From Gordonibacter massiliensis (ex Traore et al. 2017) (GTDB lineage Bacteria > Actinomycetota > Coriobacteriia > Coriobacteriales > Eggerthellaceae), in NCBI GenBank assembly GCA_900170005.1, contig LT827128.1, positions 2,166,168-2,230,167 on the forward strand: a stretch of DNA of 64,000 nt. Direction: 5' to 3'. The translations under genes and the position numbers were made by a program. Below the pieces are notes generated by a model. That model searched no databases and was not told the origin of the DNA. It saw only the letters and a program-made list of their open reading frames with translations. Positions 1 through 64,000 of this stretch are shown one piece after another. Numbering within the stretch: position 1 is the stretch's first letter; each line of letters opens with the position of its first letter.

Positions 1-1131
1 GTGCACGTGCGAGCCCCACACGGCGGCCGCGTCGGCCACCACCTGCGAGGGCAGGCCGAACTCCTCCACCATGGGCTGCGGGTAGCAGAACACGCCCGTC
101 TTCATGTTGCACACGTACAGGTAGTCGTCCGTGCTGCCGACCAGCGCGTCGTACAGGAGGTCCTTGTCGAACTCGAATGCGCGCACGTCCTCCTCGGCCA
201 GGGCGGCATGGCGCGCAAGGGCCTCTTCGGCCCGCGCCACGCTGCGCCCGATGTGCAGGCGCCGCTTCTGCTCGTACATGCGCTCGTCAGCCAACGTGAG
301 CACGTCGTTGATCTCGACCCTGTCGCTGGGATGCACTTCCACGATGCCGAAGCAGAAGCCCGTTTCCCGCAGATCGCTCTTCACGCGATGCGAGAGCTGG
401 TCGTCGGCGCGCTCCATCTTGCCGCGCGCCTCCGCGGCGTCGCCCTCCACCACGCACACGAACTCGTCGCCCGAGAGGCGGAAGGCGAACTCGTCGCCCG
501 AAAGCTGGCCGCGCACCGCGTCGGCGGCCGCGCGCAGCACCACGTCGCCCTCGGCATGGCCGAACGTGTCGTTGATCTCCTTGAGGCGGTTGATGTCGAA
601 CAGGCACACGCAGAACACGTCGCCTTCGTCGCCCGCGCCGTTGAGCCGCGCCTGCAGCCTGCCCTTGCCGATGCGGCGGGAGAGCAGCTCGGTGAGCTCG
701 TCGATGCCGGCCGTCTTCACGTCCGTGATGTCCACGGACTGCTGGAGGTGCGCGAGCGAGCCGTCGACCCAGCGGATGAGGCTGTCGCTGTTGCGGTACA
801 CGCGTCCCGTCTTCGAGCTGGTCTCCTCCCATTCGATCACGCGGCCCGGCTCTCCGCACGCCTTGAGCTTGTCCACCGGGCAGAACGGGCAGCGACTGTC
901 CAGGTTGCGCTGCAGCAGCTGCCAGCACAGGGCGCCTTCGGGCCGGTCGAGCCCGTAATCCTCCCGCATGGTGCGGTTCATGTACAGGATCTCGTCGGTG
1001 ACGGGATCGGTCACGTACACGTTCGCGCGCATGCCGTCGAGCACGGTGTCCAGCACGAATCGGTAGGCGTCGGCCCGCACGTTGTCCGAAGCCGCCGCGC
1101 GTTCGGCGCCGTTTTCCGCGTTCTCGTCCAT
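1..1131 (-). CDS. PAS-GGDEF signalling protein (C-terminal part outside window)
   Basis: Reading the minus strand from an ATG at 1131, the frame stays open to base 1, so the 3' end of the gene lies outside the window. Residues about 20-125 form a PAS domain with the motif CWQLLQ...CPFCP, a Cys arrangement also seen in the PAS protein at 25559. A GGDEF domain follows: FDINRLKEINDTFGHAEGD, then RLSGDEF in place of GG(D/E)EF, then ADERMYEQKRR. Another PAS domain begins near residue 320 and is cut off at WGSHVH. The SGDEF signature makes cyclase activity possible but uncertain. A near-copy of the SGDEF hexapeptide sits seven residues earlier (QLSGDEFAF). The gene follows the rRNA methyltransferase with a 2-bp gap, so the two are probably cotranscribed. 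Diguanylate cyclase or c-di-GMP sensor is the family inference; the signal is unknown. Confidence 0.85.
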   Translation of the reverse strand, partial: MDENAENGAERAAASDNVRADAYRFVLDTVLDGMRANVYVTDPVTDEILYMNRTMREDYGLDRPEGALCWQLLQRNLDSRCPFCPVDKLKACGEPGRVIEWEETSSKTGRVYRNSDSLIRWVDGSLAHLQQSVDITDVKTAGIDELTELLSRRIGKGRLQARLNGAGDEGDVFCVCLFDINRLKEINDTFGHAEGDVVLRAAADAVRGQLSGDEFAFRLSGDEFVCVVEGDAAEARGKMERADDQLSHRVKSDLRETGFCFGIVEVHPSDRVEINDVLTLADERMYEQKRRLHIGRSVARAEEALARHAALAEEDVRAFEFDKDLLYDALVGSTDDYLYVCNMKTGVFCYPQPMVEEFGLPSQVVADAAAVWGSHVH

Positions 1132-1133
1132 GG

Positions 1134-2444
1134 CTACCGCCCTCCCTCGCGCTGCAGAAGCGCGATCGTTTCGATATGGTCCGTATGCGGGAACATGTCC
1201 ACCGGCTGCAGCACCCGCAAGCGGTAGCCGCGGCGCTCAAGGTGCCGCACGTCGCGCGCCTGCGTCTCCGGGTTGCAGGAGATGTACACCACGCGCGCGG
1301 GCGCGCACGCCGCCAGCGATTCCAGGAACTCCTCGCTCGAACCGGCGCGGGGCGGGTCCATGAGCACGACGTCGGGCCGCTCCCCCTCGGCGGCCGCCTT
1401 GCGCATGAAGGCGCCCGCGTCGTCCACAACGAACCGCGCGTTCTCCACGCCGTTGTGCCGGGCGTTCTCGCGCGCGTCGCGGATGGCCGACGCCACCGAG
1501 TCCACACCCGTGACCTGCGCCGCGCCGTGCTTGGCGGCCACGAGCCCGATGGTGCCCGTGCCGCAGTACGCGTCCACCGCGCGCTCGGTGCCGGTGAAAC
1601 CCGCCAGCTCCACGGCCTGGCGGTACAGCACCTCGGTCTGCACGGCGTTCACCTGGTAGAACGACTGCGACGAGATGCGGAAGCTCAAGCCGCACAGCTG
1701 GTCCAGTATGAAGCCGGGGCCGTACAGCGTCTGCTCGCGCTCGCCCAAGATGACGTTCGTTTGGCGCTCGTTCACGTTCTGCACGATGGTGGTGACGCCC
1801 GGGCAGCGCTTGACGAGCTCGCGGCAGAACGCGCGCGAACCGGGGAACTCTCGGCCGTTCGTCACGAGCGTGACCAGCATCTCGCCGCTCGTGTGCCCCA
1901 CGCGCACCACTGCATGGCGCAGAAACCCGCTGCCCGCGTCCTCGCGGTAGGACTCCATGCCGAAGCGGGGCATGAGGGAGCGGATGGTCAGGATCACGCG
2001 CTTGGCCTCCTCGTTCTCCACGAGGCACTCGTCGGTGGGCACGATGCGGTGAGAATGGGCGGCGTACATGCCGCAGAGTATCTCGTGGCGCGGGCGGCCC
2101 GCCGTGCGGCGGTCGCGCGCGTCGCGGGCGCGGTCGCCGCGTGAGCCCTTGCCCTTCGCAGCCTTGCCGGCGGGTGCCGCGGCGGCAAGCTTCTTGCCCG
2201 GCGCGTAGGGCGAGACCACTTTGTTGCGGTAACGATAGGGATCGTCCATGCCCAGGATGGGGCGCAGCTCGGCGCCGTCGATGCCGCCGAACAGCTCGAC
2301 CACGCGCGCGTCCTTGCGCGCGAGCTGAGCCGCATAGGGCTCGTTCACGTGCTGGCAGGCGCCGCACGCTTGGGCATGGGGGCAGGTGGACGCACCGTCG
2401 ATGCCGCGGTTGTCGGGCTTCTTACCAGACGAGGAATTTCGCAT
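1134..2444 (-). CDS. rlmD: RumA/TrmA-family 23S rRNA (uracil-C5)-methyltransferase
   Basis: A 436-residue SAM-dependent RNA methyltransferase expected to methylate C5 of a uridine in 23S rRNA (RlmD or RlmCD type) in the cytoplasm. Cys21, Cys27 and Cys30, with a later Cys in EILCGMY, fit the 4Fe-4S site of this family. The Rossmann part has FYQVNAVQTEVLYRQ and DAYCGTGTIGLVAA. The catalytic nucleophile is Cys390 in YISCNPETQARD, and the C-terminal HIETIALLQRE is typical. No TRAM domain precedes the cluster, as in many short RumA proteins. I chose the ATG at 2444 because it gives the MRNSSSG start just before the cluster; it overlaps the upstream gntR gene by 23 bp, suggesting coupling. RlmD and the tRNA enzyme TrmA are hard to separate by eye, but the Fe-S site favours RlmD/RlmCD. 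Confidence 0.88.
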   Translation of the reverse strand: MRNSSSGKKPDNRGIDGASTCPHAQACGACQHVNEPYAAQLARKDARVVELFGGIDGAELRPILGMDDPYRYRNKVVSPYAPGKKLAAAAPAGKAAKGKGSRGDRARDARDRRTAGRPRHEILCGMYAAHSHRIVPTDECLVENEEAKRVILTIRSLMPRFGMESYREDAGSGFLRHAVVRVGHTSGEMLVTLVTNGREFPGSRAFCRELVKRCPGVTTIVQNVNERQTNVILGEREQTLYGPGFILDQLCGLSFRISSQSFYQVNAVQTEVLYRQAVELAGFTGTERAVDAYCGTGTIGLVAAKHGAAQVTGVDSVASAIRDARENARHNGVENARFVVDDAGAFMRKAAAEGERPDVVLMDPPRAGSSEEFLESLAACAPARVVYISCNPETQARDVRHLERRGYRLRVLQPVDMFPHTDHIETIALLQREGGR

Positions 2445-3072
2445 TGTCGCTGCTCCAGTGCACGTCGCGGATATAGCGTTGCAGCGCGGCACCGTCGCGT
2501 TGCTCGAACAGCCGCACGATCTCGGCATGCTCGTCGTTGGCCTTGCGCAGCAGCGCGTCGAGGTCGGCGGCGTCCACGTTGGCGTACTCGCGCTTCATGA
2601 AGTAGCGGTTGAGCTGGTGGACGAACTCGATGAGGCGCGAGTTGCCGCACTTCTCCACGTAGCAGTTGTGGAAGTCGCGCTGCAGGTCGTCGTACTTCTT
2701 GTACAGGCCCTTGTCGATGGCGAGCTGCATGGAGCCGTGCAGGAACTGCAGCTGCGCGATGTCGTCGTCGGTCATCTCGTCCACGGCCAGCAGCGCCGCG
2801 CGGCCGTCGAGGGGCGCTATGACCTCCACGATCTCGCGCGCGCTGTCTTCCGTCACGCGCTTCACGTAGAAGCCCTTGCGCGGCACGTTCTCCAGATAGC
2901 CGTCGGCGGCCAGCTGGATGAGCGCCTCGCGCACCGGCGTGCGGCTCACGCCCAGCGCATCGCATATCTGCTGTTCGCTGATTTTATGGTCGTCGCCCAG
3001 CGTGCCCCCGTCGATGAGGTCGGCGATGTAGTCGTACACGTGGTCTTTGAGCGACCGGAACTCGTTCGTCAT
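2422..3072 (-). CDS. GntR-family regulator, FCD subfamily
   Basis: A 216-residue transcription factor. Residues 1-75 are a winged helix (SEQQICDALGVSRTPVREALIQLAADGYL then PRKGFYV), the standard GntR DNA-binding signature. Residues 85-210 form an all-helical FCD ligand domain (FHNCYVEKCGNSRLIEFV), which binds small carboxylates or amino-acid-like ligands in relatives. It is divergent from the DDAH hydrolase gene at 3437. Its upstream region and that of the hydrolase share a GTATAC-type palindrome, so autoregulation and control of the hydrolase and perhaps the permease is the simplest inference. An AGGCGG Shine-Dalgarno sequence lies before the ATG at 3072. Confidence 0.9.
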   Translation of the reverse strand: MTNEFRSLKDHVYDYIADLIDGGTLGDDHKISEQQICDALGVSRTPVREALIQLAADGYLENVPRKGFYVKRVTEDSAREIVEVIAPLDGRAALLAVDEMTDDDIAQLQFLHGSMQLAIDKGLYKKYDDLQRDFHNCYVEKCGNSRLIEFVHQLNRYFMKREYANVDAADLDALLRKANDEHAEIVRLFEQRDGAALQRYIRDVHWSSDNAKFLVW

Positions 3073-3099
3073 GCTGTCCGCCTGTCAAGCTGTTTCCAT

Positions 3100-3113
3100 G
3101 TATACCAATATAC
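3100..3113. promoter_or_regulatory. Candidate GntR operator upstream of gntR
   Basis: GTATACCAATATAC lies 28 bp upstream of the gntR start codon. Apart from one extra C it matches the site before the DDAH gene (3365-3377). FCD-type GntR proteins typically bind short palindromes with a GT...AC core, so this is a plausible autoregulatory operator. No binding evidence is available here. Confidence 0.5.
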
Positions 3114-3362
3114 CATATCGCCTCCTGCGCTGTCCGAGGAGGGCGCCTCTCGACCGCAGCGGGTATCGCGACGAGCGCCGGTGCCGCGACGAGGTGCCGC
3201 GGAAGGCATTATCAGAGGGGCACGGTAGACATTTCGGAAAGCCGATGCCGCAGCGACACGCGTAAGGCACGAGACCGCACGCAACCGCAGGGTTCCGTCA
3301 CCAACCCCGCACCTGCCCTATTGTTATTACACGATTTGGAAAAACTTCCCGTTTCCTCTTGA

Positions 3363-3377
3363 TTGTATACAATATAC
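3363..3377. promoter_or_regulatory. Candidate GntR operator upstream of DDAH gene
   Basis: The perfect palindrome TTGTATACAA (3363-3372) continues into ATATAC, giving GTATACAATATAC at 3365-3377. It is 60 bp before the DDAH start codon, in an AT-rich stretch (3355-3395) that probably contains the promoter. The repetition of this core in front of gntR is the main support. Confidence 0.55.
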
Positions 3378-3436
3378 AGAATACAATATTCGGCATAGCG
3401 AGCCACGAGCTCCTCCTCCAACGAAAGGATCGCCTT

Positions 3437-4213
3437 ATGACCAAGTTCTCCAACGTCATCGTCCGCCGCCCCGCCAAGTCCATGGTCGAGGGCATCACCT
3501 CCGCGCCCGAACTCGGCAAGCCCGATTACGAGAAAGCCCTCAAGCAGCATGACGACTACATCGCGGCCCTCAAGGAGTGCGGCGTCGAGGTGACCGTCCT
3601 GCCCGCCCTCGAGCAGTTCCCCGACTCCTGCTTCGTCGAGGACCCCGCGGTCATCACGCGCTGCGGCGCCATCATCACGAACCCGGGCGCCGACAGCCGC
3701 AACGGCGAGAAGGACGAGATCGAGCCGGCCGTGCGCAAGTTCTTCGACGACGAGCACGTGAAGCACATCGTGAGCCCCGGCACGCTGGACGGCGGCGACG
3801 TCATGATGGTGGGCGACCACTTCTACGTGGGCCAATCCGCCCGCACGAACGCCGAGGGCATCCGCCAGTTCTGCGAGATCCTGGAAGGCTGGGGCCTCGA
3901 GGGTTCCGAAGTGAAGCTGGAGAAGGTGCTGCACCTGAAGACCGGCGTGAACTACCTGGAGGACGGCAACATGCTGGTGTCCGGCGAGTTCGTGACGAAG
4001 CCCGACTTCGAGCAGTACAACCGCATCGAGATCCCCGAGGATGAGGCGTACGCCGCCAACTGCATCTGGGTGAACGGCACCGTCATCGTGCCCGAGGGCT
4101 ATCCCACGGTGCTCAAGGCCGTGCAGGACGCCGGCTACGAGACGCTGACCGTCGATACGTCCGAGTATCGCAAGCTCGACGGCGGCCTGAGCTGCCTGTC
4201 GCTGCGCTTCTAG
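3437..4213 (+). CDS. Dimethylarginine dimethylaminohydrolase-family enzyme (DDAH)
   Basis: A 258-residue amidinotransferase-superfamily hydrolase, the usual DDAH length. DDAH converts N-omega-methylated arginines to citrulline and a methylamine. Visible family features are DSCFVEDPAVI (63-73), NPGADSRNGE, GTLDGGDVM (115-123), the catalytic His166 in HLKTGVNYLEDGN, and the C-terminal nucleophile Cys253 in GGLSCLSLRF. The start is the ATG at 3437 after AAAGGAT; upstream in-frame codons lie in the AT-rich promoter region. The next gene downstream is an APC-type amino-acid antiporter and the divergent gene is a GntR regulator, so import or exchange of the substrate and its regulated hydrolysis is a reasonable inference. 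Bacterial arginine deiminase is longer (about 400 residues), which argues against ArcA. Confidence 0.88.
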   Translation: MTKFSNVIVRRPAKSMVEGITSAPELGKPDYEKALKQHDDYIAALKECGVEVTVLPALEQFPDSCFVEDPAVITRCGAIITNPGADSRNGEKDEIEPAVRKFFDDEHVKHIVSPGTLDGGDVMMVGDHFYVGQSARTNAEGIRQFCEILEGWGLEGSEVKLEKVLHLKTGVNYLEDGNMLVSGEFVTKPDFEQYNRIEIPEDEAYAANCIWVNGTVIVPEGYPTVLKAVQDAGYETLTVDTSEYRKLDGGLSCLSLRF

Positions 4214-4629
4214 CACGACAGCCGTCCTGGCAGGGAAGCCGCAGTTCACAGGCGTCTTCCCTGCCATCCTGAGCGGAGGCCGCAGGCGTCCCCCCCCCGT
4301 CGTCCTGAGCGACAGCCGTTGGCAACCCCCCCCCCTTTTGTCATCCTGAGCGGAGCGCCGCTAGGCGCGGAGTCGAAGGATCCCGCGCGGCGACAGCAGG
4401 AAGCCTCACGGCTAACGCCGCACGGGATCCTTCGACTCGCTACGCTCGCTCAGGATGACAGGTTGGGAGTTCCGCTCGCTCAGACGGGTTGGGAACTCCG
4501 CTCGCTCGCCATTCCATCGCCGCATACGGCGCGCTGCGGCTCTTGCCCGGCGCGCCGTTTCGTTTTCCGACGCTCGCACCCTTCGTGCTCTGCGTCCGCA
4601 CATCCTGCAACCCCTTGAAAGGAGGGGCC
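4214..4629. other. Repeat-rich spacer between DDAH and permease genes
   Basis: 416 bp without a credible gene. It contains C-homopolymers of 9 (4290-4298) and 10 (4326-4335), the family A palindrome, and two 23-bp near-identical direct copies (4461-4483 and 4487-4509) beginning GGTTGGGA and ending CCGCTCGCTC. The permease Shine-Dalgarno AAAGGAGG is at its end. Confidence 0.75.
4339..4460. repeat. Palindromic repeat family A, copy 1
   Basis: Left arm begins TGTCATCCTGAGCGGAG and contains GTCGAAGGATCCCG. The right arm mirrors it (CGGGATCCTTCGACTCG ... CAGGATGACA). The arms enclose an imperfect stem of more than 40 bp per side. Further copies or half-copies lie at 12770, 22130 and 57354. Fragments of the left end (CCTGAGCG) also occur just before at 4268 and 4304. 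Confidence 0.85.
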
Positions 4630-6096
4630 ATGTCTCGTGCTGTCTCGAAAAGCGCCGACAAGGGCATGATCATCGACCCGAACGGCCTGAGCCTGTTCCG
4701 CCTCACCATGATGGTGATCACCGCGAGCATCTGCGGCGGCATCTTCGCCCTGGCCGGCGACATGGCGGCCGGCGGCGCCAACACCGGCGCCGTGCTGGTG
4801 AGCTGGGCCATCTGCTTTGTCGGCGTGTTTTCGCTCATGATGTGCTTCAACGGGCTGTCGCAGGCCCGGCCCGACCTCACCGGCGGCATCTACGCGTACG
4901 CAGCCGCCGGGTTCACCAAGTACGTGGGGTTCAACTCGGCGTGGGGTTACTGGATCTCCGCCTGCCTGTCCAACGTGTCGTTCGCCATCCTGCTGTTCTC
5001 GGCGCTCGGGTACTTCTTCCACCCGTTCGAGAGCGGCAACAACCTGCTGTCGTGCGTGTGCGCGTCCATCTTCCTGTGGGTGCTCGTGGTACTGGTGGCC
5101 CGCGGCGTGAAGGAGGCGGCCGGCATCAACGTGGTGGTGACCATCGCGAAGCTGGTGCCGCTCGCGCTGTTCGTGCTGTCCATCGCGCTTCTGGGCAAGT
5201 TCGATCCCTCCATCTTCATGGAGAACTTCTGGGGCGAAGCGGGAGGCCCCGACTTCATGACCCAGGTGGTGTCCACCATGATCGCACTCGTGTGGGTGTT
5301 CACCGGCATCGAGGGCGCCGTGGTCATCTCGGGCCGCGCGAAGTACGCCCGCGACGTGGGCCGCGCCACCGTCATCGGCTTCTCTGCCGTGTTCGTGCTG
5401 TACCTGATCATCTCCGTCGAGAGCATGGGCATCATGCCCCGCGCCGAGATGGCCGCGCTGGCCACGCCGTCCATGGCCGGCATTCTGGAACACGCCATCG
5501 GGCCCGTGGGCGCGGGCATCGTGAACCTGGGCGTGGTGCTGTCGCTTCTGGGCGCCATGCTGGGCTACGTGATCATCGCCGCCGAGACGCCGTTCGAAGC
5601 CGCGCGCCAGGGCGTGTTCCCCAAGGCGTTCGCCAAAACGAACAAGAACGGCGCGCCCATCGTCACCGTGCTCATCTCGGCCGGCATCACGCAGCTGTTC
5701 CTGATCGTGTCGGTGTTCTCGTCGTCCACGTACCAGTTCTTCTACGCATGCGCCGTGTCCACCATCCTCATCCCCTACGTGTGCTCGGCCGCGTACTACA
5801 TGAAGATCGCCTGGAAACGCGAATCGCTGCAACCCGATCAGGTTGTGAAGGCGCGCGTCTTGGGCACCGTCGGCTTCGTCTACACGGTGTTCCTGGTGTG
5901 GGCGGCGGGCATCGTGGGCATCATGATAACCACGATCCTGTTCGCGCCGGGCATCATCGTGTACGTCGTGGGTCAGAAGGGACGCGGCGAGCCGATACTG
6001 CCCCATGTGGCCGACAAGATCATCGCCGCCGTCATCGTGGCCGTCATGATCCTGTCCATCGCGCTCATGGCCACGGGAACCATCTCGGTGTTCTAA
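4630..6096 (+). CDS. APC-superfamily amino-acid antiporter (ArcD/lysine-permease-like)
   Basis: A 488-residue integral membrane protein with about 12 hydrophobic segments. Near the N-terminus LFRLTMMVITASICGGIFAL is the APC helix-1 substrate motif region. RPDLTGGIYAYAAAGFTKYVGF and SAWGYWISACLSNVSF match the arginine/ornithine antiporter and lysine permease branch. A strong AAAGGAGGGG site precedes the ATG at 4630. It follows the DDAH gene in the same direction after 416 bp of repeats, so it may have its own promoter. Function as an exchanger of (methyl)arginine against citrulline or ornithine is an inference from family and neighbour; the exact substrate cannot be read from sequence. Confidence 0.85.
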   Translation: MSRAVSKSADKGMIIDPNGLSLFRLTMMVITASICGGIFALAGDMAAGGANTGAVLVSWAICFVGVFSLMMCFNGLSQARPDLTGGIYAYAAAGFTKYVGFNSAWGYWISACLSNVSFAILLFSALGYFFHPFESGNNLLSCVCASIFLWVLVVLVARGVKEAAGINVVVTIAKLVPLALFVLSIALLGKFDPSIFMENFWGEAGGPDFMTQVVSTMIALVWVFTGIEGAVVISGRAKYARDVGRATVIGFSAVFVLYLIISVESMGIMPRAEMAALATPSMAGILEHAIGPVGAGIVNLGVVLSLLGAMLGYVIIAAETPFEAARQGVFPKAFAKTNKNGAPIVTVLISAGITQLFLIVSVFSSSTYQFFYACAVSTILIPYVCSAAYYMKIAWKRESLQPDQVVKARVLGTVGFVYTVFLVWAAGIVGIMITTILFAPGIIVYVVGQKGRGEPILPHVADKIIAAVIVAVMILSIALMATGTISVF

Positions 6097-6187
6097 GGCG
6101 ACGGGCGTCCATGCCGCTTTCCCGTTCGTTCGCAACGGCAACGGGTAACGGTTGCGGAAGAGGGGCGCGTCGCCGGGGCATCCATCG

Positions 6188-6193
6188 TATAAT
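6188..6193 (+). promoter_or_regulatory. -10 box upstream of 5'-nucleotidase gene
   Basis: A consensus TATAAT 82 bp before the nucleotidase ATG, in an otherwise very GC-rich stretch. No good -35 hexamer is present at 16-18 bp, so this is a moderate promoter call. Confidence 0.45.
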
Positions 6194-6275
6194 GGGCGGC
6201 ATCAGCGTTCGCGCTGCGGCCGCCCCTGCGAGGGGCGCGGCGCGAACGGCCCGGCTCCCGAAACGAAGGTCGCCC

Positions 6276-8567
6276 ATGAGCAGAAACATGACCCGCAGGT
6301 TCTTCGCCGTATTCGCCGCGTTCAGCCTGGCGGCATCGCTGGTCGGCGTCCCCGTCGGCGCCTATGCGGACGACGGCGCGAACGCAGAATCGTCCTCTCC
6401 CATCGTCATCGTGCACACCAACGACGTGCACTGCGCCGTGGACCAGGACGCCAAGAACGGGAACTTGGGGTACGCGAGCCTGGTTTCCTACGTGAAGGAA
6501 GCCGAGAGCACGTACGGAAACGATAATGTGGCGCTCGTGGACGCGGGCGACGCCGTGCAGGGCAGGGCCATGGGTACGCTCACGAAGGGCGAGTACCTCA
6601 TCGACATCATGAACCAGGCCGGATACGACATCGCCGTCCCCGGCAACCACGAGTTCGACTACGGCATGGACCAGTTCAACAAGCTCGTGGACAGGGCGAA
6701 CGCGGAATACGTATCCTGCAACTTCATGGACCTTCGCACGGGCAAGACGGTGTTCCCCAGCTACGTCACCAGAACATACGGTACCGGCCCGAACCCGGTC
6801 AAGGTGGCCTACGTGGGCATCTGCACGCCCGAGACGCTGACGAAGTCGTCGCCCGCCAGCTTCAAGGACCAAGACGGCAACTTCGTCTACGGGTTCTGCC
6901 AAGACGAGACCGGCGAGGCGTTCTACGCCGCCGTGCAGAACGCGGTGGACGCCGCGCGCGCCGCCGGTGCCGACTACGTGGTGGCCATCGGGCACCTGGG
7001 CCAGAAGGGCATCACCGAACGCTGGCGCAGCGACACGGTGGTGGCGAACACGCAGGGCATCGACGCGTTCATCGACGGCCACTCGCACGAAGCGTACGAG
7101 CAGGTCGTGAAGAACAAGGACGGCAAGGACGTGCCCTTGGCGCAAACCGGCACGCAGCTCGTGAACATAGGCGTGCTGACCATCGACCCCGCGACGAGCG
7201 CCGTCTCGGCCGCCGCCGTGAACGCGGCCGACGGCACCGAACTGGGCGAAGATGCGAAAGCCGACGACGCAGCGGAAACCGACGTGGACGGGATGCGCGC
7301 GGCGGACGGCGACGTGCGCCCTGCCGCAGACGATGCGCACGTCGACAGCGCGGACAAACCCGATTCGACCGATGAGAGACACGCCCTCGATCAAGGCGCA
7401 AAGGACCTCGGGCCGGAAAGCATCGCCGCAACCGGCGAGAGCGCCGGGGGCGCATCGCCCGGCACAACCGAGCCCGGCGCCGCTTCCAACAGCCTCGCTG
7501 CGCCCGCATCCGGCGCCTCCGAAAACGAGCCTCGCACGAACCTCGACGCACCGGTGTCCGAAGCAGGCGCGAACGTCCTCGAAACGGCCTCCAACGAGCA
7601 GGCGCCGACCGCAACCGGCAGCATCGAAGGAAAGCTCGTGGACTCATGGTCCGACCAAGACCCGGACATGTTGAAATACGTCAACGAGCTCGACGCGAAG
7701 ATCAAGGCGATAACCGACAAGAAGATAGGCACGTCGGACTACCGCCTGATGGCGCTCTACCCCGACAAGCAGTGGGCCGTGCGCGCGCAAGAAACCAACC
7801 TGGGCGATTTCGTGGCGGACGCCTACTACGCGTCCGCCGTGCGCGGCGGCCTGCAGGTCGACGCCGCCTTCGTGAACGGCGGGGGCATCCGCGCCGACGT
7901 CGAAGCGGGCGACGTGACCTACGGAAACCTCATCGACGTGCAACCCTACAACAACCAGCTGTGCGTGGCCGAGGTGCGCGGCCAGGATCTGCTCGATGCG
8001 CTGGAGATGGGCGCCCGCATGTATCCCGACCCGCTGGGCGGGTTCCTGCAGGTATCGGGCATAAGCTACACCATCCGCACCGACGTCCCCTCTTCGGTCG
8101 TCACGGACGCCACCAGCAACTTCGTGCGCGTGGACGGCCCGTACCGCGTGCAGAACGTGACCGTGGGCGGACGTCCGCTCGACGTGGGCAAGACGTACCG
8201 CGTCGCATCGCACACCTACTACCTTGAACAGGGAGGCGACGGCATGACCATGCTCAAGAGCGATGCCGTGACCTTGCTCGGATTGGACAACGAAGCGCTC
8301 ATCGACTTCATCACGAACGACTTGAACGGCACGATCGGCGCCGCGTACGCCAACCCGAACGGGCAGGGACGCATCGTCGTCAAGAACGGCCCCGACTCGA
8401 CCGGCGGGGACGCCACCGGCGGGGACGCCCTAGCCAAGACCGGAGACGGCACCGCAACCGCATCGGCGACCGCCTCGGCTGTCGCGCTCTCCGCACTGGC
8501 CTGCGCGCTGGGAGCGGCACGCATTGCGCGACGCGGCGAGAAGCGGAAGCAGGGCGTGCGCGGGTAA
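6276..8567 (+). CDS. Cell-wall-anchored 5'-nucleotidase / cyclic phosphodiesterase (UshA family)
   Basis: A 763-residue exported protein. Residues 1-31 form a signal peptide ending AYA/DD. The metallophosphatase domain has IVHTNDVH (Asp50, His52), VDAGDAVQG, GNHEFDYG and IDGHSHEAYEQ. The C-terminal substrate domain has NGGGIRADV and DVQPYNNQL. Between them, about residues 322-447, is a 126-residue acidic Ala/Asp/Glu/Ser-rich insert not expected in the family. The tail (from residue 719) has LAKTGDG, a hydrophobic stretch and RRGEKRK, a sortase-type signal in which Pro is replaced by Ala. Likely role: release of nucleosides and phosphate from extracellular nucleotides. The ATG at 6276 was chosen because it begins the signal peptide and follows GAAGG. 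Confidence 0.9.
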   Translation: MSRNMTRRFFAVFAAFSLAASLVGVPVGAYADDGANAESSSPIVIVHTNDVHCAVDQDAKNGNLGYASLVSYVKEAESTYGNDNVALVDAGDAVQGRAMGTLTKGEYLIDIMNQAGYDIAVPGNHEFDYGMDQFNKLVDRANAEYVSCNFMDLRTGKTVFPSYVTRTYGTGPNPVKVAYVGICTPETLTKSSPASFKDQDGNFVYGFCQDETGEAFYAAVQNAVDAARAAGADYVVAIGHLGQKGITERWRSDTVVANTQGIDAFIDGHSHEAYEQVVKNKDGKDVPLAQTGTQLVNIGVLTIDPATSAVSAAAVNAADGTELGEDAKADDAAETDVDGMRAADGDVRPAADDAHVDSADKPDSTDERHALDQGAKDLGPESIAATGESAGGASPGTTEPGAASNSLAAPASGASENEPRTNLDAPVSEAGANVLETASNEQAPTATGSIEGKLVDSWSDQDPDMLKYVNELDAKIKAITDKKIGTSDYRLMALYPDKQWAVRAQETNLGDFVADAYYASAVRGGLQVDAAFVNGGGIRADVEAGDVTYGNLIDVQPYNNQLCVAEVRGQDLLDALEMGARMYPDPLGGFLQVSGISYTIRTDVPSSVVTDATSNFVRVDGPYRVQNVTVGGRPLDVGKTYRVASHTYYLEQGGDGMTMLKSDAVTLLGLDNEALIDFITNDLNGTIGAAYANPNGQGRIVVKNGPDSTGGDATGGDALAKTGDGTATASATASAVALSALACALGAARIARRGEKRKQGVRG

Positions 8568-8641
8568 CGATCGCTTGACCGAGCCTAGGACGTTTCGCCT
8601 CGAAATGGTATAGTGGCGTGACTCGTGAAAGGAGCGCGTCC

Positions 8642-9013
8642 GTGAAATTCATCATCCGCTGGCTCGTGACCGCCATCGCCTTCGGCGTCGCCGTGTGGAT
8701 CGTGCCGGGCATCGACATCGTGGGCGGCACGGAGGCATGGGCGGCCATCGCCCTCTACGGCTTGATCCTCTCGCTCATCAACATCAGCGTGAAACCCCTC
8801 ATGCAGCTGCTGAGCCTGCCCATCACCGTCATCACGCTGGGCATCTTCTACCTGGTGGTGAACACGCTCATGCTCTACGTGGCCGCATGGCTGGCCAACG
8901 GCATCTTCCAAGTGGGCATCGACATCGCCACGTTCGGCAGCGCCTTCGTGGCGTCCATTGTCATCAGCATCGTGTCGGGTCTCATGAACGCACTGGTGGG
9001 CAACAAGGATTAA
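8642..9013 (+). CDS. YvlD-type small membrane protein (phage-holin family 4 superfamily)
   Basis: A 123-residue protein almost wholly made of four hydrophobic segments, with the conserved NISVKPLMQLLSLPITVITLG between helices 2 and 3 as in Bacillus YvlD. The name phage holin is a domain label; nothing else here is phage-like. I use the GTG at 8642 because GAAAGGAG lies seven bases before it; an in-frame GTG at 8618 lies upstream of that site. Function is not established; YvlD relatives are linked to membrane stress. Confidence 0.8.
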   Translation: MKFIIRWLVTAIAFGVAVWIVPGIDIVGGTEAWAAIALYGLILSLINISVKPLMQLLSLPITVITLGIFYLVVNTLMLYVAAWLANGIFQVGIDIATFGSAFVASIVISIVSGLMNALVGNKD

Positions 9014-9194
9014 AGGACCCTCGGTTTTCGCGTCCGCCGGCCCCTCGCCGGCAGACGAGCTTCAGCGGCCCCGCCGCACCCGACGCTCATCGCGCCGCGG
9101 TTGCAGCGGGGCCGTTCGCGTATCTCCAGAAAGCCTCCATGGCGCAGCGCGCGTTCCGCCCTACAATGGAACGCGAGAAAAACGCCTCGATCGA

Positions 9195-9237
9195 AGGCGG
9201 CCGGGCACCCTGCGCGAGCGCCCGGCCGCCTTCGATC
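9195..9237. promoter_or_regulatory. GC-rich hairpin before lrgA
   Basis: CGAAGGCGGCCGGGC (from 9195) pairs with GCCCGGCCGCCTTCG (to 9237), a 15-bp stem around a 12-15 nt loop. It lies about 30 bp before the lrgA start codon and has no T-run, so it could be a terminator remnant or an element in the lrgAB leader. Confidence 0.5.
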
Positions 9238-9263
9238 CGCCAAACAGGTAAGGAAAACCCATC

Positions 9264-9767
9264 GTGGAACAATCGACCGAGCCCGTCTGCGGGGGCGAGG
9301 AGCGCATGCCCGCGCCCGCCGAACCTTCGACTTCGAAACGGAAAAGGGCGGTGCATGCGGGCAAGCGCGCGGGCATCCTGCTCGTGCAGCTCGCCGTCGT
9401 CGTGGCCGTGTACGCGGCCGGCTGCGCGCTGGCCGCGGTGCTGCCCATCTCGCTGCCGGGCAACATCGTAGGCATGGTGCTGCTGCTCGTGCTGTTGGGA
9501 ACGGGCCTGCTCAAAGGGAAGCACGTCGGGCGCGCCTGCACCTGCCTTTTGGACAACATGTCGCTGTTCTTCATTCCCGCCGGCGTGGCCATCATGGGGT
9601 GCTTCTCGCTTTTGGAGGGCAACGTGCTGAAGTTCGCGCTCGTGTGCGCGGTCACGACGGTGCTGGTTTTCTTGGCCACGTCGTACACGGTCGTCGCCGT
9701 GTCGCGCCTCATGGCGCGTCGGGGCGCAGCCGGCGGGCAGCCCGCGACGGCCGACGAGGAGGGATAG
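9264..9767 (+). CDS. lrgA: LrgA/CidA-family holin-like membrane protein
   Basis: A 167-residue protein. After a 35-residue charged N-terminus, four transmembrane segments carry the family signature PISLPGNIVGMVLLLVLL and NMSLFFIPAGVAIMG. LrgA and LrgB act together in the membrane; in Gram-positive models they modulate murein hydrolase activity, and related systems carry pyruvate or glycolate. The start is a GTG at 9264 after AAGGAAA. The stop is 3 bp before lrgB, whose Shine-Dalgarno lies inside the end of lrgA, so the two are translationally coupled. No LytSR-type two-component system is in the window. Confidence 0.9.
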   Translation: MEQSTEPVCGGEERMPAPAEPSTSKRKRAVHAGKRAGILLVQLAVVVAVYAAGCALAAVLPISLPGNIVGMVLLLVLLGTGLLKGKHVGRACTCLLDNMSLFFIPAGVAIMGCFSLLEGNVLKFALVCAVTTVLVFLATSYTVVAVSRLMARRGAAGGQPATADEEG

Positions 9768-9770
9768 GGC

Positions 9771-10460
9771 ATGCTCTCGATCGTCCTCACGCTGGCGTTC
9801 GGCACGCTCGTGTCGTTCGCCGCGTTCAAGCTGTCGGTGCTGCTGTACGAGAAGGTGAAGTCGCCGCTGCTCAATCCGCTGCTGGTCACGGTGGCGTGCA
9901 TCATCGCCGCCCTGAGCGCGCTGCGCATCCCGCTGGAGTCCTACGAGCAGAGCGTGCAGGTGATCTCGTTTCTGCTGGGTCCCGCCACCGTGGCGCTGGC
10001 GTATTCGGTGTATCAGCAGCGCCAGATGCTCAAAACCCACTTCGTGCCCATCTTCGCCGGGTGCCTTATGGGTTCGATCGTGTCGATGACCAGCGCTTAC
10101 GCGCTATGCAAGCTGTTGGGGCTGGACGATGCGCTCGCGCTGTCGTTCATCCCGAAGTCGGTGACCACGCCCATCGCCATCGCCGTGTCGCAGCAAGTGG
10201 GCGGCATCACGTCCATCACCGTGGCCGCCGTTATCGTCACGGGCATCCTGGGCGCCATCACCGCGCCGATGATGGCCCGCCTGTTCCGCGTGCGCGACGG
10301 CGTGGCGAAAGGCGTGGCCATCGGCACCTGCGCCCACGCCGTGGGCACGACGAAGGCGCTTGAGATGGGCGAGCTGGAAGGCGCCATGAGCGGCGTGTCG
10401 ATAGCCGTGTCCGGCCTGCTCACCACCGCCATCGTCATCGTGGCGAGCTGCTTTCTGTAG
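9771..10460 (+). CDS. lrgB: LrgB-family membrane protein
   Basis: A 229-residue polytopic membrane protein of the LrgB family. Diagnostic stretches are NPLLVTVACIIA, LGPATVALAYSVYQQR, SFIPKSVTTPIAIAVSQQVGG and GTCAHAVGTTKALEMGELEGAMS, all typical of LrgB. The length matches the family (about 230). It forms a two-gene operon with lrgA. Confidence 0.92.
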   Translation: MLSIVLTLAFGTLVSFAAFKLSVLLYEKVKSPLLNPLLVTVACIIAALSALRIPLESYEQSVQVISFLLGPATVALAYSVYQQRQMLKTHFVPIFAGCLMGSIVSMTSAYALCKLLGLDDALALSFIPKSVTTPIAIAVSQQVGGITSITVAAVIVTGILGAITAPMMARLFRVRDGVAKGVAIGTCAHAVGTTKALEMGELEGAMSGVSIAVSGLLTTAIVIVASCFL

Positions 10461-10488
10461 CGCAGAGCCCGCAGGCGCGCAGACAGCC

Positions 10489-10531
10489 CGTAGGGGCGCT
10501 CTCCAGAGCGCCCGTTCGCGCGAAGCGCGAA
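10489..10531. repeat. Half copy of palindromic element family B
   Basis: CGTAGGGGCGCTCTCC followed by AGAGCGCCCGTTC and a short CGCGAAGCGCG hairpin. It is identical to the left outer arm of the complete elements at 21945 and 29852, but here the right outer arm is missing and the mosaic hairpin array follows. Confidence 0.75.
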
Positions 10532-10745
10532 AACGAACCCGCAGGTCAACCCGGCAGGCCAGCGCAGCGAGGCCTGCCATGCGGCCGCAGGCCGCATAAC
10601 GAACTCTCAGGTGGACCGCGCGGAAGCGAAGCGACCCGCGCTTCGCGCGTAAGCGCGAAAACAACCGTCCAGGTTGGAGGGGCGGAAGCGAAGCGACCCG
10701 CCCCATGCGGCCGCAGGCCGCATAACGACCGCGCAGGTTGGCGTA
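10514..10745. repeat. Mosaic hairpin array with AACnAnC...CAGGT spacers
   Basis: Four short hairpin modules alternate with related spacers: AACGAACCCGCAGGT (10532), AACGAACTCTCAGGT (10598), AACAACCGTCCAGGT (10660) and AACGACCGCGCAGGT (10724). Module ATGCGGCCGCAGGCCGCAT occurs twice, and GCGGAAGCGAAGCGACCCG occurs twice. No ORF explains the pattern. Confidence 0.75.
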
Positions 10746-10755
10746 GTAAGTCAGC

Positions 10756-10861
10756 GAGAGGGGCCGGGGTGCGTCGGATTCGCGTGATCGCGGAGGCGAA
10801 GCGTACAACGGGTACGCGAGCCTGCGGGATCACGCGAAGGCGGCGCACCCCGGCCCCTCGC
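10756..10861. repeat. Long GC-rich inverted repeat
   Basis: GAGAGGGGCCGGGGTGCG near 10756 pairs with CGCACCCCGGCCCCTCG ending near 10861. Inside, TTCGCGTGATC pairs with GATCACGCGAA. The result is a roughly 100-bp foldback between the convergent lrgB and alcohol dehydrogenase genes, possibly a bidirectional transcription barrier. Confidence 0.7.
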
Positions 10862-10870
10862 AGCGTCGGC

Positions 10871-10900
10871 GATTGCGCTGGCTGTTAAGCCAGCGCAATC
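10871..10900 (-). terminator. Hairpin at the alcohol dehydrogenase stop codon
   Basis: A perfect 13-bp stem (GATTGCGCTGGCT / AGCCAGCGCAATC) with a 4-nt loop; the stop codon lies in the loop region, so the stem includes the last codons. No T-run follows on the minus strand. It is probably the end of the dehydrogenase transcript. Confidence 0.55.
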
Positions 10901-12060
10901 TTATAGATCTCGCGCGCGTCGTCCATGGTGAGCTTCTTGAAGCTGCCGAAGGGCTCGCCCTTGTTCTCCTTGAGCGTGGGGATGAGCTTCTCGATGTCCT
11001 CTTCGCGCACGTCCAACTCGTCGAGCGTCACGGGCATGCCGAGCGAGGCGAAGAAGCCGCGCGTCTCGTCGATGGCCGAAAGCGCATCGGCCTCGAGGTC
11101 GCCCGTGGGCGCCAGGCCGAACACCTCGCGACCGTAGAAGGCGAAGCGCGCCGGGTTCTCGGCGTACACGTACTCCATCCACGCCGGGAACATCACGGCC
11201 AGACCAGCGCCGTGCGTGATGGCCGGGTTCAGCGCGCTCAGCTCGTGCTCTAAACCATGCGTGGCCCAGTCTTCGTGGCGGCCGACGCCGGCAAGGCCCT
11301 GGTGGCACAGCATGCCCGCCCACATGACGTTCGCGCGGGCGTCGTAGTTGTCGGGCTCCACCATGACGCGCGGTGCCTCGGCGCGCACCGTCTTCATGAG
11401 CGACAGGCACAGGTTGTCCGTGACGGGCACGGCGCCCACGTCGTCGAAGAAGCGCTCCAGCAGGTGGCAGAACATGTCGGTGAGACCGGCGGCCGTCTGG
11501 TACTCCGGCAGCGTGAACGTGAGCTCGGGGTTCATGAACGCCAGCTTCGGGCGCTGCGCGTTGTTCGCGTAGCCCGTCTTCAGCTGCAGCTCGTCGTTGC
11601 TCACCACGGTGTTCTTCGACGCCTCGCTGCCGGCTGCCGGGATGGTGAGCACCACGGCGATGGGCAGCACGTCGTCGGTGAGCCGTTTCGTCTCGAAGAA
11701 GTCCCACACGTCGCCGTCGTAGTGCGCGCCCACGGCGATGGCCTTCGCCGAGTCGATCACCGATCCGCCGCCCACGGCGAGCACCCAGTCGATGCCGTGC
11801 TCCTTGCAGAGCGCGATGCCCTCGCGCGCCAAGCCGATCTCCGGGTTCGGCCGCACGCCGCCCAGCTCCACGTGCTCGATGCCCGCCTCGTCGAGCGCCG
11901 CCTTCACGCGGTCGATGAGCCCGCTCTTCACCGCGCTCTGGCCGCCGTAGTGGATGAGCGCCTTGCGCGCCCCGCGCTCGGCCAGTTTCTCGCCAACCTG
12001 CTCTTCCGCCCCGCGCCCGAACACGAAATGCGTCGGCGATACGAACTCGAAGTTCTCCAT
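10885..12060 (-). CDS. Iron-dependent alcohol dehydrogenase (YqhD/BdhA-like)
   Basis: A 391-residue group III alcohol dehydrogenase. VLAVGGGSVIDSAKAIA is the nucleotide-binding signature, and TIPAAGSEASKNTVVSN is typical of the NADPH-linked YqhD/butanol dehydrogenase branch. Metal ligands are expected from the Asp and His of LTDMFCHLLE and from the His residues around RHEDWATHGLEHELSA and NPAITHGAG. It would reduce aldehydes to alcohols in the cytoplasm. I start at MENFEF (12060), because MENF(E/D)F is the usual N-terminus; GGAAAGGACTGGCTGCC lies upstream. The gene is monocistronic, between repeat regions. Confidence 0.9.
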   Translation of the reverse strand: MENFEFVSPTHFVFGRGAEEQVGEKLAERGARKALIHYGGQSAVKSGLIDRVKAALDEAGIEHVELGGVRPNPEIGLAREGIALCKEHGIDWVLAVGGGSVIDSAKAIAVGAHYDGDVWDFFETKRLTDDVLPIAVVLTIPAAGSEASKNTVVSNDELQLKTGYANNAQRPKLAFMNPELTFTLPEYQTAAGLTDMFCHLLERFFDDVGAVPVTDNLCLSLMKTVRAEAPRVMVEPDNYDARANVMWAGMLCHQGLAGVGRHEDWATHGLEHELSALNPAITHGAGLAVMFPAWMEYVYAENPARFAFYGREVFGLAPTGDLEADALSAIDETRGFFASLGMPVTLDELDVREEDIEKLIPTLKENKGEPFGSFKKLTMDDAREIYKIALA

Positions 12061-12102
12061 GGCAGCCAGTCCTTTCCGCAAAGCCGTTTCCGTTGGTCAT
12101 CC

Positions 12103-12108
12103 AGTATA
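12103..12108 (-). promoter_or_regulatory. -10 box (TATACT) of alcohol dehydrogenase gene
   Basis: On the minus strand TATACTGG sits 43 bp upstream of the start codon. The same TATACTGG sequence precedes alkA (15132) and dapB (40537), which supports all three as promoter -10 elements. Confidence 0.5.
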
Positions 12109-12201
12109 CCGCTCCCCCGCGCTCGCACGATGCGCGCCTGCCGAAAGAGGCCGATGTCGGCAATCGGTTGGAACCGTGTTGGAAACAGGCGGCGAGCGCG
12201 G

Positions 12202-12300
12202 AAGGTCGAGGCGGCTGACGCGCAGAATCCGCGCAAGGTCGAGGCGGCGAACAGGCAAGGATCGCGCAAGATCCGCGCGGCCGGGCGACGGTCGGATTAC
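12202..12300. repeat. Three degenerate 33-bp tandem repeats
   Basis: AAGGTCGAGGCGGC begins at 12202 and again at 12235, and AAGATCCGCGCGGC at 12268, giving an exact 33-bp period. A forward frame through it would read RKVEAAD / RKVEAAN / RKIRAAG, but that frame has no credible start. Together with promoters and the hairpin at 12374 it fills the gap 12061-12409. Confidence 0.6.
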
Positions 12301-12373
12301 GGTCGGCGTGCAAGGTTGCGGAGGTAGGATAGACGCACGGATTCGTCCAGGCGGAGAGGACCGACACCCCTTA

Positions 12374-12402
12374 CACCCATTTCCGATTTTGGAAGGGGGG
12401 TG
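12374..12402 (+). promoter_or_regulatory. Hairpin that could hide the ribosome site of the small ORF
   Basis: CACCC (12374) and TTCC (12381) can pair with GGAA (12391) and GGGTG (12398), placing the GGAAGGGGGG ribosome-binding sequence inside a stem 8 bp before the ATG at 12410. This suggests translational control of the small protein. Confidence 0.4.
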
Positions 12403-12409
12403 ACCCTCT

Positions 12410-12574
12410 ATGGATGATACGCTGCTTGCCCTTACCGGAGTGATCTTGCAGGTTCTCGGGCTGCACGTTGCGTTGCTGGGCGTGCTGCTCGGGGCGGCCG
12501 AGCTTCTGCTGAAGCTCGTGTCGATAGATACGCCCCGGTCGTCTGACGAAGACGAACCGGGGCACAGCGCATAA
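12410..12574 (+). CDS. 54-residue hydrophobic single-pass protein, unknown
   Basis: ATG at 12410, stop TAA at 12572. Residues 5-37 are strongly hydrophobic (LLALTGVILQVLG ... LLGVLLGAAELLLKL), followed by an acidic tail (DTPRSSDEDEPGHSA). A GGAAGGGGGG sequence sits at a good distance. The composition resembles short membrane toxins or holin-like peptides of Gram-positive bacteria, but no family is recognised with certainty. It stands alone between repeat-rich spacers, with the sequestering hairpin described separately. Confidence 0.5.
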   Translation: MDDTLLALTGVILQVLGLHVALLGVLLGAAELLLKLVSIDTPRSSDEDEPGHSA

Positions 12575-12769
12575 CATCCGAACCGCCGAGACGATCCGAG
12601 AGCCGTGGGGAGTTACCGCTCCCTGCGGCTCGCCTGCATTATAGCAAACGCACCTCTCAAACGTAACCGCCAAGTGCCACTTATTTCGGACATGTACCCT
12701 TTCATGCAGCCTTCGCGTTACCGGAGTTGGCACGAGGCGAGACAGCCGTGGCACCTCCGCTGCTGCGTG

Positions 12770-12814
12770 AGATCCTTCGACTCCGGCGGCTTCGCCGCCT
12801 CCGCTCAGGATGAC
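12770..12814. repeat. Palindromic repeat family A, half copy
   Basis: GAGATCCTTCGACTCC, a GGCGGCTTCGCCGCC mini-hairpin, and CTCAGGATGAC: the right half of the family A element without its left partner. Confidence 0.7.
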
Positions 12815-12957
12815 AAGCAAGAGCGCCGCGCCACTTGCGCCTTAGGATACCATCCGCAAACAGCAACCACCCCGCAACCCCATCCCCCTCACCCGTCATG
12901 GTTTTTTCAACCGCACAGGGACGGGGGCCGGCGAGGGGTTTCCGCGAGTTCCGCATG

Positions 12958-12982
12958 GTGAACAGTCCAGTGGACTGTTCAC
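12958..12982. repeat. 25-bp perfect palindrome
   Basis: GTGAACAGTCCA, one central G, then TGGACTGTTCAC. It lies in the spacer upstream of the ZIP gene's 3' end. Nothing nearby repeats it within this window. Confidence 0.7.
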
Positions 12983-13117
12983 ACACCCGCGCCCGAGCGG
13001 GCGCGCCGGAGAGCGGCTTTGCCGATCTCCGGCTGGGGCCTCCGCGCGAGCTCAGGACTGCCCGAGCGGAAACCCCTCGCCGGCCCCCGCCCCGCCCCGC
13101 AGGTCGAAAAGAACCGA

Positions 13118-13912
13118 TTACCCCAAAGCCACGTCCAGAATCATCATGACCAGGAACCCCGCCATAACGCCGAGCGTGCCCACGTTGGAGTGCTCGCCCA
13201 GGTGCGCCTCGGGAATGAGCTCCTCCACCACCACGTACATCATGGCGCCGGCCGAGAACGCCAGCATCCACGGCATGTACGGCGAGATGAGCCCTGCGAA
13301 CAGCACCACTAAGATGCCGAACACCGGCTCGGCTAAGCCCGACAGCGTTCCCAGCGCGAACGCCTTCGGCGAGCTCATGCCCTCCTGCAGCATGGGCAGC
13401 GCCACGGCCGCGCCCTCGGGGATGTTCTGGATGCCGATGCCTATGGCCAGCGCCACCGCCATGCCGAACATGGCCGGATCGCCCCCGTTCTGAGACGCGA
13501 TGGCGAACAGCAGCCCCACGCTCATGCCCTCGGGGATGTTGTGCAGCGTGACCGCCGTGAACAGCAGCGTGGGGCGATCCCACTTGCTGGGTAGCCCTTC
13601 GGGATCCTTCTCGCCCGGATGCAGGTGCGGCAGCAGCTGGTGCAGCACCATGAGGAACACCACGCCTATCACGAACCCGCCCGCCGCGGGTATCCAGCCA
13701 ACCTGGCCCGCCTCCTCGGCCCGCTCGATGGCGGGGATGAGCAGCGACCACACCGACGCGGCTATCATAACGCCCGCCGCGAACCCCAGAAACGCCCGTT
13801 GAATGGCCATGCTGTTGCGCTTGCGGAACAGAAACACCGACGCCGAACCCAGCGTCGTCATCAAGAACGTGAACCCGGTGCCCGCCGCGGCCCAGAGAAG
13901 CGCGGTTTGCAT
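13118..13912 (-). CDS. ZIP-family metal transporter (GufA-like)
   Basis: A 264-residue divalent-metal importer with eight predicted helices. The two metal-site helices carry TLHNIPEGMSVGLLFA and GIQNIPEGAAVALPML, the diagnostic HNxPEG/QNxPEG pair of ZIP proteins. A His-rich loop (HQLLPHLHPGEKD, about residues 95-107) lies between helices 3 and 4. Zinc or manganese is the likely substrate, which cannot be resolved here. The start is the ATG at 13912, placed by AGGAGG seven bases upstream; an in-frame codon further upstream gives an unrelated charged N-terminus. Confidence 0.9.
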   Translation of the reverse strand: MQTALLWAAAGTGFTFLMTTLGSASVFLFRKRNSMAIQRAFLGFAAGVMIAASVWSLLIPAIERAEEAGQVGWIPAAGGFVIGVVFLMVLHQLLPHLHPGEKDPEGLPSKWDRPTLLFTAVTLHNIPEGMSVGLLFAIASQNGGDPAMFGMAVALAIGIGIQNIPEGAAVALPMLQEGMSSPKAFALGTLSGLAEPVFGILVVLFAGLISPYMPWMLAFSAGAMMYVVVEELIPEAHLGEHSNVGTLGVMAGFLVMMILDVALG

Positions 13913-14420
13913 GTGCGCCCTCCTATCGTATCGCTCGTCGCCGACCACGCCGCAAGAAGGGGGCAGCCGGCACGTCATCTTTACTGAAGCTCAAAGTGTA
14001 AGCCTTTTCGTTCGGTTCATCCGCCCTTATTCGGTCGGCGTTACCGAGCCGCTCTGCACGCGCCGAGGTTGCAGGGACCTCCGCGCCCTTCTTTTTGCGA
14101 TGCGCCCGCCCCAGCACGCAATGAGGCCGGGGATATCCCCGGCCTCATCGAAAGGAATGCCGACAGCGTGCTTGGCGTATCCTTAGTTCACCCACAAGCC
14201 CTGCCGCAGAGCGGCTACGCAATATCACGAGACTGTAACTTGGCGAAGATAGTCTTTTCGTTTATCATTGCGGTTTTGTTCTCTACTGTCGGACATGGTG
14301 GATTATAGGCCCTTTGCCAAGCAAACTGAACCCCTTTTGCCCCTTTTGTGCACGTGAGCAACGAAACCGTTACCGTCGTCAACAGTACGTTTAACCTCCC
14401 ACGCCCTTCGAAAACCGCGC
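13913..14420. other. Intergenic region upstream of zip, downstream of alkA
   Basis: 508 bp. It contains the zip promoter side (AT-rich near 13980-14030), the 28-bp palindrome, and an AT-richer island (14215-14360) unlike its surroundings. No convincing ORF is seen in that island. Confidence 0.5.
14121..14148. terminator. Perfect 28-bp palindrome, terminator-like
   Basis: ATGAGGCCGGGGAT followed by its exact reverse complement. There is no loop beyond the palindrome centre and no long T-run. It lies in the intergenic space between the zip promoter side and alkA, and could be a transcript boundary or a protein-binding site. Confidence 0.4.
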
Positions 14421-15101
14421 TCATCCCTTCTTTCGCGCGCTTCGAGAGCCCTTCGGATTCTTCGGCGCCCAGTCCCGCATGCCGGGGATGGCGCCACCCG
14501 CGATCTCCCACAGATAAAGGCTCGCCACGGAACCGTACGGCGCGTAGCGGCGCCGGTACTTCTCGAACAGCTGGGGCGTGATGCGGCGATGGTGGTGCAG
14601 CATGCGCAGGCCGCGCTGGATGGCCAGATCGCCGTAGCTCATGATGTCGGGCCGCTGCATCGAGAACGTCATGAGCATCTCGGCCGTCCACACGCCGATG
14701 CCCGGAAGCGCCGAGAGTCGACGGCACACCTCGGCGTCGGGCAGATCGGCCAAACCCTCCAAATCCAGCTCGCCCGACAGCACGCGCTCGGCGCTGCCTT
14801 TGATGTAACCCACCTTCCGAAACGACAGCCCGAACCGCTGCAGCTCGTCGTCTGAACAGGCGGCGATAACCTCGGGCGTGACGTCGCCGAACGTGTCGGT
14901 CATACGCTTCCAGATGGTGACCTGCGCCTTCGTGGATATCTGCTGGCCCACGATGCAGTTCACGAGCGACGCGAACAAGTCCGGCGTCACCTCGCGGCGA
15001 ACGGGGCCGATGATGTCGATGGCCTCAGCCAACCGCGCGTCGCACGCCTTAAGGTGGGCTATCGCCTGCCCGTCGTAGGGGAAATACTGCGGCTCTCCCA
15101 T
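14421..15101 (-). CDS. alkA: DNA-3-methyladenine glycosylase II (AlkA-like, HhH-GPD)
   Basis: A 226-residue base-excision repair enzyme that removes alkylated purines. SLVNCIVGQQISTKAQVTIW is the family helix, LPGIGVWTAEMLMTFSM the helix-hairpin-helix, and the following YGDLAIQRG supplies the catalytic Asp. The C-terminal WAPKNPKGSRSARKKG is basic. It lacks the N-terminal AlkA_N domain of the 282-residue E. coli enzyme, as do many Gram-positive relatives. The start at 15101 gives MGEPQYFPYDG. A TATACT -10 box lies 31 bp upstream. Confidence 0.88.
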   Translation of the reverse strand: MGEPQYFPYDGQAIAHLKACDARLAEAIDIIGPVRREVTPDLFASLVNCIVGQQISTKAQVTIWKRMTDTFGDVTPEVIAACSDDELQRFGLSFRKVGYIKGSAERVLSGELDLEGLADLPDAEVCRRLSALPGIGVWTAEMLMTFSMQRPDIMSYGDLAIQRGLRMLHHHRRITPQLFEKYRRRYAPYGSVASLYLWEIAGGAIPGMRDWAPKNPKGSRSARKKG

Positions 15102-15131
15102 CGGTATCCTTCCGCCGTGGCCTCTCCATCC

Positions 15132-15137
15132 AGTATA
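15132..15137 (-). promoter_or_regulatory. -10 box (TATACT) of alkA
   Basis: GGCTATACTGGATGG on the minus strand, about 31 bp from the ATG, sharing TATACTGG with the promoters before the alcohol dehydrogenase and dapB. Confidence 0.5.
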
Positions 15138-15267
15138 GCCGCACCGCTGCGGGGAGGGCGCACGCGAGCGCAAGCTTATCGTCAACCGATTGCTGCATTG
15201 ATTGCATTAATTATTGCAGCAGCCTTCCATTTTCTGATTATTCCGGTGTGGCAGTCGATATTGAAAG

Positions 15268-15308
15268 CCATGGCTTCGTGGAGTACAGAGAATTCCACGA
15301 AGCCATGG
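15268..15308. terminator. 15-bp stem hairpin downstream of ppnP
   Basis: CCATGGCTTCGTGGA (15268-15282) pairs perfectly with TCCACGAAGCCATGG (15294-15308) across an 11-nt loop. It is 110 bp after the ppnP stop on the minus strand and upstream of alkA. The surrounding gap 15102-15417 is AT-rich and otherwise empty. Confidence 0.55.
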
Positions 15309-15417
15309 ACTAGGAATCGACCCAAGTAAATAGGCGCACGCCAAGACAGTATTGCGATTGCTTTAGAAATGTAGCTCGTCAACGGTCCGTTTAGCCTCGA
15401 GAACGCCTGCGAAGTCC

Positions 15418-15741
15418 TCAGTCTTTAAAGTATTCGCAAAGGTACTCGGCGATGCCCTCAGTTTTGACCTGGTATTGGGAATTGGCGACAGGACGGTAGA
15501 CGCCGGGCGCAACGACCCGTTCCCAATCCTTCTCGCCGGGCATCAGTATCTCAACTTCTCCAGCAGTGACATGCACGACTTCCCGATCGCCCACCTCGAA
15601 CGTGTAGCATCCCGGCGTGACGACACCTACGGCAAACCTTGAGCCGTCTTTTCTATAGCACATTCTTGCAACTATCTTGCCGTCAAAATACACGCAAGCC
15701 TTTGACTCGATGTCAACGTCCCTGATCAGAACCTCTGCCAT
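15418..15741 (-). CDS. ppnP: Pyrimidine/purine nucleoside phosphorylase PpnP
   Basis: A 107-residue single-domain cupin of the PpnP (YaiE, DUF1255) family, which splits nucleosides with phosphate. Family features: GVVTPGCYTFEVGDREVVHVTAGEVEILMPGEKDW, then APGVYRPVANSQYQVKTEGIAEYLCEYF. E. coli PpnP is 94 residues, so this is full length with a short N-terminal extension. A GGAGG site precedes the ATG. The gene and its downstream spacer are visibly richer in A+T than neighbours, which may point to acquisition, but the sample is short. Confidence 0.85.
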   Translation of the reverse strand: MAEVLIRDVDIESKACVYFDGKIVARMCYRKDGSRFAVGVVTPGCYTFEVGDREVVHVTAGEVEILMPGEKDWERVVAPGVYRPVANSQYQVKTEGIAEYLCEYFKD

Positions 15742-16145
15742 GGCAAGCCTCCGCGACTCTTCGCTTTCCGCACCGTCCGATAACGCCTGGGCATTGCCAG
15801 CGCGCGTCTCGATACCGATCCTGATCGCACGAACCGTTGAGCGCGAAGAAGGCGAACGAACCGAGCCGGCACCGCCTTTGCCCTTACGCCGAGTATAGCG
15901 CCTCGGAACTGCATTTGGTGAAGCTTATCGGGAAACCTTTCTTCGACTCCCCATCACGCAAGCCGCGCTGGATGGCTCGCCCATCGATATTCTACCGCTG
16001 GCCTTTTCGCCAGCATAGCCGTCTCGCTGCAGGAAGGGCGCACGGAACAAACCGACCATAGCCAGAGGAAACCGAAAGGGGTACCATCGACTCAGCAAAA
16101 CGGCGGGCCCCGTGCGCGCCGACGTTCACGGAAAAGGGGGAAACC
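15742..16145. other. Intergenic region between ppnP and EFR1 ferredoxin
   Basis: 404 bp with divergent promoters expected. No ORF with a ribosome site, hairpin or known motif was found except the AAAAGGGGG site before 16146. Confidence 0.5.
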
Positions 16146-16940
16146 ATGAAAGACCATCCCGTGCGGAACTCCATCTACAACGTGTACTTCAGCCCGACGA
16201 AGACCACCCAGACCATCGCCTACGCCGTCGCCGACGCCATCGCGGCCGACCGCGACCTCACCAGCATCTCCATTAATCTAACGAAGCCGAACAGCCGCCC
16301 CGTGCGTGCCGGCGGCCAGGCGGGCGACGTGTTCCTATTCGCCTTCCCCGTGTACGGCGGGCGCGTTCCCACCGTGCTCATGGACTGCATCGACCAGTTC
16401 GAAGGCGACGGCGCGAAGGCCGTGGTGGTGGGCGTGTACGGCAACCGCGACTACGACGACGCGCTTCTGGAAGCCGCCGACCTGCTGAACGAGCGCGGTT
16501 TCAAGGTCATCGCCGCCGGCGCGTTCATCGGCGAGCACTCCATGGCCCCGCGCGTGGGCGCCGGCCGCCCCGATGCCGACGACCTGGGCGTGGCCGCCCA
16601 GTTCGGCCACGACGTGGCCTCTCTCATCGAGCAGGGAGCGAGCGAGACGCCGGCCATCAAAGGCAACCGCCCCTATCGCGACGGTATGCCCGACGCCGAC
16701 GTGCGCCCTGTCACGACGGACGCCTGCACGTCCTGCGGCATATGCGTGAAGCTCTGCCCCATGGGCATCATCGACGCCGACGATCCTACGCAGGTGGAAG
16801 CGGGCTGCCTGCAGTGCAACGCCTGCGTCAAAGGCTGCCCCGAAGGCGCCAAGCACTTCGAAGGCGAGCAGGCCGCAGCCATCGTGGCCATGCTGGAAGG
16901 CAATTGCATGGCGCGCAAGGAGCCCGAGCTGTTCCTGTAG
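16146..16940 (+). CDS. EFR1-family flavodoxin-ferredoxin fusion
   Basis: A 264-residue protein of the EFR1 type. Residues 10-155 are flavodoxin-like, with the FMN phosphate loop FSPTKTTQT (15-23), FPVYGGRVP and VVGVYGNRDYDDA. Residues 185-245 hold two 4Fe-4S sites, CTSCGICVKLCPMG and CLQCNACVKGCPEG. Such fusions shuttle electrons between flavins and Fe-S partners in anaerobes; the partner here is unknown. It is monocistronic and ends at a strong hairpin (16995-17042). Confidence 0.9.
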   Translation: MKDHPVRNSIYNVYFSPTKTTQTIAYAVADAIAADRDLTSISINLTKPNSRPVRAGGQAGDVFLFAFPVYGGRVPTVLMDCIDQFEGDGAKAVVVGVYGNRDYDDALLEAADLLNERGFKVIAAGAFIGEHSMAPRVGAGRPDADDLGVAAQFGHDVASLIEQGASETPAIKGNRPYRDGMPDADVRPVTTDACTSCGICVKLCPMGIIDADDPTQVEAGCLQCNACVKGCPEGAKHFEGEQAAAIVAMLEGNCMARKEPELFL

Positions 16941-16994
16941 CGAACGCGCGCGACGGGGGGGTGCGGCGGCCCAATATTCGGCATCCCCTCATAG

Positions 16995-17042
16995 GTCGGG
17001 GTGCCAGCAGACCTTATAAAGGCGACCTGCTGGCACCCCGAC
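16995..17042 (+). terminator. 16-bp stem hairpin after EFR1 gene
   Basis: GTCGGGGTGCCAGCAG and CTGCTGGCACCCCGAC flank a 16-nt loop, 55 bp past the stop codon. No T-run follows. Likely transcript end or stabiliser. Confidence 0.55.
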
Positions 17043-17119
17043 ACGGCGCGCTCGAAGAAGACAACGCACTGCGACCGCATCAAAAGCGTCGCCGAGCCCT
17101 TCCGATGCGCAGACTCGAC

Positions 17120-17339
17120 GATTTCCTGAAAATCTGGCTGCCTTGGTCAAAAAAGTCGATATTAGGGGGTTTGCACGATCGCGCTCTCGCTAAGTTTTTC
17201 GCCTTCTTGCCTTCTTGCTTCTTTGACCTGCGATTTCATAAAACGCGCTTGCAACATGAAAGAAAGCGCGTCTTTTTCGAGCTTTGAAACCACCTAATAT
17301 CGTCTTTTTTGACCAAAACGAGCGAGATTTCAGGAAAAT
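17120..17339. repeat. 220-bp element with about 53-bp imperfect terminal inverted repeats
   Basis: The left arm 17120-17172 (TTTCCTGAAAATCT ... TTGGTCAAAAAAG ... GATATTAGG) is mirrored by the right arm 17286-17339 (CCTAATATCG ... CTTTTTTGACCAA ... AGATTTCAGGAAA) with few mismatches. The core (17173-17285) is AT-rich and includes a smaller ACGCGCTT/AAGCGCGT hairpin. No transposase or ORF is inside. The size and structure resemble a MITE or a structured-RNA gene. Confidence 0.7.
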
Positions 17340-17482
17340 GATGGCCTCAACCGAACCGCGCGAGAATCGCAGGCGCCGGATCGGGGCTGGGCGATTCGCT
17401 CGCCGCATGGATTGCCAGCCTGGGGCCCTTCGCGCCGAAGCCGCATCGAAAGCCGGCGTAACGCGCGCTCCGCGACCGTACC

Positions 17483-17511
17483 GCAGGGGCGGGTGCAAGC
17501 CCCGCCCCTGC
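17483..17511. terminator. GC-rich 11-bp hairpin
   Basis: GCAGGGGCGGG, 7-nt loop, CCCGCCCCTGC. It lies 117 bp downstream of the minus-strand hypothetical gene that ends at 17628. The rest of the 16941-17627 gap is taken by the EFR1 hairpin and the inverted-repeat element. Confidence 0.4.
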
Positions 17512-17627
17512 GAAAGACGTCTTCGACGGCTTTCTGCACGACCTTGCGAACGGATTGCCGGGCGGCGGCAACCAGAAAGAGCCGAACCGACTGCCGCCGC
17601 CGACGCGGCGGCTTCGCCCGCCAACCG

Positions 17628-18647
17628 TCAGTCTAGAATCGCCTCGCCCAGCACCGAGTCGAAGCGCACCGACGTGCCGTCGACGTAGGCCACGTTCCAA
17701 ATACGGTAGTCGAGCGAGCCGGGCACGTCTTCGGAGGTAAGCGCGCAGCCTTCGCCCGACGTGTCGACTTCCGCTCCGGCATCGCCGCTCGTCGGCGCGC
17801 CCTTCGAAACGCTCCCGGCATCGGCCGCCCCGTCGCGATCGCCGTTCGTCGCGTCGGTCGGGTCGTCGCCGCGGCGCAGAGCCGCTTCGGCCTCGGCCAG
17901 AGCGTCGTCGAGCTCGGCACGGGTGGGCTGCTCGGTCTCGCGCGCCGAGCCTTCCCAGGCGTTCTCGGCGTCGGGATCGGCCGCGGCCCAGCCGCCCTGC
18001 GCCTCGTCGTCGATGCCGACGGCCTCCGTCACGGCTGCTATGATGTCGGACGCCGAGGACGAGCCGCGCTCTTCCCGGCCGATCGCACGTTCGGATGCCT
18101 TCGCGCCCGCGGCACCTTCGGCGGGTGCGCTGCCGGCGTCCTCGCGCTGCGCGGCGATGCTCGCGCACGCGGGAATGCGGATGGCCGCTATGGGGTCGGC
18201 GCCCAGCGCTCCCTCCCGCAGCAGGGTGCGGGCCCTACCCACGTAGCCTGCGGCGGCCGCCGGAATGGCCGACTCCACCATGCGCACGGCGATGGCCGGG
18301 CCCGTGCCGAACCGCACTTCCGCCCACGTGAACGGCAGCGCGCGCTCGCCGTTGTTGCGGCGTGCGTCGTTCTCGCGCGCCACCAGGGCCGACGTTTCCG
18401 CGAACTCCTCGTCGAGCCAGGTGGTGAGCGCCCCTTCCCACAGCGGGTCGTCCTGGTCGTCCACCGCGTTCACGCCCACGTCGAACTCGATGACGTTCGC
18501 TCGCTGCGACCCCTTCTCGGCGCGGCGCACCTCGGTGGGGGCCACGACCGTGAAACGGCGCTCGATCTCGGCGTCAGCGTCGCCTTGGAAGCTTTCTTCA
18601 TCGAGCACGATGCTCAATTTCAATTTGGGATGGATCGATGCAGGCAT
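17628..18647 (-). CDS. Hypothetical protein with acidic low-complexity middle
   Basis: 339 residues, family not recognised. Residues 1-135 look globular and conserved in style (LKLSIVLDEESF near the start, LPFTWAEVRFGTGPAIAVRMVESAIPAAAAGYVG near 110-140). Residues about 170-305 are Ala/Asp/Glu/Gly-rich and probably disordered. The last 30 residues (LDYRIWNVAYVDGTSVRFDSVLGEAI) again look folded. No signal peptide or membrane segment is visible. AAAGGA precedes the ATG at 18647. A regulatory or scaffolding protein would fit, but nothing supports a specific role. Confidence 0.7.
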   Translation of the reverse strand: MPASIHPKLKLSIVLDEESFQGDADAEIERRFTVVAPTEVRRAEKGSQRANVIEFDVGVNAVDDQDDPLWEGALTTWLDEEFAETSALVARENDARRNNGERALPFTWAEVRFGTGPAIAVRMVESAIPAAAAGYVGRARTLLREGALGADPIAAIRIPACASIAAQREDAGSAPAEGAAGAKASERAIGREERGSSSASDIIAAVTEAVGIDDEAQGGWAAADPDAENAWEGSARETEQPTRAELDDALAEAEAALRRGDDPTDATNGDRDGAADAGSVSKGAPTSGDAGAEVDTSGEGCALTSEDVPGSLDYRIWNVAYVDGTSVRFDSVLGEAILD

Positions 18648-18963
18648 GGCGGTTCCTTTCCTCGCTCGCGAGCGCAGCGGCAACGGCGCCCGCGGATAGG
18701 TTCGTATCCGCAGCATTATCGTCTCGCTCGCCACCCCCTCAGCCGCCGCGTGGCGGGCGTGACGCAACCGTTGCGCTCCTATCACCGGAAGGCAAACCGG
18801 CACGGGCCCTTCTTCCGCCCGACCCGTGCTCGACAGCCCGCCGCCGTCCGACCGCTATAAGCGACTTGGTGTATTCCTCACATTACGTTTCGGTTATACT
18901 GGAATCTTCATAACACGACGCGCCGGCACCCCTGGGGCATCGGCGAGGACCGAGGGATCACCT
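18648..18963. other. Divergent spacer between two hypothetical genes
   Basis: 316 bp. Contains a TATACT -10 candidate at 18895-18900 for the small gene at 18964. No ORF or hairpin of note otherwise. Confidence 0.5.
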
Positions 18964-19158
18964 ATGCACGACCGCGAGACAGCCGCAACCATCGAAAAAC
19001 TTGAAGAGACCGTGTACGCCCTCTTCCGCGCCCAAAGCGGCTACGAAGACGTGTCAGTAACGGAACACGACCTCGTCGCGCGCATCCAATACGCGTCTGC
19101 CGTGGTCCAAGCCGAGAAGGTTGCCCCTCCCGGCGGATGGGACCCGTACGGACGCTGA
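18964..19158 (+). CDS. 64-residue soluble hypothetical protein
   Basis: MHDRETAATIEKLEETVYAL begins a short, charged, helical protein ending PPGGWDPYGR. GAGGGAT lies seven bases before the ATG and a TATACT box lies about 65 bp upstream, so it looks expressed. No family recognised. It precedes the CmpB-family gene by 139 bp on the same strand. Confidence 0.6.
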   Translation: MHDRETAATIEKLEETVYALFRAQSGYEDVSVTEHDLVARIQYASAVVQAEKVAPPGGWDPYGR

Positions 19159-19297
19159 GCGGCTCCGTTTTCGCGGTGCAGGTGACAACATACGTTCGAA
19201 ACGCCCCGATAAGGCGGCTTGTGGTATCGTGGGTGCCTGCAACTGAACACGGTCTGCGCCGAGGGGCGCGGGCACCGGGCAGGAGAGGGGCCGACCC

Positions 19298-20551
19298 ATG
19301 CGGAACCACCGCGACGCGCAGCACGACGCCCAAGCGGATGAGAAGCTCGAAAGCGAAATAGAGGCGCTGACGGCCAAGGAGAACGAAGCGGCCTCGACCT
19401 TGAAGCGCAAGATCCCCCTGCCGCTCAAAGTGTTCGCCATCCTGTGCATCGTCGCAGGCGTGGCCATCTTGCCCATGATCGGGTTCGTGATCGTGGTTAT
19501 GGTGTTCGCCTTCCGCGAAGGCGAGTTCGCCGGCGACTCCACAGCCTCCACCGTGCTGTTCTTCGCATTGTTGGCCATCCTGGCCGTGCTCACCGTCATG
19601 TTCGTCGTGTTCGGCATCCGCCTGCTGCGCGACAAGCGCCGCCACGCCGCCCAAACCGCCGAAGCGCTCACCGGCTTCATGGTGGCCGGCATCCTGTGCG
19701 ACATCATGCTGTTCGGCCTGGACGGCACGGTGATCTTCTTCGCCGCCTTCCTCGTGTTCCTCGTGGTGCTGACCAGCTACCTGGACCCGTCGCTTTCCGA
19801 AGAACGCGAGCTGCAGCGCAAGCTGCGCGACATGGAGGTGCGCGAGGACGCCGAGGACGGAACGCTCGGGCGCGACGAGACGGGCAAGGGCTACATCGCG
19901 CTCAACTTCTTCAACATCTTCTGGATATTCGTGGTGTGCTGCGTGCTGGGCTTGATCATCGAGTCGGTCTACCACGTGCTCGTGGTAGATCCCGGGCATT
20001 ACGAGGATCGTGCGGGCATGCTGTACGGGCCGTTCTCCCCCATCTACGGGTTCGGTGCCGTGCTTTTGACCATGGCGCTCAACCGCTTCCACGACAAGAA
20101 CGTCATCGTCATCTTCCTGGTGAGCGCCGTTATCGGCGGGGCGTTCGAGTACGCGGTGAGCTGGTTCATGCAGTACGCGTTCGGTATCGTGGCCTGGGAT
20201 TACACGGGCACGTTCCTGTCCATAGACGGGCGCACGAACGGCATGTTCATGGCCATGTGGGGTATCTTGGGCGTGGTGTGGATCAAGCTGTGCCTGCCGT
20301 GGATGCTGAAGCTGGTGAACCTCATACCGTGGAACTGGCGCTACGCCCTCACCACCGTGGCCGCCGTGCTCATGATAGCCGACGGCGTGATGACGCTGGT
20401 GGCGCTCGACTGCTGGTACGGCCGCGAGGCGGGGAAAGCCCCCGACAGCGCCATCGCGGAGTTCTGCAACGAGCACTACGACAACGACTTCATGAAGGAA
20501 CGCTTCCAAAGCATGAGCATCGACCCCGACCGCGCCACCCGCGCGAACTAG
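19298..20551 (+). CDS. CmpB-family (putative ABC-transporter type IV, DUF1113) membrane protein
   Basis: 417 residues. An N-terminal helical charged segment (1-40) is followed by about nine membrane segments. The C-terminal half carries the family signature: GLIIESVYHVLVVDPG, GMLYGPFSPIYGFGAVLL, GGAFEYAVSWFMQYAFGIVAWDYTG and NGMFMAMWGILGV. The CmpB label is historical and transport has not been shown for the family in general. AGGAGAGGGG precedes the ATG. The N-terminal half (residues 40-190) has four extra hydrophobic segments not usual for short family members. Confidence 0.8.
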   Translation: MRNHRDAQHDAQADEKLESEIEALTAKENEAASTLKRKIPLPLKVFAILCIVAGVAILPMIGFVIVVMVFAFREGEFAGDSTASTVLFFALLAILAVLTVMFVVFGIRLLRDKRRHAAQTAEALTGFMVAGILCDIMLFGLDGTVIFFAAFLVFLVVLTSYLDPSLSEERELQRKLRDMEVREDAEDGTLGRDETGKGYIALNFFNIFWIFVVCCVLGLIIESVYHVLVVDPGHYEDRAGMLYGPFSPIYGFGAVLLTMALNRFHDKNVIVIFLVSAVIGGAFEYAVSWFMQYAFGIVAWDYTGTFLSIDGRTNGMFMAMWGILGVVWIKLCLPWMLKLVNLIPWNWRYALTTVAAVLMIADGVMTLVALDCWYGREAGKAPDSAIAEFCNEHYDNDFMKERFQSMSIDPDRATRAN

Positions 20552-20657
20552 GGGAAAGAAAGGGCTCCGTGCGCCGAACGAAAAGGGATGCCGGCGCACG
20601 GTGAGGAAGGGCGCGTCGGCGAGGTCGTATACCTCCTATTAATCGAACGTACTCGCC

Positions 20658-20700
20658 TATTGAGCAAATTTGCGCTACTATTGAGCAAATTTGCTCAATA
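20658..20700 (+). promoter_or_regulatory. Palindromic operator, full site plus half site, before DUF4143 ATPase
   Basis: A perfect 22-bp palindrome (20679-20700; half site TATTGAGCAAA) directly abuts the ribosome site AGGAGG of the gene at 20711. Its first 16 bases are repeated upstream at 20658-20673, 21 bp away (two helical turns). The arrangement suggests cooperative binding and blocking of translation or transcription of the ATPase gene. Confidence 0.6.
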
Positions 20701-20710
20701 GGAGGTTGCC

Positions 20711-21895
20711 ATGGCCGCATATCAAAGGAGTATCGTCAACACGCTCGTCCGGCGCATGAACGAGCCCCGCCGCTTTATCCAAATGCTCATAGGACCTCGC
20801 CAAACGGGGAAAAGCACCGCCATCAGACAGGCTTTGGAGCTCGTCGATATTCCGAGCCATGTCGCACTGGCAAGCATCGATTCGTCAAGCAGGGACTGGC
20901 TGCGCGCGCAGTGGATTCAAGCTCGCAACCTCATTGGAGAGGCCTCGCCCAGCGCCCTGCTGGTCATCGACGAGGTGCAGTTGGTGAGCCAATGGTCCGC
21001 CGTCGTCAAGGAGCTATGGGACGAGGACGCATGGAGCGGCATCGACTTGCGCGTCGTGCTCACCGGGTCTTCGTCGCTGCTGCTGCAGACCGGTCTTGCA
21101 GAGGGCCTTACCGGACGGTTCGAGATCATACGAAGCACCCATTGGGGCTATGCAGAGAGTCGGGAAGCGTTCGATTACTCGCTCGACGACTTCCTGTTCT
21201 TCGGCGGCTACCCCGGAGGCGCCGCGCTCAAAGCAGACAAAATGCGATGGCTCGACTATATGAACGAAGCGGTTATCGAACCGAGCATAAACAAGGACGT
21301 CATAGCCTTGGAAGACGTGCGCAAGCCGGCGCTCATGCGCAGGCTGTTCCAGATAGGAGCGCCCTATTCGAGCCAAGAGCTGTCGTATCGCAAGATACTG
21401 GGGCAGCTTGACGACGCGGGCAACACCACCACTATAGCCCATTACCTCGACCTCTTGGCCAGTGCCGGCCTGCTTTGCGGCTTGCAGAAGTACGACCCGA
21501 AGCTCATTCGGGAAAAGGCGAGCTCTCCCCGCCTCATGGTGTACGACACGTCGCTCATGACCGCCACGTACGGGCAGTACCGCGACGCCCTGCTCACCGA
21601 CCCCGAGCGCAGGGGCCGTCTGGTCGAAAGCGCCGTGGGCGCGTTTTTGCTCGCCCAGTCGAGCGTGCGGCACTTCGACGTGCATTGGTGGCGCGAGGGC
21701 AACGACGAAGTGGATTTCGTCTTATCGCAAAACGACTCCGTCATTGCCGTAGAGGTCAAAAGCGGACGCGTGAAGTCCCTTGGAGGCTTGGCCGCTTTCG
21801 TCAACCGCTTTCCGAAGGCGAGGACGCTCGTTGTAGGTTCGGGCAGCTGTTCTGTGGAAGACTTTCTGCTCGGCAAGGTGCCGCTTTTCGATTAA
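20711..21895 (+). CDS. DUF4143-type AAA (AAA_14) ATPase
   Basis: A 394-residue P-loop ATPase. Walker A is GPRQTGKS (28-35), Walker B LLVIDEVQ (about 82-89), and a sensor LTGSSSLLL follows. The C-terminal DUF4143 region holds YRKILGQLDDAGNTTTIAHYLDLLASAGLL and the nuclease-like strand pattern EVDFVLSQNDSVIAVEVKSG (about 335-356), a PD-(D/E)XK-fold signature of unclear activity. These proteins are widespread, often in multiple copies in gut anaerobes, and their cellular role is unknown. GC content is lower than in flanking genes. A palindromic operator abuts the start. Confidence 0.85.
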   Translation: MAAYQRSIVNTLVRRMNEPRRFIQMLIGPRQTGKSTAIRQALELVDIPSHVALASIDSSSRDWLRAQWIQARNLIGEASPSALLVIDEVQLVSQWSAVVKELWDEDAWSGIDLRVVLTGSSSLLLQTGLAEGLTGRFEIIRSTHWGYAESREAFDYSLDDFLFFGGYPGGAALKADKMRWLDYMNEAVIEPSINKDVIALEDVRKPALMRRLFQIGAPYSSQELSYRKILGQLDDAGNTTTIAHYLDLLASAGLLCGLQKYDPKLIREKASSPRLMVYDTSLMTATYGQYRDALLTDPERRGRLVESAVGAFLLAQSSVRHFDVHWWREGNDEVDFVLSQNDSVIAVEVKSGRVKSLGGLAAFVNRFPKARTLVVGSGSCSVEDFLLGKVPLFD

Positions 21896-21944
21896 CGCCA
21901 CGAAGGCGCATCCGACGAGGGAAGAGGCTGCATGCCCGTGAACC

Positions 21945-22054
21945 TCCGTAGGGGCGCTCTCCAGAGCGCCCGTTCCGGCGAAGCCGGAAAAACAACCATG
22001 GGCCGCGTTTTCGCGCTTCGCGCGAACGGGCGCTCTGGAGAGCGCCCCTACGGA
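21945..22054. repeat. Palindromic element family B, complete copy 1
   Basis: The outer arms begin TCCGTAGGGGCGCTCTCC and end with the exact complement, 31 bp each. Inside are two small hairpins (TTCCGGCGAAGCCGGAA and TCGCGCTTCGCGCGA) separated by AACAACCATGGGCCGCG. A second complete copy is at 29852. Confidence 0.85.
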
Positions 22055-22129
22055 GCCACAGGAAGATTACCGTTGCGGGAAAGTTGCCGTTGCAGGGAAA
22101 TATCGCTCGAAGATTTGTCCCTTGCACAC

Positions 22130-22220
22130 CCGTGCGGCGACAGCCGAAGGCGCCTCCTGCTGTCGCCGCACGGGATCCTTCGACTCCGGCGGCTCGCGCC
22201 GCCTCCGCTCAGGATGACAG
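22130..22220. repeat. Palindromic repeat family A, variant copy
   Basis: A hairpin CGTGCGGCGACAGC/GCTGTCGCCGCACG is followed by GGATCCTTCGACTCC, a GGCGGCTCGCGCCGCC mini-hairpin and CTCAGGATGACA. It lies 40 bp downstream of the stop of the minus-strand lyase gene at 22261. Together with element B it fills the gap 21896-22260. Confidence 0.8.
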
Positions 22221-22260
22221 CCCGGAGCCGGCAAATTCCGTTCCTTGCCTCTCCGGCTTC

Positions 22261-23550
22261 CTACGAGCCCAGCATGATGCGGATGATCTCGTCGTTCGTG
22301 GCGCGCATGCCGTCGCGGCCGAGGCGGGCTATGCTGTCGATGGTGTTCTCCACGCCCTTCTTCACGATGCCGTCGCCGCCGTAGAACTGCTGGCCGTCGC
22401 GGTACATGACGTAGCCCAGGATGCCCGCGTTCACCGAGAACGCGATCTTGCCGGCGCAGGAGGGCTTCGCGCCGTCGCACACCATGCCGGCCACGATGGA
22501 GAGCGCGTTCACCACGGCGTGGCAGGCCTCCTTGTAGCCGCCGCCGTCCAGATACGCGATGCCCGCGCCCGCCGCCGCGCCCGCGCACACCGCGCCGCAG
22601 AACGCCGACAGCCGGCCGATGCCCGTCTTCTGGTGGATGGCCACCAAATTCGAGAGCACGAGCGCGCGGCGTAGCCGCTCGTCGGACGAACCCAGCTCCC
22701 GCGCGTACACGATGAGCGGCACCGACACGGTGATGCCCTGGTTGCCGCTGCCGGAGTTGATGACCACGGGCAGCTCGCAGCCGCTCATGCGCGCGTCGGA
22801 CGCCGCCGCGGCCATCGCGCAGGCGCGCACCTTCACGTCGTCGCCGTAGGCGCCCAGCATCACGCTGCCGATGTTCGCGCCCCAGTCGCCCGCCAGACCC
22901 TCCTCGGCCACGGCGCCGTTGCAGGCGATCTGCCTATCGAGCAGCTCCCGCACGTCCTCCAAGTCGACGGTCATGGCGAAGTTCCAGATGCCGGCCATGT
23001 CGAGCACGCTGCGATCCGTAAGCCCCTCGGCGGTGCCGGCCTCGGAGGCCAAGGGCGCCTCGTGCAGCACTTCGCCGTCGAGCTCTTCGCGCACGATGTT
23101 CGTGTGGTAGTCGGCTATGCGCACGAGCGCCGTGCGGGCGTCGGAGGCGTCGGACACCCGCACGACCACGTCGAAGTCCACCGCGTCGTCCGTGCGCGCC
23201 ACCTCGATGGGCACGCGGTCGAGATAGCCCGCGATGGCGCGCACCTCGTCGGGCCCCACCTCGGCTATCACCTCCAGCTTGCGCTCGGGCTTCCCGGCCA
23301 CGATGCCGGCTGCCGCGGCGGCCTCGATGCCCTTGAGGCCCCCCGTATGCGGCACGACCACGCTTTTCGCGTTCTTGATGATGCTGCCGCTCGCCTCAAC
23401 GTGCACGCGGGCGGGCTCGGCGCCCAGCAACTCGCGCGCACGCGCCGCCGCCAAAGCGATGGCTATGGGCTCGGTGCAGCCCATAGCGGCGATGAGCTCT
23501 TCCTCCAATATGGAAACATAGGCGCCGTAGCGCTCGTCGGTCCGATCCAT
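22261..23550 (-). CDS. cyuA: CyuA/YhaM-family Fe-S cysteine desulfidase or serine dehydratase
   Basis: A 429-residue member of the UPF0597 / L-cysteine desulfidase family related to the alpha subunit of Fe-S L-serine dehydratase. It would release H2S, pyruvate and ammonia from L-cysteine (or deaminate serine). Key stretches: AAMGCTEPIAIALAAA with the first cluster Cys (about residue 24), SGSIIKNAKSVVVPHTGG, HTNIVREE, VINSGSGNQGITVSVPL, and the Cys-rich RLSAFCGAVCAGAAAGAGIAY and CDGAKPSCAGKIAFSVNAG. Start: the ATG at 23550 (MDRTDERYGAY). The family cannot be narrowed to desulfidase or serine dehydratase by eye. A family A repeat follows. Confidence 0.85.
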   Translation of the reverse strand: MDRTDERYGAYVSILEEELIAAMGCTEPIAIALAAARARELLGAEPARVHVEASGSIIKNAKSVVVPHTGGLKGIEAAAAAGIVAGKPERKLEVIAEVGPDEVRAIAGYLDRVPIEVARTDDAVDFDVVVRVSDASDARTALVRIADYHTNIVREELDGEVLHEAPLASEAGTAEGLTDRSVLDMAGIWNFAMTVDLEDVRELLDRQIACNGAVAEEGLAGDWGANIGSVMLGAYGDDVKVRACAMAAAASDARMSGCELPVVINSGSGNQGITVSVPLIVYARELGSSDERLRRALVLSNLVAIHQKTGIGRLSAFCGAVCAGAAAGAGIAYLDGGGYKEACHAVVNALSIVAGMVCDGAKPSCAGKIAFSVNAGILGYVMYRDGQQFYGGDGIVKKGVENTIDSIARLGRDGMRATNDEIIRIMLGS

Positions 23551-23648
23551 GCTCCGCCTTCCTCGCAAATCCGTAACCCCATGATAGCACGCGGACGATG
23601 GCGGCGCCCCTCGCGCAAATTGCCACCGGCAACCATGAAAGCCGAGGC

Positions 23649-23654
23649 TATAAT
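23649..23654 (+). promoter_or_regulatory. -10 box before c-di-GMP phosphodiesterase gene
   Basis: A consensus TATAAT 37 bp before the ATG at 23691. TTGCCA lies upstream at 23620, but the 23-bp spacing is too long for a standard pair, so only the -10 is confident. Confidence 0.5.
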
Positions 23655-23690
23655 AGGGAACCATAGCGCTCAGCCAGCGAAAACAAGGAG

Positions 23691-25520
23691 ATGAGCTTGC
23701 GTAAGCGGGGCACATGGGGTAAGGGGCTCGTCGTCATCGCCTTCTGGGTGCTGGGTGCCGTCATCCTTATCTTCACGCTGTCGCAGGTGCGCGACTTCGC
23801 CGGCATCATCAACGACTCGGGCGTCGTGCGCGGCGGCACGCAGCGGGTGGTGAAGATGGAAGTGGCGGGCAAGTCGGCCCCGTCCACCGAGCAACGCGTG
23901 TCCTCGCTTCTGGAAAAGCTGACCGTCAACGAGCAGAACCGCCCGTACAAAGGGCCCGAAACCCACGAGTTCATGGACAAGCTTACGGCCGTGTCCAACC
24001 AGTGGAAGCTCATCGAGGACGAGATCGACGCCCTCGATCGCGGCGAGGGGTCGGTGAGCCGTCTTCTCGAACTGAGCGAGACGCACTTCACCCTCGCCGA
24101 CGAGATGGTGATGTCCGCCCAACAGCGCGCCGAGCACGACTTCCTGTGGATGGGCGCCATCTGCACCGTGCTGTTCCTGGCCGCCGCGACCATCATGCTC
24201 TTCATGCGCAACGACCGCATCTCGAAGCTCAAAACGGCTTACTTCACCGATACGCTCACCAAGCGCAAGAACATGCTCGCCTTCGAGGAGCAGGCGCAGC
24301 AGCTCGTGCCCGGCTCCGCCGGAGGCACGTACCTCGTGGCGTACACGAACATCTCGAACTTCCGCTACATCAACGAAACCTACGGCTACGATGCCGGCGA
24401 CCGGCTCATCATCACGCTGGCGCGCCTGCTGGACAACGCGTGCAAGCGCGACGAAGTGGCCGCCCACGGCAACGCGGACCACTTCGTGCTGCTCTTGCGC
24501 AACGAGCCCCAGCGCATCGAGAAGCTGTACGAGCACCTGGAGGAGAAGCTGCGCTCCGCTCCCGACCTGCATTTCAACGGTGTGCTTTCGCTCGGCTGCG
24601 GCGTGCGCGAGGTCGAGCAGGCCAGCGACAGCATCCCGCTTCTCGTGAGCGACGCCATCGCCGTGATGAAGGAGGCGCCCGCCGAAGGAGGCATAGCGCG
24701 CTACGACCAAGCGTTCCGCGACGCCGTCGACCTCAAGAACCGCATCGAGCGGCACGAAGACCACGCGCTGGCGAACCGCGAGTTCGCGCTGTACCTGCAG
24801 CCGAAGAACCGCCTGGCGAACGGCTCGCTCGCAGGCGCGGAGGCGCTCGTGCGTTGGGAATCGCCCGAACTGGGCTTCCTGCCGCCCAATTCGTTCATCC
24901 CCCTGTTCGAGAAGAACGGCTTCATCGTCCAGCTGGACTTCTACATGCTCAAGCGCGTCTGCCAAAGCTACCCGATGGCCCCCGCCTCCTCGGGCGAAGC
25001 GCTTGTCGTGTCCGTGAACTTCTCCCGCGTCACCATCCTGCGGGACGGCTTCGTCGAACGCCTCCTGCGCGTGGTGGACGGGGCCGGCGTTCCCCACGAA
25101 GCCATCGAGATCGAGATCACCGAGAGCGCGTTCATCATGGACGAGGACGCGGTCATCGCCAAACTCGAGATGCTCAAGGCCCTGGGGTTCCGCCTGGCCA
25201 TGGACGACTTCGGCACCGGCTACTCGTCGCTCAACCTGCTGCGCAAGCTTCCCATCGACGTGCTGAAGATCGACCGGGGCTTCCTGGCCGAGAACACGGA
25301 CGCCGAACGCTCGCGCTCGGTGCTCAAGGGCGTGATCGACATGGCGCGCGACCTGGGGCTGACCATCGTTTGCGAAGGCGTGGAAACCGAGGACCAGATC
25401 GCCATGCTGCGCGAGCTGGGCTGCCCCATCGCCCAAGGGTTCGTGTTCTCCAAGCCCTTGCCGGAACGCGAGTTCCGCAAGCTTTACGATATTCCGGACA
25501 GCGGTTCCGAGAGCCTCTGA
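23691..25520 (+). CDS. Membrane-bound degenerate-GGDEF / intact-EAL c-di-GMP phosphodiesterase
   Basis: 609 residues: TM helix (about 14-34), a 115-residue external sensor segment (GVVRGGTQRVVKME, type-IV-pili-methyl-accepting style), TM helix (about 150-170), GGDEF-like domain (185-340) and EAL domain (355-600). The GGDEF signature is replaced by GNADHF, so it is almost surely not a cyclase. The EAL domain has EALVRW, SVNFSR, EIEITES, MDDFGTGYSS, VLKIDRGF and CEGVETEDQ, covering the expected metal and catalytic residues, so hydrolysis of c-di-GMP is likely. AAGGAG precedes the ATG. The next c-di-GMP gene begins 38 bp later. Confidence 0.92.
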   Translation: MSLRKRGTWGKGLVVIAFWVLGAVILIFTLSQVRDFAGIINDSGVVRGGTQRVVKMEVAGKSAPSTEQRVSSLLEKLTVNEQNRPYKGPETHEFMDKLTAVSNQWKLIEDEIDALDRGEGSVSRLLELSETHFTLADEMVMSAQQRAEHDFLWMGAICTVLFLAAATIMLFMRNDRISKLKTAYFTDTLTKRKNMLAFEEQAQQLVPGSAGGTYLVAYTNISNFRYINETYGYDAGDRLIITLARLLDNACKRDEVAAHGNADHFVLLLRNEPQRIEKLYEHLEEKLRSAPDLHFNGVLSLGCGVREVEQASDSIPLLVSDAIAVMKEAPAEGGIARYDQAFRDAVDLKNRIERHEDHALANREFALYLQPKNRLANGSLAGAEALVRWESPELGFLPPNSFIPLFEKNGFIVQLDFYMLKRVCQSYPMAPASSGEALVVSVNFSRVTILRDGFVERLLRVVDGAGVPHEAIEIEITESAFIMDEDAVIAKLEMLKALGFRLAMDDFGTGYSSLNLLRKLPIDVLKIDRGFLAENTDAERSRSVLKGVIDMARDLGLTIVCEGVETEDQIAMLRELGCPIAQGFVFSKPLPEREFRKLYDIPDSGSESL

Positions 25521-25558
25521 ATCCACGCTAAACCTTCGATGCAGATAGGAGCAGGTGC

Positions 25559-28500
25559 ATGAGCAGCGACGTTTCGAACAACCCTTCGATGCACCGCCAT
25601 ACCTACGTCATAGACCGCGACTACCGCGTCGTGTACATGGACAAGGCGGCCCACCGCGTGTTCCCTGCAGGCCAGATAGGCGCGCTGTGCTACGAATCGT
25701 TCCGCGGCGCGAGCGAGCCGTGCAAGGACTGCCCGTGGCACGGCCACGAGCACGACGCCGCCACCCAAACGGTCATCTTCAGCGCGCGGCGCGACCTGTG
25801 GTACGAGATCACCTGCCTCGAAACCGACTGGTTCGACCGCGGCCCCTGCGTGCTGTTCTCGGGAAGGCCCATCACCGACCAGAGCCGCAGCCTGTTCGCC
25901 TCGCTCAGCGAGCCGTCGTCCTACGACGAGCTGTTCGAAATCAACATGACGAACGACTCCTACAAAGTGCTGTACACCGACCCCGATAAGTACGTCATGC
26001 CCGCGCTCGAGGGGAAGCTCAGCACCATGTTCGAGGACGTGCTGAACAACATGATCAACCCCGAAGACCGCGACCGCTTCCTCGAATTCTGGGACTTCGC
26101 CACCTTGACCGCCCGTCTCGAGCAGGCTGGCGGCGCCCTGCGCGGAGAGTTTCGCAAGCGCTTATGCGCCGGCGGCTGGGGATGGGCGGCCCAAACCGTC
26201 GTTCCCGTCAAACGCGGCGAGAACGGCGAAGCCGTGGTCATGTGCTTCATCTCCGACATCGACGCCGAAGTGAAAAGCCGCAAGGAACGCGCCGAGACCG
26301 CGCAGATACAGCGCTTGAGGGAGCGCGACCAGCTCACGGGCCTTTACAACGCCTCGACGCTGTACGAGAAGGCGGCCGAGCTGCTGGCGGTCCACCCCGA
26401 CCAGGACTACGAGGCCGTCTACTTGGACATCGAGCACTTCAAGCTGTTCAACGAATGGCACGGCCGGGAAGCGGGCGACAGCATGCTGCGCGCCATAGCC
26501 GACCGGCTCTCCGCCATCGCCCAGCGCTTCGATGGCGTGGCGGGGTATCTGGGAGGCGACGACTTCACCCTCGTGCTGCCCTGCGGCATCGTCACCAGCG
26601 AGAACATCGAGGAGCAGTTCAAGCTTCCGCCGTTCGACTCCGAGGACACGATAGGCTTCCGCCCCGCCATAGGCATCAGCTCCATCGATCGCGCGAACGG
26701 GTCGGTGAGCACCGCCTGCGACCACGCCATGCTGGCCATGGCCTCGGTAAAGGGGTCCTTCGCGCATCGCGCGGCCTGGTACGAGAACGCCATGTCCGAA
26801 GAGCTGGAGAGCGAGACCAAGACGCTGCTCGAGGTGCAGCAAGCGCTGAGGAGCCACGAGTTCGTGCTGTACTGGCAGCCCCAGTGCAACACCCGCACGG
26901 GCCGCATCGTGGGTTTGGAAGCCCTCGTGCGTTGGCAGCACCCGGAACGCGGCCTGGTCATGCCGGGCGACTTCATCCCCGTGCTCGAGCGCAACGGGTT
27001 CATCGCAAGCCTGGACCTGTACGTGTGGGACGAAGCCTGCCGGCACCTGCGCTCGTGGATCGATCGCGGCAAGCGTCCCATACCCGTGTCGGTGAACATA
27101 TCGCGGGCCGACCTCTACGCCATCGACGTGGTGGACACGCTCGAGAGCCTGGTGCAGAACTACGGTTTGGACCATCACCTGCTGGAGCTGGAGATAACCG
27201 AGAGCGCCTACGCCGAGGACGAGAAGATGGCCGAGGCCGTGGGCGAGCTGAAAAAGCTCGGCTTCACCATCCTCATGGACGACTTCGGCAGCGGGTACTC
27301 CTCGCTCAACATGCTGAAGGACATCACCGTCGACATCCTCAAGATAGACATGGGATTCCTGACCCGCGAGAGCGACGCCCAGCGCAGCGAGAGCATCCTC
27401 GAAGCCGTGGTGTCCATGGCGCGCCTCATGGACCTGCGCATCATCGCCGAGGGTGCCGAGACGAAGGAGCAGGTCGACTTCCTGCAGGATATCGGCTGCG
27501 ACTACGCCCAGGGCTACTATTTCCATCGCCCCATGGACACCTCGAAGCTCGAGGCCCTTATCAGCAACGACGACGCCGTCGACTACCGCGGCGTGCTCAG
27601 CCCCCTGATGGAGCTGATAGACATGAGCGCCCTGCTGAACGAGGACGAGACCAGCCGCACCATCGTCGACAACCTCATCGGCGGCATGGCCGTGTACGCC
27701 GCCTACCCCGATCATTTCGAGCTGCTGCAGGTCAACAACGCGTACTACCGCGTCACCGGCTGCAACTCCGTCGACCTGAGGGAGCGGCAACACCATATAT
27801 CCAAGCAGGTGCACCCCGACGACCTGCCCATCGTCATGGATCTGTTCGCCCAGGCCGAGCAGCATCCCGTGTCGGGCGCCGAGGGAACGTTCCGCCGCTA
27901 CCGCCTCAACGGCGACCTCATGTGGCTGCGCATGAAGGCGTTCTTCCTCAGGCGCGAGCAGAGCCGCAACATATTCTTCGCCTCGCTGGCCGACGTGACC
28001 GAGCAGAAGGAGCAGGAAGAGGAGCTGCGCTCGTCCCAATCGGCGCTCAGCAACGTGCTGGGCCTGCCCTTCGCCGAGAAGAGCCTGGACGACATGACCA
28101 CCGAGAACCGCCAGGCGGCCGCGCAGGTGTTCATGCAGAACGTGCCCGGCGGGCTCATCGGCGGGTACTGCGAAGACGGCTTCCCGTTGCTGTTCGCCAA
28201 CGAAGAGGTCGCCCGCATGGCGGGCTTCGACACGTCGGAGGAGTTCGTCGAGGCGATAGACGGGATGGTGGCCAACTCCATCCACCCCGACGATATGCCC
28301 CAGGTGATGAAGGACATCGGCCCCGAGTACTACGAAGGGCTCGAATACACCACCCAATACCGCATGCCCCGCAAGGACGGAACTTGGTTCTGGGTGGCCG
28401 ACCATGGCCGCATCGTCCGCACGAAGAACAACCGCCTGGCCATCGCCAGCGTGTGCATAGACATCGACAACACCGTGAGCATGCAGAAGCAGCTGGCGGT

Positions 28501-28936
28501 GGAGGACGAGATACTCTACCGCATCATCCGCCGCGCCAACCTGAACGCGTGGATATACGACATCGAGCACGACTCCATCACGTTCCAGAACCTTTCGTCG
28601 AACGGGATCGCGTCGCTGCTGGCCCAAGCCGACGCTCCGAGCGCCGCGTCGAAGGACGCCGCCGGCGCCGAAGCGCTGCCCGACGACGTGGGGCGCATCC
28701 TCAAGCGCATGGCGCGCGAGGTGCAGTGGGGCCGCAACGTCGTGCGCGACATCGAGGTGCAAACCGACGATGACGAGCTCATGAAGCTACGCGTCACCTG
28801 CGAAGCCGTGCTCGATCCCAGCGGCAAGCCCGCGCGCGTCATAGGCTACATGGAGGAATCGAGGCTCGACCAGCCCGCCTCCCACCCCCCGCCTCCCACC
28901 CCTCCGCCACCAGCAGCCGCCTGCTCGAGATGCTGA
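25559..28936 (+). pseudogene. 5' part of a split PAS-GGDEF-EAL-PAS gene (frameshifted)
   Basis: 1125 codons: a PAS-like domain (10-115) with CYESFRGASEPCKDCP, a second PAS (120-230), GGDEF with YLGGDDF (about 328-333; fourth residue Asp instead of Glu), EAL (420-680) with EALVRWQH, SVNISR, ELEITES, MDDFGSGYSS, ILKIDMGF and AEGAETKEQ, then three PAS domains (about 695-1115). The reading frame then runs into HPPPPTPPPPAAACSRC and a stop, which is unlike protein. The cause is an exact 14-bp tandem duplication at 28874-28901; removing one copy restores a 1419-residue protein joined to the ORF at 28930. The fragment alone would keep the PDE module, so it may still be functional. ATG at 25559 follows TAGGAG. 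Confidence 0.85.
28874..28901 (+). repeat. Perfect 14-bp tandem duplication causing a frameshift
   Basis: CCCGCCTCCCACCC occurs twice head-to-tail (28874-28887 and 28888-28901). With one unit the codons read DQPASHPSATSSRLLEMLKG straight into the downstream ORF. With two units the frame shifts and stops at 28936. Confidence 0.95.
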
Positions 28937-29832
28937 AAGGCAAGGCGGTGGAGCACTGGTACGTCAACCTGAGCACGAGAAGCTTCCTCAGCGAAGCCGA
29001 TCGCAAGGCGTGGCGCAAGGCAACGGGCATCGTCTTGGAAGACTGGTCGGGCATAACGCCCGAAGACCGCATCGGCGAGATCGTCCGTTCGCAGAAGGAC
29101 GCGAACGCCGTCGCCTCTTTCCTGAACTTCGACGCCATGCTCGCGCAGTTCGAAAAGGGCAACCGGTTCGGCTCCCTCGAATACCGCCAGTCGAGCGAAC
29201 AGGGCGAGCGGTGGATGGAGCTGAGCTACCGTCTGATACGCCTCGAGGACGGCGGAAGCGTGTTCGCCCATATCTCGGTGTCCGATATCGACGAGCGCAA
29301 GCGCCGCGAGCTGGAGCTGGAGGACAAGGCCGCGCACGACGCGCTCACCGGCCTCATGAACCGGCAAACCGCTTCCGCGCTGCTGCCGAACGCCCTGGAG
29401 GAGACCTTGCGCAAGGGCACGTCGGGAGCGCTCATCATCGTCGATCTGGACGACTTCAAGCAGGTGAACGACGAGTACGGGCATTTGGCGGGCGACGTGG
29501 TGCTGTCGGGCATCGGCCGGCATCTGAAAGGCGCCTTCCGCAAGAACGACCTGGTCTGCCGCTGGGGCGGCGACGAGTTCATCGTGTACTGCGACGACAT
29601 CAGCCGCAGCAGCCTGTCGCGCCGGGTGGGCACGCTCTGCGACACGCCGTGGCGGACGCAGGTGCAGTGCGGCACGTCCATCGAGCTGTCCGCGTCGGCC
29701 GGCATCGCGCTGGTACCGGGCCACGGCTCCCGGTTCACCGAAGTGTACGAGCGCGCCGACGAGGCTCTGTACTGCGCAAAGTCGGACGGCAAAGCGCACT
29801 TCCGCTTCTACGAGGGCGCCTCAGGCAAGTAG
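28930..29832 (+). pseudogene. 3' part of the split gene: PAS-GGDEF with intact active site
   Basis: 300 codons from the first ATG. The frame is also protein-like upstream of this ATG (TSSRLLEM), showing it belongs to the preceding ORF. Residues 1-125 are PAS-like (EHWYVNLSTRSF ... ISVSDIDERKRRELE). Residues 135-300 are GGDEF: DALTGLMNRQT, IIVDLDDFKQVNDEYGHLAGD, RWGGDEF (GGDEF at 213-217) and ADEALYCAKSDGK. Thus the intact cyclase signature is separated from the PDE half. The ATG overlaps the stop of the first ORF (ATGCTGA), so reinitiation could give a free cyclase fragment. Confidence 0.85.
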
Positions 29833-29851
29833 GGGGTCGTCTAGGTTGACT

Positions 29852-29957
29852 CGTAGGGGCGCTCTCCAGAGCGCCCGTTCCGGCGAAGCCGGAACAGCAA
29901 CCAAGGGCCGCGTTCTCGCGCTTCGCGCGAGCGGGCGCTCTGGAGAGCGCCCCTACG
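29852..29957. repeat. Palindromic element family B, complete copy 2
   Basis: Outer arms CGTAGGGGCGCTCTCC... and ...GGAGAGCGCCCCTACG, with the same two inner hairpins and the spacer CAGCAACCAAGGGCCGCG. Compared with the copy at 21945 it differs at only a few spacer positions. Confidence 0.85.
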
Positions 29958-30031
29958 GAATCGGTCCGAGCGTCAAACCGGCGGCGCAGGAGTCGGCCGC
30001 GCCGACCGAACGCCGGCGGCGGCTGCGGCGG

Positions 30032-30919
30032 CTACACGCCCAGGCCCACCGTCATGTGCATCATGTAGAAGGCGAAGCGCATGACGAAGATCCCGGCCAG
30101 CGCGAGCGCACCGGCCGTCACGGCGCGGCCGACCGTCAGCGAGCGAGCTTTCTCGCCACGCGCGCAGAGAACCTGGGCGTCCACGCCGACGCCCGCGAGC
30201 GCGAGCGCACCGAACACCGCGATCATCAGGCCGTAGTACGGCACGAGGTCGGCCGCCGACACGAACGAGTTCTCGATGCGGGGCAACGCGGCGCTCTGCA
30301 GCCCGAACGACACGAGGTTCGCCGCCAGCGCCGTCGCGGACAGCGCCACGAGCACGCGCCCGAACCGCCCCTCCACCGGCCGGTAGCGCGCGGCGCGCAA
30401 ACCCACCACGGCGAGCAAGGGCCCGCCCACCAGCGCGTTGAGCCACAGGTTCAGCGGCACGTACACCGTGTACCACGACACGATGGTCTCGGCCGCGTAA
30501 GCGAACGCCACCGACGTGACGAACACGACGCCCGCCACCATGGCCAACGCCATCCACCCGCGCTGCAAGCCCGTGCGCGGTTGCTGCGAGAACGAGTAGA
30601 GCCAGTACACCCCCGCCAGCGCCAGGAACACCACGGCGCAGAACACCTCGGTGGACAGCGGGCTGCGGCCCACGCCCAAGAACACGTACAGGGCGTTCGC
30701 CGGATTGCCCAGGTGGGTGGCCGAAGCCACCAGCCCCACCATGGACGTGACGAGCGGAATGCTGAGGAACTGGTTGATGCGCCGCCTGACGTCGGCAGGC
30801 AGGCTGCCGCGCAGAAGCGGCAGGCCCATGAGGATGAACGCGACGACGCCCGACGGCGCGAGCGTCGTGAACAAGACGAGCGTGATCTCGCCGAATGCGG
30901 TGTTCACCCCCGACAGCAC
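30032..30919 (-). CDS. DmsC-family membrane anchor, second copy in the dms operon
   Basis: About 291-295 residues with eight hydrophobic helices. The N-terminal NTAFGEITLVLFTTLAPSG matches the DmsC-type anchor at 32533 (EAAFAELPLALFTTLAPMG). DmsC proteins anchor DmsAB to the membrane and oxidise menaquinol. It is the last gene of the dmsA-dmsB-dmsC-torD operon, 7 bp after the torD stop. The start is GTG in either case: 30919, or 30907 if aligned with the other DmsC copy. An operon with two anchors is unusual; possible partners are the orphan DmsB at 35899 or an unlinked DmsAB. Confidence 0.85.
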   Translation of the reverse strand: MLSGVNTAFGEITLVLFTTLAPSGVVAFILMGLPLLRGSLPADVRRRINQFLSIPLVTSMVGLVASATHLGNPANALYVFLGVGRSPLSTEVFCAVVFLALAGVYWLYSFSQQPRTGLQRGWMALAMVAGVVFVTSVAFAYAAETIVSWYTVYVPLNLWLNALVGGPLLAVVGLRAARYRPVEGRFGRVLVALSATALAANLVSFGLQSAALPRIENSFVSAADLVPYYGLMIAVFGALALAGVGVDAQVLCARGEKARSLTVGRAVTAGALALAGIFVMRFAFYMMHMTVGLGV

Positions 30920-30926
30920 GGGCAGC

Positions 30927-31571
30927 CTAGCGGTAGAACCGCGGGTAAGTCACGTCGAGCGCAAGCTGTGCCTGGACGCCCTCCAAGCTGGCCTGCGCCA
31001 AACGCGCGAGCCCCTCGTAAAACGGTTGGTCCGCAGCACCGGCCAGCTGGTCCAGGAAATGAGACGACCACGTGAGCAAGTGCAAGCTCAGGTACTCGTC
31101 CAACACCTCGGGGCGGTTGCCGGCAATCCACGCCATGAGCACGAGCATGAGGCCGATGTGGTCCTCGGGCGTCTTGTCGTCCACGAGCCGCTCGATGCCC
31201 TGCTCGCGCATCCAAGCGCGCAGCTCGAGCGTGGTCTGGCCGAACACGACGCACTCGCGGTCGGTGTACACCGAGCCCCACGGCGGTGCCGGCTTCGGCG
31301 CGGGCCCGATGAACAGGCGGCGGTACTCCCACACCAGGTCATCGTCCTCGGCGCCCTTAGCCAGACCCTCCTTCATGAGCTCCAGATCGCGCGCGGCCTC
31401 CTCGTCGTCCACGAACGGCCACTCCGCTGCAGCCGCGTCCACGTCGAGTTCCGCCAGCGCCTGAAACGCCGCGCCCGCGTCACCCGTCTTCGGATCATTC
31501 AGGAACAGCGGCCCGAGCGTCTCGCCCACGAACACGACGCCTTCGAGCACCTCGTCTTTGTTGTCGTCCAT
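30927..31571 (-). CDS. TorD/DmsD-family molybdoenzyme chaperone
   Basis: A 214-residue all-helical cytoplasmic chaperone. The family signature EYRRLFIGPAPKPAPPWGSVYTD (about residues 75-97; compare EYxRLF.GP..PPxxS) is clear. Its role would be to bind the Tat leader of DmsA and hold the apoenzyme for cofactor loading. The ATG at 31571 follows GAGAGGGA. It lies between dmsC and the second dmsC-like gene in the same transcription unit. Confidence 0.88.
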   Translation of the reverse strand: MDDNKDEVLEGVVFVGETLGPLFLNDPKTGDAGAAFQALAELDVDAAAAEWPFVDDEEAARDLELMKEGLAKGAEDDDLVWEYRRLFIGPAPKPAPPWGSVYTDRECVVFGQTTLELRAWMREQGIERLVDDKTPEDHIGLMLVLMAWIAGNRPEVLDEYLSLHLLTWSSHFLDQLAGAADQPFYEGLARLAQASLEGVQAQLALDVTYPRFYR

Positions 31572-31669
31572 ATCATTCCCTCTCTTTTCGCGCGCTTCAA
31601 ACAAAGCAGGGTACGCTGCCATTGTAGCGTACCCTGCTGCTTCACGATCGATCTGTCAGGAGCTCGAAG

Positions 31670-32533
31670 CTAGAAGCTCAAGCCCACCGACAGCTGCACG
31701 GCGTAGAACACGAGACGTGCCACGAAGATGCCGATGACGGCCATGACCGCGCCGAAGCCGGCCATTCCCACCGGGCTCCTGCCCATGAGCGCCGCCACGG
31801 TACCCGCCGCCGCCAGCACGAAGCAGGCCACGGCGACCGCGAGGTAGATGGTGACGTCCGCCACGAGGTCGGCGCCGGACACGAGCGCGTTCTCCAACGA
31901 ACCCACGCCGATCACCTGCACGCAGAAGCCCACGATAGCCAAGAGCGCGCCCACCACGACGACCACGAGGGCAGCCATCTTGTAAGAGCCCTTGAGCGCG
32001 TCGGTCAGCGACCCGGCCAAGCCCAGCACCAGCGTGCCGAGCGGCATGCCGCCCACGAGGGCGAAGCCCAGCAGCTGCACGATGACGAGCGGCGAGTTCC
32101 AAGAGGCGATGGTTTCCATCATGTACGCCATGCCGGTGAAGCAGGCGAACACCACGGCCGCCAGCGCCACGACGGAGACGAAGCCCTTGCGCGCCGCGCC
32201 GTTCAGCTTGCCGGTCAGGGCCACGATGACGTACACCAAGGCCAGCACCACGAAGATGGAGCCCACGAGGATCTCGTTCGACAACGGCGAGGAGCCGACG
32301 CCGGCGAACACGCCCACAGCATGCATCGGAGAAGCCAGGTGGAAGAACGAGGCGACGAAGCCCACCAGCACCACGACGAGCGGGATGATGGTCATGCGGT
32401 CGATCTTCTTCACCTGCTCATCGGAGAACTTCGTGGTGAGGAAGGCCAGGGCGAGCGCGACGAACGCGCCGGCGCCCATCGGGGCCAGGGTCGTGAACAG
32501 CGCCAGAGGCAGTTCGGCGAATGCGGCCTCCAT
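31670..32533 (-). CDS. dmsC: DMSO reductase anchor subunit DmsC
   Basis: 287 residues, eight predicted membrane helices, starting MEAAFAELPLALFTTLAPMGAG. It begins 1 bp after the dmsB stop codon. As the quinol-oxidising membrane subunit it would pass electrons to DmsB. ELGRID/KKIDRMTIIPL after the first helix and SPLSNEIL after the third are shared with the other two DmsC-type proteins in the window. Confidence 0.88.
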   Translation of the reverse strand: MEAAFAELPLALFTTLAPMGAGAFVALALAFLTTKFSDEQVKKIDRMTIIPLVVVLVGFVASFFHLASPMHAVGVFAGVGSSPLSNEILVGSIFVVLALVYVIVALTGKLNGAARKGFVSVVALAAVVFACFTGMAYMMETIASWNSPLVIVQLLGFALVGGMPLGTLVLGLAGSLTDALKGSYKMAALVVVVVGALLAIVGFCVQVIGVGSLENALVSGADLVADVTIYLAVAVACFVLAAAGTVAALMGRSPVGMAGFGAVMAVIGIFVARLVFYAVQLSVGLSF

Positions 32534-32534
32534 G

Positions 32535-33155
32535 CTACATCACCTCCAGGGGGTTGACGACCTTGCCATCGGCGCTGCCCGCGGGCTTCGCATCGGCCGA
32601 GGGCTTAATGTACAGGTTCGGGTTCGTGTAGGTGGGTTCGGGCAAGGGCGCGATGTTGCCGCGCTCGCCCATCTTGGACATCTCCTCGACCGGGCCGAAA
32701 TCGAGCGCACGGGCCGGACAGGCTTCCACGCACACCGGTTTCTCGCCGGCCGCCACGCGCTCGGCGCAGCCGTCGCACTTCACGGAGTGGCCCTTCTCGC
32801 GGTCGACCTTCGGCGCGTTGTACGGGCAGGCCATGTGGCAGTAGCCGCAGCCCACGCACTTGTCGGCGTCGACGGAGACCAGCCCCGTCTCGGCATCCTT
32901 GTGCATGGCGCCGGTCGGGCACACCTTCGTGCACGCCGGGTCGTCGCAGTGGTTGCACGACATGGACAGCGGGTAGCTCGTGCACGTGCTGGTGAAGCAG
33001 CCGTTGGCGTCCTTCTTCGTCTCGCCGCTCGTCACCTCGTACACTTTGCGATACGCCACGCCCAGGTCAAGGTCCTTGTAGTCTTTGCAGGCCATCTCGC
33101 AGGTTTTGCAACCGGTGCAGCGAGTGCCGTCGAAAGAAAATGCATAGTGCGTCAT
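32535..33155 (-). CDS. dmsB: DMSO reductase electron-transfer subunit DmsB
   Basis: A 206-residue protein with four 4Fe-4S binding sets: CTGCKTCEMACKDY (13-), CNHCDDPACTKVCPTGAM, CVGCGYCHMACPYNAP and CDGCAERVAAGEKPVCVEACP. It has the usual DmsB/NrfC length and order. FGPVEEMSKMGERGNIAPLPEPTYTNPNL in the C-terminal part is typical of DmsB. It lies between dmsA (27 bp away) and dmsC. Confidence 0.92.
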   Translation of the reverse strand: MTHYAFSFDGTRCTGCKTCEMACKDYKDLDLGVAYRKVYEVTSGETKKDANGCFTSTCTSYPLSMSCNHCDDPACTKVCPTGAMHKDAETGLVSVDADKCVGCGYCHMACPYNAPKVDREKGHSVKCDGCAERVAAGEKPVCVEACPARALDFGPVEEMSKMGERGNIAPLPEPTYTNPNLYIKPSADAKPAGSADGKVVNPLEVM

Positions 33156-33181
33156 GATCTATCCTCTCCTTTCCTCGCCGC

Positions 33182-35596
33182 TTAAGCCTTCACGACTTCG
33201 CAGATGTTCGTATGCTGCGGGTTGCCCTTCGACAGGGGCGAGGGACGCTGGGTGGTGAGCGTGTTGATGCTGCCGCCCTTGTCCACACGGTCGCCCGCCA
33301 TGTCGGCGTCGTGCCACGCGCCCTGGGACACCGCCACCGTGCCGGGAACGACGCGGGGCGTGACCTTCGCCAAGAGCTCGATCTCGCCGAACTCGTTCTT
33401 CACGCGCACCTTGTCGCCCTGGGCGATCTTGCGCGGCTCCGCGTCGACCGGGTTGATCCAGGCCTCCTGCGGGTTGACCTCCTTGAGCTCGGGCATGAAG
33501 CCCCACGAAGAGTGGATGCGCCCGCGGTAGTGGAAGCCGGACAGCGCCAGCGGGTACTCGTCGGTCGTCGTTTCCACGCCGTACCATTCGGGCAGGTAGA
33601 CGGGGATCGGCGGCATGGTGTTCATACCGGGCAGCGTGTCGTCGGCCTCGAGTTCCCAACCCTCGGTGAACTGGAGCAGCTTCTCGGAGAATATCTCGAT
33701 CTTGCCGGACGGCGTGTCGAGCGCACTGCCCACGGGATCCTTGCGGAACTTCGCCATGGACACGACCGGGTCGTGCTCCTCGATGTACACGCCCATCTCG
33801 ACAGCCTCGTCCCACGTGGGCAGCTTCGGGCTCTTCTCGCGCGCCTTCTCGTACTGCTCCTTGATGCGCTCTTCCTCGGTCTTGCCCTCGGTGAACTCGT
33901 CGGCAACGCCGAACTTCTCGGCCATGAGCGTGGCCATCTCGTACGCCGTCTTGCGCTCGAACTTCGGCGAGGTGCAGGCCGTGCCCGTGATCATGTAGCC
34001 CGTGTCGGAGCCCGTGGAGATCTGGGACGTCTGCTCGAAACGGAACAGGTCGGGCAGGATAACGTCGGAGTACTTCAGCGAGTCGCACATAACCGTGTCG
34101 ATGCCCAGGATGAACTCGCACTTGCTCTCGTCGGCCAGGATGTCGTGCGCCTTGTTGATCTCGGAGTGCTGGTTCGTCAGGCAGTTGCCGGCATAGTTGA
34201 TCATGTACTTGATGTTCACCGGCAGCTTGTCGACGCCCTTGACGCCCGCGTTCTTCGAGGTCATCTCGGTACCGTGGTCGATGGCATCGGTGAACAGGAA
34301 GCACGGGATGGATGCCTTCACGGGATTCTTCCCGGCGTCCATGGACACGCTCGCCGGGCTCGTGCGGTCTTCGCGGGTGCCGTTGTTCGTACCGGGCAGG
34401 CCGATCTGGCCCACCAGGCAGGGCAGCGCCATGATGGCCCACGACGTCCACTCGCCGTTGCTGCGGCGCTGCGGGCCCCAGCCCTGGTTTACGTAGAGGG
34501 GCTTCGTCGTGCCGATTTCCTCGGCCAGGCTCTCGATGCGCTCGGCCGGGATGCCGGTGATCTTGGCGGCCCATTCCGGCGTCTTCTCCACCTTGTCGTA
34601 GCCTTCGCCCATGATATAGGCGTAGTAGGACATGTTTTTGCCCTTATAAGCCTCGGGCATGCTCTCCTCGTCGTAGCCCACGCAATAGGTGTGCAGGAAG
34701 TCCAAGTCCACCATGTCGTGCTCGATGAGGTAGTGGGCGATGCCGGCAACCAAGGCGGCGTCGGTGCCCGGGTTGATGGGCAGCCACTGCTCGGAATGGC
34801 CCACGATGGAGTCGTTCATGCGGTAGTCGATCATGTAGATCTTCGCGCCCGTGCGCTCGCGCAGGTGCACCCAGTCGTAGTGCGTGGTCAGACCGCCCTG
34901 ACGCGTTTCGGTGGGGCTGGAGCCGAAGATGAGCACGAGCTTGGCGTCCTCGGCGGCCTTGAACGAGCTGCCACCGGACTGCTTGGAGCCGTACATGTAC
35001 GGCGTGATGCAGGAGATCTGCGCCGTGGAATAGCTGTTGTAGAAGTTCAGGTAGCCGCCCACCAGGTTCAGGAAGCGGTTGAACGGACGCGACGTGGTGG
35101 CCGAGACGCCGGTGGCGTAGGGCACGTACACGGCCTCGTTGCCGTACTGGTCGATGACCTCTTTCAGCTTCGTGGCCGCCAAGTCGATGGCCTCGTCCCA
35201 GCTGATCTGCTCGTACTTGCCCTCGCCGCGCTTGCCCACGCGCTTCATGGGGTAGTTGATGCGGTCGGGGCTGGCGAGCCAGCGGCGATAGCTGCGGCCG
35301 CGCAGGCAGGCGCGCGGCTGCGGGTCATCGAAGCCCGCGTCCTTGCTGGTGTAGGTGTCCACCCACACCACCTCGTCATCCTGCACATGGAACTTCAGGC
35401 TGCAGCATCCCGGGCAGTTGATGGCGCAGTGGCCCCAGGTGATCTTCTCTTCGGACGCGGCATGCGCTTCGGGCACACCGGCTCCGAAGAGCGAGTCCGC
35501 AGCGGCCACGCTGCCGCCGACGGCTGCCAGCGCACCGAGCGCACCGGTCGTTTTCACGAACGTTCGGCGGCTCAGACTCGGCATGATGTCTGACAT
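33182..35596 (-). CDS. dmsA: DMSO reductase-type molybdopterin catalytic subunit DmsA
   Basis: 804 residues. Tat leader SRRTFVKTTGALGALAAVGGS (about 9-29), so it is exported folded. A 4Fe-4S site is formed by Cys57, Cys61, Cys65 and the Cys of RACLRGRS (about 98). SYSTAQISCITPYMYG is the DmsA segment in which Ser is the Mo ligand. Further family stretches: LIFGSSPTETRQGG, WLPINPGTDAALVAGIAHYL and FHYRGRIHSSWG, with the C-terminal dinucleotide-binding domain ending at QHTNICEV. Substrate may be DMSO, TMAO or another S- or N-oxide; this family is greatly expanded in Eggerthella, so the substrate cannot be assigned. ATG at 35596 after AGGGGGAG. Confidence 0.92.
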   Translation of the reverse strand: MSDIMPSLSRRTFVKTTGALGALAAVGGSVAAADSLFGAGVPEAHAASEEKITWGHCAINCPGCCSLKFHVQDDEVVWVDTYTSKDAGFDDPQPRACLRGRSYRRWLASPDRINYPMKRVGKRGEGKYEQISWDEAIDLAATKLKEVIDQYGNEAVYVPYATGVSATTSRPFNRFLNLVGGYLNFYNSYSTAQISCITPYMYGSKQSGGSSFKAAEDAKLVLIFGSSPTETRQGGLTTHYDWVHLRERTGAKIYMIDYRMNDSIVGHSEQWLPINPGTDAALVAGIAHYLIEHDMVDLDFLHTYCVGYDEESMPEAYKGKNMSYYAYIMGEGYDKVEKTPEWAAKITGIPAERIESLAEEIGTTKPLYVNQGWGPQRRSNGEWTSWAIMALPCLVGQIGLPGTNNGTREDRTSPASVSMDAGKNPVKASIPCFLFTDAIDHGTEMTSKNAGVKGVDKLPVNIKYMINYAGNCLTNQHSEINKAHDILADESKCEFILGIDTVMCDSLKYSDVILPDLFRFEQTSQISTGSDTGYMITGTACTSPKFERKTAYEMATLMAEKFGVADEFTEGKTEEERIKEQYEKAREKSPKLPTWDEAVEMGVYIEEHDPVVSMAKFRKDPVGSALDTPSGKIEIFSEKLLQFTEGWELEADDTLPGMNTMPPIPVYLPEWYGVETTTDEYPLALSGFHYRGRIHSSWGFMPELKEVNPQEAWINPVDAEPRKIAQGDKVRVKNEFGEIELLAKVTPRVVPGTVAVSQGAWHDADMAGDRVDKGGSINTLTTQRPSPLSKGNPQHTNICEVVKA

Positions 35597-35738
35597 GACA
35601 CTCCCCCTTCTTTCGTCTTCTCGCACGCCCCGCGCCTCCCGCGCCGAGCGCCTCGCCTCGCTCCCTCATCGGTTCGCACCGAGACGGCGAAGGTTCGATA
35701 ACGAGGCCCACCTTACCGTTAACCGCGAAGCCGCGTGT

Positions 35739-35751
35739 CACATAAAATGTG
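35739..35751. promoter_or_regulatory. Candidate operator in dmsA promoter region
   Basis: CACAT-AAA-ATGTG, an AT-rich palindrome in a GC-rich spacer, 143 bp before the dmsA ATG and 148 bp from the dmsB-like gene end. On the minus strand the neighbouring TTTTATGTGACACG could also hold promoter elements. It may be the target of the LuxR-type regulator at 36785 or of a Crp/FNR protein. Confidence 0.35.
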
Positions 35752-35812
35752 GTAACTTTGAGTTTCAGCAGATCATCAGAGGGTTACTCGCCCTGCGAAA
35801 CGAAGGGTTCTC

Positions 35813-35831
35813 CCCCGATGCCCCATCGGGG
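35813..35831 (-). terminator. Hairpin downstream of orphan dmsB-like gene
   Basis: CCCCGATG, CCC loop, CATCGGGG. Situated 68 bp past the stop of the gene that ends at 35899. A weak terminator; no T-run. Confidence 0.4.
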
Positions 35832-35898
35832 CCGCCCGTCCGCCCGCGATCGGAACGCGCCTCCCCCTTGCCTCAAGCGGCTTGCCGACCGCGCATCG

Positions 35899-36513
35899 TC
35901 AGCGCGCGGCACCCGACACAGCCGCTCTTTTCATGAACGAGTTCAGCATAACCGGAGCCATATTGAGCACCAGATTGGGCTGCGTCAGATCGGGCGCGGG
36001 AAGCGGCGGAACGGAAGCCAGGCTTCCATGCGCGGCGCGCAGTCGGTCGATGTCGTCGAAAGCGAGCGCGTGTTCGGAGCAGGCCGACACGCACGCCGGT
36101 TCGGGATGCGACCCGAACGCGTCGGCGCAGGCGTCGCACACGTGCGTCCGGCGACGGACGGGATCGTGCTTCGGCGCCTCGTAGGGACAGGCCGAGGCGC
36201 ACGCCCCGCATCCGATGCACTTCGAGGCGTCCGCAGTCACGATGCCCGTGGCCGCGTTTTTGAGCTTGGCATGGGAGGGACACGCGTCCACGCACGGCGG
36301 CGCGCTGCAGTGGTGGCAGCTGAGCGAGAGGAAGTAGGTGAACAACGTGGTCGAGCAGGTGCCGTCGGCGGCCTCCTCCCACACGCCGCCCTCGTAGCGC
36401 GTGACCGTGCGGCACGCTTCGCTTCGCGAAGTTCCGCATCGTTGGCAGCATGCGTCGACGCACGCCTTGCAACCGGTGCACTTGAGTGCGTCGAAGTAGA
36501 AACCGTACTGCAC
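35899..36513 (-). CDS. Orphan DmsB/NrfC-like four-cluster ferredoxin
   Basis: 204 residues from a GTG at 36513, chosen because AAAGGA lies seven bases upstream and VQYGFYFDALKCTGCKAC is the normal DmsB N-terminus. Cys sets: CTGCKACVDACCQRC, CHHCSAPPCVDACP, CIGCGACASACPYEAP and CDACADAFGSHPEPACVSACSEH. No catalytic A subunit is adjacent. The dmsABC operon lies downstream on the same strand, and a membrane LuxR regulator is divergent. It may provide an alternative B subunit for DmsA or for the second anchor at 30032. Confidence 0.85.
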   Translation of the reverse strand: MQYGFYFDALKCTGCKACVDACCQRCGTSRSEACRTVTRYEGGVWEEAADGTCSTTLFTYFLSLSCHHCSAPPCVDACPSHAKLKNAATGIVTADASKCIGCGACASACPYEAPKHDPVRRRTHVCDACADAFGSHPEPACVSACSEHALAFDDIDRLRAAHGSLASVPPLPAPDLTQPNLVLNMAPVMLNSFMKRAAVSGAAR

Positions 36514-36784
36514 GCTCTTGTCCTTTCGCCAGCCTTGCAACATGGTATCGTCAAACGCAACGACAACAAACGAGGTCAGGTATATTCGCGGTATTCTGTG
36601 GCCGCGTCGTTGCCGCGTCGTTGAGCTGCGAAAGCGCTTCCACGACGAGAAACGGCGCCGTTTTCGACGCAACGGCGCGGAAACTCGATCGCTCTTCGTT
36701 ACCGTTCGCCCCCGCGCGCCTGGAGGGCGGGCAACTGGGTTATACTTCACGCTTGCACCGGCCGTAGGCGATCAAGGACCATCC
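36514..36784. other. Divergent promoter region of orphan dmsB and luxR
   Basis: 271 bp. TATACT at 36741-36746 is a likely -10 for the regulator gene. A direct repeat GCCGCGTCGTTG occurs twice (36600-36625). TATATT at 36581 may serve the other strand. Confidence 0.45.
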
Positions 36785-38461
36785 GTGACCATCGCAAGCC
36801 TCCTACATATCCTGAAACCGAACGTGGCGTCGCTCGGCTACGCGCTGTTTCTGGCCATCAACGCCGCCGGCGTGTGGGGAGGCGTGTTCCCGTTCCTGCC
36901 GTTGGAATTCCAAACGCCCGAGATCGTGTTCTGGTTCTTCCTCGCCCAGTCGCTCGTGTTCTCGCTCAGCTACTTCGCCAGCGCCCTCGGCGTGTACTTC
37001 TTTCCCGGCCCCACGCGGCGCTTCATGGTCATGCTTGCCAGCGCACCGTACTTCCTGGGCTGGTGCTGCCTCATAGCCGCCATCTACTTCGACGCGTTCG
37101 CGCTGCCGCTCGTCGTAGCGGGAGGCGGTCTGCTGGGGCTGGGGTCGGCCGGATTCTTCATGCTGTGGCAGCGCCTGTTCTCCAGCTTCGACGCCGATCG
37201 CGGCAGCCGCGACCTTATCGTGGGAACGGCTTGGGGCGCCGTCATGTACTTCGCGCTGTACCTCATTCCGCAAGCGGTGACGGCGTATCTGATCCCCGCC
37301 GTGTTCCTGCCGCTGTTCGGTTTGGCCATCGTGTTGAAAAGTCGGGAGATCGACCGCGACCAGCCCATGTTCGAAGACGTGCCGCGCGACCACCCGCACG
37401 TGTACCGCAACGTCATCCGCGACTACTGGCGCAGCGCGTTCTGCGTGGGCGCCCTGGGTTTCTGCACGGGCGTCATGAGGTCGCTGGCCATTGGCGAGCC
37501 CCAGGTGGGCGCACTGGTGAACGTGATGTCCATGGCCGGCGCGCTCGTGGCGGCCATGGCGGTGCTGGTGCTGTGGCAGTACAAGAACCTGCGCCTGAAC
37601 GTGGCGGGCGCCTACCGCGTGGTGTTCCCGTTCGTCATCACGTCGTTTCTGCTGCTGCCGTTTCTGGTGACCGCGTACGCCCAATGGCTGGCGGCCATCC
37701 TGTACGCCGTGTACAGTGTTGCCATCATGCTCATGATGATGCAGTGCGCACAGGCGTCGCGCGACCGCGGCATCAACCCCGTGTTCATCTACGGGTTCTT
37801 CGGCGGCGTGGTGTACGCGCTGCACGACGTGGGGTTCATCGGCGGCTCGTTCGCCGAGCAGATCATGATCACGGGCATCGAGCCGCTGGCCGTGGTGGCG
37901 TTGGTGGCCGTGTACCTGCTGAGCCTCATGTACTTCGTGGGCCAGGGAGGCTTCCGCAAAGTGCTCGGGCGCGCCAGCGACGCCGAGAGCATCGAGCTCG
38001 TGGCGCTGCGACCCGTGGGCCGCGACGTCAGGGCAAAAGGTGCCGCGCAGGCGCAGCCCGCGTCGCACGGGGCGGCTTCTGACGAGAACGCGCGCGCCGC
38101 GCAAAGCCGCAAGAGCGCACCGCAAGACCACGCGCCCGCCGCGCCTTCCGACGGCACCGCACCGAAGCGGCCGACGTACGTCGACGCGCGGGGACGCGCG
38201 GGCGCGCCCGTGTACCAAGACCGCATATCGAAGCAAGCCGAGTTGCTGCGCCAGCACTACCGCCTGAGCGCACGCGAGACCGAGGTCATGGAGCTTATCG
38301 CCCGCGGCAACACCGTGGCCCGCATAGCCGAGGACCTCGTGGTGTCCGAGAACACCATCCGCACCCACTCCAAGCGCATCTACGCGAAGCTCGACATCCA
38401 CAAAAAACAGGAGCTGCTCGACCTCATAGACTCGTTCGACCCGAGCGATTTGGAAGACTGA
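36785..38461 (+). CDS. Membrane-anchored LuxR-type regulator (12-TM sensor)
   Basis: 558 residues starting at GTG 36785 after AAGGA. Residues 1-410 contain about 12 hydrophobic helices in an MFS-like arrangement. A long disordered Ala/Pro-rich linker (about 415-485) joins them to a C-terminal LuxR HTH: YRLSARETEVMELIARGNTVARIAEDLVVSENTIRTHSKRIYAKLDIHKKQELLDLI. This architecture is typical of Eggerthellaceae, where such proteins often sit beside molybdoenzyme operons. Probable role: membrane sensing of a respiratory substrate and activation of nearby dms genes. It is divergent from the orphan dmsB and convergent with the orphan dmsC. Confidence 0.88.
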   Translation: MTIASLLHILKPNVASLGYALFLAINAAGVWGGVFPFLPLEFQTPEIVFWFFLAQSLVFSLSYFASALGVYFFPGPTRRFMVMLASAPYFLGWCCLIAAIYFDAFALPLVVAGGGLLGLGSAGFFMLWQRLFSSFDADRGSRDLIVGTAWGAVMYFALYLIPQAVTAYLIPAVFLPLFGLAIVLKSREIDRDQPMFEDVPRDHPHVYRNVIRDYWRSAFCVGALGFCTGVMRSLAIGEPQVGALVNVMSMAGALVAAMAVLVLWQYKNLRLNVAGAYRVVFPFVITSFLLLPFLVTAYAQWLAAILYAVYSVAIMLMMMQCAQASRDRGINPVFIYGFFGGVVYALHDVGFIGGSFAEQIMITGIEPLAVVALVAVYLLSLMYFVGQGGFRKVLGRASDAESIELVALRPVGRDVRAKGAAQAQPASHGAASDENARAAQSRKSAPQDHAPAAPSDGTAPKRPTYVDARGRAGAPVYQDRISKQAELLRQHYRLSARETEVMELIARGNTVARIAEDLVVSENTIRTHSKRIYAKLDIHKKQELLDLIDSFDPSDLED

Positions 38462-38500
38462 GCAGCTCCTTCGGCGCTACCGCGCACCAGGGCGCGACGA

Positions 38501-39511
38501 CTATATCTGCAGCGCGTAGAACAGCACGCGGGCGGCCACCAGGGCCACGAGCACGGCCACGTTGCCCAGGGCGAGCAGGCCCACGGACGAGGCGGTCGCG
38601 GCGGTCGACTCGCCGGCGCTGGCCGTATCCCGGACGTGTGCGGCGTCGGTGCGCACGGAGTCGGTGCGGGCAGGGTCGCCGACCGGCGCGCCGTCGAAGC
38701 TGTTCCACGGCATGGCCGAAGCCCCTGCGGTGCTGCCCAGCGGCGCGCTCGAGCGCCCGCCGCCCAGCGAGCCGCGCATGCAGGCGAGCACGGCCACGAA
38801 GCCGACGATGGAAACCACCAGGTACACCCATGCGCCCGGCAGGAAGTCGACGCCCGGAAGCACGGCGGCTGCCACCGACTGCGCGTTCATCATCTGCACC
38901 GTCACCGCGAAGATGGCCACCACCGCGCCGACGAACGCCGAGATGAGCGCGATCGAGCCGAAGCGCGTGGCGCGCGCCGTCGGCAGCGCACGGGCCGCCG
39001 CCACGACGAACATGCCCAGCGGCACGCCGCCCACCACGCAGTACCCGGCGAATCCGAGCGGAACGACGGGCGAGGCCCACGTGGAAACGTCGGACAGGGA
39101 GTACGCCACCCCTATCGCCACGGAGAGCACCACCGCCAGCACGCCCAGGAAGCCCACGTACACTTTGCGCACGCCGTCGGCCAGCTTGCCGACCATCGCC
39201 ACCACCCAGTACACGAGCGCGGCCACCGCGAAGAGCACCGCCATGACGGCGACGAATCCCAAGGAGCCCAGCCCGACACCTTGGATAGCCAGCAAGGCGC
39301 TCTGCGGCGCGAAGGAGAACGCGAGCACCGCCACGAAGCTCGCCGCCAAAATGGCGAGCGGCAGCAGCGTCCATCGATCGATGCGGCCCAGCTCCTCGGC
39401 CGAGAAGCGCGTCGTGGCGAACGCGATGGCCAACCCGATGAAAGCGCCCGACGACATGGGCGCGGCCGCCGTGAAGAACACGAGCGGCAGTTGCAGGTAC
39501 GCGAGATCCAT
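38501..39511 (-). CDS. Orphan DmsC-family membrane anchor
   Basis: 336 residues. It begins MDLAYLQLPLVFFTAAAPMSSGAF, like the two DmsC proteins above, with eight helices. It carries an extra linker of about 60 Ser/Ala/Asp-rich residues (around 245-305: RSSAPLGSTAGASAMPWN ... TASAGESTAATAS) before the last helix, making it longer than the usual 280-290. No A or B subunit is adjacent, but the orphan DmsB lies 2 kb away beyond the LuxR gene. GGAGG lies ten bases before the ATG at 39511. Confidence 0.82.
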   Translation of the reverse strand: MDLAYLQLPLVFFTAAAPMSSGAFIGLAIAFATTRFSAEELGRIDRWTLLPLAILAASFVAVLAFSFAPQSALLAIQGVGLGSLGFVAVMAVLFAVAALVYWVVAMVGKLADGVRKVYVGFLGVLAVVLSVAIGVAYSLSDVSTWASPVVPLGFAGYCVVGGVPLGMFVVAAARALPTARATRFGSIALISAFVGAVVAIFAVTVQMMNAQSVAAAVLPGVDFLPGAWVYLVVSIVGFVAVLACMRGSLGGGRSSAPLGSTAGASAMPWNSFDGAPVGDPARTDSVRTDAAHVRDTASAGESTAATASSVGLLALGNVAVLVALVAARVLFYALQI

Positions 39512-39675
39512 GGGACATCAACCTCCTTGAAGCGCGAGGGCTCCTTCGAACACCGTTTTAGATTCGCGGCTATCTTAGGCGCTCCCCGACCGTTGCCTTC
39601 GAGGTTGGTTCCGTGTTCGATAAAGCGTTGCCGCCCCGATGCGGAGCCGACGCGTGCGCTCGCCCGAGAGTATCG

Positions 39676-40476
39676 CTACGTCAGGTCGAACACCTCTTGG
39701 ATGCGGTACACGCCGGCGGGCTTGCCTTCGAGGAACGCGGCGCAGTCCACAGCCCCGCGCGCGAAGCAATCGTCGCTGTACGCGTAGTGGGTTATCTCCA
39801 AGCGCTCGCCCATGCCCCCGAAATACACTTTGTGGTCGCTGGTGATGTCGCCTGCGCGCAGCGAATGGAAGCCCACGCCGCCCGGCTTGCGCGGGCCGTG
39901 CCCGACGCGCCCGTACTCGGCCAGCTCGTCGAGGGTCGCGCCTTTCAGCTCGGCGATCATGTTGCCGATGATGACGGCCGTGCCGCTGGGCGCGTCCAGC
40001 TTGTCGCGATCGTGTTGGTCGATGATCTCGATATCGCACTCGTCCGCAAGCGCCCGCGCCGCCGTTTCCACCAGCTTCAGCATCACGTTGACCATCTTCG
40101 ACGTGTTGCATTTGAAGATGACGGGGATGCGGCTCCCCGCCTCCTCGAAGCGCGCGAACTGTTCGGGCGTGAACCCGGTGCTGGCCGTGACGAGGGCCTT
40201 CCCGTGCGCGACGGCGAGATCGAGCGTCTCGAGGCACTGCTCCACGCTGGACACGTCGATGAGCGCGTCGCACTCGTCGATAACGGACTCGAGATCGTCG
40301 ACGACGGGGACGCCGAGATCGCGCCCCAAGCCGACCACCTGCCCGAGGTCTTTGCCGATGTAATCGCGCCCGGCGGGGCCCACGCCGCCCACCAGCTCCA
40401 TGCCTGGGCGCTCGTCGACGAACCGGCTGATAGGTTGGCCCATCTGACCGTGACATCCCACAACGACGATCTTCAT
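39676..40476 (-). CDS. dapB: 4-hydroxy-tetrahydrodipicolinate reductase
   Basis: A 266-residue NAD(P)H-dependent enzyme of the lysine/diaminopimelate pathway. The nucleotide loop is VVVGCHGQMGQPI (4-16); TASTGFTPEQ and the active-site loop IDQHDRDKLDAPSGTAV carry the catalytic His, Lys and the DAPSGT motif. The second His of the usual HHxxK is Asp here. FHSLRAGDITSDHKVYFGG is also diagnostic. It stands alone, without dapA. GGGAGCGAGCT precedes the ATG and a TATACT -10 lies 61 bp upstream. Confidence 0.92.
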   Translation of the reverse strand: MKIVVVGCHGQMGQPISRFVDERPGMELVGGVGPAGRDYIGKDLGQVVGLGRDLGVPVVDDLESVIDECDALIDVSSVEQCLETLDLAVAHGKALVTASTGFTPEQFARFEEAGSRIPVIFKCNTSKMVNVMLKLVETAARALADECDIEIIDQHDRDKLDAPSGTAVIIGNMIAELKGATLDELAEYGRVGHGPRKPGGVGFHSLRAGDITSDHKVYFGGMGERLEITHYAYSDDCFARGAVDCAAFLEGKPAGVYRIQEVFDLT

Positions 40477-40536
40477 AGCTCGCTCCCGTCTCGAAGCTCC
40501 CCTTGTCTCCAGGGAAGCGGACCGCCTCTCCCAGCC

Positions 40537-40542
40537 AGTATA
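40537..40542 (-). promoter_or_regulatory. -10 box (TATACT) of dapB
   Basis: CGTATACTGGCTGG on the minus strand, between dapB and the upstream luxR gene end (40556), so dapB has its own promoter. The TATACTGG sequence matches those at 12103 and 15132. Confidence 0.5.
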
Positions 40543-40555
40543 CGCCGGGACGGTC

Positions 40556-43162
40556 CTACCCTATCAGCCCCAACTTGCGGGCGCGCAGCACGGCGTCTTC
40601 GGCGGTGTGCGCGTCGAGCTTGCGGTAGGCGGCGGCCAGGTGGCTTTTCACCGTGGGAACCGTGAGCCCGGCTCGCTCGGCTATCTCGGGGGCGCGCAGG
40701 CCCTGGGCCAGCAGCTCGAGCACGAGCTTTTGCTGCCGGGACAGCTTCACGGGCTTGTCGCTCGCACCGAGGTTCGCCGTGACGCCGCGGAAACGTCCCG
40801 CGCGATCGTGCGCGGCCAGCAGCGCCTCCTGCACAAAAGCACGTTCGAGCGGGCCTTCGTAATCGGTGCGCACCATGCGGGCGGCCAGGCTTTTCAGCAC
40901 CGGCTCCACCGAAGCGCCCTCGTCGGCCACCACGCGGTAGAACCCGTAGGGCGCAAGCTCTTCGAGCGCGGTCGCGAGCACGTCCACCGCCTCGCCCTTC
41001 CGACCCGTCGCCCACAGAAGCGCAGCCTTGAGCGCGCCCGCCTCGCCGCGGTCGAGCGGCCGGTTGAACGCGCGCCCGAACTCCAGCAGGTCGTCGAGCA
41101 AGCGCTCGGCATCGTCCGTCTGGCCGAGCGCGAGCAAGGCCCGCACGGTGGTGAAATGCTGGAACACGCGCACGAGCTCGATGCGGTCCACCTCAGTGAC
41201 GAAGTACTCGTCCAGCCAGGCGCGCGCCGCCTTCGCGTCGGCGTCGAACAGCGCGAGCTTCGCCTCGTACGCCTTCAGGTTCGGCAGGAAGTACGGCGCC
41301 TGCACCTCCACGAACGCACGGAACGCGGCAAGCTCGGCGGCGGCCTCGGCGTCGCGGTTCTGCTGCCACAGCGTCGCATGGTGCATCACGGCGATGCAGA
41401 TGCGCCCGTCGTCGCGGTTCTCGGGCACCACCGCGCGCCAGGCGTCCTCGATACCGGCCAACGCGGTTTCCATGTCGTCGCGCTCGTAGGCGAAGCACGC
41501 CGGGATGAGCGGGTAGATGTACCCCCATTCCGCCCCCAGCAGCACCGAGAACGTGCGACCGAGCAGATCCATGCCGCCTTCCTCAAGCGCGATGCACGAG
41601 TAGTCCAGGTTGCTGCGGTGCGGGTACGGCAGGTTGTGCGTGAACGACGTGAGGGTGGTGGCCAGGCCCTTCGGCGTGAAGTGCTTGACGAAGCGGCTGA
41701 ACTTGGAGAACTTGCGCGCCTTGTCCAAAACGCTCGTGCGGTGGTCGATGCTGTACGACAGGATGGACGACTCCACGAAACGCGAGTCGAACAGCGCGAT
41801 GCGCGGCAGGGCCCGGTACAGCTCGTCCATGTGGCGCTCGAACATCTCGCAGCGGCCGGTGAGGTAGGCGTACCACAGCGCTAGGATGTGCAGCGGAGGG
41901 CACACCCGGTACGCGCTCTCGGGTATCTTCTCGATGTCGAGCGTGCGCAGGAAGTCGGCGTAGTCGGCCACCGATCCGGGGTTGCTCTCGAACAGGAACA
42001 GCAGCAGGTAGGTGTCCATACCGCTGAAATCGCCGCTCTCCAGCCAGAACCGCAACGCCCGCATATAGTCGCGCTTCTTGCGAAAGTGCTCGGCCGCCCG
42101 CTTGCACAGCGCCGTGCGGTCGACGCCCGCGTCCTCGGACTTGCGCACCAGATAGTCGCGGAACAGGTGGTGGTAGCGGAACGTGTCCCCGTGCAGCCGG
42201 GTGAGGAACGTGTTGGTGCGCGCGAGCCGGTCCATGACCTCGCCTGCGTCGTCCCGCCCGCTCAGCACGGCCGCCAGCTCGGAGTCGAACTCGTCGGCCA
42301 CGCTGGTGGCCAGGCAGAACGCGCGCAAATCGTCGTCCCACGTGTTCCACACCTGCTCGTCGAAGTAGCGCTCGAACAGAAAACGGGTGCTGCCCGTCTT
42401 CAAATGACCCGACTTCGACAGCGCCGCCACGCCAAGGGCCCAACCGTCCGTGGCCGTGTGCACGAGCCGCGTCTCGTCGGGCGTAAGGAACAGGCCCAGC
42501 GCCTCGAAGTACCCGCGGATCTCGTCCTCGGCGAACCGCAGGTCCTCCGCGCCCAGCACGGCGAGCTTGCCGGCCGCGTTAACGGCGCGCCACTCCTCCG
42601 TCAGCTCGGATCGCGACAGCAACAACACCGTGAACGCACCGGGCAGGCGTCTGAGCACATCGGGAAGCGACTTCGCTATCTCGCGATTGTTGATAAAGTG
42701 CATATCGTCGAACACCAGGACATGCCGCTTGTCCAACGGCAGCATTTCGGACACGAGGCCGATGGCGTGCTCGACCGGGGACGACGAGAACGCCGGATCC
42801 TCCAGCACGGCGCGCATGGCCTCGTTGCCGGGCTGCACCGAGTACAGCCCGGTTGCCAGCTGCTTGTAGAACACCGAGGGCACGTCGTCGTAGCGGTCGA
42901 GGCCGATCCACACGGCAGGCTGCTTCACCTTGCGAAGCCACAGCAACGCCGACACCGTCTTGCCGCTGCCCGCCGGCGCGCCGATGTAGACGAACCGGGT
43001 TCGCGCAGCACGGTCGATGGCGTCAACCACGCGCAGCCGCGGAGCGCACACGTCGGGCAGCGACGCTGGCGCGAACTTCTCGCTCAGCAGCAGGTCGGCC
43101 GAAACGTCCGACTCCTTCGCATCCTCTGGCTCGCCGTGCGCCTTGCCGCGCCTCTTCGCCAT
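40556..43162 (-). CDS. MalT/LAL-like STAND ATPase, LuxR-type regulator
   Basis: 868 residues. Walker A GAPAGSGKT (61-69), Walker B HVLVFDDMHF, then a winged-helix and a TPR-like helical middle (about 330-780), and a LuxR HTH at the C-terminus: KLSRQQKLVLELLAQGLRAPEIAERAGLTVPTVKSHLAAAYRKLDAHTAEDAVLRARKLGLIG. MalT-type proteins are ATP-dependent activators sensing small ligands. It is divergent from the large surface-protein gene at 43350 with only 187 bp between start codons, so that gene is the likely target. I use the ATG at 43162 (MAKRRGK) after GAGGCAGGTGG; an ATG at 43180 is possible but has no good ribosome site. Confidence 0.88.
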   Translation of the reverse strand: MAKRRGKAHGEPEDAKESDVSADLLLSEKFAPASLPDVCAPRLRVVDAIDRAARTRFVYIGAPAGSGKTVSALLWLRKVKQPAVWIGLDRYDDVPSVFYKQLATGLYSVQPGNEAMRAVLEDPAFSSSPVEHAIGLVSEMLPLDKRHVLVFDDMHFINNREIAKSLPDVLRRLPGAFTVLLLSRSELTEEWRAVNAAGKLAVLGAEDLRFAEDEIRGYFEALGLFLTPDETRLVHTATDGWALGVAALSKSGHLKTGSTRFLFERYFDEQVWNTWDDDLRAFCLATSVADEFDSELAAVLSGRDDAGEVMDRLARTNTFLTRLHGDTFRYHHLFRDYLVRKSEDAGVDRTALCKRAAEHFRKKRDYMRALRFWLESGDFSGMDTYLLLFLFESNPGSVADYADFLRTLDIEKIPESAYRVCPPLHILALWYAYLTGRCEMFERHMDELYRALPRIALFDSRFVESSILSYSIDHRTSVLDKARKFSKFSRFVKHFTPKGLATTLTSFTHNLPYPHRSNLDYSCIALEEGGMDLLGRTFSVLLGAEWGYIYPLIPACFAYERDDMETALAGIEDAWRAVVPENRDDGRICIAVMHHATLWQQNRDAEAAAELAAFRAFVEVQAPYFLPNLKAYEAKLALFDADAKAARAWLDEYFVTEVDRIELVRVFQHFTTVRALLALGQTDDAERLLDDLLEFGRAFNRPLDRGEAGALKAALLWATGRKGEAVDVLATALEELAPYGFYRVVADEGASVEPVLKSLAARMVRTDYEGPLERAFVQEALLAAHDRAGRFRGVTANLGASDKPVKLSRQQKLVLELLAQGLRAPEIAERAGLTVPTVKSHLAAAYRKLDAHTAEDAVLRARKLGLIG

Positions 43163-43248
43163 ACCACCTGCCTCTTCCATAATTCGCTTTTCGGGAAGTA
43201 TAGCGCGAAACCTCATACTGGATGATGTTCCTTTTCGCCCGATGACCC

Positions 43249-43254
43249 TATACT
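43249..43254 (+). promoter_or_regulatory. -10 box before surface-protein gene
   Basis: TATACT 96 bp before the ATG at 43350. A second TATACT on the minus strand at about 43198-43203 would serve the divergent regulator. No strong -35 is present for either, consistent with activator dependence. Confidence 0.45.
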
Positions 43255-43349
43255 TAAGCAAACGGATATGCTTTCCGTCGGTGCATTGTTGCCCAAGGCC
43301 GCCAAGCCTCCGCGGCGAAGCCGTCGGAAGCTTACGCGAGGAGGTTTCT

Positions 43350-46300
43350 ATGGGCACGATACAACATGCAGCGCGCACCTCGTTCAACCTGGTCATGGCC
43401 TTGGTGCTGGCGATATCGCTCGGCCTCACGGGAGGCCTGGCCTCCACGACGCGCGCCTGGGCCGATGACGCCCCGCCGCCAGACGAAGTGGCCGAGCCGG
43501 AGGCGACGGCCGCCAGCACCGACGACGCCTCCCAGGCGCTGAACTACTTCAGCGACCCGTCCGACTACGGCAAATTCAAGATCGACACCTCCCAAACGCC
43601 GTCGGACTTCAACAGCGACACGAGCGAAGACCCCATGGCGGGCTTCGAATGCTACGAGCCCCAGAACCTTTACGTCAGCTACATGAACCGTTACGACTAC
43701 GACAAAGGCCAGTTCTCGGTCGCCGACAGCCTCACGGATCTGGCAACGTCCGACAAGTCGTTGGACGCCATGCTGGAAAACGACAACACCGTGGGCGGCA
43801 CGAAGTCGTTAAACGCGAACGATTGGAGGCATTTCCAATACCATGCCAACAACTCGTGCGCCGTTCCCAACCGCAACGGGGACGAGAACCTGGTGGCCAT
43901 CAGCAACATCTACGTGGGAACCTCGACCGGTTCGGGCGATGCCGACCGCAGAAGCCGCCAAGAGATACAGCTTTGGCGCTTCGATAAGAACAACTCGAAC
44001 CCGATCAACGTCGGTCAAGCGAACGTCGATTTGGTGAGCGGCCAAAAGGACGACTTGGAAAGGCTCGACGCCATCGAGCAAGACGGCTCGCTGGGTCTGA
44101 CCGCCTTGGTTGGCGGCGACTTCGACGGCAAGGGCGCAGCAGAACTCGCCGTGTACGTGCCCGACGCGAAAAATCCTCGCATCGACTTCTATGGGTATAT
44201 CAACAACGTGGGGTTCTTGAAGAGCAACTGGAGCATTCCGCTGTCAGATCTGGGGGCCCAATTCGGCGGCACGTTCAAGAACTGGTATCTGCCCATTGTG
44301 AGCCTTTCCACCATTTCCCGAACAGACGGCAACCTCACCTACGACGATATCGTCGTCACCGCAAGCATGCCCTACACCAATTACGACGGGATGGACCAGC
44401 TCAATCAGTCAACCGTCATGTCCATCTATTCCTCGCTCGGCAACAGCAGCGGTGCGCTTGAAAAGGTGTTCAGCTACACTCCCGACGACGGTTCGCAGCG
44501 CATGCGCTTCGCTTCCACCCAAGTCACCGACCTCAACGACAACGGGGAACCCGAGCTCATCTTGGCCGGCAACCGCAACACCTACGACAAGAACGACAAA
44601 ATGGGCAAGATGGACGCCAGCAAAAACCTGGTGCAGATGATAACGTACAACGAGTCGAAGCAGGCCTACCAGTACGTTTGGGACTCCCCGCAGGAAGTCG
44701 AAGCCCTTAGCAACCTCAACGTGACCTTTGAGATGTGCGAGCCCGTGGCCATGGCATCCGGGAAATACCTGCGCGACCAAAACGACGCACTGTTCTTGGA
44801 AGGCCATGTGTTCGCGCTTTCGTCCAACACGTCGGACAAACTGACCAACGAGGCCGACCGCTTCCGCGAAGGCCGGTTCACCTCGCAGTTCCATATGGAC
44901 CTGAGCGGCTCCAACTGCTTCATCAAAAAGGCCGTCAGCGGCAACTTCGCGAAGAAGAACCTCAACTCCGAGCAGCTTATCGTGCAGAGCGGCACCACGT
45001 CCTCGGGGCGGGACAAAACGGTGTCCTACGATGTGCGCTGGGTGTATCAAGAAGGATCCAACCTGAAGCAGTTCGACACCGACACCAACTTCATCCACAA
45101 CAAGAAAAGCCACGACAACGGCACGTTTTTAACCCTGTGTACCGTGGAAGCCAACACCAAAAACGCCTTCAAGTTCAAGCTGAAGTCGAAGGCGTACGGG
45201 TGGAGCGCTCCCGAAGCCATAGCGGTATTGGGCAGCGTGCCCTACTGGGGCGAACTGGTGGGTGCGGACGATAGATACGAGATGGGAACGACTTCGTTCG
45301 GCATATCCTCCAGCGGACTTTCCGGCGAAGATCACTCGTGGAAGCTCGGGGGCAACTTCAACATATCCGCCGACCTCATGTTCGGCGCAGGATTCCTTGG
45401 CAACGGCGGGGTCATGGGCGGCGGCTTCGATTTTGGTTTAGCGGGCAGCTATGCGCACAGTTATTACGAAGCGCACGAAAAGAAGCAGTCCCTAACCTAT
45501 CAGGAGAAGGCGGGGCGCGACATGGTGGTGTGCGGCGCCACGCCCATTGTGACGTACAGCTACGAAGTATGGGTGCCGAAATTTTACGCGAGTGAGGATT
45601 ATTGCAAGCAATACAACGAATATCAGGAGCAACACGGCACTGGGGGAACGCCCATCTCCGAGGGATGGATGGGTGATTGCTGGGTTCCTTTCAGCATCAC
45701 CAACACCTACGATGTGGTTTTAGGGATGCTGCCGCTCGATGATTACAACAAGGCGGTTCGCGACCTTAATACGACCGACCTTCTGACCATCGATAAAGAC
45801 AAGCTGTTCAACCACGTTGCGGGCGATCCCACCCGCTATGACAGCGACATGAGCGCCATCTCGAACGTCGACGTCGACGGCATTCAGGAAACAAGCCAAA
45901 AGGTGCCCATCGGCCCCAACGGGCAATCGAGCATAGCCGCCTCGCTTGAGATAAGCAAAACGAGTCAGGCGAGCGAAGGATACGATTTCGCCGTCAGTGG
46001 CGATCTGGCCATCGCCATGAACGCCACGTTGGGATTTTTGGCAAAAGCAAAGTTAGACGCCCGCGGCTCGATAGGCATTGAGTACGCGCCCAGCGCAAGC
46101 TATGTGGATTCGACCACCTTGGGGGCGCAGTTCAGCACCGACCTGCCGCAGCTTCCCAACGATGCCAGCTACAGCGCCTACCAACACAACGTGCAGATGG
46201 CCGTGTGGCGCACCACGCTGGCAAATAAGCCCTTTGTGGTAGGCTACTTGGTGTCCGGAACCGACAAACAAGCCGCGCCTAAAAGCCCGCCGCGTTACCC

Positions 46301-48260
46301 CATCGTGTACAGCGCGTCCGACAACGAGATCGCATGGGCCTGGAGCAACGACACCACCCGCCGCGCCGGCGCCTACGGCGTGGCCCTGCCGACAAGCATC
46401 GGCGAATGGCAAGTGCCCAGCAGCAACGTGGTGGACGGTTCGACGAACATGTTCGTCACCAAATTGAAACCGGAGGATACGGACAGATCGCAGAGCATCC
46501 GCTTCCAAGCCTACGATAACGAAAACGGGGACAACCCCAGCGCTTTGAGCCGCTCGCTGACGGGTTACGCCACCAACAGCAAAGTGAACCCCGTCTTCAC
46601 CACGCAACCCGAGAACGCCTTGGCTGCCCCCGGCAGCACGGTTACGTTCGGCGCGTCTGCCAAGTCTCAGCGCGGCGAAAAGATCGATTACCAATGGTAT
46701 CGCCTCGATATATCGGACAGTCTCTACTACGGCACCTGGGAGGCAATTCCCGGAGCGAAGAGCCCCACGCTCGAGATCGCAAACGTGACGGCCGACGACG
46801 ACAACACGCTGTACCGCGTGGATGCTTTCGACCAGACGGTGGTGAACGGCCAGCTACCTTCCACCCACTCGAACGTCGCCACGTTGAAGGTGGATAGCAA
46901 CGCCGTCGCACCGGGCAACGACGCGAACGCAACGACGCAGACCGTGCCCACGATAAGCCTCCGATTCATGACGAGATACGCTGGCGCCGATACGGGAGAA
47001 ATGGATGCGCATGGCGATGAGTTCTTCGTGCCGCTGTACACGAGCGGCAGGTTGGAGGTTACCGTAAAGGACGCCGATGGCAACCCCTGCTCCGGCACGG
47101 TCGACATGACGCCGTATTTCATTCCCACCGGCAAAGACAAGCCAGACTATAAAATGCCCCTCTACACCACCCTTGACAGCGCAACGGGCATGGCTTCGGG
47201 GTACTTCTCCCCCACGCTTGACGACCCTTGGGCGGGAGCCAGTGAACCGATGATCTACCAGGTGAAGCTGACGTACAAGCCCGCCGACCAGGACAAAGAC
47301 AAGTGGGCCGAAACCGAAACCCGCTACACCATCAACTACGGCAAGGTGGACTTCGATAGCAAGGCGCACTACCTCGCCCTCGACACGGACGGCGCCCTGC
47401 CCGGGCTGGACGAGCGGGACGCATCGTCCAGCGACGGCGCGTACAAGGTGGCCGTGGCGCAGAACATGAAGCTGCCCGACCTCTCGCCGCAGATGGTGGG
47501 CGCTCGGTTCGACGGTTGGTATCTCGACGCCGACTTCACCACGCCGCTGTCCTTCCCCTTCGCGCCGCTCACGCCGGGCGAGACGACGACGGTGCACGGC
47601 AAGTGGCTCCAAGACGAATACAACATCACCTACAACTTGGACGGAGGCACGAACGACCCCGGCAACCCCACGGTGCTCACCAACGACAGTCCCACGGTCA
47701 CACTCGAAGACCCGACGAAGACGGGCTACGCCTTCGAGGGCTGGTATCCCGTGGTCGGCGGCACCGTGCTCGACCAACCCGTCGCGCACATCCCGCGGGG
47801 GCTCACCGGCGACCTCACGCTACAGGCGAAATGGTCGCTCATCGAGTACCCCATCTACTACTCGGCATTCGCCGGAACGAACCCGAGCGGCAACCCGCAC
47901 TCGTACACGGTGCACGACGAGGTGACCATCCAAGCGCCCCTGTTCGAGGGCGCCATAGCGGGCACGAGCGCCTGGTACGCCGACTCGTTGTTCTCCACCA
48001 AGGCCGCAGCCACCATACCCAAAGGCAGCACCGGCAGCGTGGTGCTGTACGGACGGGCCGACTACCCGAACCCGAACCCCCAGCCGGAGCCGGGACCGGG
48101 GCCGGAAGTCAATCCCACGACGCCTGCCGGCGGCAACGGCAACGGCACCGCCCTGGTGTCCACGGGAGACGCGACGTTGCCCGGCATCGTGACCTTGGCG
48201 TCTCTGCTGCTGCTAGCCCTCGTCGCCGCCGGCACCGCCGCCCACCGTCGGCGCTCGTAG
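43350..48260 (+). CDS. Large sortase-anchored surface protein with Ig-like and Listeria-Bacteroides repeats
   Basis: 1636 residues. Signal peptide 1-39 ending ARAWA. The N-terminal part contains FG-GAP-like stretches (GGDFDGKGAAELAVYV, DLNDNGEPELILAGNRN). The middle (about 600-1050) is unrecognised, with a glycine-rich segment (MFGAGFLGNGGVMGGGFDFG). An Ig-like domain lies near 1085-1180 (FTTQPENALAAPGSTVTFGA ... YQWYRLD). Three Listeria-Bacteroides-type repeats (about 1370-1585; GARFDGWYLD, YNLDGG ... FEGWYP) follow. The end has LVSTGD (1602), a hydrophobic stretch and HRRRS, a sorting signal with Val in place of Pro. Base composition is lower in GC in the middle. Likely adhesin or binding protein; ligand unknown. 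Confidence 0.88.
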   Translation: MGTIQHAARTSFNLVMALVLAISLGLTGGLASTTRAWADDAPPPDEVAEPEATAASTDDASQALNYFSDPSDYGKFKIDTSQTPSDFNSDTSEDPMAGFECYEPQNLYVSYMNRYDYDKGQFSVADSLTDLATSDKSLDAMLENDNTVGGTKSLNANDWRHFQYHANNSCAVPNRNGDENLVAISNIYVGTSTGSGDADRRSRQEIQLWRFDKNNSNPINVGQANVDLVSGQKDDLERLDAIEQDGSLGLTALVGGDFDGKGAAELAVYVPDAKNPRIDFYGYINNVGFLKSNWSIPLSDLGAQFGGTFKNWYLPIVSLSTISRTDGNLTYDDIVVTASMPYTNYDGMDQLNQSTVMSIYSSLGNSSGALEKVFSYTPDDGSQRMRFASTQVTDLNDNGEPELILAGNRNTYDKNDKMGKMDASKNLVQMITYNESKQAYQYVWDSPQEVEALSNLNVTFEMCEPVAMASGKYLRDQNDALFLEGHVFALSSNTSDKLTNEADRFREGRFTSQFHMDLSGSNCFIKKAVSGNFAKKNLNSEQLIVQSGTTSSGRDKTVSYDVRWVYQEGSNLKQFDTDTNFIHNKKSHDNGTFLTLCTVEANTKNAFKFKLKSKAYGWSAPEAIAVLGSVPYWGELVGADDRYEMGTTSFGISSSGLSGEDHSWKLGGNFNISADLMFGAGFLGNGGVMGGGFDFGLAGSYAHSYYEAHEKKQSLTYQEKAGRDMVVCGATPIVTYSYEVWVPKFYASEDYCKQYNEYQEQHGTGGTPISEGWMGDCWVPFSITNTYDVVLGMLPLDDYNKAVRDLNTTDLLTIDKDKLFNHVAGDPTRYDSDMSAISNVDVDGIQETSQKVPIGPNGQSSIAASLEISKTSQASEGYDFAVSGDLAIAMNATLGFLAKAKLDARGSIGIEYAPSASYVDSTTLGAQFSTDLPQLPNDASYSAYQHNVQMAVWRTTLANKPFVVGYLVSGTDKQAAPKSPPRYPIVYSASDNEIAWAWSNDTTRRAGAYGVALPTSIGEWQVPSSNVVDGSTNMFVTKLKPEDTDRSQSIRFQAYDNENGDNPSALSRSLTGYATNSKVNPVFTTQPENALAAPGSTVTFGASAKSQRGEKIDYQWYRLDISDSLYYGTWEAIPGAKSPTLEIANVTADDDNTLYRVDAFDQTVVNGQLPSTHSNVATLKVDSNAVAPGNDANATTQTVPTISLRFMTRYAGADTGEMDAHGDEFFVPLYTSGRLEVTVKDADGNPCSGTVDMTPYFIPTGKDKPDYKMPLYTTLDSATGMASGYFSPTLDDPWAGASEPMIYQVKLTYKPADQDKDKWAETETRYTINYGKVDFDSKAHYLALDTDGALPGLDERDASSSDGAYKVAVAQNMKLPDLSPQMVGARFDGWYLDADFTTPLSFPFAPLTPGETTTVHGKWLQDEYNITYNLDGGTNDPGNPTVLTNDSPTVTLEDPTKTGYAFEGWYPVVGGTVLDQPVAHIPRGLTGDLTLQAKWSLIEYPIYYSAFAGTNPSGNPHSYTVHDEVTIQAPLFEGAIAGTSAWYADSLFSTKAAATIPKGSTGSVVLYGRADYPNPNPQPEPGPGPEVNPTTPAGGNGNGTALVSTGDATLPGIVTLASLLLLALVAAGTAAHRRRS

Positions 48261-48306
48261 CAGAACCGCATCAACTTGGAGGGGTAGCTCGAAGATGCCT
48301 CCCCGC

Positions 48307-48337
48307 CCGTCGGGCCCCGCGCAGCGGGGCCCGACGG
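48307..48337 (+). terminator. Terminator hairpin after surface-protein gene
   Basis: CCGTCGGGCCCCGC, GCA loop, GCGGGGCCCGACGG: a perfect 14-bp stem 46 bp past the stop, followed by ATTTGGG. A strong structural stop with a poor T-run. Confidence 0.6.
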
Positions 48338-48355
48338 ATTTGGGTGCCGCAAGCA

Positions 48356-48410
48356 ACTTCTAAAATTTTCTTAGAAGTTTGCACCGTATCTTCTTAGATA
48401 TTTTTAGAAG
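48356..48410. promoter_or_regulatory. Two AT-rich palindromes, 33 bp apart
   Basis: ACTTCTAA...TTAGAAGT (48356-48378) and CTTCT...AGAAG (48390-48410) share CTTCTtA and AGAAG ends with centres 33 bp apart (about three helical turns). They lie between two convergent genes, where an operator is unexpected; they could instead be tandem terminator stems. Confidence 0.4.
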
Positions 48411-48526
48411 CTGTATCTCCCCTGTCACCTGTTCCGGCAGTCCTCAGCCTCGGCACCATATCCACGCTGGCGCAATGTTGCGAGTTCGATGCTCATGACG
48501 CTTGCGAGCTCCGCCCCCCTCGGGCC

Positions 48527-49240
48527 TCACGCCGAAACCTTCACCCCCGGCTCAAGGCGGCGCAGCAGCTCCGTTCGTAACTTGAGGTTGGCCACGGAAA
48601 ACGACGGCTCCTTGTACTGCATCCTTTTACCGAGGCGCTTACCTATATGGTTCGCGATCTTCTCCACTTCGACGCGACTCGCAATCTGCAGCGTGGTCAC
48701 CGAGATCACGTCGATGCCCAGCGCGTCCAAGGCGTTACGGCGCGAAGAGTCGTTCGCCGCATTGCGAGATCCCAGATGCTCCGCATCGCTGTCGTACTCG
48801 ATGGCGAGTTTCGCTTCGGGCCAGTACAGGTCGCAGCGGTAGAATTGCTTGGAGGCCATCTTCCGCGCATGGGCTCCCACGTCGATGCGATAGTTGAGAC
48901 AGGGCGGCGCGAACCCGTAGCCGCCAAGCCGGTACGGCAGGCACAGCAACGTGGTCAGAACGGTCTCCCGAGGCGAGGCCGAACCGTCAACGACATAGCG
49001 CAGCGCCCGCAGCGCCTTGCTCCGCCCATGGGCGCCCGCAGCCTTCGACGCGAAAGACTCCAGCCTCGCAACCGTGGTCAACGGCGCACAAGAGCGCAGC
49101 CCCCCCCCCCGTCGAAACGTCGTACGTTCCGCAAAGTTCGAAACCATCTTCGGGAGAAGCGACCCCTTTCTCGAAGGAAAACTCGCGGCGATCGCCAGTG
49201 AGCACGGCGACCGCCAGCGAATATCTCCGTCGCCCTGGCC
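48527..49240 (-). pseudogene. Vsr/DUF559-like endonuclease-fold protein, frameshifted and N-truncated
   Basis: The C-terminal frame (48527 to about 49110) encodes CAPLTTVARLESF, RALRYVVDGSASPRETVLTT, LCLPYRLGGYGFAPPCLNYR and a nuclease-like CDLYWPEAKLAIEYDSDAEH ... RRNALDALGIDVISVTT, resembling the PD-(D/E)XK DUF559/Vsr fold. Upstream the same gene continues in another frame (GFELCGTYDVST), and the switch is at an 11-G tract (49100-49110 on the plus strand as C11). Ten Gs would join the two frames. The N-terminal part expected before GFELCG is missing; a terminator of the upstream operon begins at 49284. An ATG at 49258 is in the downstream frame and could give 243 residues, but it lacks a ribosome site. 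Confidence 0.6.
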
Positions 49241-49283
49241 CACACAGAAGAGTCGCATTTGAGCCCAAAATCTCCAACCATGC

Positions 49284-49323
49284 AAAAAGCCTCCCATTTC
49301 CTGCTGTCCAAGAAATGGGAGGC
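49284..49323 (-). terminator. Rho-independent terminator of the psr-like operon
   Basis: On the minus strand GCCTCCCATTTC, 11-nt loop, GAAATGGGAGGC, then TTTTT. It lies 157 bp after the NrfD-type gene, the last gene of the operon. It is the clearest intrinsic terminator in the window. Confidence 0.85.
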
Positions 49324-49479
49324 TCTTCAAAGCGAGGTCCCCTTTGCGAGCGGGCCCTCTCAAGAAGCAGAGCCCGCTCGCATGCGCCTGCAGAAGGGCA
49401 GCGCCCTGCGAAAGCAGCGCCTCGAGGCGGCACCCCGCAGGACGCCGCCTCGTAGAAGCAGAACGCTGCTTGCCGGTCC

Positions 49480-50373
49480 CTACATCATGGGCACCGTGAT
49501 GGTCACGGGCAGCGCAGCCACGACCACCAGGAAGCGCAGCAGGAAGCCGCCCACCAGCACGCCGGCGTCGGAGCCGAAGCTGATCCAGTGGGCCTTGCGG
49601 CTCTCCTCGAACTCCTTCGGGCTGAAGAACAAAAGCCATGTCTCCAGCGCCGTGGGCAGCACCAGGCCGATGAGCACCAGGCCGATCCAGAACAGCGGCG
49701 CATACTGGCCCACCAGCAGGCTCATGACCGAGTTCCAGCCCGCCACGGAGTTGAAGCTGGTGATGAACATGAGCGAGGCCACCAGCACGAGCTCGATGAT
49801 GGGCAGGCAGAAGTGGAACTTCTTCAGCACGCCCACGCGGTTGAACTCGTCCGCGTGACGCACCACGGCCACCAGCAGCACGCTGGCCATGCCGGCCGAC
49901 ACGGCCGACACCAGAAACAGGATGGGCAGCAGCGCGTTGTTCCACAGCGGGAACGTCTTGCACACGCCCAACAGCGCACCGGTGTACACGGCCACGCACA
50001 CCGCGAACAGCACGCCCACGATGTCAAGCCACACCGGCACGGACTTCTTCAGGAAGTCCAGAACGACCACGACGATGGCCACGATGGTGAAGCCACCCAG
50101 GAACACGACGCCCCACGTCATGACGGAACCGAAGTTCGTCAGCAACAGCGCGAAGCGCAGCGGGTTGTGCAGGCCGCCCTCGGCGTCGAACATGAGCAGG
50201 CACAGGCCGATGATGACCACGATGGGCGCGATGAGGTGTCCCACCTTGCGCATGTTCACGGCCTCGGGATGGCGCCAGCCCAAGAAAGCGGACGTGATGA
50301 ACGCACCGCCGCCCAAACCGGCGAGGAACAGGTACCATGCGATGATGGCGCCCCAGATAGGTTCGAATGACAT
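49480..50373 (-). CDS. NrfD/PsrC-family quinol-oxidising membrane subunit
   Basis: 297 residues with eight to nine hydrophobic helices. IWGAIIAWYLFLAGLGGGAFITSAF at the N-terminus is the PsrC/NrfD first-helix signature, and FITSFNSVAGWNSVMSLLVGQYAPLFWIGLVLIGLVLP is typical of the quinone-site half. It ends the operon with the ferredoxin and molybdopterin genes and would feed menaquinol electrons to them. It begins 6 bp after the ferredoxin stop. Confidence 0.9.
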   Translation of the reverse strand: MSFEPIWGAIIAWYLFLAGLGGGAFITSAFLGWRHPEAVNMRKVGHLIAPIVVIIGLCLLMFDAEGGLHNPLRFALLLTNFGSVMTWGVVFLGGFTIVAIVVVVLDFLKKSVPVWLDIVGVLFAVCVAVYTGALLGVCKTFPLWNNALLPILFLVSAVSAGMASVLLVAVVRHADEFNRVGVLKKFHFCLPIIELVLVASLMFITSFNSVAGWNSVMSLLVGQYAPLFWIGLVLIGLVLPTALETWLLFFSPKEFEESRKAHWISFGSDAGVLVGGFLLRFLVVVAALPVTITVPMM

Positions 50374-50379
50374 CGCTCA

Positions 50380-50922
50380 TCACCTCACGTAGAATACTTT
50401 GGATTTGGTCAGGTCGCCCGCGATGGGCTGGGCGTTCGTCGCCGCGATCTCCTTCGAGATGTCGCTGTCGGGGTCGTCCAGGTCGCCGAAGATGCGGGCG
50501 TTGGTCAGGCACGCCTCCACGCACGAGCACATCTTCGTGCCGCTCGTCTCGGCCGACACCGTACAGAAGCGGCACTTGTCCACCGTGCCCGTCTTCTCGT
50601 TGTGCACGCGCACCTGGTAGGGGCAGGCGGCCATGCAGTACTTGCAGCCGATGCAGCGCCCCTCGTCCACGCCCACGATGCCGTCGGCGCCGATGTAGGC
50701 CGCGCCCGTGGGGCACACGGCCACGCAGGGGGCGTCCTCGCAGTGCATGCACTGCAGCGGCACCGTTTCGATGGACACGTTCGGGTACGTACCCGTTTCG
50801 TGCTCCTCGTAGCGGATGAAGTCCTGCTCGGGCAAAAGGTCGTTCTGGCGCTGGCAGGCCACGCGGCACGCATAGCAGCCGATGCATTTCTTGGTGTTGA
50901 TGAGCATTCCGTAGCGAGCCAT
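50380..50922 (-). CDS. PsrB/NrfC-like four-cluster ferredoxin subunit
   Basis: 180 residues. CIGCYACRVACQRQND, CMHCEDAPCVAVCPTGAAY, CIGCKYCMAACPYQVR and CRFCTVSAETSGTKMCSCVEACLTNA give the four cluster sets. It lacks its own signal and would be carried out with the Tat-bearing catalytic subunit. Its ATG overlaps the stop of the catalytic gene by 1 bp (TAATG), indicating coupling. Confidence 0.92.
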   Translation of the reverse strand: MARYGMLINTKKCIGCYACRVACQRQNDLLPEQDFIRYEEHETGTYPNVSIETVPLQCMHCEDAPCVAVCPTGAAYIGADGIVGVDEGRCIGCKYCMAACPYQVRVHNEKTGTVDKCRFCTVSAETSGTKMCSCVEACLTNARIFGDLDDPDSDISKEIAATNAQPIAGDLTKSKVFYVR

Positions 50923-53123
50923 TACGCACCTACCTTCTTAACGGTCACGACCGCTTCCTGCGTGCACGCGCCTCCGTAGGCCGGCTCCATATGGAAAGGC
51001 ACGAAGTCCATCTGGCGCAAGCCCACCTCGTAGGCGGTGTGCTGGTCGGGCGATGAGCAGCCGTAGTGGCTCGGCATGTACAGCGCCGTGGGATTCATGC
51101 GCTGCGTCACCTTCGCGCGCACGCGGCCGGTGTGCTGGGGGTTCGACACCTCCACCTCGTCGCCGTCCTCGATCCCCAAGCGCTTCGCCACGTCGGCGTT
51201 GAGCCACACGCGGGTGAGGTCGTAGTCCTTCGTTATCTGCATGAGGTCTTCGATGTTCGCAGTCTGCGTGTGGCTGTGGATGGCCTGCTTGCCGCCGATG
51301 AGGCGCAGCTCGTCGCCCATGGGCATGGTGGAAGGCTCCACCCACACCGGATAGGGCGACAACCCCGCCTTCTCGCACGCCTCGCTCGTGAACTGCACTT
51401 TCTCGGTGGGCGTCTTGAACTTGGGCGCCGTGCCGTAGGCGAACTCCTTTTCGGGGAAGTGCGCCGTGCCCGTCTGCTTGAGCGTGTCGAGCGACAGGCC
51501 AACCGTCTGCAGCTGCGCGTCGGCCAGCTCGTCCACGCCGAAGCGGAAGTACTCGCCCACGCCGCACGCCTCCGCCAGCTCGGCGAAGATCTGGTCGACC
51601 GGCTTCGTGTTGGGGTGGATCTTCTCGAGCACCTGGTCGCGCAGCGCCACGCACGGTACCTTGCCGCCGATGAACTCGGGCAGCTCCAAGCGCTCCAGGT
51701 AGCTCGTGTCGGGCAGCACGTAGTCGGCGAGCATAGCGGTTTCGGACATCTGCACGTCCACGACGACGCACAGGTCCAGGTTGGACAGCGCGTCGGCCAG
51801 ATACGCCGTGTTGGAGTAGCCGGCGGCCATGTTCGAGTTGTAGAAGAACATGCCCTTGACGTTGCCTTCCTTGGCCTGCTCGGCCGCGAACAGGTTCGTG
51901 CCCATGCTGGACAGCGCCAGCGGGTACTCGGCCGAGCCCAGCAGCTTGCCCTCGGGCTTCTTCGGGTCGGCGAAGCGCTCGTCGGCCAGCTTGCCGGCCG
52001 ACACGCTCGGCGTGAACAGGGCGCCGCCCTTCTGGTTCCAGCAGCCCAGCAGCGTGTTGAACAGGCAGATGGCGCGCGCCGTCTCGCCCGAGTTCGCGTA
52101 CGAGCAGCCGAACGCGCCGCGCCAGCTGGGCTCGATGGATGCTGCAGGGGCGGCATCGGCGAACTCGACGGCCAAACGGCTGATGGTGGCGGCGGGGATG
52201 CCCGTGATCTTCTCGGCCCATTCGGGCGTGTATTCCGGCAACGCGGCGGCCCACTCGTCGAAGCCCACGGTGTTGGCGGCCACGAACTCCTTGTCGTACA
52301 GGCCGCGCGTCACCAGCACGTTGCTCATGGCCAGCACGAGCGCCAGGTCGGTGCCGGGGTTGATGGGCACCCACTCGTCGGCGAACACGCGGCTGTTGCT
52401 GCAGCGCGGGTCCACCAGAACGATGTGCGAGCCCTTCTCGTGCGCCTTCTGCAGGGCGGCCACGGAGCTGGGGCGGATGGCGTCGGCGTAGCTGCGCCCG
52501 ATGAACATGGTCATCTTCGCGTTCGCCACGTCGGACGAATAGCTGCCCGTGCCGATGGCCTGCGTCATGCCGCTTTCCTTGGACAGGTTGCAGGCGGCGC
52601 CGTGCGTGTACACGTTCGCCGAGCCCAGCGCGTTCATGAAGCGCTTCGTGTAGTACTTGCCGCTGGGACGCGGATCCTGCACCATGGCGAGCGCCTGCGG
52701 GCCCTTGTCGTCGATGATGGCCTTCACCTTCTCGGCGATCTCGCGGTAGGCCTGATCCCACGAGATGGCCTCGAACTTGCCCTGGTCGTTCTTCTTCAGC
52801 GGATCGGTCAGGCGATCCTCGGAATAGGCGATCTGCGAGTAGCCGAAGCCGCGCGCGCAGATCTTGCCTTTGGCGTAGGGGTGGTCGGCGTCGCCGATGA
52901 GCTTCGTCAAGCGGCCGTTGACCACGTAGGCCGTGAAGCCGCACTTGCTCGAGCAGGCGTTGCACAGCGTGTGGACGGTTTTCGTCTCGCCGCCTCCCGA
53001 CGCGTCATCAGCATGCGCCTGTTCCCAAGCGTCGAAGCTCATGAAACCGGCCGCCGCCGTGAGCGCAACCGCCCCAGCGCTGCCAGCCAGGAAGCTTCGC
53101 CTGGTTATAGCGTTTTCTGACAT
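50922..53123 (-). CDS. PsrA/PhsA-like molybdopterin oxidoreductase, catalytic subunit
   Basis: 733 residues. Tat leader TRRSFLAGSAGAVALTAAAG (about 7-26). 4Fe-4S site Cys54, Cys57, Cys61 and Cys89 (C-x2-C-x3-C-x27-C). The Mo-ligand region reads YTHGAACNLSKESG near residue 177: Cys, as in polysulfide/thiosulfate reductases, unlike the Ser of DmsA. WVPINPGTDLALVLAM, MFFYNSNMAAGYSN and VVDVQMSETAMLADYVLPD are typical of the PsrA/PhsA branch. Possible substrates are thiosulfate, polysulfide or tetrathionate; not resolved. Gene order in the operon is ferredoxin, TorD-like, A, B, C. Confidence 0.9.
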   Translation of the reverse strand: MSENAITRRSFLAGSAGAVALTAAAGFMSFDAWEQAHADDASGGGETKTVHTLCNACSSKCGFTAYVVNGRLTKLIGDADHPYAKGKICARGFGYSQIAYSEDRLTDPLKKNDQGKFEAISWDQAYREIAEKVKAIIDDKGPQALAMVQDPRPSGKYYTKRFMNALGSANVYTHGAACNLSKESGMTQAIGTGSYSSDVANAKMTMFIGRSYADAIRPSSVAALQKAHEKGSHIVLVDPRCSNSRVFADEWVPINPGTDLALVLAMSNVLVTRGLYDKEFVAANTVGFDEWAAALPEYTPEWAEKITGIPAATISRLAVEFADAAPAASIEPSWRGAFGCSYANSGETARAICLFNTLLGCWNQKGGALFTPSVSAGKLADERFADPKKPEGKLLGSAEYPLALSSMGTNLFAAEQAKEGNVKGMFFYNSNMAAGYSNTAYLADALSNLDLCVVVDVQMSETAMLADYVLPDTSYLERLELPEFIGGKVPCVALRDQVLEKIHPNTKPVDQIFAELAEACGVGEYFRFGVDELADAQLQTVGLSLDTLKQTGTAHFPEKEFAYGTAPKFKTPTEKVQFTSEACEKAGLSPYPVWVEPSTMPMGDELRLIGGKQAIHSHTQTANIEDLMQITKDYDLTRVWLNADVAKRLGIEDGDEVEVSNPQHTGRVRAKVTQRMNPTALYMPSHYGCSSPDQHTAYEVGLRQMDFVPFHMEPAYGGACTQEAVVTVKKVGA

Positions 53124-53173
53124 AGCTGTTTCCTCTCTATATGCATGCACGTGATATCTCTCGTTGTCGGCGC

Positions 53174-53854
53174 TCATGCGATTGCCGCATCGGCCATGGT
53201 CAGCTGCGCGCGAATGGTGACGATCACGTCCACGAGCCCGATGTAGAAACGGGCGTCGTCGTCGAGCGTCAGCAACCGCATGCGGTACGCGGTGAGCCAG
53301 GCGAAGCGTTCCGCCAGGAACTGCCGGGCCTCCTCCCGCATGCCGGAGCGCAGCATCACGGCCACCAGGTCGAGCTCGAGCGCCAGATGGTCGGGGCACG
53401 CCGCGAACGCGGGCGGCACCTCCATACCGAATCGCTGCACGAGCTCGCGCAGGTAGTGCGCCGAATCCCCCAGATACAATCCCTGCTGTTGCGAGAACGG
53501 TGCGGGCGCGGCCCCGGTGGACCACGTGCGGTAGAGCGACTCCACCGGCAGGGCGGACTCGGGGAGGCCGCCTGCGAAGTGGCGGGCGGCGAAAGCCTGC
53601 TTCTCGGCATACGTCGGCGGCGTGAACAGAGCGTTCACCTCTCCCGACGAGAGGAATTCCTGCAGCGGACAGCGCCTGCGCGCCCGTGCGAGCGGAGCCT
53701 CCTGCGCTCCCAGCTCGTCCGCCTGCATGACGCGGCGGGCTCCGTCGAGGAAGTCCGACCACAGCGGGCCCTTCGTCAGTTGGCTCCATGCGGCCTCGTC
53801 GACCGGGCCGAAGCACTGCGCGAGCACCGAGAACACGGCCTCGTCTTCCATCAT
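53174..53854 (-). CDS. TorD-like chaperone of the psr-like operon
   Basis: 226 residues, all-helical. It lacks a clear EYxRLF motif but has SLYRTWSTGAAPAPFSQQQGLYLGDSAHYLRELVQRFGMEVPPAFAACPDHLALELDLVAVML, matching the P..S.Y....G....AHYL....GLE.P......DHL..EL..ma.L pattern of TorD-family proteins. It lies between the Tat ferredoxin and the catalytic gene. I choose the first of two adjacent ATGs (53854) because of AAGGAGGGAG upstream. Confidence 0.82.
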   Translation of the reverse strand: MMEDEAVFSVLAQCFGPVDEAAWSQLTKGPLWSDFLDGARRVMQADELGAQEAPLARARRRCPLQEFLSSGEVNALFTPPTYAEKQAFAARHFAGGLPESALPVESLYRTWSTGAAPAPFSQQQGLYLGDSAHYLRELVQRFGMEVPPAFAACPDHLALELDLVAVMLRSGMREEARQFLAERFAWLTAYRMRLLTLDDDARFYIGLVDVIVTIRAQLTMADAAIA

Positions 53855-53927
53855 CGCTCTCCCTCCTTCCCGTTTCTTTTCGCCCCGGCGCGGCAAGCGC
53901 CGGGCGTCGGGATCGTATCCGGAACTA

Positions 53928-54686
53928 TCACGCCTGCACGAGGGTCGTCGTCCTCACGACGCCCTGGTCGATGACTTTCTGCGCGATGTCCTCCCAGTCG
54001 ATGAACTTGATGGCGCCGTTCGGGCACTGCTCGGCGCAGCGGCCGCACGAGATGCACTTCGTGGAGACGCCGGTCTCGCTGTCCACGCGCGGCATGTTCC
54101 ACGGGCACGCCTGGCTGCACATGCCGCAGCCGATGCAGCGCTCGGCGTCCACCTTGCGCGCGCCGGACTTCTCATCGGCGTAGATGGCGTGGACCGGGCA
54201 GTAGTTCATGCAGGCCGGGTCCTCGCACTGCTTGCAGTGCTCGACGGTGAACTCGCAGTTGTCGTAGATGCCGTCCTTGGTATCGGCACCCGCGCCGAAG
54301 TTGTAGTTCGGCCACACGCGCACGCGGGCGATATGCTGGCTCACGCGACCGTCGTTCTTCAGCGTGCACATCATCTCGCAGCGCTGGCAGCCCGAGCAGC
54401 GGGCGCGGTCGGTCACGATCATCTTCGTGGGCGTGGTGCGGATCTCGATGCGTCCCGAGGCGATGGACTTCGACGTCACGCCCCACGACGCCAGCACGCC
54501 GCCGACCACGAGGCCGGCAACGCCGCAGCCCGCCATGGCCAGCACGCTGCGCCGCGTGAACGTTTTGCTCTTGTGCTCCCCCTCGCCCGTAACGCCTTCG
54601 GCGCCCGTGGTTCCGGTCGTCGCAGGCGCGCTCTCCTGAACGTCCTGGTTCTCGGAGGTGTTCTGGTGCAGATTGGAATCTGACAT
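53928..54686 (-). CDS. Tat-exported four-cluster ferredoxin (YdhY-like)
   Basis: 252 residues. An unusually long N-region (about 42 residues, Ser/Thr/Glu-rich) precedes the Tat motif TRRSVLAMAGCGVAGLVVGG. Four cluster sets follow: CSGCQRCEMMCTLKND, CKQCEDPACMNYCPVHAI, CIGCGMCSQACPWNMP and CISCGRCAEQCPNGAI. It resembles YdhY, the ferredoxin partner of the AOR-type protein YdhV in enterobacteria, and here it is divergent from exactly such an AOR gene. It is also first gene of the psr-like operon, so it may serve either system. Confidence 0.88.
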   Translation of the reverse strand: MSDSNLHQNTSENQDVQESAPATTGTTGAEGVTGEGEHKSKTFTRRSVLAMAGCGVAGLVVGGVLASWGVTSKSIASGRIEIRTTPTKMIVTDRARCSGCQRCEMMCTLKNDGRVSQHIARVRVWPNYNFGAGADTKDGIYDNCEFTVEHCKQCEDPACMNYCPVHAIYADEKSGARKVDAERCIGCGMCSQACPWNMPRVDSETGVSTKCISCGRCAEQCPNGAIKFIDWEDIAQKVIDQGVVRTTTLVQA

Positions 54687-55082
54687 AGCCTGGTGCTCCC
54701 TCCCTCACTTGCATTCCGTGAGTGTCGTTTCCCTGATGCCGACCCCGCGCCGACGTGCCTGGCTTCTCTCGTCTGCCCCGCCTGCGCTTCGCGCGGGCGG
54801 TTGCTCGCCGCGGGGTGGCTGCGCTCGGACTCGCCTCCGATTTCGCGGTGCCACACAACGCCTCGAAGTATGCGCGCCCGCCCGCGCCCGCCCTACCCTC
54901 TTTGAGGGAGTTCTGTAACCTGATCGGCGATTTTGCGGAATTACCCCCAAAGAGGGTATGCCCCTGCCGCCCGGGTCGTGCATACTGCCGCTTGACGATT
55001 GTTGTCAGCGCTCGCATCGCGTCCGTCGGTTCCCACACAACACGAACCACGAATCCTTTTCCCCTAGATTTGGAGATGCAAC
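54687..55082. other. Divergent regulatory region ferredoxin / AOR
   Basis: 396 bp. Holds the inverted TACCCTCTTTG sites. Forward of them CATACTGCCGCTTGACGATT may contain promoter elements for the AOR gene. No ORF is credible. Confidence 0.55.
54894..54958. promoter_or_regulatory. Inverted TACCCTCTTTG sites between ferredoxin and AOR genes
   Basis: TACCCTCTTTGAGGG (54894-54908) is mirrored by CCCCCAAAGAGGGTA (54944-54958), 50 bp between centres. It is placed between divergent promoters, as expected for a shared regulator's binding sites, possibly a LuxR-type regulator. Confidence 0.5.
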
Positions 55083-57212
55083 ATGGCTGACGAAACATCG
55101 TTCGGATGGGCCGGTAAGATCCTCCGCGTCAATCTGAGCACGGGCTCGATCACGACGCAACCGACCGACCCTTACAAAGAGTACATCGGCGGCATGGGCC
55201 TCGCGAACAAGATCATGTACGACGAAGTGCCCGCCGGCACCGACCCGTTCTCCCCGGAGAACAAGGTCATCTTCGCCGTCGGTCCGCTGACGGCTTCGGG
55301 CGTGCCCTTGGCGGGACGCACCACCATCTGCTCGCTGTCCACGTTCACGAAAGACCATCTGGTCGTCGACGCGCACTGCGGCGGCATGATCGGCGCCAAG
55401 ATCAAGCTCGCCGGCTGGGACGCCATCGTGCTGGAGGGCGCGTCCAGCAAGCCGGTGTACCTGAACATCGTCGACGACAAGGTGGAGATCAAGGACGCCG
55501 GTTTCGTGTGGGGCCTGGGCACCCGCGAAGCCACCGAGATACTCAACCGCAAGGAAGGCAACGAGGCGTGCGTGGCCACCATCGGCCCCGCCGGCGAGAA
55601 CCTGCTTCCCTACGCGTGCATCATCAACGCGCGCAACCACTCCGCCGGCGCCGGCACGGGCTCGGTCATGGGCTCGAAGAAGGTCAAGGCCATCGTGGTG
55701 CAGGGCAACGGCAGCGTGCATGTGAAGGACCCGCAGGCTGTGGCCGACCTGTCCGACTACATGCTGCGCGAGGTCATCGGCTCCAACAACAACCACGTGG
55801 TGCCGCAGACGCAGCAGGAATGGGCCGAGTTCTACGACAAGGGCTCGCGTTGGTCCGCTCGCAGCGGCCTGACGTGGGGCATGGCCGAAGACGGCCCCAT
55901 CGACGTGGGCGAGCCGAAGCCCGGCGAGCTGAACACGGTGGGCTACCGCTGCATGAAGTCGGTGTACGACCTGGGCGAGGTGGCCGAGAAGTACACCATC
56001 AAGATGGACGGCTGCCACGGCTGCCCCATCCACTGCTATTCCGACCTGCGCACCGAGCGCACGGGCGAGCTGGGCGGCAAGACCACGTCGGGCAACACTT
56101 GCGCGGCCAACTTCCCGTTCAAGTACATGAACGGCATTCTGAAAACCGATATCAAGGAAGACAGCGAGTCGGGCATCGTGTGGAACACGCTCATCGGCAC
56201 GACCATCGACGAGCTGGGCCTGTGGTGCAACTACGCGCAGCTGTGGCGCGATCTGGCCCACTGCATCAAGGCGGGCGTGTTCGACCGCGTGCTGCCCGAA
56301 GAGGAGAAGGCCAAGTACGACTGGAACCGCATCTACAACGACGACCCCACTATCATGGTGGAGCTGCTGCACGACATCGCCCGCAACGACTCCGAGATCG
56401 CGCACCTGGCCTACGGCCCCTACCACTGGACCGAGCGCTGGGACGACAAGGAGTGGTTCGATCAGCAGCCCAGCCAGCTGATCAACTACCGCGGCTGGCC
56501 CGTGCACCACTCCATCGAGTGCTTCGGGCAGGTGGGCGGCGTGTACAACATGATGTTCAACCGCGACGACATGATCCACTCCGCCGTGAACTTCCAGGGC
56601 TGCGGCCTTCCCATCGAGCTCAAGAAGGAAATCGCCGCCGAGGTGTGGGGCGGCGAGGACGCCATCGACCCGGACAAGAACTACACGCCCATGAACGAGC
56701 ACAAGGCGAACTTCGCCTGGTGGAGCATCGTCACCGACGTGCTGCACGACTCGCTCACGCTGTGCAACTGGACGTGGCCGATGACCATGAGCCCCACGAA
56801 GGCCCGCAACTACCGCGGCGACCTCGATTTGGAGGCCAAGTTCTTCAAGGCCGTCACCGGCGAGGACGTGACCACCGACGACCTGTACCAGGCCGGTGCC
56901 AAGATCATGACGCTGCAGCGCGCCAACACCGTGCGCGGCATGACGAAGGCCGACGGCACCATGGGCGAGAACGACATGCGCAACGTCCACGACACCATGT
57001 GCGCCTGGACGTTCAACGCCGATCCCGACAAGCAGCCGTTCACAGAGGGCACCATCAAAATGGAGCGCAACGACTTCCAAACCGCGCTCGGCATGCTCTA
57101 CGACACGTTCGGCTGGGATCACGAGAAGGGCTGCCCCACGGCCGCCTGCCTCGATCAGTACGGCATGGCCGACGTCAAGGAAGAGCTCGACGGCTTGGGC
57201 CTGCTGCCGTAG
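55083..57212 (+). CDS. Aldehyde ferredoxin oxidoreductase family protein (YdhV-like)
   Basis: 709 residues. The N-terminal domain has GKILRVNLSTGSITTQP, GGMGLANKIMYDE and VGPLTASGVPLAGRTTICSLS, the pterin-binding AOR_N signature. DGCHGCPIHC (about 310-317) and a distal Cys in LTLCNW (about 560) form the 4Fe-4S site. The length matches E. coli YdhV (700) better than archaeal AOR (about 605). It has no Tat signal, so it is cytoplasmic unless moved with a partner. It would carry W- or Mo-bis-pterin and oxidise or reduce an aldehyde/acid or other unknown substrate. The divergent Tat ferredoxin is the likely electron partner. A strong terminator follows. Confidence 0.9.
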   Translation: MADETSFGWAGKILRVNLSTGSITTQPTDPYKEYIGGMGLANKIMYDEVPAGTDPFSPENKVIFAVGPLTASGVPLAGRTTICSLSTFTKDHLVVDAHCGGMIGAKIKLAGWDAIVLEGASSKPVYLNIVDDKVEIKDAGFVWGLGTREATEILNRKEGNEACVATIGPAGENLLPYACIINARNHSAGAGTGSVMGSKKVKAIVVQGNGSVHVKDPQAVADLSDYMLREVIGSNNNHVVPQTQQEWAEFYDKGSRWSARSGLTWGMAEDGPIDVGEPKPGELNTVGYRCMKSVYDLGEVAEKYTIKMDGCHGCPIHCYSDLRTERTGELGGKTTSGNTCAANFPFKYMNGILKTDIKEDSESGIVWNTLIGTTIDELGLWCNYAQLWRDLAHCIKAGVFDRVLPEEEKAKYDWNRIYNDDPTIMVELLHDIARNDSEIAHLAYGPYHWTERWDDKEWFDQQPSQLINYRGWPVHHSIECFGQVGGVYNMMFNRDDMIHSAVNFQGCGLPIELKKEIAAEVWGGEDAIDPDKNYTPMNEHKANFAWWSIVTDVLHDSLTLCNWTWPMTMSPTKARNYRGDLDLEAKFFKAVTGEDVTTDDLYQAGAKIMTLQRANTVRGMTKADGTMGENDMRNVHDTMCAWTFNADPDKQPFTEGTIKMERNDFQTALGMLYDTFGWDHEKGCPTAACLDQYGMADVKEELDGLGLLP

Positions 57213-57310
57213 CGCCATCGACCCCGCGGTGCCGCCGTCCCCCTCTGCGGCACCGCTCCTCCATCGAACGCGGACGGCCTACCTTCCCCTCTCCTTACGA
57301 GGCCGCCCGC

Positions 57311-57346
57311 ATGGGAAAGCCCCCGATCACTCGGGGGCTTTCCCAT
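57311..57346 (+). terminator. Terminator hairpin after AOR gene
   Basis: ATGGGAAAGCCCCCGA, 4-nt loop, TCGGGGGCTTTCCCAT: a perfect 16-bp stem 98 bp past the stop, followed by a short T-containing stretch. Confidence 0.7.
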
Positions 57347-57353
57347 GGTTGCT

Positions 57354-57480
57354 CCACTTTGTCATCCTGAGCGGAGGCGCGTAGCGCCGCAGTCGAAGGA
57401 TCTTCGACGAAGGAAGTTCCCCGTTACCGAAGATCCTTCGACTGCGCGCCTGCGGCGCTCCGCTCAGGATGACAAAGTGG
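57354..57480. repeat. Palindromic repeat family A, complete copy 2
   Basis: CCACTTTGTCATCCTGAGCG ... GTCGAAGGATCTTCG in the left arm is mirrored by CGAAGATCCTTCGAC ... CGCTCAGGATGACAAAGTGG. The arms are about 50 bp with a small central loop. The gap 57213-57512 holds only this and the terminator. Confidence 0.85.
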
Positions 57481-57512
57481 GAGCGGCCGGCACTCGAAGC
57501 GGCAAGGCGGCC

Positions 57513-58106
57513 CTACGCTTCAGCTAGTCTCAGGTCGATGCGGGTGGAGCGGAGGGAGCAGTGCTCGCACAGGGCGCAGGGCACGCTCATCGCGTCGCAG
57601 GGTACCCGGGCGTCGAGCTCTTGGAGCGTGGCACCCTGGTGCACGAGATAATCTCCCACGAGGGCGCGGACGGCCTCGACGGCGAAGTGGAGCGTGTACG
57701 ACTTGTCGGCCGGCACGCCGTCTAGGGCACGCTTCACGTCGTCGGTGGTGATGGCCAGCGCCTCCTCGAACGTTCTGCCCTCGAGCAGCGAACACACCAC
57801 GCTCGCGCAGCCGGTCACGGCCAGGCATCCGCGCGTTTTGAATCCCACGCGCACGAACGTCTCGGTGTCGGGATCGACCACGGCGAACAGGCGCAGCGCC
57901 ACCTCGCCGCGCTTCGACTTGCCTACCATACTCTGGGCGTTGAACCCTTCGGGCGCCCCGCCATTGCGGAAGTTCGCCACCACGGCCAGCAGCGTGTCGG
58001 AGTACCCCGCCACGCCGTCTTCTATCTCGGTTTGGTACACGTCCGCCGTGCGCAGCACATGGCGGTCCTTCACCTCGCGGTATACGTTGCGTGCCTCGTC
58101 TTCCAC
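57513..58106 (-). CDS. NifU/IscU-like N-terminal domain protein
   Basis: 197 residues. Residues about 85-150 (FVRVGFKTRGCLAVTGCASVVCSLLEGRTFEEALAIT ... FAVEAVRALVGDYL) follow the IscU pattern of a Gly-Cys loop, a long helix and a second helical pair. The first IscU cysteine region (around NFRNGGAPEGFN) lacks the expected Cys, and the third Cys is not where it usually is, so it is a divergent scaffold or redox protein. A Cys-rich tail (CDAMSVPCALCEHCSLRS) is an addition that could bind metal. Neighbours give no functional clue. Confidence 0.6.
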   Translation of the reverse strand: MEDEARNVYREVKDRHVLRTADVYQTEIEDGVAGYSDTLLAVVANFRNGGAPEGFNAQSMVGKSKRGEVALRLFAVVDPDTETFVRVGFKTRGCLAVTGCASVVCSLLEGRTFEEALAITTDDVKRALDGVPADKSYTLHFAVEAVRALVGDYLVHQGATLQELDARVPCDAMSVPCALCEHCSLRSTRIDLRLAEA

Positions 58107-58151
58107 GAAAAGCCCTCCCTCTAAAGAATTACTTCGACTACGACAGTTTCG

Positions 58152-59180
58152 CTACAGGAACATGCCGCGCTCGACGGAGTTCCACTCCGCGAGCGACGCC
58201 GCGTACGCGGGCGTCAGGTACTCGGTCGAGAAATAGTACACGTCGCCGTTCGAGGCCGTGACGGTGTCGAGGTCGGGGTACGCCCCGCTTTCTCGAACCG
58301 TTTGCCACAGCTCGTCGATCTCCTCGCGCGACAGGCCGAAGGGCTCGTTGGAGAGCGAGGCGGCCTCCATCGGGCGCGGGTACTTCTTCGATTCGTCGCG
58401 CACGCACTCGACGAACGTGAGCACGCGATCGTCTTCGCTCGCCAAAAACGACCAGCGCGCGTAGGCGTCCGTCATGCGCTCGGACGAGTACAGGTAGTAG
58501 CTGCGCTTGCCCACCAGCGCCACGATGTCGTCGCACGGCGGCTCCGCAGGCGCGGCATCCGACACGGCAGAGTCGTCCGTCGGCCCGGCCTCGGCAAGCC
58601 TCGGCTCGCCGGCCGCTTCGGCCTCGACGGACGCGTCGGGCACCGTCGGCTCTTCGGGCGCTGCGGCTTCCTCGGGCTCTTCGGACCGGAGCATGCGGGG
58701 CACGCCCACCGCCCGCGTGGCGGTGCGCACGACGGGCGTCGGCTCAAGGGCCTCCCGCCCCGCCCGCTCGGCCTCGCGCTCCTCGAGGTACTCGTACACG
58801 AACATCTCCCAATCCTCGGCCGTCTGGCCTTCGGGCACCAAGCCGGCTTCCGCCCATCTCGACGGTTCCACCAACCGCCCTGCGGCGGACTGCGCGCGCA
58901 CGTCTTCGAAGATCACAGCAAGCAACTCTTGTTCGGTGAGCGCATCGGTGCCAGGCGCAGGTTCAAGGGAGCCCGCATCGAAAGCGGCTTCGCGATCGCC
59001 CTGAACTTCGTCCGCCTTGTCGGCATCGTCGGGAAGCGGCGCTCCGGAGCCCTGCCCCGTAGACGCCCGAACGGGCTCGGCGTCGTCGGACGAATCGGCG
59101 CATCCGTTCCCCTTCGCTTCCTCCTCGGCGAGCGCGCGGATAACCTCTTCGCGAATTCGCTGAGCTTCTTCATCAGCCAT
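58152..59180 (-). CDS. Hypothetical protein with acidic linker
   Basis: 342 residues from the ATG at 59180 (AAAGGAGCAAATC upstream). The N-terminal third is charged and helical (EEAQRIREEVIRALAEEEA). Residues 80-130 may be folded (LTEQELLAVIFEDVRAQ ... GLVPEGQTAEDWEMFVYEYLEE). Residues about 140-235 are Ala/Glu/Pro-rich. The C-terminal 110 residues (VGKRSYYLYSSERMTDAYARWSFLASEDDRVLTFVECVRDESKKYPRP ... VYYFSTEYLTPAYAASLAEWNSVERGM) look conserved. No family recognised. It is divergent from a LuxR-type regulator. Confidence 0.7.
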   Translation of the reverse strand: MADEEAQRIREEVIRALAEEEAKGNGCADSSDDAEPVRASTGQGSGAPLPDDADKADEVQGDREAAFDAGSLEPAPGTDALTEQELLAVIFEDVRAQSAAGRLVEPSRWAEAGLVPEGQTAEDWEMFVYEYLEEREAERAGREALEPTPVVRTATRAVGVPRMLRSEEPEEAAAPEEPTVPDASVEAEAAGEPRLAEAGPTDDSAVSDAAPAEPPCDDIVALVGKRSYYLYSSERMTDAYARWSFLASEDDRVLTFVECVRDESKKYPRPMEAASLSNEPFGLSREEIDELWQTVRESGAYPDLDTVTASNGDVYYFSTEYLTPAYAASLAEWNSVERGMFL

Positions 59181-59327
59181 GATTTGCTCCTTTATCGAGC
59201 CGTTGAGTCCATATGGTATGATGGCCCTCGGAGCGCGCCCGGCATCCCCTCTTTCAGGATAAATCGAGGCGAAAGCGGAGCCGCGCCCCATAGCGACGTC
59301 GATGTCTATCAGGGAAAGGGAGGGCGC

Positions 59328-60878
59328 TTGAGCGCACAAGCCACGGGCAACCAGCCAGAGGGCAACGACCGCGACGAGCAGCTCGCCCCGACCACGGTTT
59401 CAAGCAGCTTCCGCCTGCTCTGGCCGCTCGTGGTGGGCCTTGGGTTCGGCAGAGCCGGCCTCATCGTCGCCAGCTACGGCAGCTACAACAGCACCGACGA
59501 GGGCATCTTCACGGACGGTGCCATGCTGGTGGCCCTCTGCGTGCTCGCCGTGTTCTTCGTCATCATCACCGTGGGCAAGGTGACCATCAAGAAGCGCGCC
59601 ACGAACCTCATCATGCGCGTCGGGATAGCCCTGGAAGCTTTGACGTTGGCCGGCTTGGCAGCGCTCGACCTGACGGGCAACGGCGACCCTGCCCTGCAAT
59701 TCGCCTTGAGCTCGCTGTGCACGCTCGTGTCCTCCGTCACCATATACTATTGGCTGCGCCGCGCCCGCGGAACGGGGACCATCGTGGCGGCCGTGTTCGT
59801 GTTTTCCGCGCTTATCCTCAGCGAGGTGGAGATATACCTGTGCTCGCTGCTGCCCTGCGCCGCAGGCAACTTCGTGGCGGCGGCGCTCGTGCTGGTCCAG
59901 TATCCGTGCATGCTGTGGGCGCGCCATCGCACGCAGCCGCACGACATCGTCTCCGCGTCTCAGTCGAGTGACTACTTCGGCTTCACGAAAACCATGATCC
60001 AAAGCAAGCAGTTCTTGGCGGCCACGGCCATCGGCATAGGCTTCTTGTCCATCGTCATCGGCCTTTTGCGCGGCTACCCCGACGGGCAGCCCATCGCGTT
60101 CGCCCCCGTCACGCGCGCGGCTTACGGCCTGCTCACGGTGGGCATCAGCGGAGCCATCATCGCGCTCGTGCTGGGCAAGCGCCAGCGCGTCCTCACCGTG
60201 GGCATCTTCATCGTCATGGAGCTTTTGGCCTGTCTCGCGCTCATCGCCTACGCCGCCTTCCCCGACATGCTGGACATCGGCGCCGTGTTCACCACGACCC
60301 TCAACGCCCTTATGGTGGCGTTCACCTGGTACATCATCATCGCGTTCATGAGCTACGGATGGCGCGACCCGTACTACTACGCCATCGCCGGATGGCTCGT
60401 GTGGCTGGGCTGCCGCGCCGTCGCGCGCGTGGCGCTCATGGAGTTCTACAACGTGTCGGCGAACGACGTGCTCATGAACGCGATGATGGGCGCCCTTATC
60501 GTCGTGTCGACCCAGGTCATTCTCGTACAGTTCCTCAACATCGCGCGGCGCGAAGCCCAAGAGCACGAAGACCAGGCGGCGCGGCAGGAAAGCGTGCTGG
60601 TGAAGATCATGGGCCTCGACGAGCACGAGAGCCTGGCCGATATGCGGCAGGCGTCCATGCAGCACAACGCCGAGGAGATGGGCAAGCAGTTCCTGCTGTC
60701 GGAGCGCGAGATGGAGGTGCTGGCGCTCTACGCGCTGGGATACACGCAGAAGCGCGTGGCCGAGGAGCTCTACATCACCCCGGGAACCGCCCATGCGCAC
60801 ATCAAGCGCATCTATGCGAAGACCGGCTTGCACTCCCGCCAAGAAATCCTAGACTATATGCAGCAGTACACATCGTAG
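59328..60878 (+). CDS. Membrane-anchored LuxR-type regulator, second copy
   Basis: 516 residues starting at a TTG (59328), chosen because GGGAAAGGGAGG lies five bases before and no ATG or GTG in frame fits. About 12 hydrophobic helices span residues 30-405. After a short linker (EHEDQAARQESVLVKIMG) comes a LuxR HTH: FLLSEREMEVLALYALGYTQKRVAEELYITPGTAHAHIKRIYAKTGLHSRQEILDYM. It has the same architecture as the protein at 36785, but a shorter linker. The next gene follows after 14 bp, an aldolase-family enzyme, so the two are likely cotranscribed. Confidence 0.85.
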   Translation: MSAQATGNQPEGNDRDEQLAPTTVSSSFRLLWPLVVGLGFGRAGLIVASYGSYNSTDEGIFTDGAMLVALCVLAVFFVIITVGKVTIKKRATNLIMRVGIALEALTLAGLAALDLTGNGDPALQFALSSLCTLVSSVTIYYWLRRARGTGTIVAAVFVFSALILSEVEIYLCSLLPCAAGNFVAAALVLVQYPCMLWARHRTQPHDIVSASQSSDYFGFTKTMIQSKQFLAATAIGIGFLSIVIGLLRGYPDGQPIAFAPVTRAAYGLLTVGISGAIIALVLGKRQRVLTVGIFIVMELLACLALIAYAAFPDMLDIGAVFTTTLNALMVAFTWYIIIAFMSYGWRDPYYYAIAGWLVWLGCRAVARVALMEFYNVSANDVLMNAMMGALIVVSTQVILVQFLNIARREAQEHEDQAARQESVLVKIMGLDEHESLADMRQASMQHNAEEMGKQFLLSEREMEVLALYALGYTQKRVAEELYITPGTAHAHIKRIYAKTGLHSRQEILDYMQQYTS

Positions 60879-60892
60879 AACGGGGAACCAAC

Positions 60893-61930
60893 GTGCTTCA
60901 CTTCGATTCCGACTATATGGAGGGCGCGCATCCGGCCATCATCGAGCGGCTGGCGGCCACGAACCTCGACCAGACGAGCGGATACGGCACCGACGAGGTG
61001 TGCGAGGCCGCGCGCGACCGCATCCGCGCGGCATGCGCCTGCCCTGAGGCCGCCGTGTACTTCCTCGTTGGCGGCACGCAGGCCAACGCCGCCGTGGCCG
61101 ACCAGATCCTGCGACCGTGGGAGGGGATCGTGTGCGCCACCACGGGGCACATCACCGCGCACGAGGCCGGTGCCGTGGAGGCGTGCGGACGCAAGACCCT
61201 GCCGCTGCCCCAGCACGATGGCAAGCTCGACGCCGCCGAGGTGCGGGAGCTGTGCAAGGCGTACTGGGGCGACGAGAACCGCGAGCACATCGTGGCGCCG
61301 GGCGCGGTGTACATCTCGCACCCCACCGAGTACGGCACCGTGTACTCGCTGGCCGAGCTGGAGGCGCTCTCCCAGGTGTGCCGCGACTTCGGCATGCGCC
61401 TGTTCATGGACGGCGCGCGCCTGGGCTACGGTCTGGCCGCCGTGGGAACCGACGTCGCGCTGCCCGACATCGCGCGCTTGTGCGACGCGTTCTACATCGG
61501 CGGCACGAAGGTGGGCGCGTTCTGCGGCGAGGCCGTGGTGTTCACGAAGCCGGGGCTGGACGACCGCTTCTTCACGCTCATGAAGAAGCGCGGGGCGCTG
61601 CTGGCGAAAGGGCGCTTCCTGGGCCTGCAGTTCGACGTGCTGTTCGAGCAGGAGGACGGCCAGCTGCGCTACGAGCGCGTCGGCCGCCATGCCGTCGACC
61701 TGGCGCAGCGCATCGCCGAGGGCTTCCGCGCGAAGGGCTACGACCTGCATATCGACTCGCCCACGAACCAGCAGTTCGTGGTGCTGGACGACGCAACCAA
61801 GGAGCGCTTGGCTGAGCACGCCTCGTTCGGCTTCTGGGAGCGCACGCCCGACGGCCGCACCGTGGTGCGCTTCGCCACGAGCTGGGCCACCCGGCCGGAA
61901 ACCGTGGACGAGCTGCTGGCGCTGCTGTAA
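60893..61930 (+). CDS. Threonine aldolase / beta-eliminating lyase family PLP enzyme
   Basis: 345 residues from a GTG at 60893 after CGGGGAA. Fold-type I PLP enzyme of the low-specificity L-threonine aldolase family: LHFDSDYMEGAHPAII, NLDQTSGYGTDEVCEAARDRI, FLVGGTQANAAV, MRLFMDGARLGYGL (PLP Asp) and the lysine in AFYIGGTKVGAFCGEAVVF. It would cleave threonine or allo-threonine to glycine and acetaldehyde, or act on another beta-hydroxy amino acid. Length is normal for the family. Confidence 0.9.
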   Translation: MLHFDSDYMEGAHPAIIERLAATNLDQTSGYGTDEVCEAARDRIRAACACPEAAVYFLVGGTQANAAVADQILRPWEGIVCATTGHITAHEAGAVEACGRKTLPLPQHDGKLDAAEVRELCKAYWGDENREHIVAPGAVYISHPTEYGTVYSLAELEALSQVCRDFGMRLFMDGARLGYGLAAVGTDVALPDIARLCDAFYIGGTKVGAFCGEAVVFTKPGLDDRFFTLMKKRGALLAKGRFLGLQFDVLFEQEDGQLRYERVGRHAVDLAQRIAEGFRAKGYDLHIDSPTNQQFVVLDDATKERLAEHASFGFWERTPDGRTVVRFATSWATRPETVDELLALL

Positions 61931-61955
61931 GCGCCCCGAACCGAAGGCGGCCGCG

Positions 61956-63233
61956 ATGCCCGACCTTATCGACAGAGCCCTGCGTGCAGCCGAGCGACCG
62001 CCCGTCGCCCTGCTGCACGCTCTACGGTGCCTGACGGCGCGCGACGCCTTGGCGCGCTGCACGGCCTGCGCCGACGCGTGCCCCGTCGATGCGCTGGCCG
62101 TGACGCCGCTCGTCGCCGAGGGCGCGCAGCCGTACGAGTCGGTGAACGCGACCGGCAAGGCCGGGCCGCGCATCGACGACGAAGCCTGCGTGCGCTGCGG
62201 CGCCTGCGTGACCGCCTGTCCCACGAACGCGCTGCTGCCCCTGCCGCCGCTCGACGACGAGGCGCTGTTCGCGCGCGCGGCCTCAGCGGCCGCACGAGCG
62301 GCGGAACGGGCGGCCGATCAGGCTCTCGATAACGCGCCTCAGGACACGGCGACGTGGCAAAACCGCGAAGACGACGCGGCAGGTGAAAACGCACCCGCCG
62401 TCGAAGGCCCCGCTCCCGCGACGGCGGGCCTCGTCTGCGAGCGTTGGGCGCAAACGCGTCGCCTCGACGGGGATCGAACCGTCGTGCTCCCCTGCCTCGG
62501 ATGGGTCGACGCGCCCCTTCTGGTGCATATGGCGTGCAACGGCGCCGAGCGCATCGTCCTCCCCTTGGAAGCCTGCGCGGCGTGCGCCTGGGCAACCGCC
62601 GCCGCACGCGTACCCGAGGCGGCTGCCCAAGCGCAACGCATCTGCGGCACCTGGGGGCTCGACACCGTTATCGAGGCAACGGGCGAAGGCGCCCTCGCGC
62701 CGTTGGAGGCAAACCCCGATGCCGACGCCGTCGGCGAGCTGTCACGCCGCAACCTGATCGCCCAGGCGGGCACCTCGCTCGTCGACGCCGCCAAAGCCGA
62801 AGCTGCCAAGCAGCTGGAGTCGTTGGCCGGCGCGTCGGCGCACGCCGACACCTCGCCCGAACCAGATGCGCGACGCTGGCAGCTGCTCGACGACCTGCAC
62901 GCCGCCGGCCTGCCCGACGACGGCACCGTGGTTCCCCGAGCGCTCGCGCCGCGCGTGAGCGTCGACGCCGACCACTGCTCCGGCTGCGCCCAATGCGCCC
63001 TGTTCTGCCCCACCGAGGCGCTGCGCAAGGTCGGGCGCCTCTCCGGTGGGCGCACGCTGCTGGAGTTCGACCCTTCCCGTTGCCGCGACTGCGGCGTGTG
63101 CGAGGACACGTGCCGCTACGGCGCCCTCGTCCGCGATGAAACGCTCACCGTCGGCGAACTGTTCGCCCTCGACCCCATCGAGATAGCCATCCCCAAGCGC
63201 CGCGTGCTTCCAGAACGCCACAACAAAATATAA
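61956..63233 (+). CDS. Multi-cluster ferredoxin with MvhD-like central domain
   Basis: 425 residues. N-terminal part: CTACADACPVDA and CVRCGACVTACPTNA (about 35-90). Middle (about 165-260): TVVLPCLGWVDAPLLVHMACNGAERIVLPLEACAACAW, whose PCxGxVDxxLLxxAxxxGAxxVxxxxC pattern resembles the hydrogenase Fe-S (MvhD/FlpD) domain. C-terminal part: CSGCAQCALFCPTEA and CRDCGVCEDTCRYGA. No Tat or membrane signal, so cytoplasmic. It probably passes electrons between a flavoprotein or hydrogenase-like partner and another acceptor, not identified here. It follows the aldolase gene by 25 bp; GAAGGCGG precedes the ATG. Confidence 0.75.
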   Translation: MPDLIDRALRAAERPPVALLHALRCLTARDALARCTACADACPVDALAVTPLVAEGAQPYESVNATGKAGPRIDDEACVRCGACVTACPTNALLPLPPLDDEALFARAASAAARAAERAADQALDNAPQDTATWQNREDDAAGENAPAVEGPAPATAGLVCERWAQTRRLDGDRTVVLPCLGWVDAPLLVHMACNGAERIVLPLEACAACAWATAAARVPEAAAQAQRICGTWGLDTVIEATGEGALAPLEANPDADAVGELSRRNLIAQAGTSLVDAAKAEAAKQLESLAGASAHADTSPEPDARRWQLLDDLHAAGLPDDGTVVPRALAPRVSVDADHCSGCAQCALFCPTEALRKVGRLSGGRTLLEFDPSRCRDCGVCEDTCRYGALVRDETLTVGELFALDPIEIAIPKRRVLPERHNKI

Positions 63234-63251
63234 AACACACGCACAGGGGGT

Positions 63252-64000
63252 CTACCCTACGTCCTCGCAACCGACCCCCTCCGCATCCCTTTTTGCCGCA
63301 GCAGGCGTCACCAGCGATGGCAACAGCAGCACAAGCGGAACCGTCATCAGGAAGCACCCGGCGGTCAGGCCAACCAGCAGCACGTAATCATTCTTCGCCA
63401 CGACCGTTATACCCAAGGGCAGCAGGTAAGTCATGGCCAAGCTCACCATGCCGATGATACCGCCCGCGCTGCCCACGCATCGGCGAATCTCGGGAAGCAG
63501 ACACGGCACGGATTCCACGATGGGTGCCGAAACCGATGTGGACATACCAACGCCGAACAGCAGAAGGGCCGAAGGCGCGTTCAGCATGAGCGACGAGACG
63601 GCCATCAGCGCCACGGCGATCATCGCGCACAGACTGACGAACAGTTTCGGGCGCGCTCGCCGTGCACATATTGCCGGACCGGCAACGCATCCCACGATGC
63701 CTCCGTAGGTAACGGATGCCGCCAGCAGATTGGCCTCATCGGGGCCGAGCGACGCTTGAAGCGCCTGCGGCAGGAAGCCCAAATAGGCCGTCTTGGCCGC
63801 TAGGCCGAAACCCGTGATAAGCGCCACGAGCCATACGTTGCGATTGCGCGCCGCCGTGCCCACGAATGCAAGCATGCGGTTTTTGGCATCCAGGCGAAAG
63901 CCGTGAGGGGCATCGGCCACAAACGCCCACCATGCCGCCGCCACGAGCGCGAACGCGCCCGCCGCGGTTGCGAAGGCCATGGCGACGTTGCCGAACAACG
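63252..64000 (-). CDS. MFS permease (N-terminal part outside window)
   Basis: The frame is open to the window end, so the 5' part is missing. The visible 249 residues hold about seven hydrophobic helices. VALITGFGLAAKTAYLGFLPQAL, GGIVGCVAGPAICARRARPKLFVSLC (the MFS loop with basic residues) and MSTSVSAPIVESVPCLLPEIRRCVGSAGGIIG support an MFS transporter of the NarK or CynX-like style. Substrate unknown. It is convergent with the Fe-S protein, with 18 bp between stop codons. Confidence 0.8.
   Translation of the reverse strand, partial: LFGNVAMAFATAAGAFALVAAAWWAFVADAPHGFRLDAKNRMLAFVGTAARNRNVWLVALITGFGLAAKTAYLGFLPQALQASLGPDEANLLAASVTYGGIVGCVAGPAICARRARPKLFVSLCAMIAVALMAVSSLMLNAPSALLLFGVGMSTSVSAPIVESVPCLLPEIRRCVGSAGGIIGMVSLAMTYLLPLGITVVAKNDYVLLVGLTAGCFLMTVPLVLLLPSLVTPAAAKRDAEGVGCEDVG

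Follow-up and report, generated by a model that had tools for sequence, protein, structure and literature searches.

An exact 14-bp tandem duplication, probably recent, frame-shifts an ancestral phosphodiesterase–diguanylate cyclase gene in a Gordonibacter genome

The phnE gene of Escherichia coli K-12 is cryptic because of an 8-bp insertion and reverts by slippage, and most E. coli strains carry the gene intact (PMC6469041). In Clostridioides difficile, the c-di-GMP phosphodiesterases pdcB and pdcC are phase-variable through site-specific promoter inversion (PMC11868660). Our literature search found no c-di-GMP gene reported to contain a tandem duplication, and c-di-GMP biology seems to have been little studied in the bacterial group considered here. 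Here we describe a gene for a protein with both c-di-GMP modules that is interrupted by an exact repeat, and compare it with these systems and with the structurally characterized proteins MorA (tandem GGDEF-EAL; PDB 4rnh, 4rnf) and PA0861 (PAS-GGDEF-EAL; 5xgd).

The repeat lies in a 64-kb stretch of Gordonibacter DNA, which we call the window. Two identical copies of the 14-mer CCCGCCTCCCACCC stand back to back at 28874-28887 and 28888-28901, confirming the exact contiguous duplication claimed in a preliminary description of this DNA. A G precedes the repeat and a C follows, and one extra matching base extends the repeat to a 29-bp tract, giving 1 bp of microhomology. A genome-wide pattern search found the 28-bp two-unit pattern only once in the 3,948,172-bp genome. 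The frame that starts at the ATG at 25559 reads GAC CAG CCC GCC TCC CAC on entering the repeat and, shifted, CCC CCG CCT CCC ACC CCT CCG CCA CCA (PPPPTPPPP) on leaving it, before meeting a TGA at 28934-28936, which bears out the stop at 28936 that had been ascribed to the two copies. With one unit the frame runs uninterrupted for 1419 aa, as had also been claimed, and this is the length of the intact gene in Gordonibacter sp. 28C. The features of the locus are as follows.

28874..28901, plus strand: exact tandem duplication, 2 x CCCGCCTCCCACCC, read from the sequence; a single unit is present in Gordonibacter sp. 28C.
28885..28891, plus strand: slippery-like heptamer C CCC CCG, made by the repeat junction (from the codon list).
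25559..28936, plus strand: 5' half, 1125 aa, with PAS, degenerate GGDEF (YLGGDDF), intact EAL and PAS repeats (from the ORF, Pfam and alignment with MorA).
28930..29832, plus strand: 3' half, 300 aa, with a PAS-like sensor and an intact GGDEF (RWGGDEF, RKND I-site) (from the ORF, Pfam and AlphaFold2).
23691..25520, plus strand: GGDEF-EAL gene of 609 aa, upstream and in the same direction; 28C has it intact and equally long.

The upstream GGDEF-EAL gene probably belongs to the same operon as the split gene. A palindromic element of about 104 bp with ends GTAGGGGCGCTCTCCAGAGCGCC, REP- or MITE-like in character, occurs twice in this neighbourhood (window 21944-22055 and 29852-29959). Matches to the GTAGGGGCGCTCTCCAGAGCGCC end number 112 in the window genome, 47 in Gordonibacter sp. 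28C and 18 in a third Gordonibacter, and none was found in two other Gordonibacter genomes. A Y1 transposase (PF01797) was not found in the window genome, and each of four other Gordonibacter genomes has one to three.

The catalytic motifs are whole on both sides of the break. Aligned to MorA, the EAL domain of the 5' half (Pfam EAL, 3.1e-68) retains the EAL motif and the conserved E, N, E, DD, K, E and Q, while the 3' half carries the diguanylate cyclase signatures RWGGDEF, DLDDFKQVND and RKND (RxxD I-site), with a Pfam GGDEF match of 9.2e-40. This supports the earlier proposal that an intact EAL module has been separated from an intact RWGGDEF module. The domain order proposed for the joined protein, PAS-GGDEF-EAL-PAS-GGDEF, also stood, with two amendments: the first GGDEF departs from the canonical signature, reading YLGGDDF and having NE in place of ND, and a sensor domain precedes the last GGDEF. 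An AlphaFold2 model of the 3' half (mean pLDDT 86.8) places a PAS-like sensor at residues 6-119, followed by GGDEF, and its best structural matches were the PAS-GGDEF-EAL protein PA0861 and GGDEF domains. The frame break falls in a variable interdomain linker, after the PAS repeats and before the C-terminal sensor-GGDEF, and both products could fold; the 5' half ends in the frame-shifted tail PPPPTPPPPAAACSRC.

The preliminary description had taken the host to be E. lenta. This identity was rejected, because the closest genome with the locus is that of Gordonibacter sp. 28C, of the same genus. At the same site 28C has a single unit, CAGCCCGCCGCCCACCCCTCCGCG, and its orthologue is one unbroken gene of 1419 residues. 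A family-wide search combined with ORF extraction gave 15 orthologues outside the window genome, 13 of which encode the EAL and the C-terminal GGDEF in a single uninterrupted frame; the split form was seen in the window alone, and none of the fused orthologues has a frameshift. The one-unit gene of 28C, together with the fused frames across the family, indicates that the fusion is ancestral, in agreement with the earlier claim that the duplication broke a single gene. In the other two orthologues (G001 and G068) the cyclase half is gone, with no GGDEF coding sequence in the following 1.5 kb, suggesting that this half is dispensable. The DNA just past the shortened gene of G001 (G001:C9) resembles the reductase-subunit gene that lies downstream of the locus in the window. 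The repeat is absent wherever the pre-sensor linker could be read (28C and six other orthologues), and the linker sequence differs there. A DNA search at the level of the order added no useful orthologue, and a scan of viral contigs found no copy of the locus. Among the genomes compared, the duplication is private to the window lineage.

Both halves show purifying selection, the comparison of the window with 28C giving a dN/dS of 0.14 (5' half) and 0.16 (3' half). When G004 served as the outgroup, 9 amino-acid changes in the 3' half fell on the window branch and 7 on the 28C branch; decay of the 3' half was therefore rejected, since change has not accelerated on the window branch. Across about 1400 aligned codons we found no other indel or frameshift, so that, as in a phnE-type case, the orthologues are intact and the lesion is the sole one in the gene. 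The low dN/dS and the lack of decay imply either that the duplication is recent or that both halves are still functional. The duplication is probably recent, a dating drawn solely from the absence of decay, and an old split in which both halves stayed functional through reinitiation would give equally low dN/dS.

Taken together, the evidence makes it likely that a recent exact 14-bp duplication frame-shifted an ancestral phosphodiesterase–diguanylate cyclase gene, most probably as an incidental or culture-selected change and not as a maintained switch. The duplication is a real mutation, reversible in principle, as had been argued from a unit length that 3 does not divide. The second option of the preliminary description, a mutation that this strain acquired recently, is now the best supported, given the lack of decay and the one-unit sister gene. 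Replication slippage or a similar event would have duplicated the 14 bp in the stretch that links the PAS repeats to the sensor-GGDEF, and the resulting frameshift would leave an EAL protein of full length that ends in a short, false, proline-rich tail. The cyclase would be lost, or produced in small amounts as a protein of its own through reinitiation at the overlapping ATG, and rare -1 slippage at C CCC CCG might rejoin the frames in traces, with a five-residue insert. Locally, the balance would shift from cyclase towards phosphodiesterase and control in cis would disappear, and losing one unit would restore the gene, as in phnE of E. coli K-12. Any effect should be confined to the split protein's own pathway, because the window genome has about 45 GGDEF and 20 EAL domain matches; a genome so equipped does not fit a switch that governs c-di-GMP signalling in general.

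One alternative is that the gene has undergone stable fission, fixed in the species, into two proteins, with the cyclase half made by termination-reinitiation where the two frames meet:

28930..28936, plus strand: ATGCTGA, the shifted 5' stop over the first possible start of the 3' half, a 7-nt overlap read from the sequence.

This heptanucleotide is a possible termination-reinitiation site for the 300-residue sensor-GGDEF half. Termination-reinitiation has been linked to stop/start overlaps of -8 to +6 nt, a range into which the 7-nt stop/ATG overlap falls, but overlaps of 7 nt are not the common form of coupling (PMC10666635). In favour of fission, too, the sensor domain is complete, and its first predicted strand comes just after the beginning of the 3' ORF. 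However, the codons ATG CTG AAA, which 28C shares, produce the overlap incidentally, so that it provides no evidence of selection, and no Shine-Dalgarno-like sequence was seen for this start. A scan of 28500-30050 found no internal sigma-70 type promoter for the 3' half, although scans of this kind may cover this phylum poorly. The purifying selection on the 5' and 3' halves alike agrees with fission, but recency accounts for that constraint equally well. We consider stable fission unlikely.

Equally unlikely is a phase-variable switch, in which frequent gain and loss of the 14-bp unit would mix cells carrying the fused phosphodiesterase–cyclase with cells carrying the split form. The locus does have the form of a contingency locus, an exact head-to-tail repeat in a coding region with a unit that is not a multiple of 3 (2 x 14 bp), and both halves are still intact; pdcB and pdcC supply a precedent for phase-variable c-di-GMP phosphodiesterases, although theirs is by promoter inversion (PMC11868660). 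Two units also create a further motif:

28874..28902, minus (template) strand: G-quadruplex-type motif GGGGTGGGAGGCGGGGGGTGGG, formed only with two units and absent from the one-unit site of 28C.

On the template, such a motif could raise slippage, but the window genome has about 4.5 motifs of this type per 64 kb, and a hairpin in the G-rich strand was no more stable than in shuffled sequences. Two copies are the minimal repeat, and none of the relatives whose linker could be read has it, although tandem-repeat phase variation would lead one to expect the repeat in relatives. Comparable exact tandems also occur elsewhere in the same genome. The window has 5 exact tandems with a unit of at least 10, against 0.26 per 64 kb in order-3 Markov versions of it, and units of at least 14 appeared 0 times in 50 such runs; a 400-kb sample of the genome gave 7 exact tandem duplications with a unit of at least 10. 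This class of mutation is therefore ordinary here. The evolved on/off switch raised as a possibility in the preliminary description is thus left unsupported. Still less probable is the full composite, a reversible switch between one polypeptide and two proteins in which the cyclase is reinitiated at ATGCTGA, the cell retains both activities while their coupling is lost, and the self-made quadruplex-type motif destabilises the repeat.

Two further duplications of this kind were observed in the window. One is an exact 11-bp tandem duplication, GCCGCGTCGTT, at 36601-36623, which lies near the divergent start regions of a ferredoxin-type gene (minus strand) and a gene for a LuxR-type membrane regulator (plus strand). 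The other, at 8400-8429, has an exact repeat of 15 bp in tandem that keeps the frame, close to the C-terminal end of the gene for a 5'-nucleotidase-like surface protein.

An assembly or sequencing artefact, with one unit in the cell, is very improbable: G-rich tracts such as this one are hard for some sequencing platforms, but errors do not usually take the form of an exact 14-bp duplication, the genome is a single contig and 99.8% complete, and there is no second frameshift in 1400 flanking codons.

A recent duplication in an ancestral fused gene is best read as a mutation of a known kind, a revertible strain- or species-specific frameshift. One caution follows from it, namely that the copy of the gene in this genome is frame-shifted while relatives have it intact, and the 14-bp repeat makes the locus a ready marker for measuring slippage. 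Should cultures prove to mix different copy numbers, the locus would offer an unusual phase variation that uncouples opposed c-di-GMP activities in an anaerobic gut actinobacterium.

Among the known systems, the GGDEF-EAL core matches MorA with an E-value of 2.6e-71 and retains the catalytic residues of the EAL, and the 3' half is predicted to have a PAS-GGDEF fold similar to that of PA0861. In contrast to both proteins, the GGDEF paired with the EAL is here degenerate, and the intact one comes after the PAS repeats, which is why the duplication can separate the two activities. The comparison with pdcB and pdcC of C. difficile also involves a gut bacterium, with a change in DNA that would alter one c-di-GMP enzyme, but those genes switch by promoter inversion, whereas the change described here is a tandem repeat inside the coding sequence, known from one genome. 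In phnE, as at the present locus, the reading frame of a gene that almost every relative keeps intact is shifted by a short, strain-specific insertion whose length 3 does not divide. The phnE insertion is of 8 bp and its reversion has been observed, whereas the one described here is of 14 bp and lies in an interdomain linker between halves that should both be able to fold; like phnE, the window gene could revert by losing the insertion.

Follow-up and report, generated by a model that had tools for sequence, protein, structure and literature searches.

The closest described relative of the locus analysed here is the Class V WOR (PMC13328260, 2026, Putumbaka et al.). As far as the accessible text of that article goes, Class V corresponds to clade 41 and is confined to it, Eggerthella and Gordonibacter are listed there, and for the Coriobacteria members a transmembrane subunit is noted alongside an "unknown pyranopterin-containing subunit"; none of the 46 aldehydes tested was a substrate of CsWOR41L, and CsWOR41S failed to co-purify. 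A YdhV-type WorL and a WorS with a Tat signal are common to Class V and our locus, and at least one further membrane-linked subunit would probably be shared too, but the accessible text does not identify the pyranopterin subunit as PsrA-like, and it contains nothing on PsrA ligand loss, operators, a regulator or the exchange for a tetraheme cytochrome in Collinsella. The menaquinone reductase QrcABCD also combines NrfD-type and FeS subunits with a PsrA-like subunit, QrcB, that has no cofactor (PMC6303296, PMC13059093); it is fed by cytochrome c3 and not by an AOR-type enzyme, whereas the PsrA of our locus keeps its ligand. The E. coli ydhYVWXUT operon shares YdhY, YdhV and a relative of YdhW with the locus. 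It differs in being one operon, in having an NrfC-type FeS protein and a membrane cytochrome (YdhX, YdhU) instead of PsrB and PsrC, in having neither PsrA nor a NifU-like protein, and in its single-arginine TRLEF signal. The E. coli aldehyde oxidoreductase PaoABC is similar in that a Tat signal on the FeS subunit exports a catalytic subunit with no signal of its own, but it belongs to an unrelated molybdoenzyme family, has an FAD subunit and is soluble. The AOR/WorS pairs 8c0z, 6x6u and 9mqx likewise consist of a large subunit and a small FeS subunit related to YdhY but have no Tat signal; we take them to stand among the cytoplasmic WORs. That placement follows the accessible text of PMC13328260 in part and is otherwise general knowledge.

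The window, that is, the whole 64,000-nucleotide stretch of Gordonibacter massiliensis DNA that was analysed, contains the following features.

49480-50373, minus strand: NrfD/PsrC-like quinone-interacting membrane subunit (PF03916, PF14589)
50380-50922, minus strand: PsrB-like subunit of the four-cluster type, without signal (PF13247; NrfC/DsrO/TtrB-like)
50922-53123, minus strand: PsrA-like molybdopterin subunit with Tat signal, Mo-ligand Cys kept (THGAACNLSK; PF00384/PF01568/PF04879; match to 2vpw_A)
53174-53854, minus strand: TorD/NarJ-type chaperone (PF02613; weak TorD match)
53928-54686, minus strand: YdhY (WorS), Tat-signal ferredoxin, 16 Cys for four [4Fe-4S] clusters (NF007382; TRRxVL in aligned relatives)
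54894-54910, plus strand: predicted operator dyad 1, TACCCTCTTTGAGGGAG (PWM 23.4 bits; conserved in relatives)
54942-54958, minus strand: predicted operator dyad 2, TACCCTCTTTGGGGGTA (PWM 29.2 bits; conserved; 124 bp before the YdhV start)
55083-57212, plus strand: YdhV (WorL), AOR-type large subunit, bis-pterin W/Mo enzyme (PF02730 and PF01314, NF007354; no signal peptide)
57513-58106, minus strand: divergent NifU_N-like protein with a Cys-rich tail, CxxCEHCSLR (PF01592, 54 bits)
58152-59180, minus strand: YdhW-like protein (NF007411, 104 bits, under the 203 cut-off)
59245-59261, plus strand: predicted operator dyad 3, TCCCCTCTTTCAGGATA, between the ydhW-like and luxR genes (PWM 22.8 bits; same place in most relatives)
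59328-60878, plus strand: LuxR-type regulator with about 12 hydrophobic segments and a GerE HTH (PF00196; hydropathy count 12)

The ydhY and ydhV genes diverge, with 396 bp (54687-55082) between their start codons, and ydhY leads a minus-strand operon in which TorD, PsrA, PsrB and NrfD/PsrC come after it. On the 3' side of ydhV, and facing it, lies the NifU_N-like gene, then the YdhW-like gene and then the LuxR gene. The original prediction had the coordinates exactly right, as it did the Tat-signal YdhY-like ferredoxin with a long N-region (which we put at about 43 residues before TRRSVLA) at the head of the TorD-PsrABC operon, the divergent YdhV-like AOR, on which we found no Tat signal, and the region with an inverted TACCCTCTTTG pair common to both sides. 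It was mistaken in calling the two genes fused: the ORFs are separate and divergent, which rules out an AOR-ferredoxin gene fusion. Visual inspection also showed a long imperfect inverted repeat, CACTTTGTCATCCTGAGCG...CGCTCAGGATGACAAAGTG, in the interval between ydhV and the nifU-like gene (57359-57483). Ahead of it is a perfect hairpin (57311-57346), possibly a bidirectional terminator.

The window proteins exceed the curated cut-offs of the NCBIfam equivalogs of E. coli YdhV and YdhY, YdhV scoring 1087 bits (cut-off of NF007354, 868) and YdhY 220 bits (cut-off of NF007382, 213). YdhV has the AOR-family [4Fe-4S] ligands CxxCxxxC...C, namely CxxCxxxC (C311/C314/C318) and HDSLTLC (C561), and both motifs are kept in 47 of the 48 relatives' loci. 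The NF007354 score places it in the YdhV clade, as expected of a Class V WorL, and YdhY, with TRRSVLA and a hydrophobic stretch, has the Tat signal and/or TM segment of a Class V WorS. The further membrane subunit of the class would be the NrfD-type PsrC, which is encoded in the adjacent operon with conserved synteny. The locus is best read as the Eggerthellaceae form of a Class V oxidoreductase (clade 41, YdhV/YdhY), a kind already published, with clade 41 membership read from the YdhV equivalog score rather than from the 92-clade tree.

The YdhV of Gordonibacter sp. 28C is 97% identical to that of the window. At two G. pamelaeae-type loci (L070, L102), PsrC, PsrB, PsrA and YdhY are 90-98% identical to their window counterparts, unlike YdhV, which is only 78% identical; the window YdhV is 93-94% identical to that of Eggerthella. 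This pattern of identities suggests a replacement of ydhV by transfer inside the genus. Two further loci (L081, L038) have two ydhV genes close together and a single ydhY.

Of 81 sampled genomes of the family, 44 have YdhV, and 43 of those also have YdhY, adjacent to it; in the odd genome (G006) YdhY is cut by a contig end. At every Eggerthellaceae locus on a contig that reaches far enough, PsrC-PsrB-PsrA-(TorD)-YdhY diverges from YdhV. At all 20 Collinsella/Enorma-type loci, YdhY and YdhV share a single operon that continues into a membrane-anchored tetraheme cytochrome c (at least four CxxCH-type motifs and an N-terminal anchor), without Psr; YdhW-like, NifU-like and LuxR genes are nearby at most of them. 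YdhY and YdhV are thus constant, and the partner changes with the lineage: PsrABC in Eggerthellaceae, the tetraheme cytochrome c in Collinsella/Enorma and YdhXUT in E. coli. This exchange indicates that YdhY belongs to YdhV first and that their electron partner is exchangeable, Psr being the form used in Eggerthellaceae. The YdhV/YdhY-Psr unit is real: its divergent layout, common operators and YdhY/YdhV co-occurrence are conserved in Eggerthellaceae, and they bear out the "one apparent unit" of the original prediction.

A better ferredoxin for the AOR, encoded elsewhere, had been named as an observation that would count against this unit. Among the AOR-linked ferredoxins of the genome there was no second one for it, as a Tat ferredoxin of its own lies next to each of the three other AOR paralogues. 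These paralogues (8796-11642, minus strand, at locus L063; 9040-11936 and 12588-15459, plus strand, at L064) are 25-33% identical to YdhV and fall under the YdhV cut-off, with a Tat ferredoxin (SRRQF) ahead of each; they may be Tat-linked WORs outside clade 41.

The original prediction had also pointed to a topology problem, a cytoplasmic AOR beside an exported ferredoxin. The comparative evidence does not support a cytoplasmic AOR and favours co-export of YdhV with YdhY. The signal is on YdhY only, as in a Tat hitchhiker, and its distribution would fit transport of the pair; the Tat motif occurs on the YdhYs of both Coriobacteriia families. Within the Psr complex, PsrA has a signal and PsrB has none. 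C-type cytochromes are extracytoplasmic and made outside. Because the partner of YdhVY in Collinsella/Enorma is such a cytochrome, YdhVY should be extracytoplasmic too. PaoA exports PaoB and PaoC by Tat hitchhiking (PMC4273604), and Class V WORs are thought, in the accessible text of PMC13328260, to be placed outside likewise. If YdhV is carried out with YdhY, the topology problem disappears. The E. coli YdhY has TRLEF and no twin arginine, and export through Tat may thus not apply to every YdhY.

The window PsrA matches Thermus thermophilus PsrA (2vpw_A) over its full length (E 8e-88), with the ligand region aligned, including the Cys. It is only PhsA/PsrA-like, scoring 419 bits against a PhsA equivalog cut-off of 694, and therefore no substrate is assigned. 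Judged by sequence, and for the window copy only, the locus has the A, B and C subunits of a PsrABC/PhsABC-type enzyme, with a Tat signal on A and a Cys-ligated Mo. Among 62 modules (L060, with a truncated ORF, was left unscored), the Mo-ligand Cys is kept in 39 and lost in 23. TorD is present in 34 of the 39 modules with the Cys and missing from 22 of the 23 without it; the two losses are linked across modules, with too few phylogenetically independent pairs for significance. Eleven different residues replace the lost Cys, which makes an alternative ligand unlikely. All 62 PsrAs keep four of four FeS Cys and the RR motif, and PsrB, PsrC and YdhVY persist in the modules that have lost the ligand. 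On the YdhV+YdhY tree the Cys state changes at least eight times, five of them on strongly supported branches, a count that covers loss and replacement by transfer alike. At a YdhV identity of 70-74%, PsrA identity is 65±6% among pairs with the Cys and 33±3% among pairs without it, compared with 76% and 63% for PsrB; PsrA is about twice as diverged in Cys-less modules at equal YdhV distance, and PsrB, PsrC and YdhY changed much less. Complete stand-alone TorD-PsrABC operons (L179-L185) keep the Cys. A PsrA with the Cys but no TorD was seen within a Cys-less clade in Adlercreutzia hattorii (L149), and is possibly a replacement by transfer.

Because the ligand is lost in 23 of 62 modules, PsrA catalysis would appear dispensable to the module, though the window copy retains its Cys. 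By sequence, an A subunit without Mo ligand, as in Qrc, is found in those 23 relatives and not in the window. These data suggest that PsrA has repeatedly turned into a QrcB-like non-catalytic subunit and that the complex works as an electron wire and not as a catalyst; for the window genome, whose PsrA keeps the ligand, a non-catalytic reading would hold by analogy with these relatives. The idea that two respiratory enzymes are combined here thus stands in part, since the window copy keeps its Cys, and is weakened by the loss in the 23 modules. We found no report of PsrA metal-ligand loss in such modules among the open-access full texts searched.

The two sides also appear to share their control. 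TACCCTCTTTG occurs at 54894-54904 (plus strand) and 54948-54958 (minus strand) and nowhere else in the 3.95-Mb genome, and each inverted arm makes up most of a 17-bp dyad, TACCCTC-TTT-GRGGGTA. Dyads 1-3 are the only strong PWM sites in the 64-kb window; the best of 30 simulated windows reached 15.1 bits. Across relatives, the PWM, scored with the tested locus left out, places up to two sites in the ydhY-ydhV interval and usually a single one in the interval that separates luxR from the ydhW/nifU pair, also in a Gordonibacter in which luxR and ydhW are about 10 kb distant. Some distant lineages (for example, L044, L052, L058 and L059) have weak dyads or none. Centre spacings among genera are mostly 47-48 bp, then 37, 59, 80-84 and 91-92 bp, in steps of about one helical turn. 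A wider regulon was rejected: the genome has only one more site within one mismatch, and its total matches are no more numerous than those of the reversed-pattern control. The three dyads are best described as a candidate three-site local regulon. Their regulator may be the neighbouring 12-TM LuxR, given its position and the role of its counterparts in E. lenta, where 12-TM LuxR activators control reductive enzymes (PMC9734109). The metal-ligand loss and this shared, predicted three-site regulon are the new part of the present analysis.

The AlphaFold model of the YdhW-like protein (m83bedb607334, pLDDT 78) had no PDB match at E<=0.001, and we dropped a known chaperone fold for it; by our own reading, the cysteines conserved in the NifU-like protein differ from those of standard NifU, and a classic scaffold was rejected as well. 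At 12 loci the two are fused in one ORF (L104, L115, L118-L120, L122, L125, L126, L129, L130, L138, L142), which suggests a joint role, perhaps in cluster or cofactor maturation of YdhVY.

Taken together, the comparisons make it probable that YdhVY is the enzyme, that PsrBC is its link to menaquinone and that PsrA has repeatedly become a QrcB-like non-catalytic subunit. YdhV would fold with its pterin in the cytoplasm and bind YdhY, whose signal would carry the pair out through Tat by hitchhiking. Outside, electrons would move between the four FeS clusters of YdhY on one side and PsrB and the menaquinone-linked NrfD/PsrC on the other, provided that the proteins dock and couple to quinone as we suppose. 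The Psr complex may have been co-opted from a stand-alone TorD-PsrABC reductase, a type that these genomes still encode elsewhere; in the co-opted complex PsrA would not be needed as an enzyme and would have become QrcB-like repeatedly, with that of the window genome still intact. The 12-TM LuxR, if it is the regulator, would switch on YdhV, YdhY-PsrABC and the YdhW/NifU-like pair together through the three 17-bp dyads.

One could instead envision independent neighbours, with a cytoplasmic YdhV served by a soluble ferredoxin, a separate exported YdhY-PsrABC reductase, and only the regulator in common. YdhV has no signal and is transcribed from the opposite strand, and stand-alone PsrABC operons exist; yet YdhY adjoins YdhV in every lineage, even those without Psr, the window ferredoxin is itself a YdhY equivalog, and the other AORs of the genome have ferredoxins of their own, which together leave this scenario very improbable. 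Another scenario is that Gordonibacter and the other lineages with the Cys export a complex with two live pterin sites, the bis-pterin W/Mo site of YdhV and the Cys-ligated Mo of PsrA, connected through the FeS clusters of YdhY and PsrB, so that electrons pass from substrate to substrate or both sites share the quinone pool; the sister lineages would then hold the same complex after the death of its second site. The intact ligand and FeS Cys and the presence of TorD in the window and 33 other modules fit this idea, as does the conservation of PsrA among Cys-bearing pairs given above. Since the PsrA ligand is lost in 23 of 62 relatives, which keep the remainder of the module, however, the core function does not require two live sites, and we consider such a complex unlikely.

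A tentative but more credible alternative keeps the complex and reverses it: YdhV would oxidise an aldehyde-like compound outside, and electrons would pass through PsrBC to menaquinone, as in Qrc. Most characterised AOR-family members do oxidise aldehydes, and QrcBCD works towards menaquinone in periplasmic H2 and formate oxidation (PMC6303296). For the YdhVY-enzyme, PsrBC-link reading, we lean slightly towards flow from menaquinol to YdhV as a terminal reductase, because of the cytochrome type in Collinsella and the regulator family. Membrane-anchored tetraheme cytochromes, such as that of the Collinsella operon, more often feed reductases. Carboxylate reduction by menaquinol would be too uphill, so if YdhV is a reductase, its substrate should be something else. 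The 12-TM LuxRs of E. lenta, with their reductive targets (PMC9734109), argue against the oxidative direction.

For the Class V WORs, the comparison supplies a defined partner set, and the LuxR regulator with its three predicted sites could be used as a reporter of the inducer. It makes a sharp prediction, that the PsrA subunit is dispensable as a catalyst, and cultivable strains exist of both types, Gordonibacter with an intact PsrA and Adlercreutzia with a presumably dead one. Within one bacterial family, a respiratory molybdoenzyme subunit seems to have turned non-catalytic several times, in a manner linked with loss of its chaperone.
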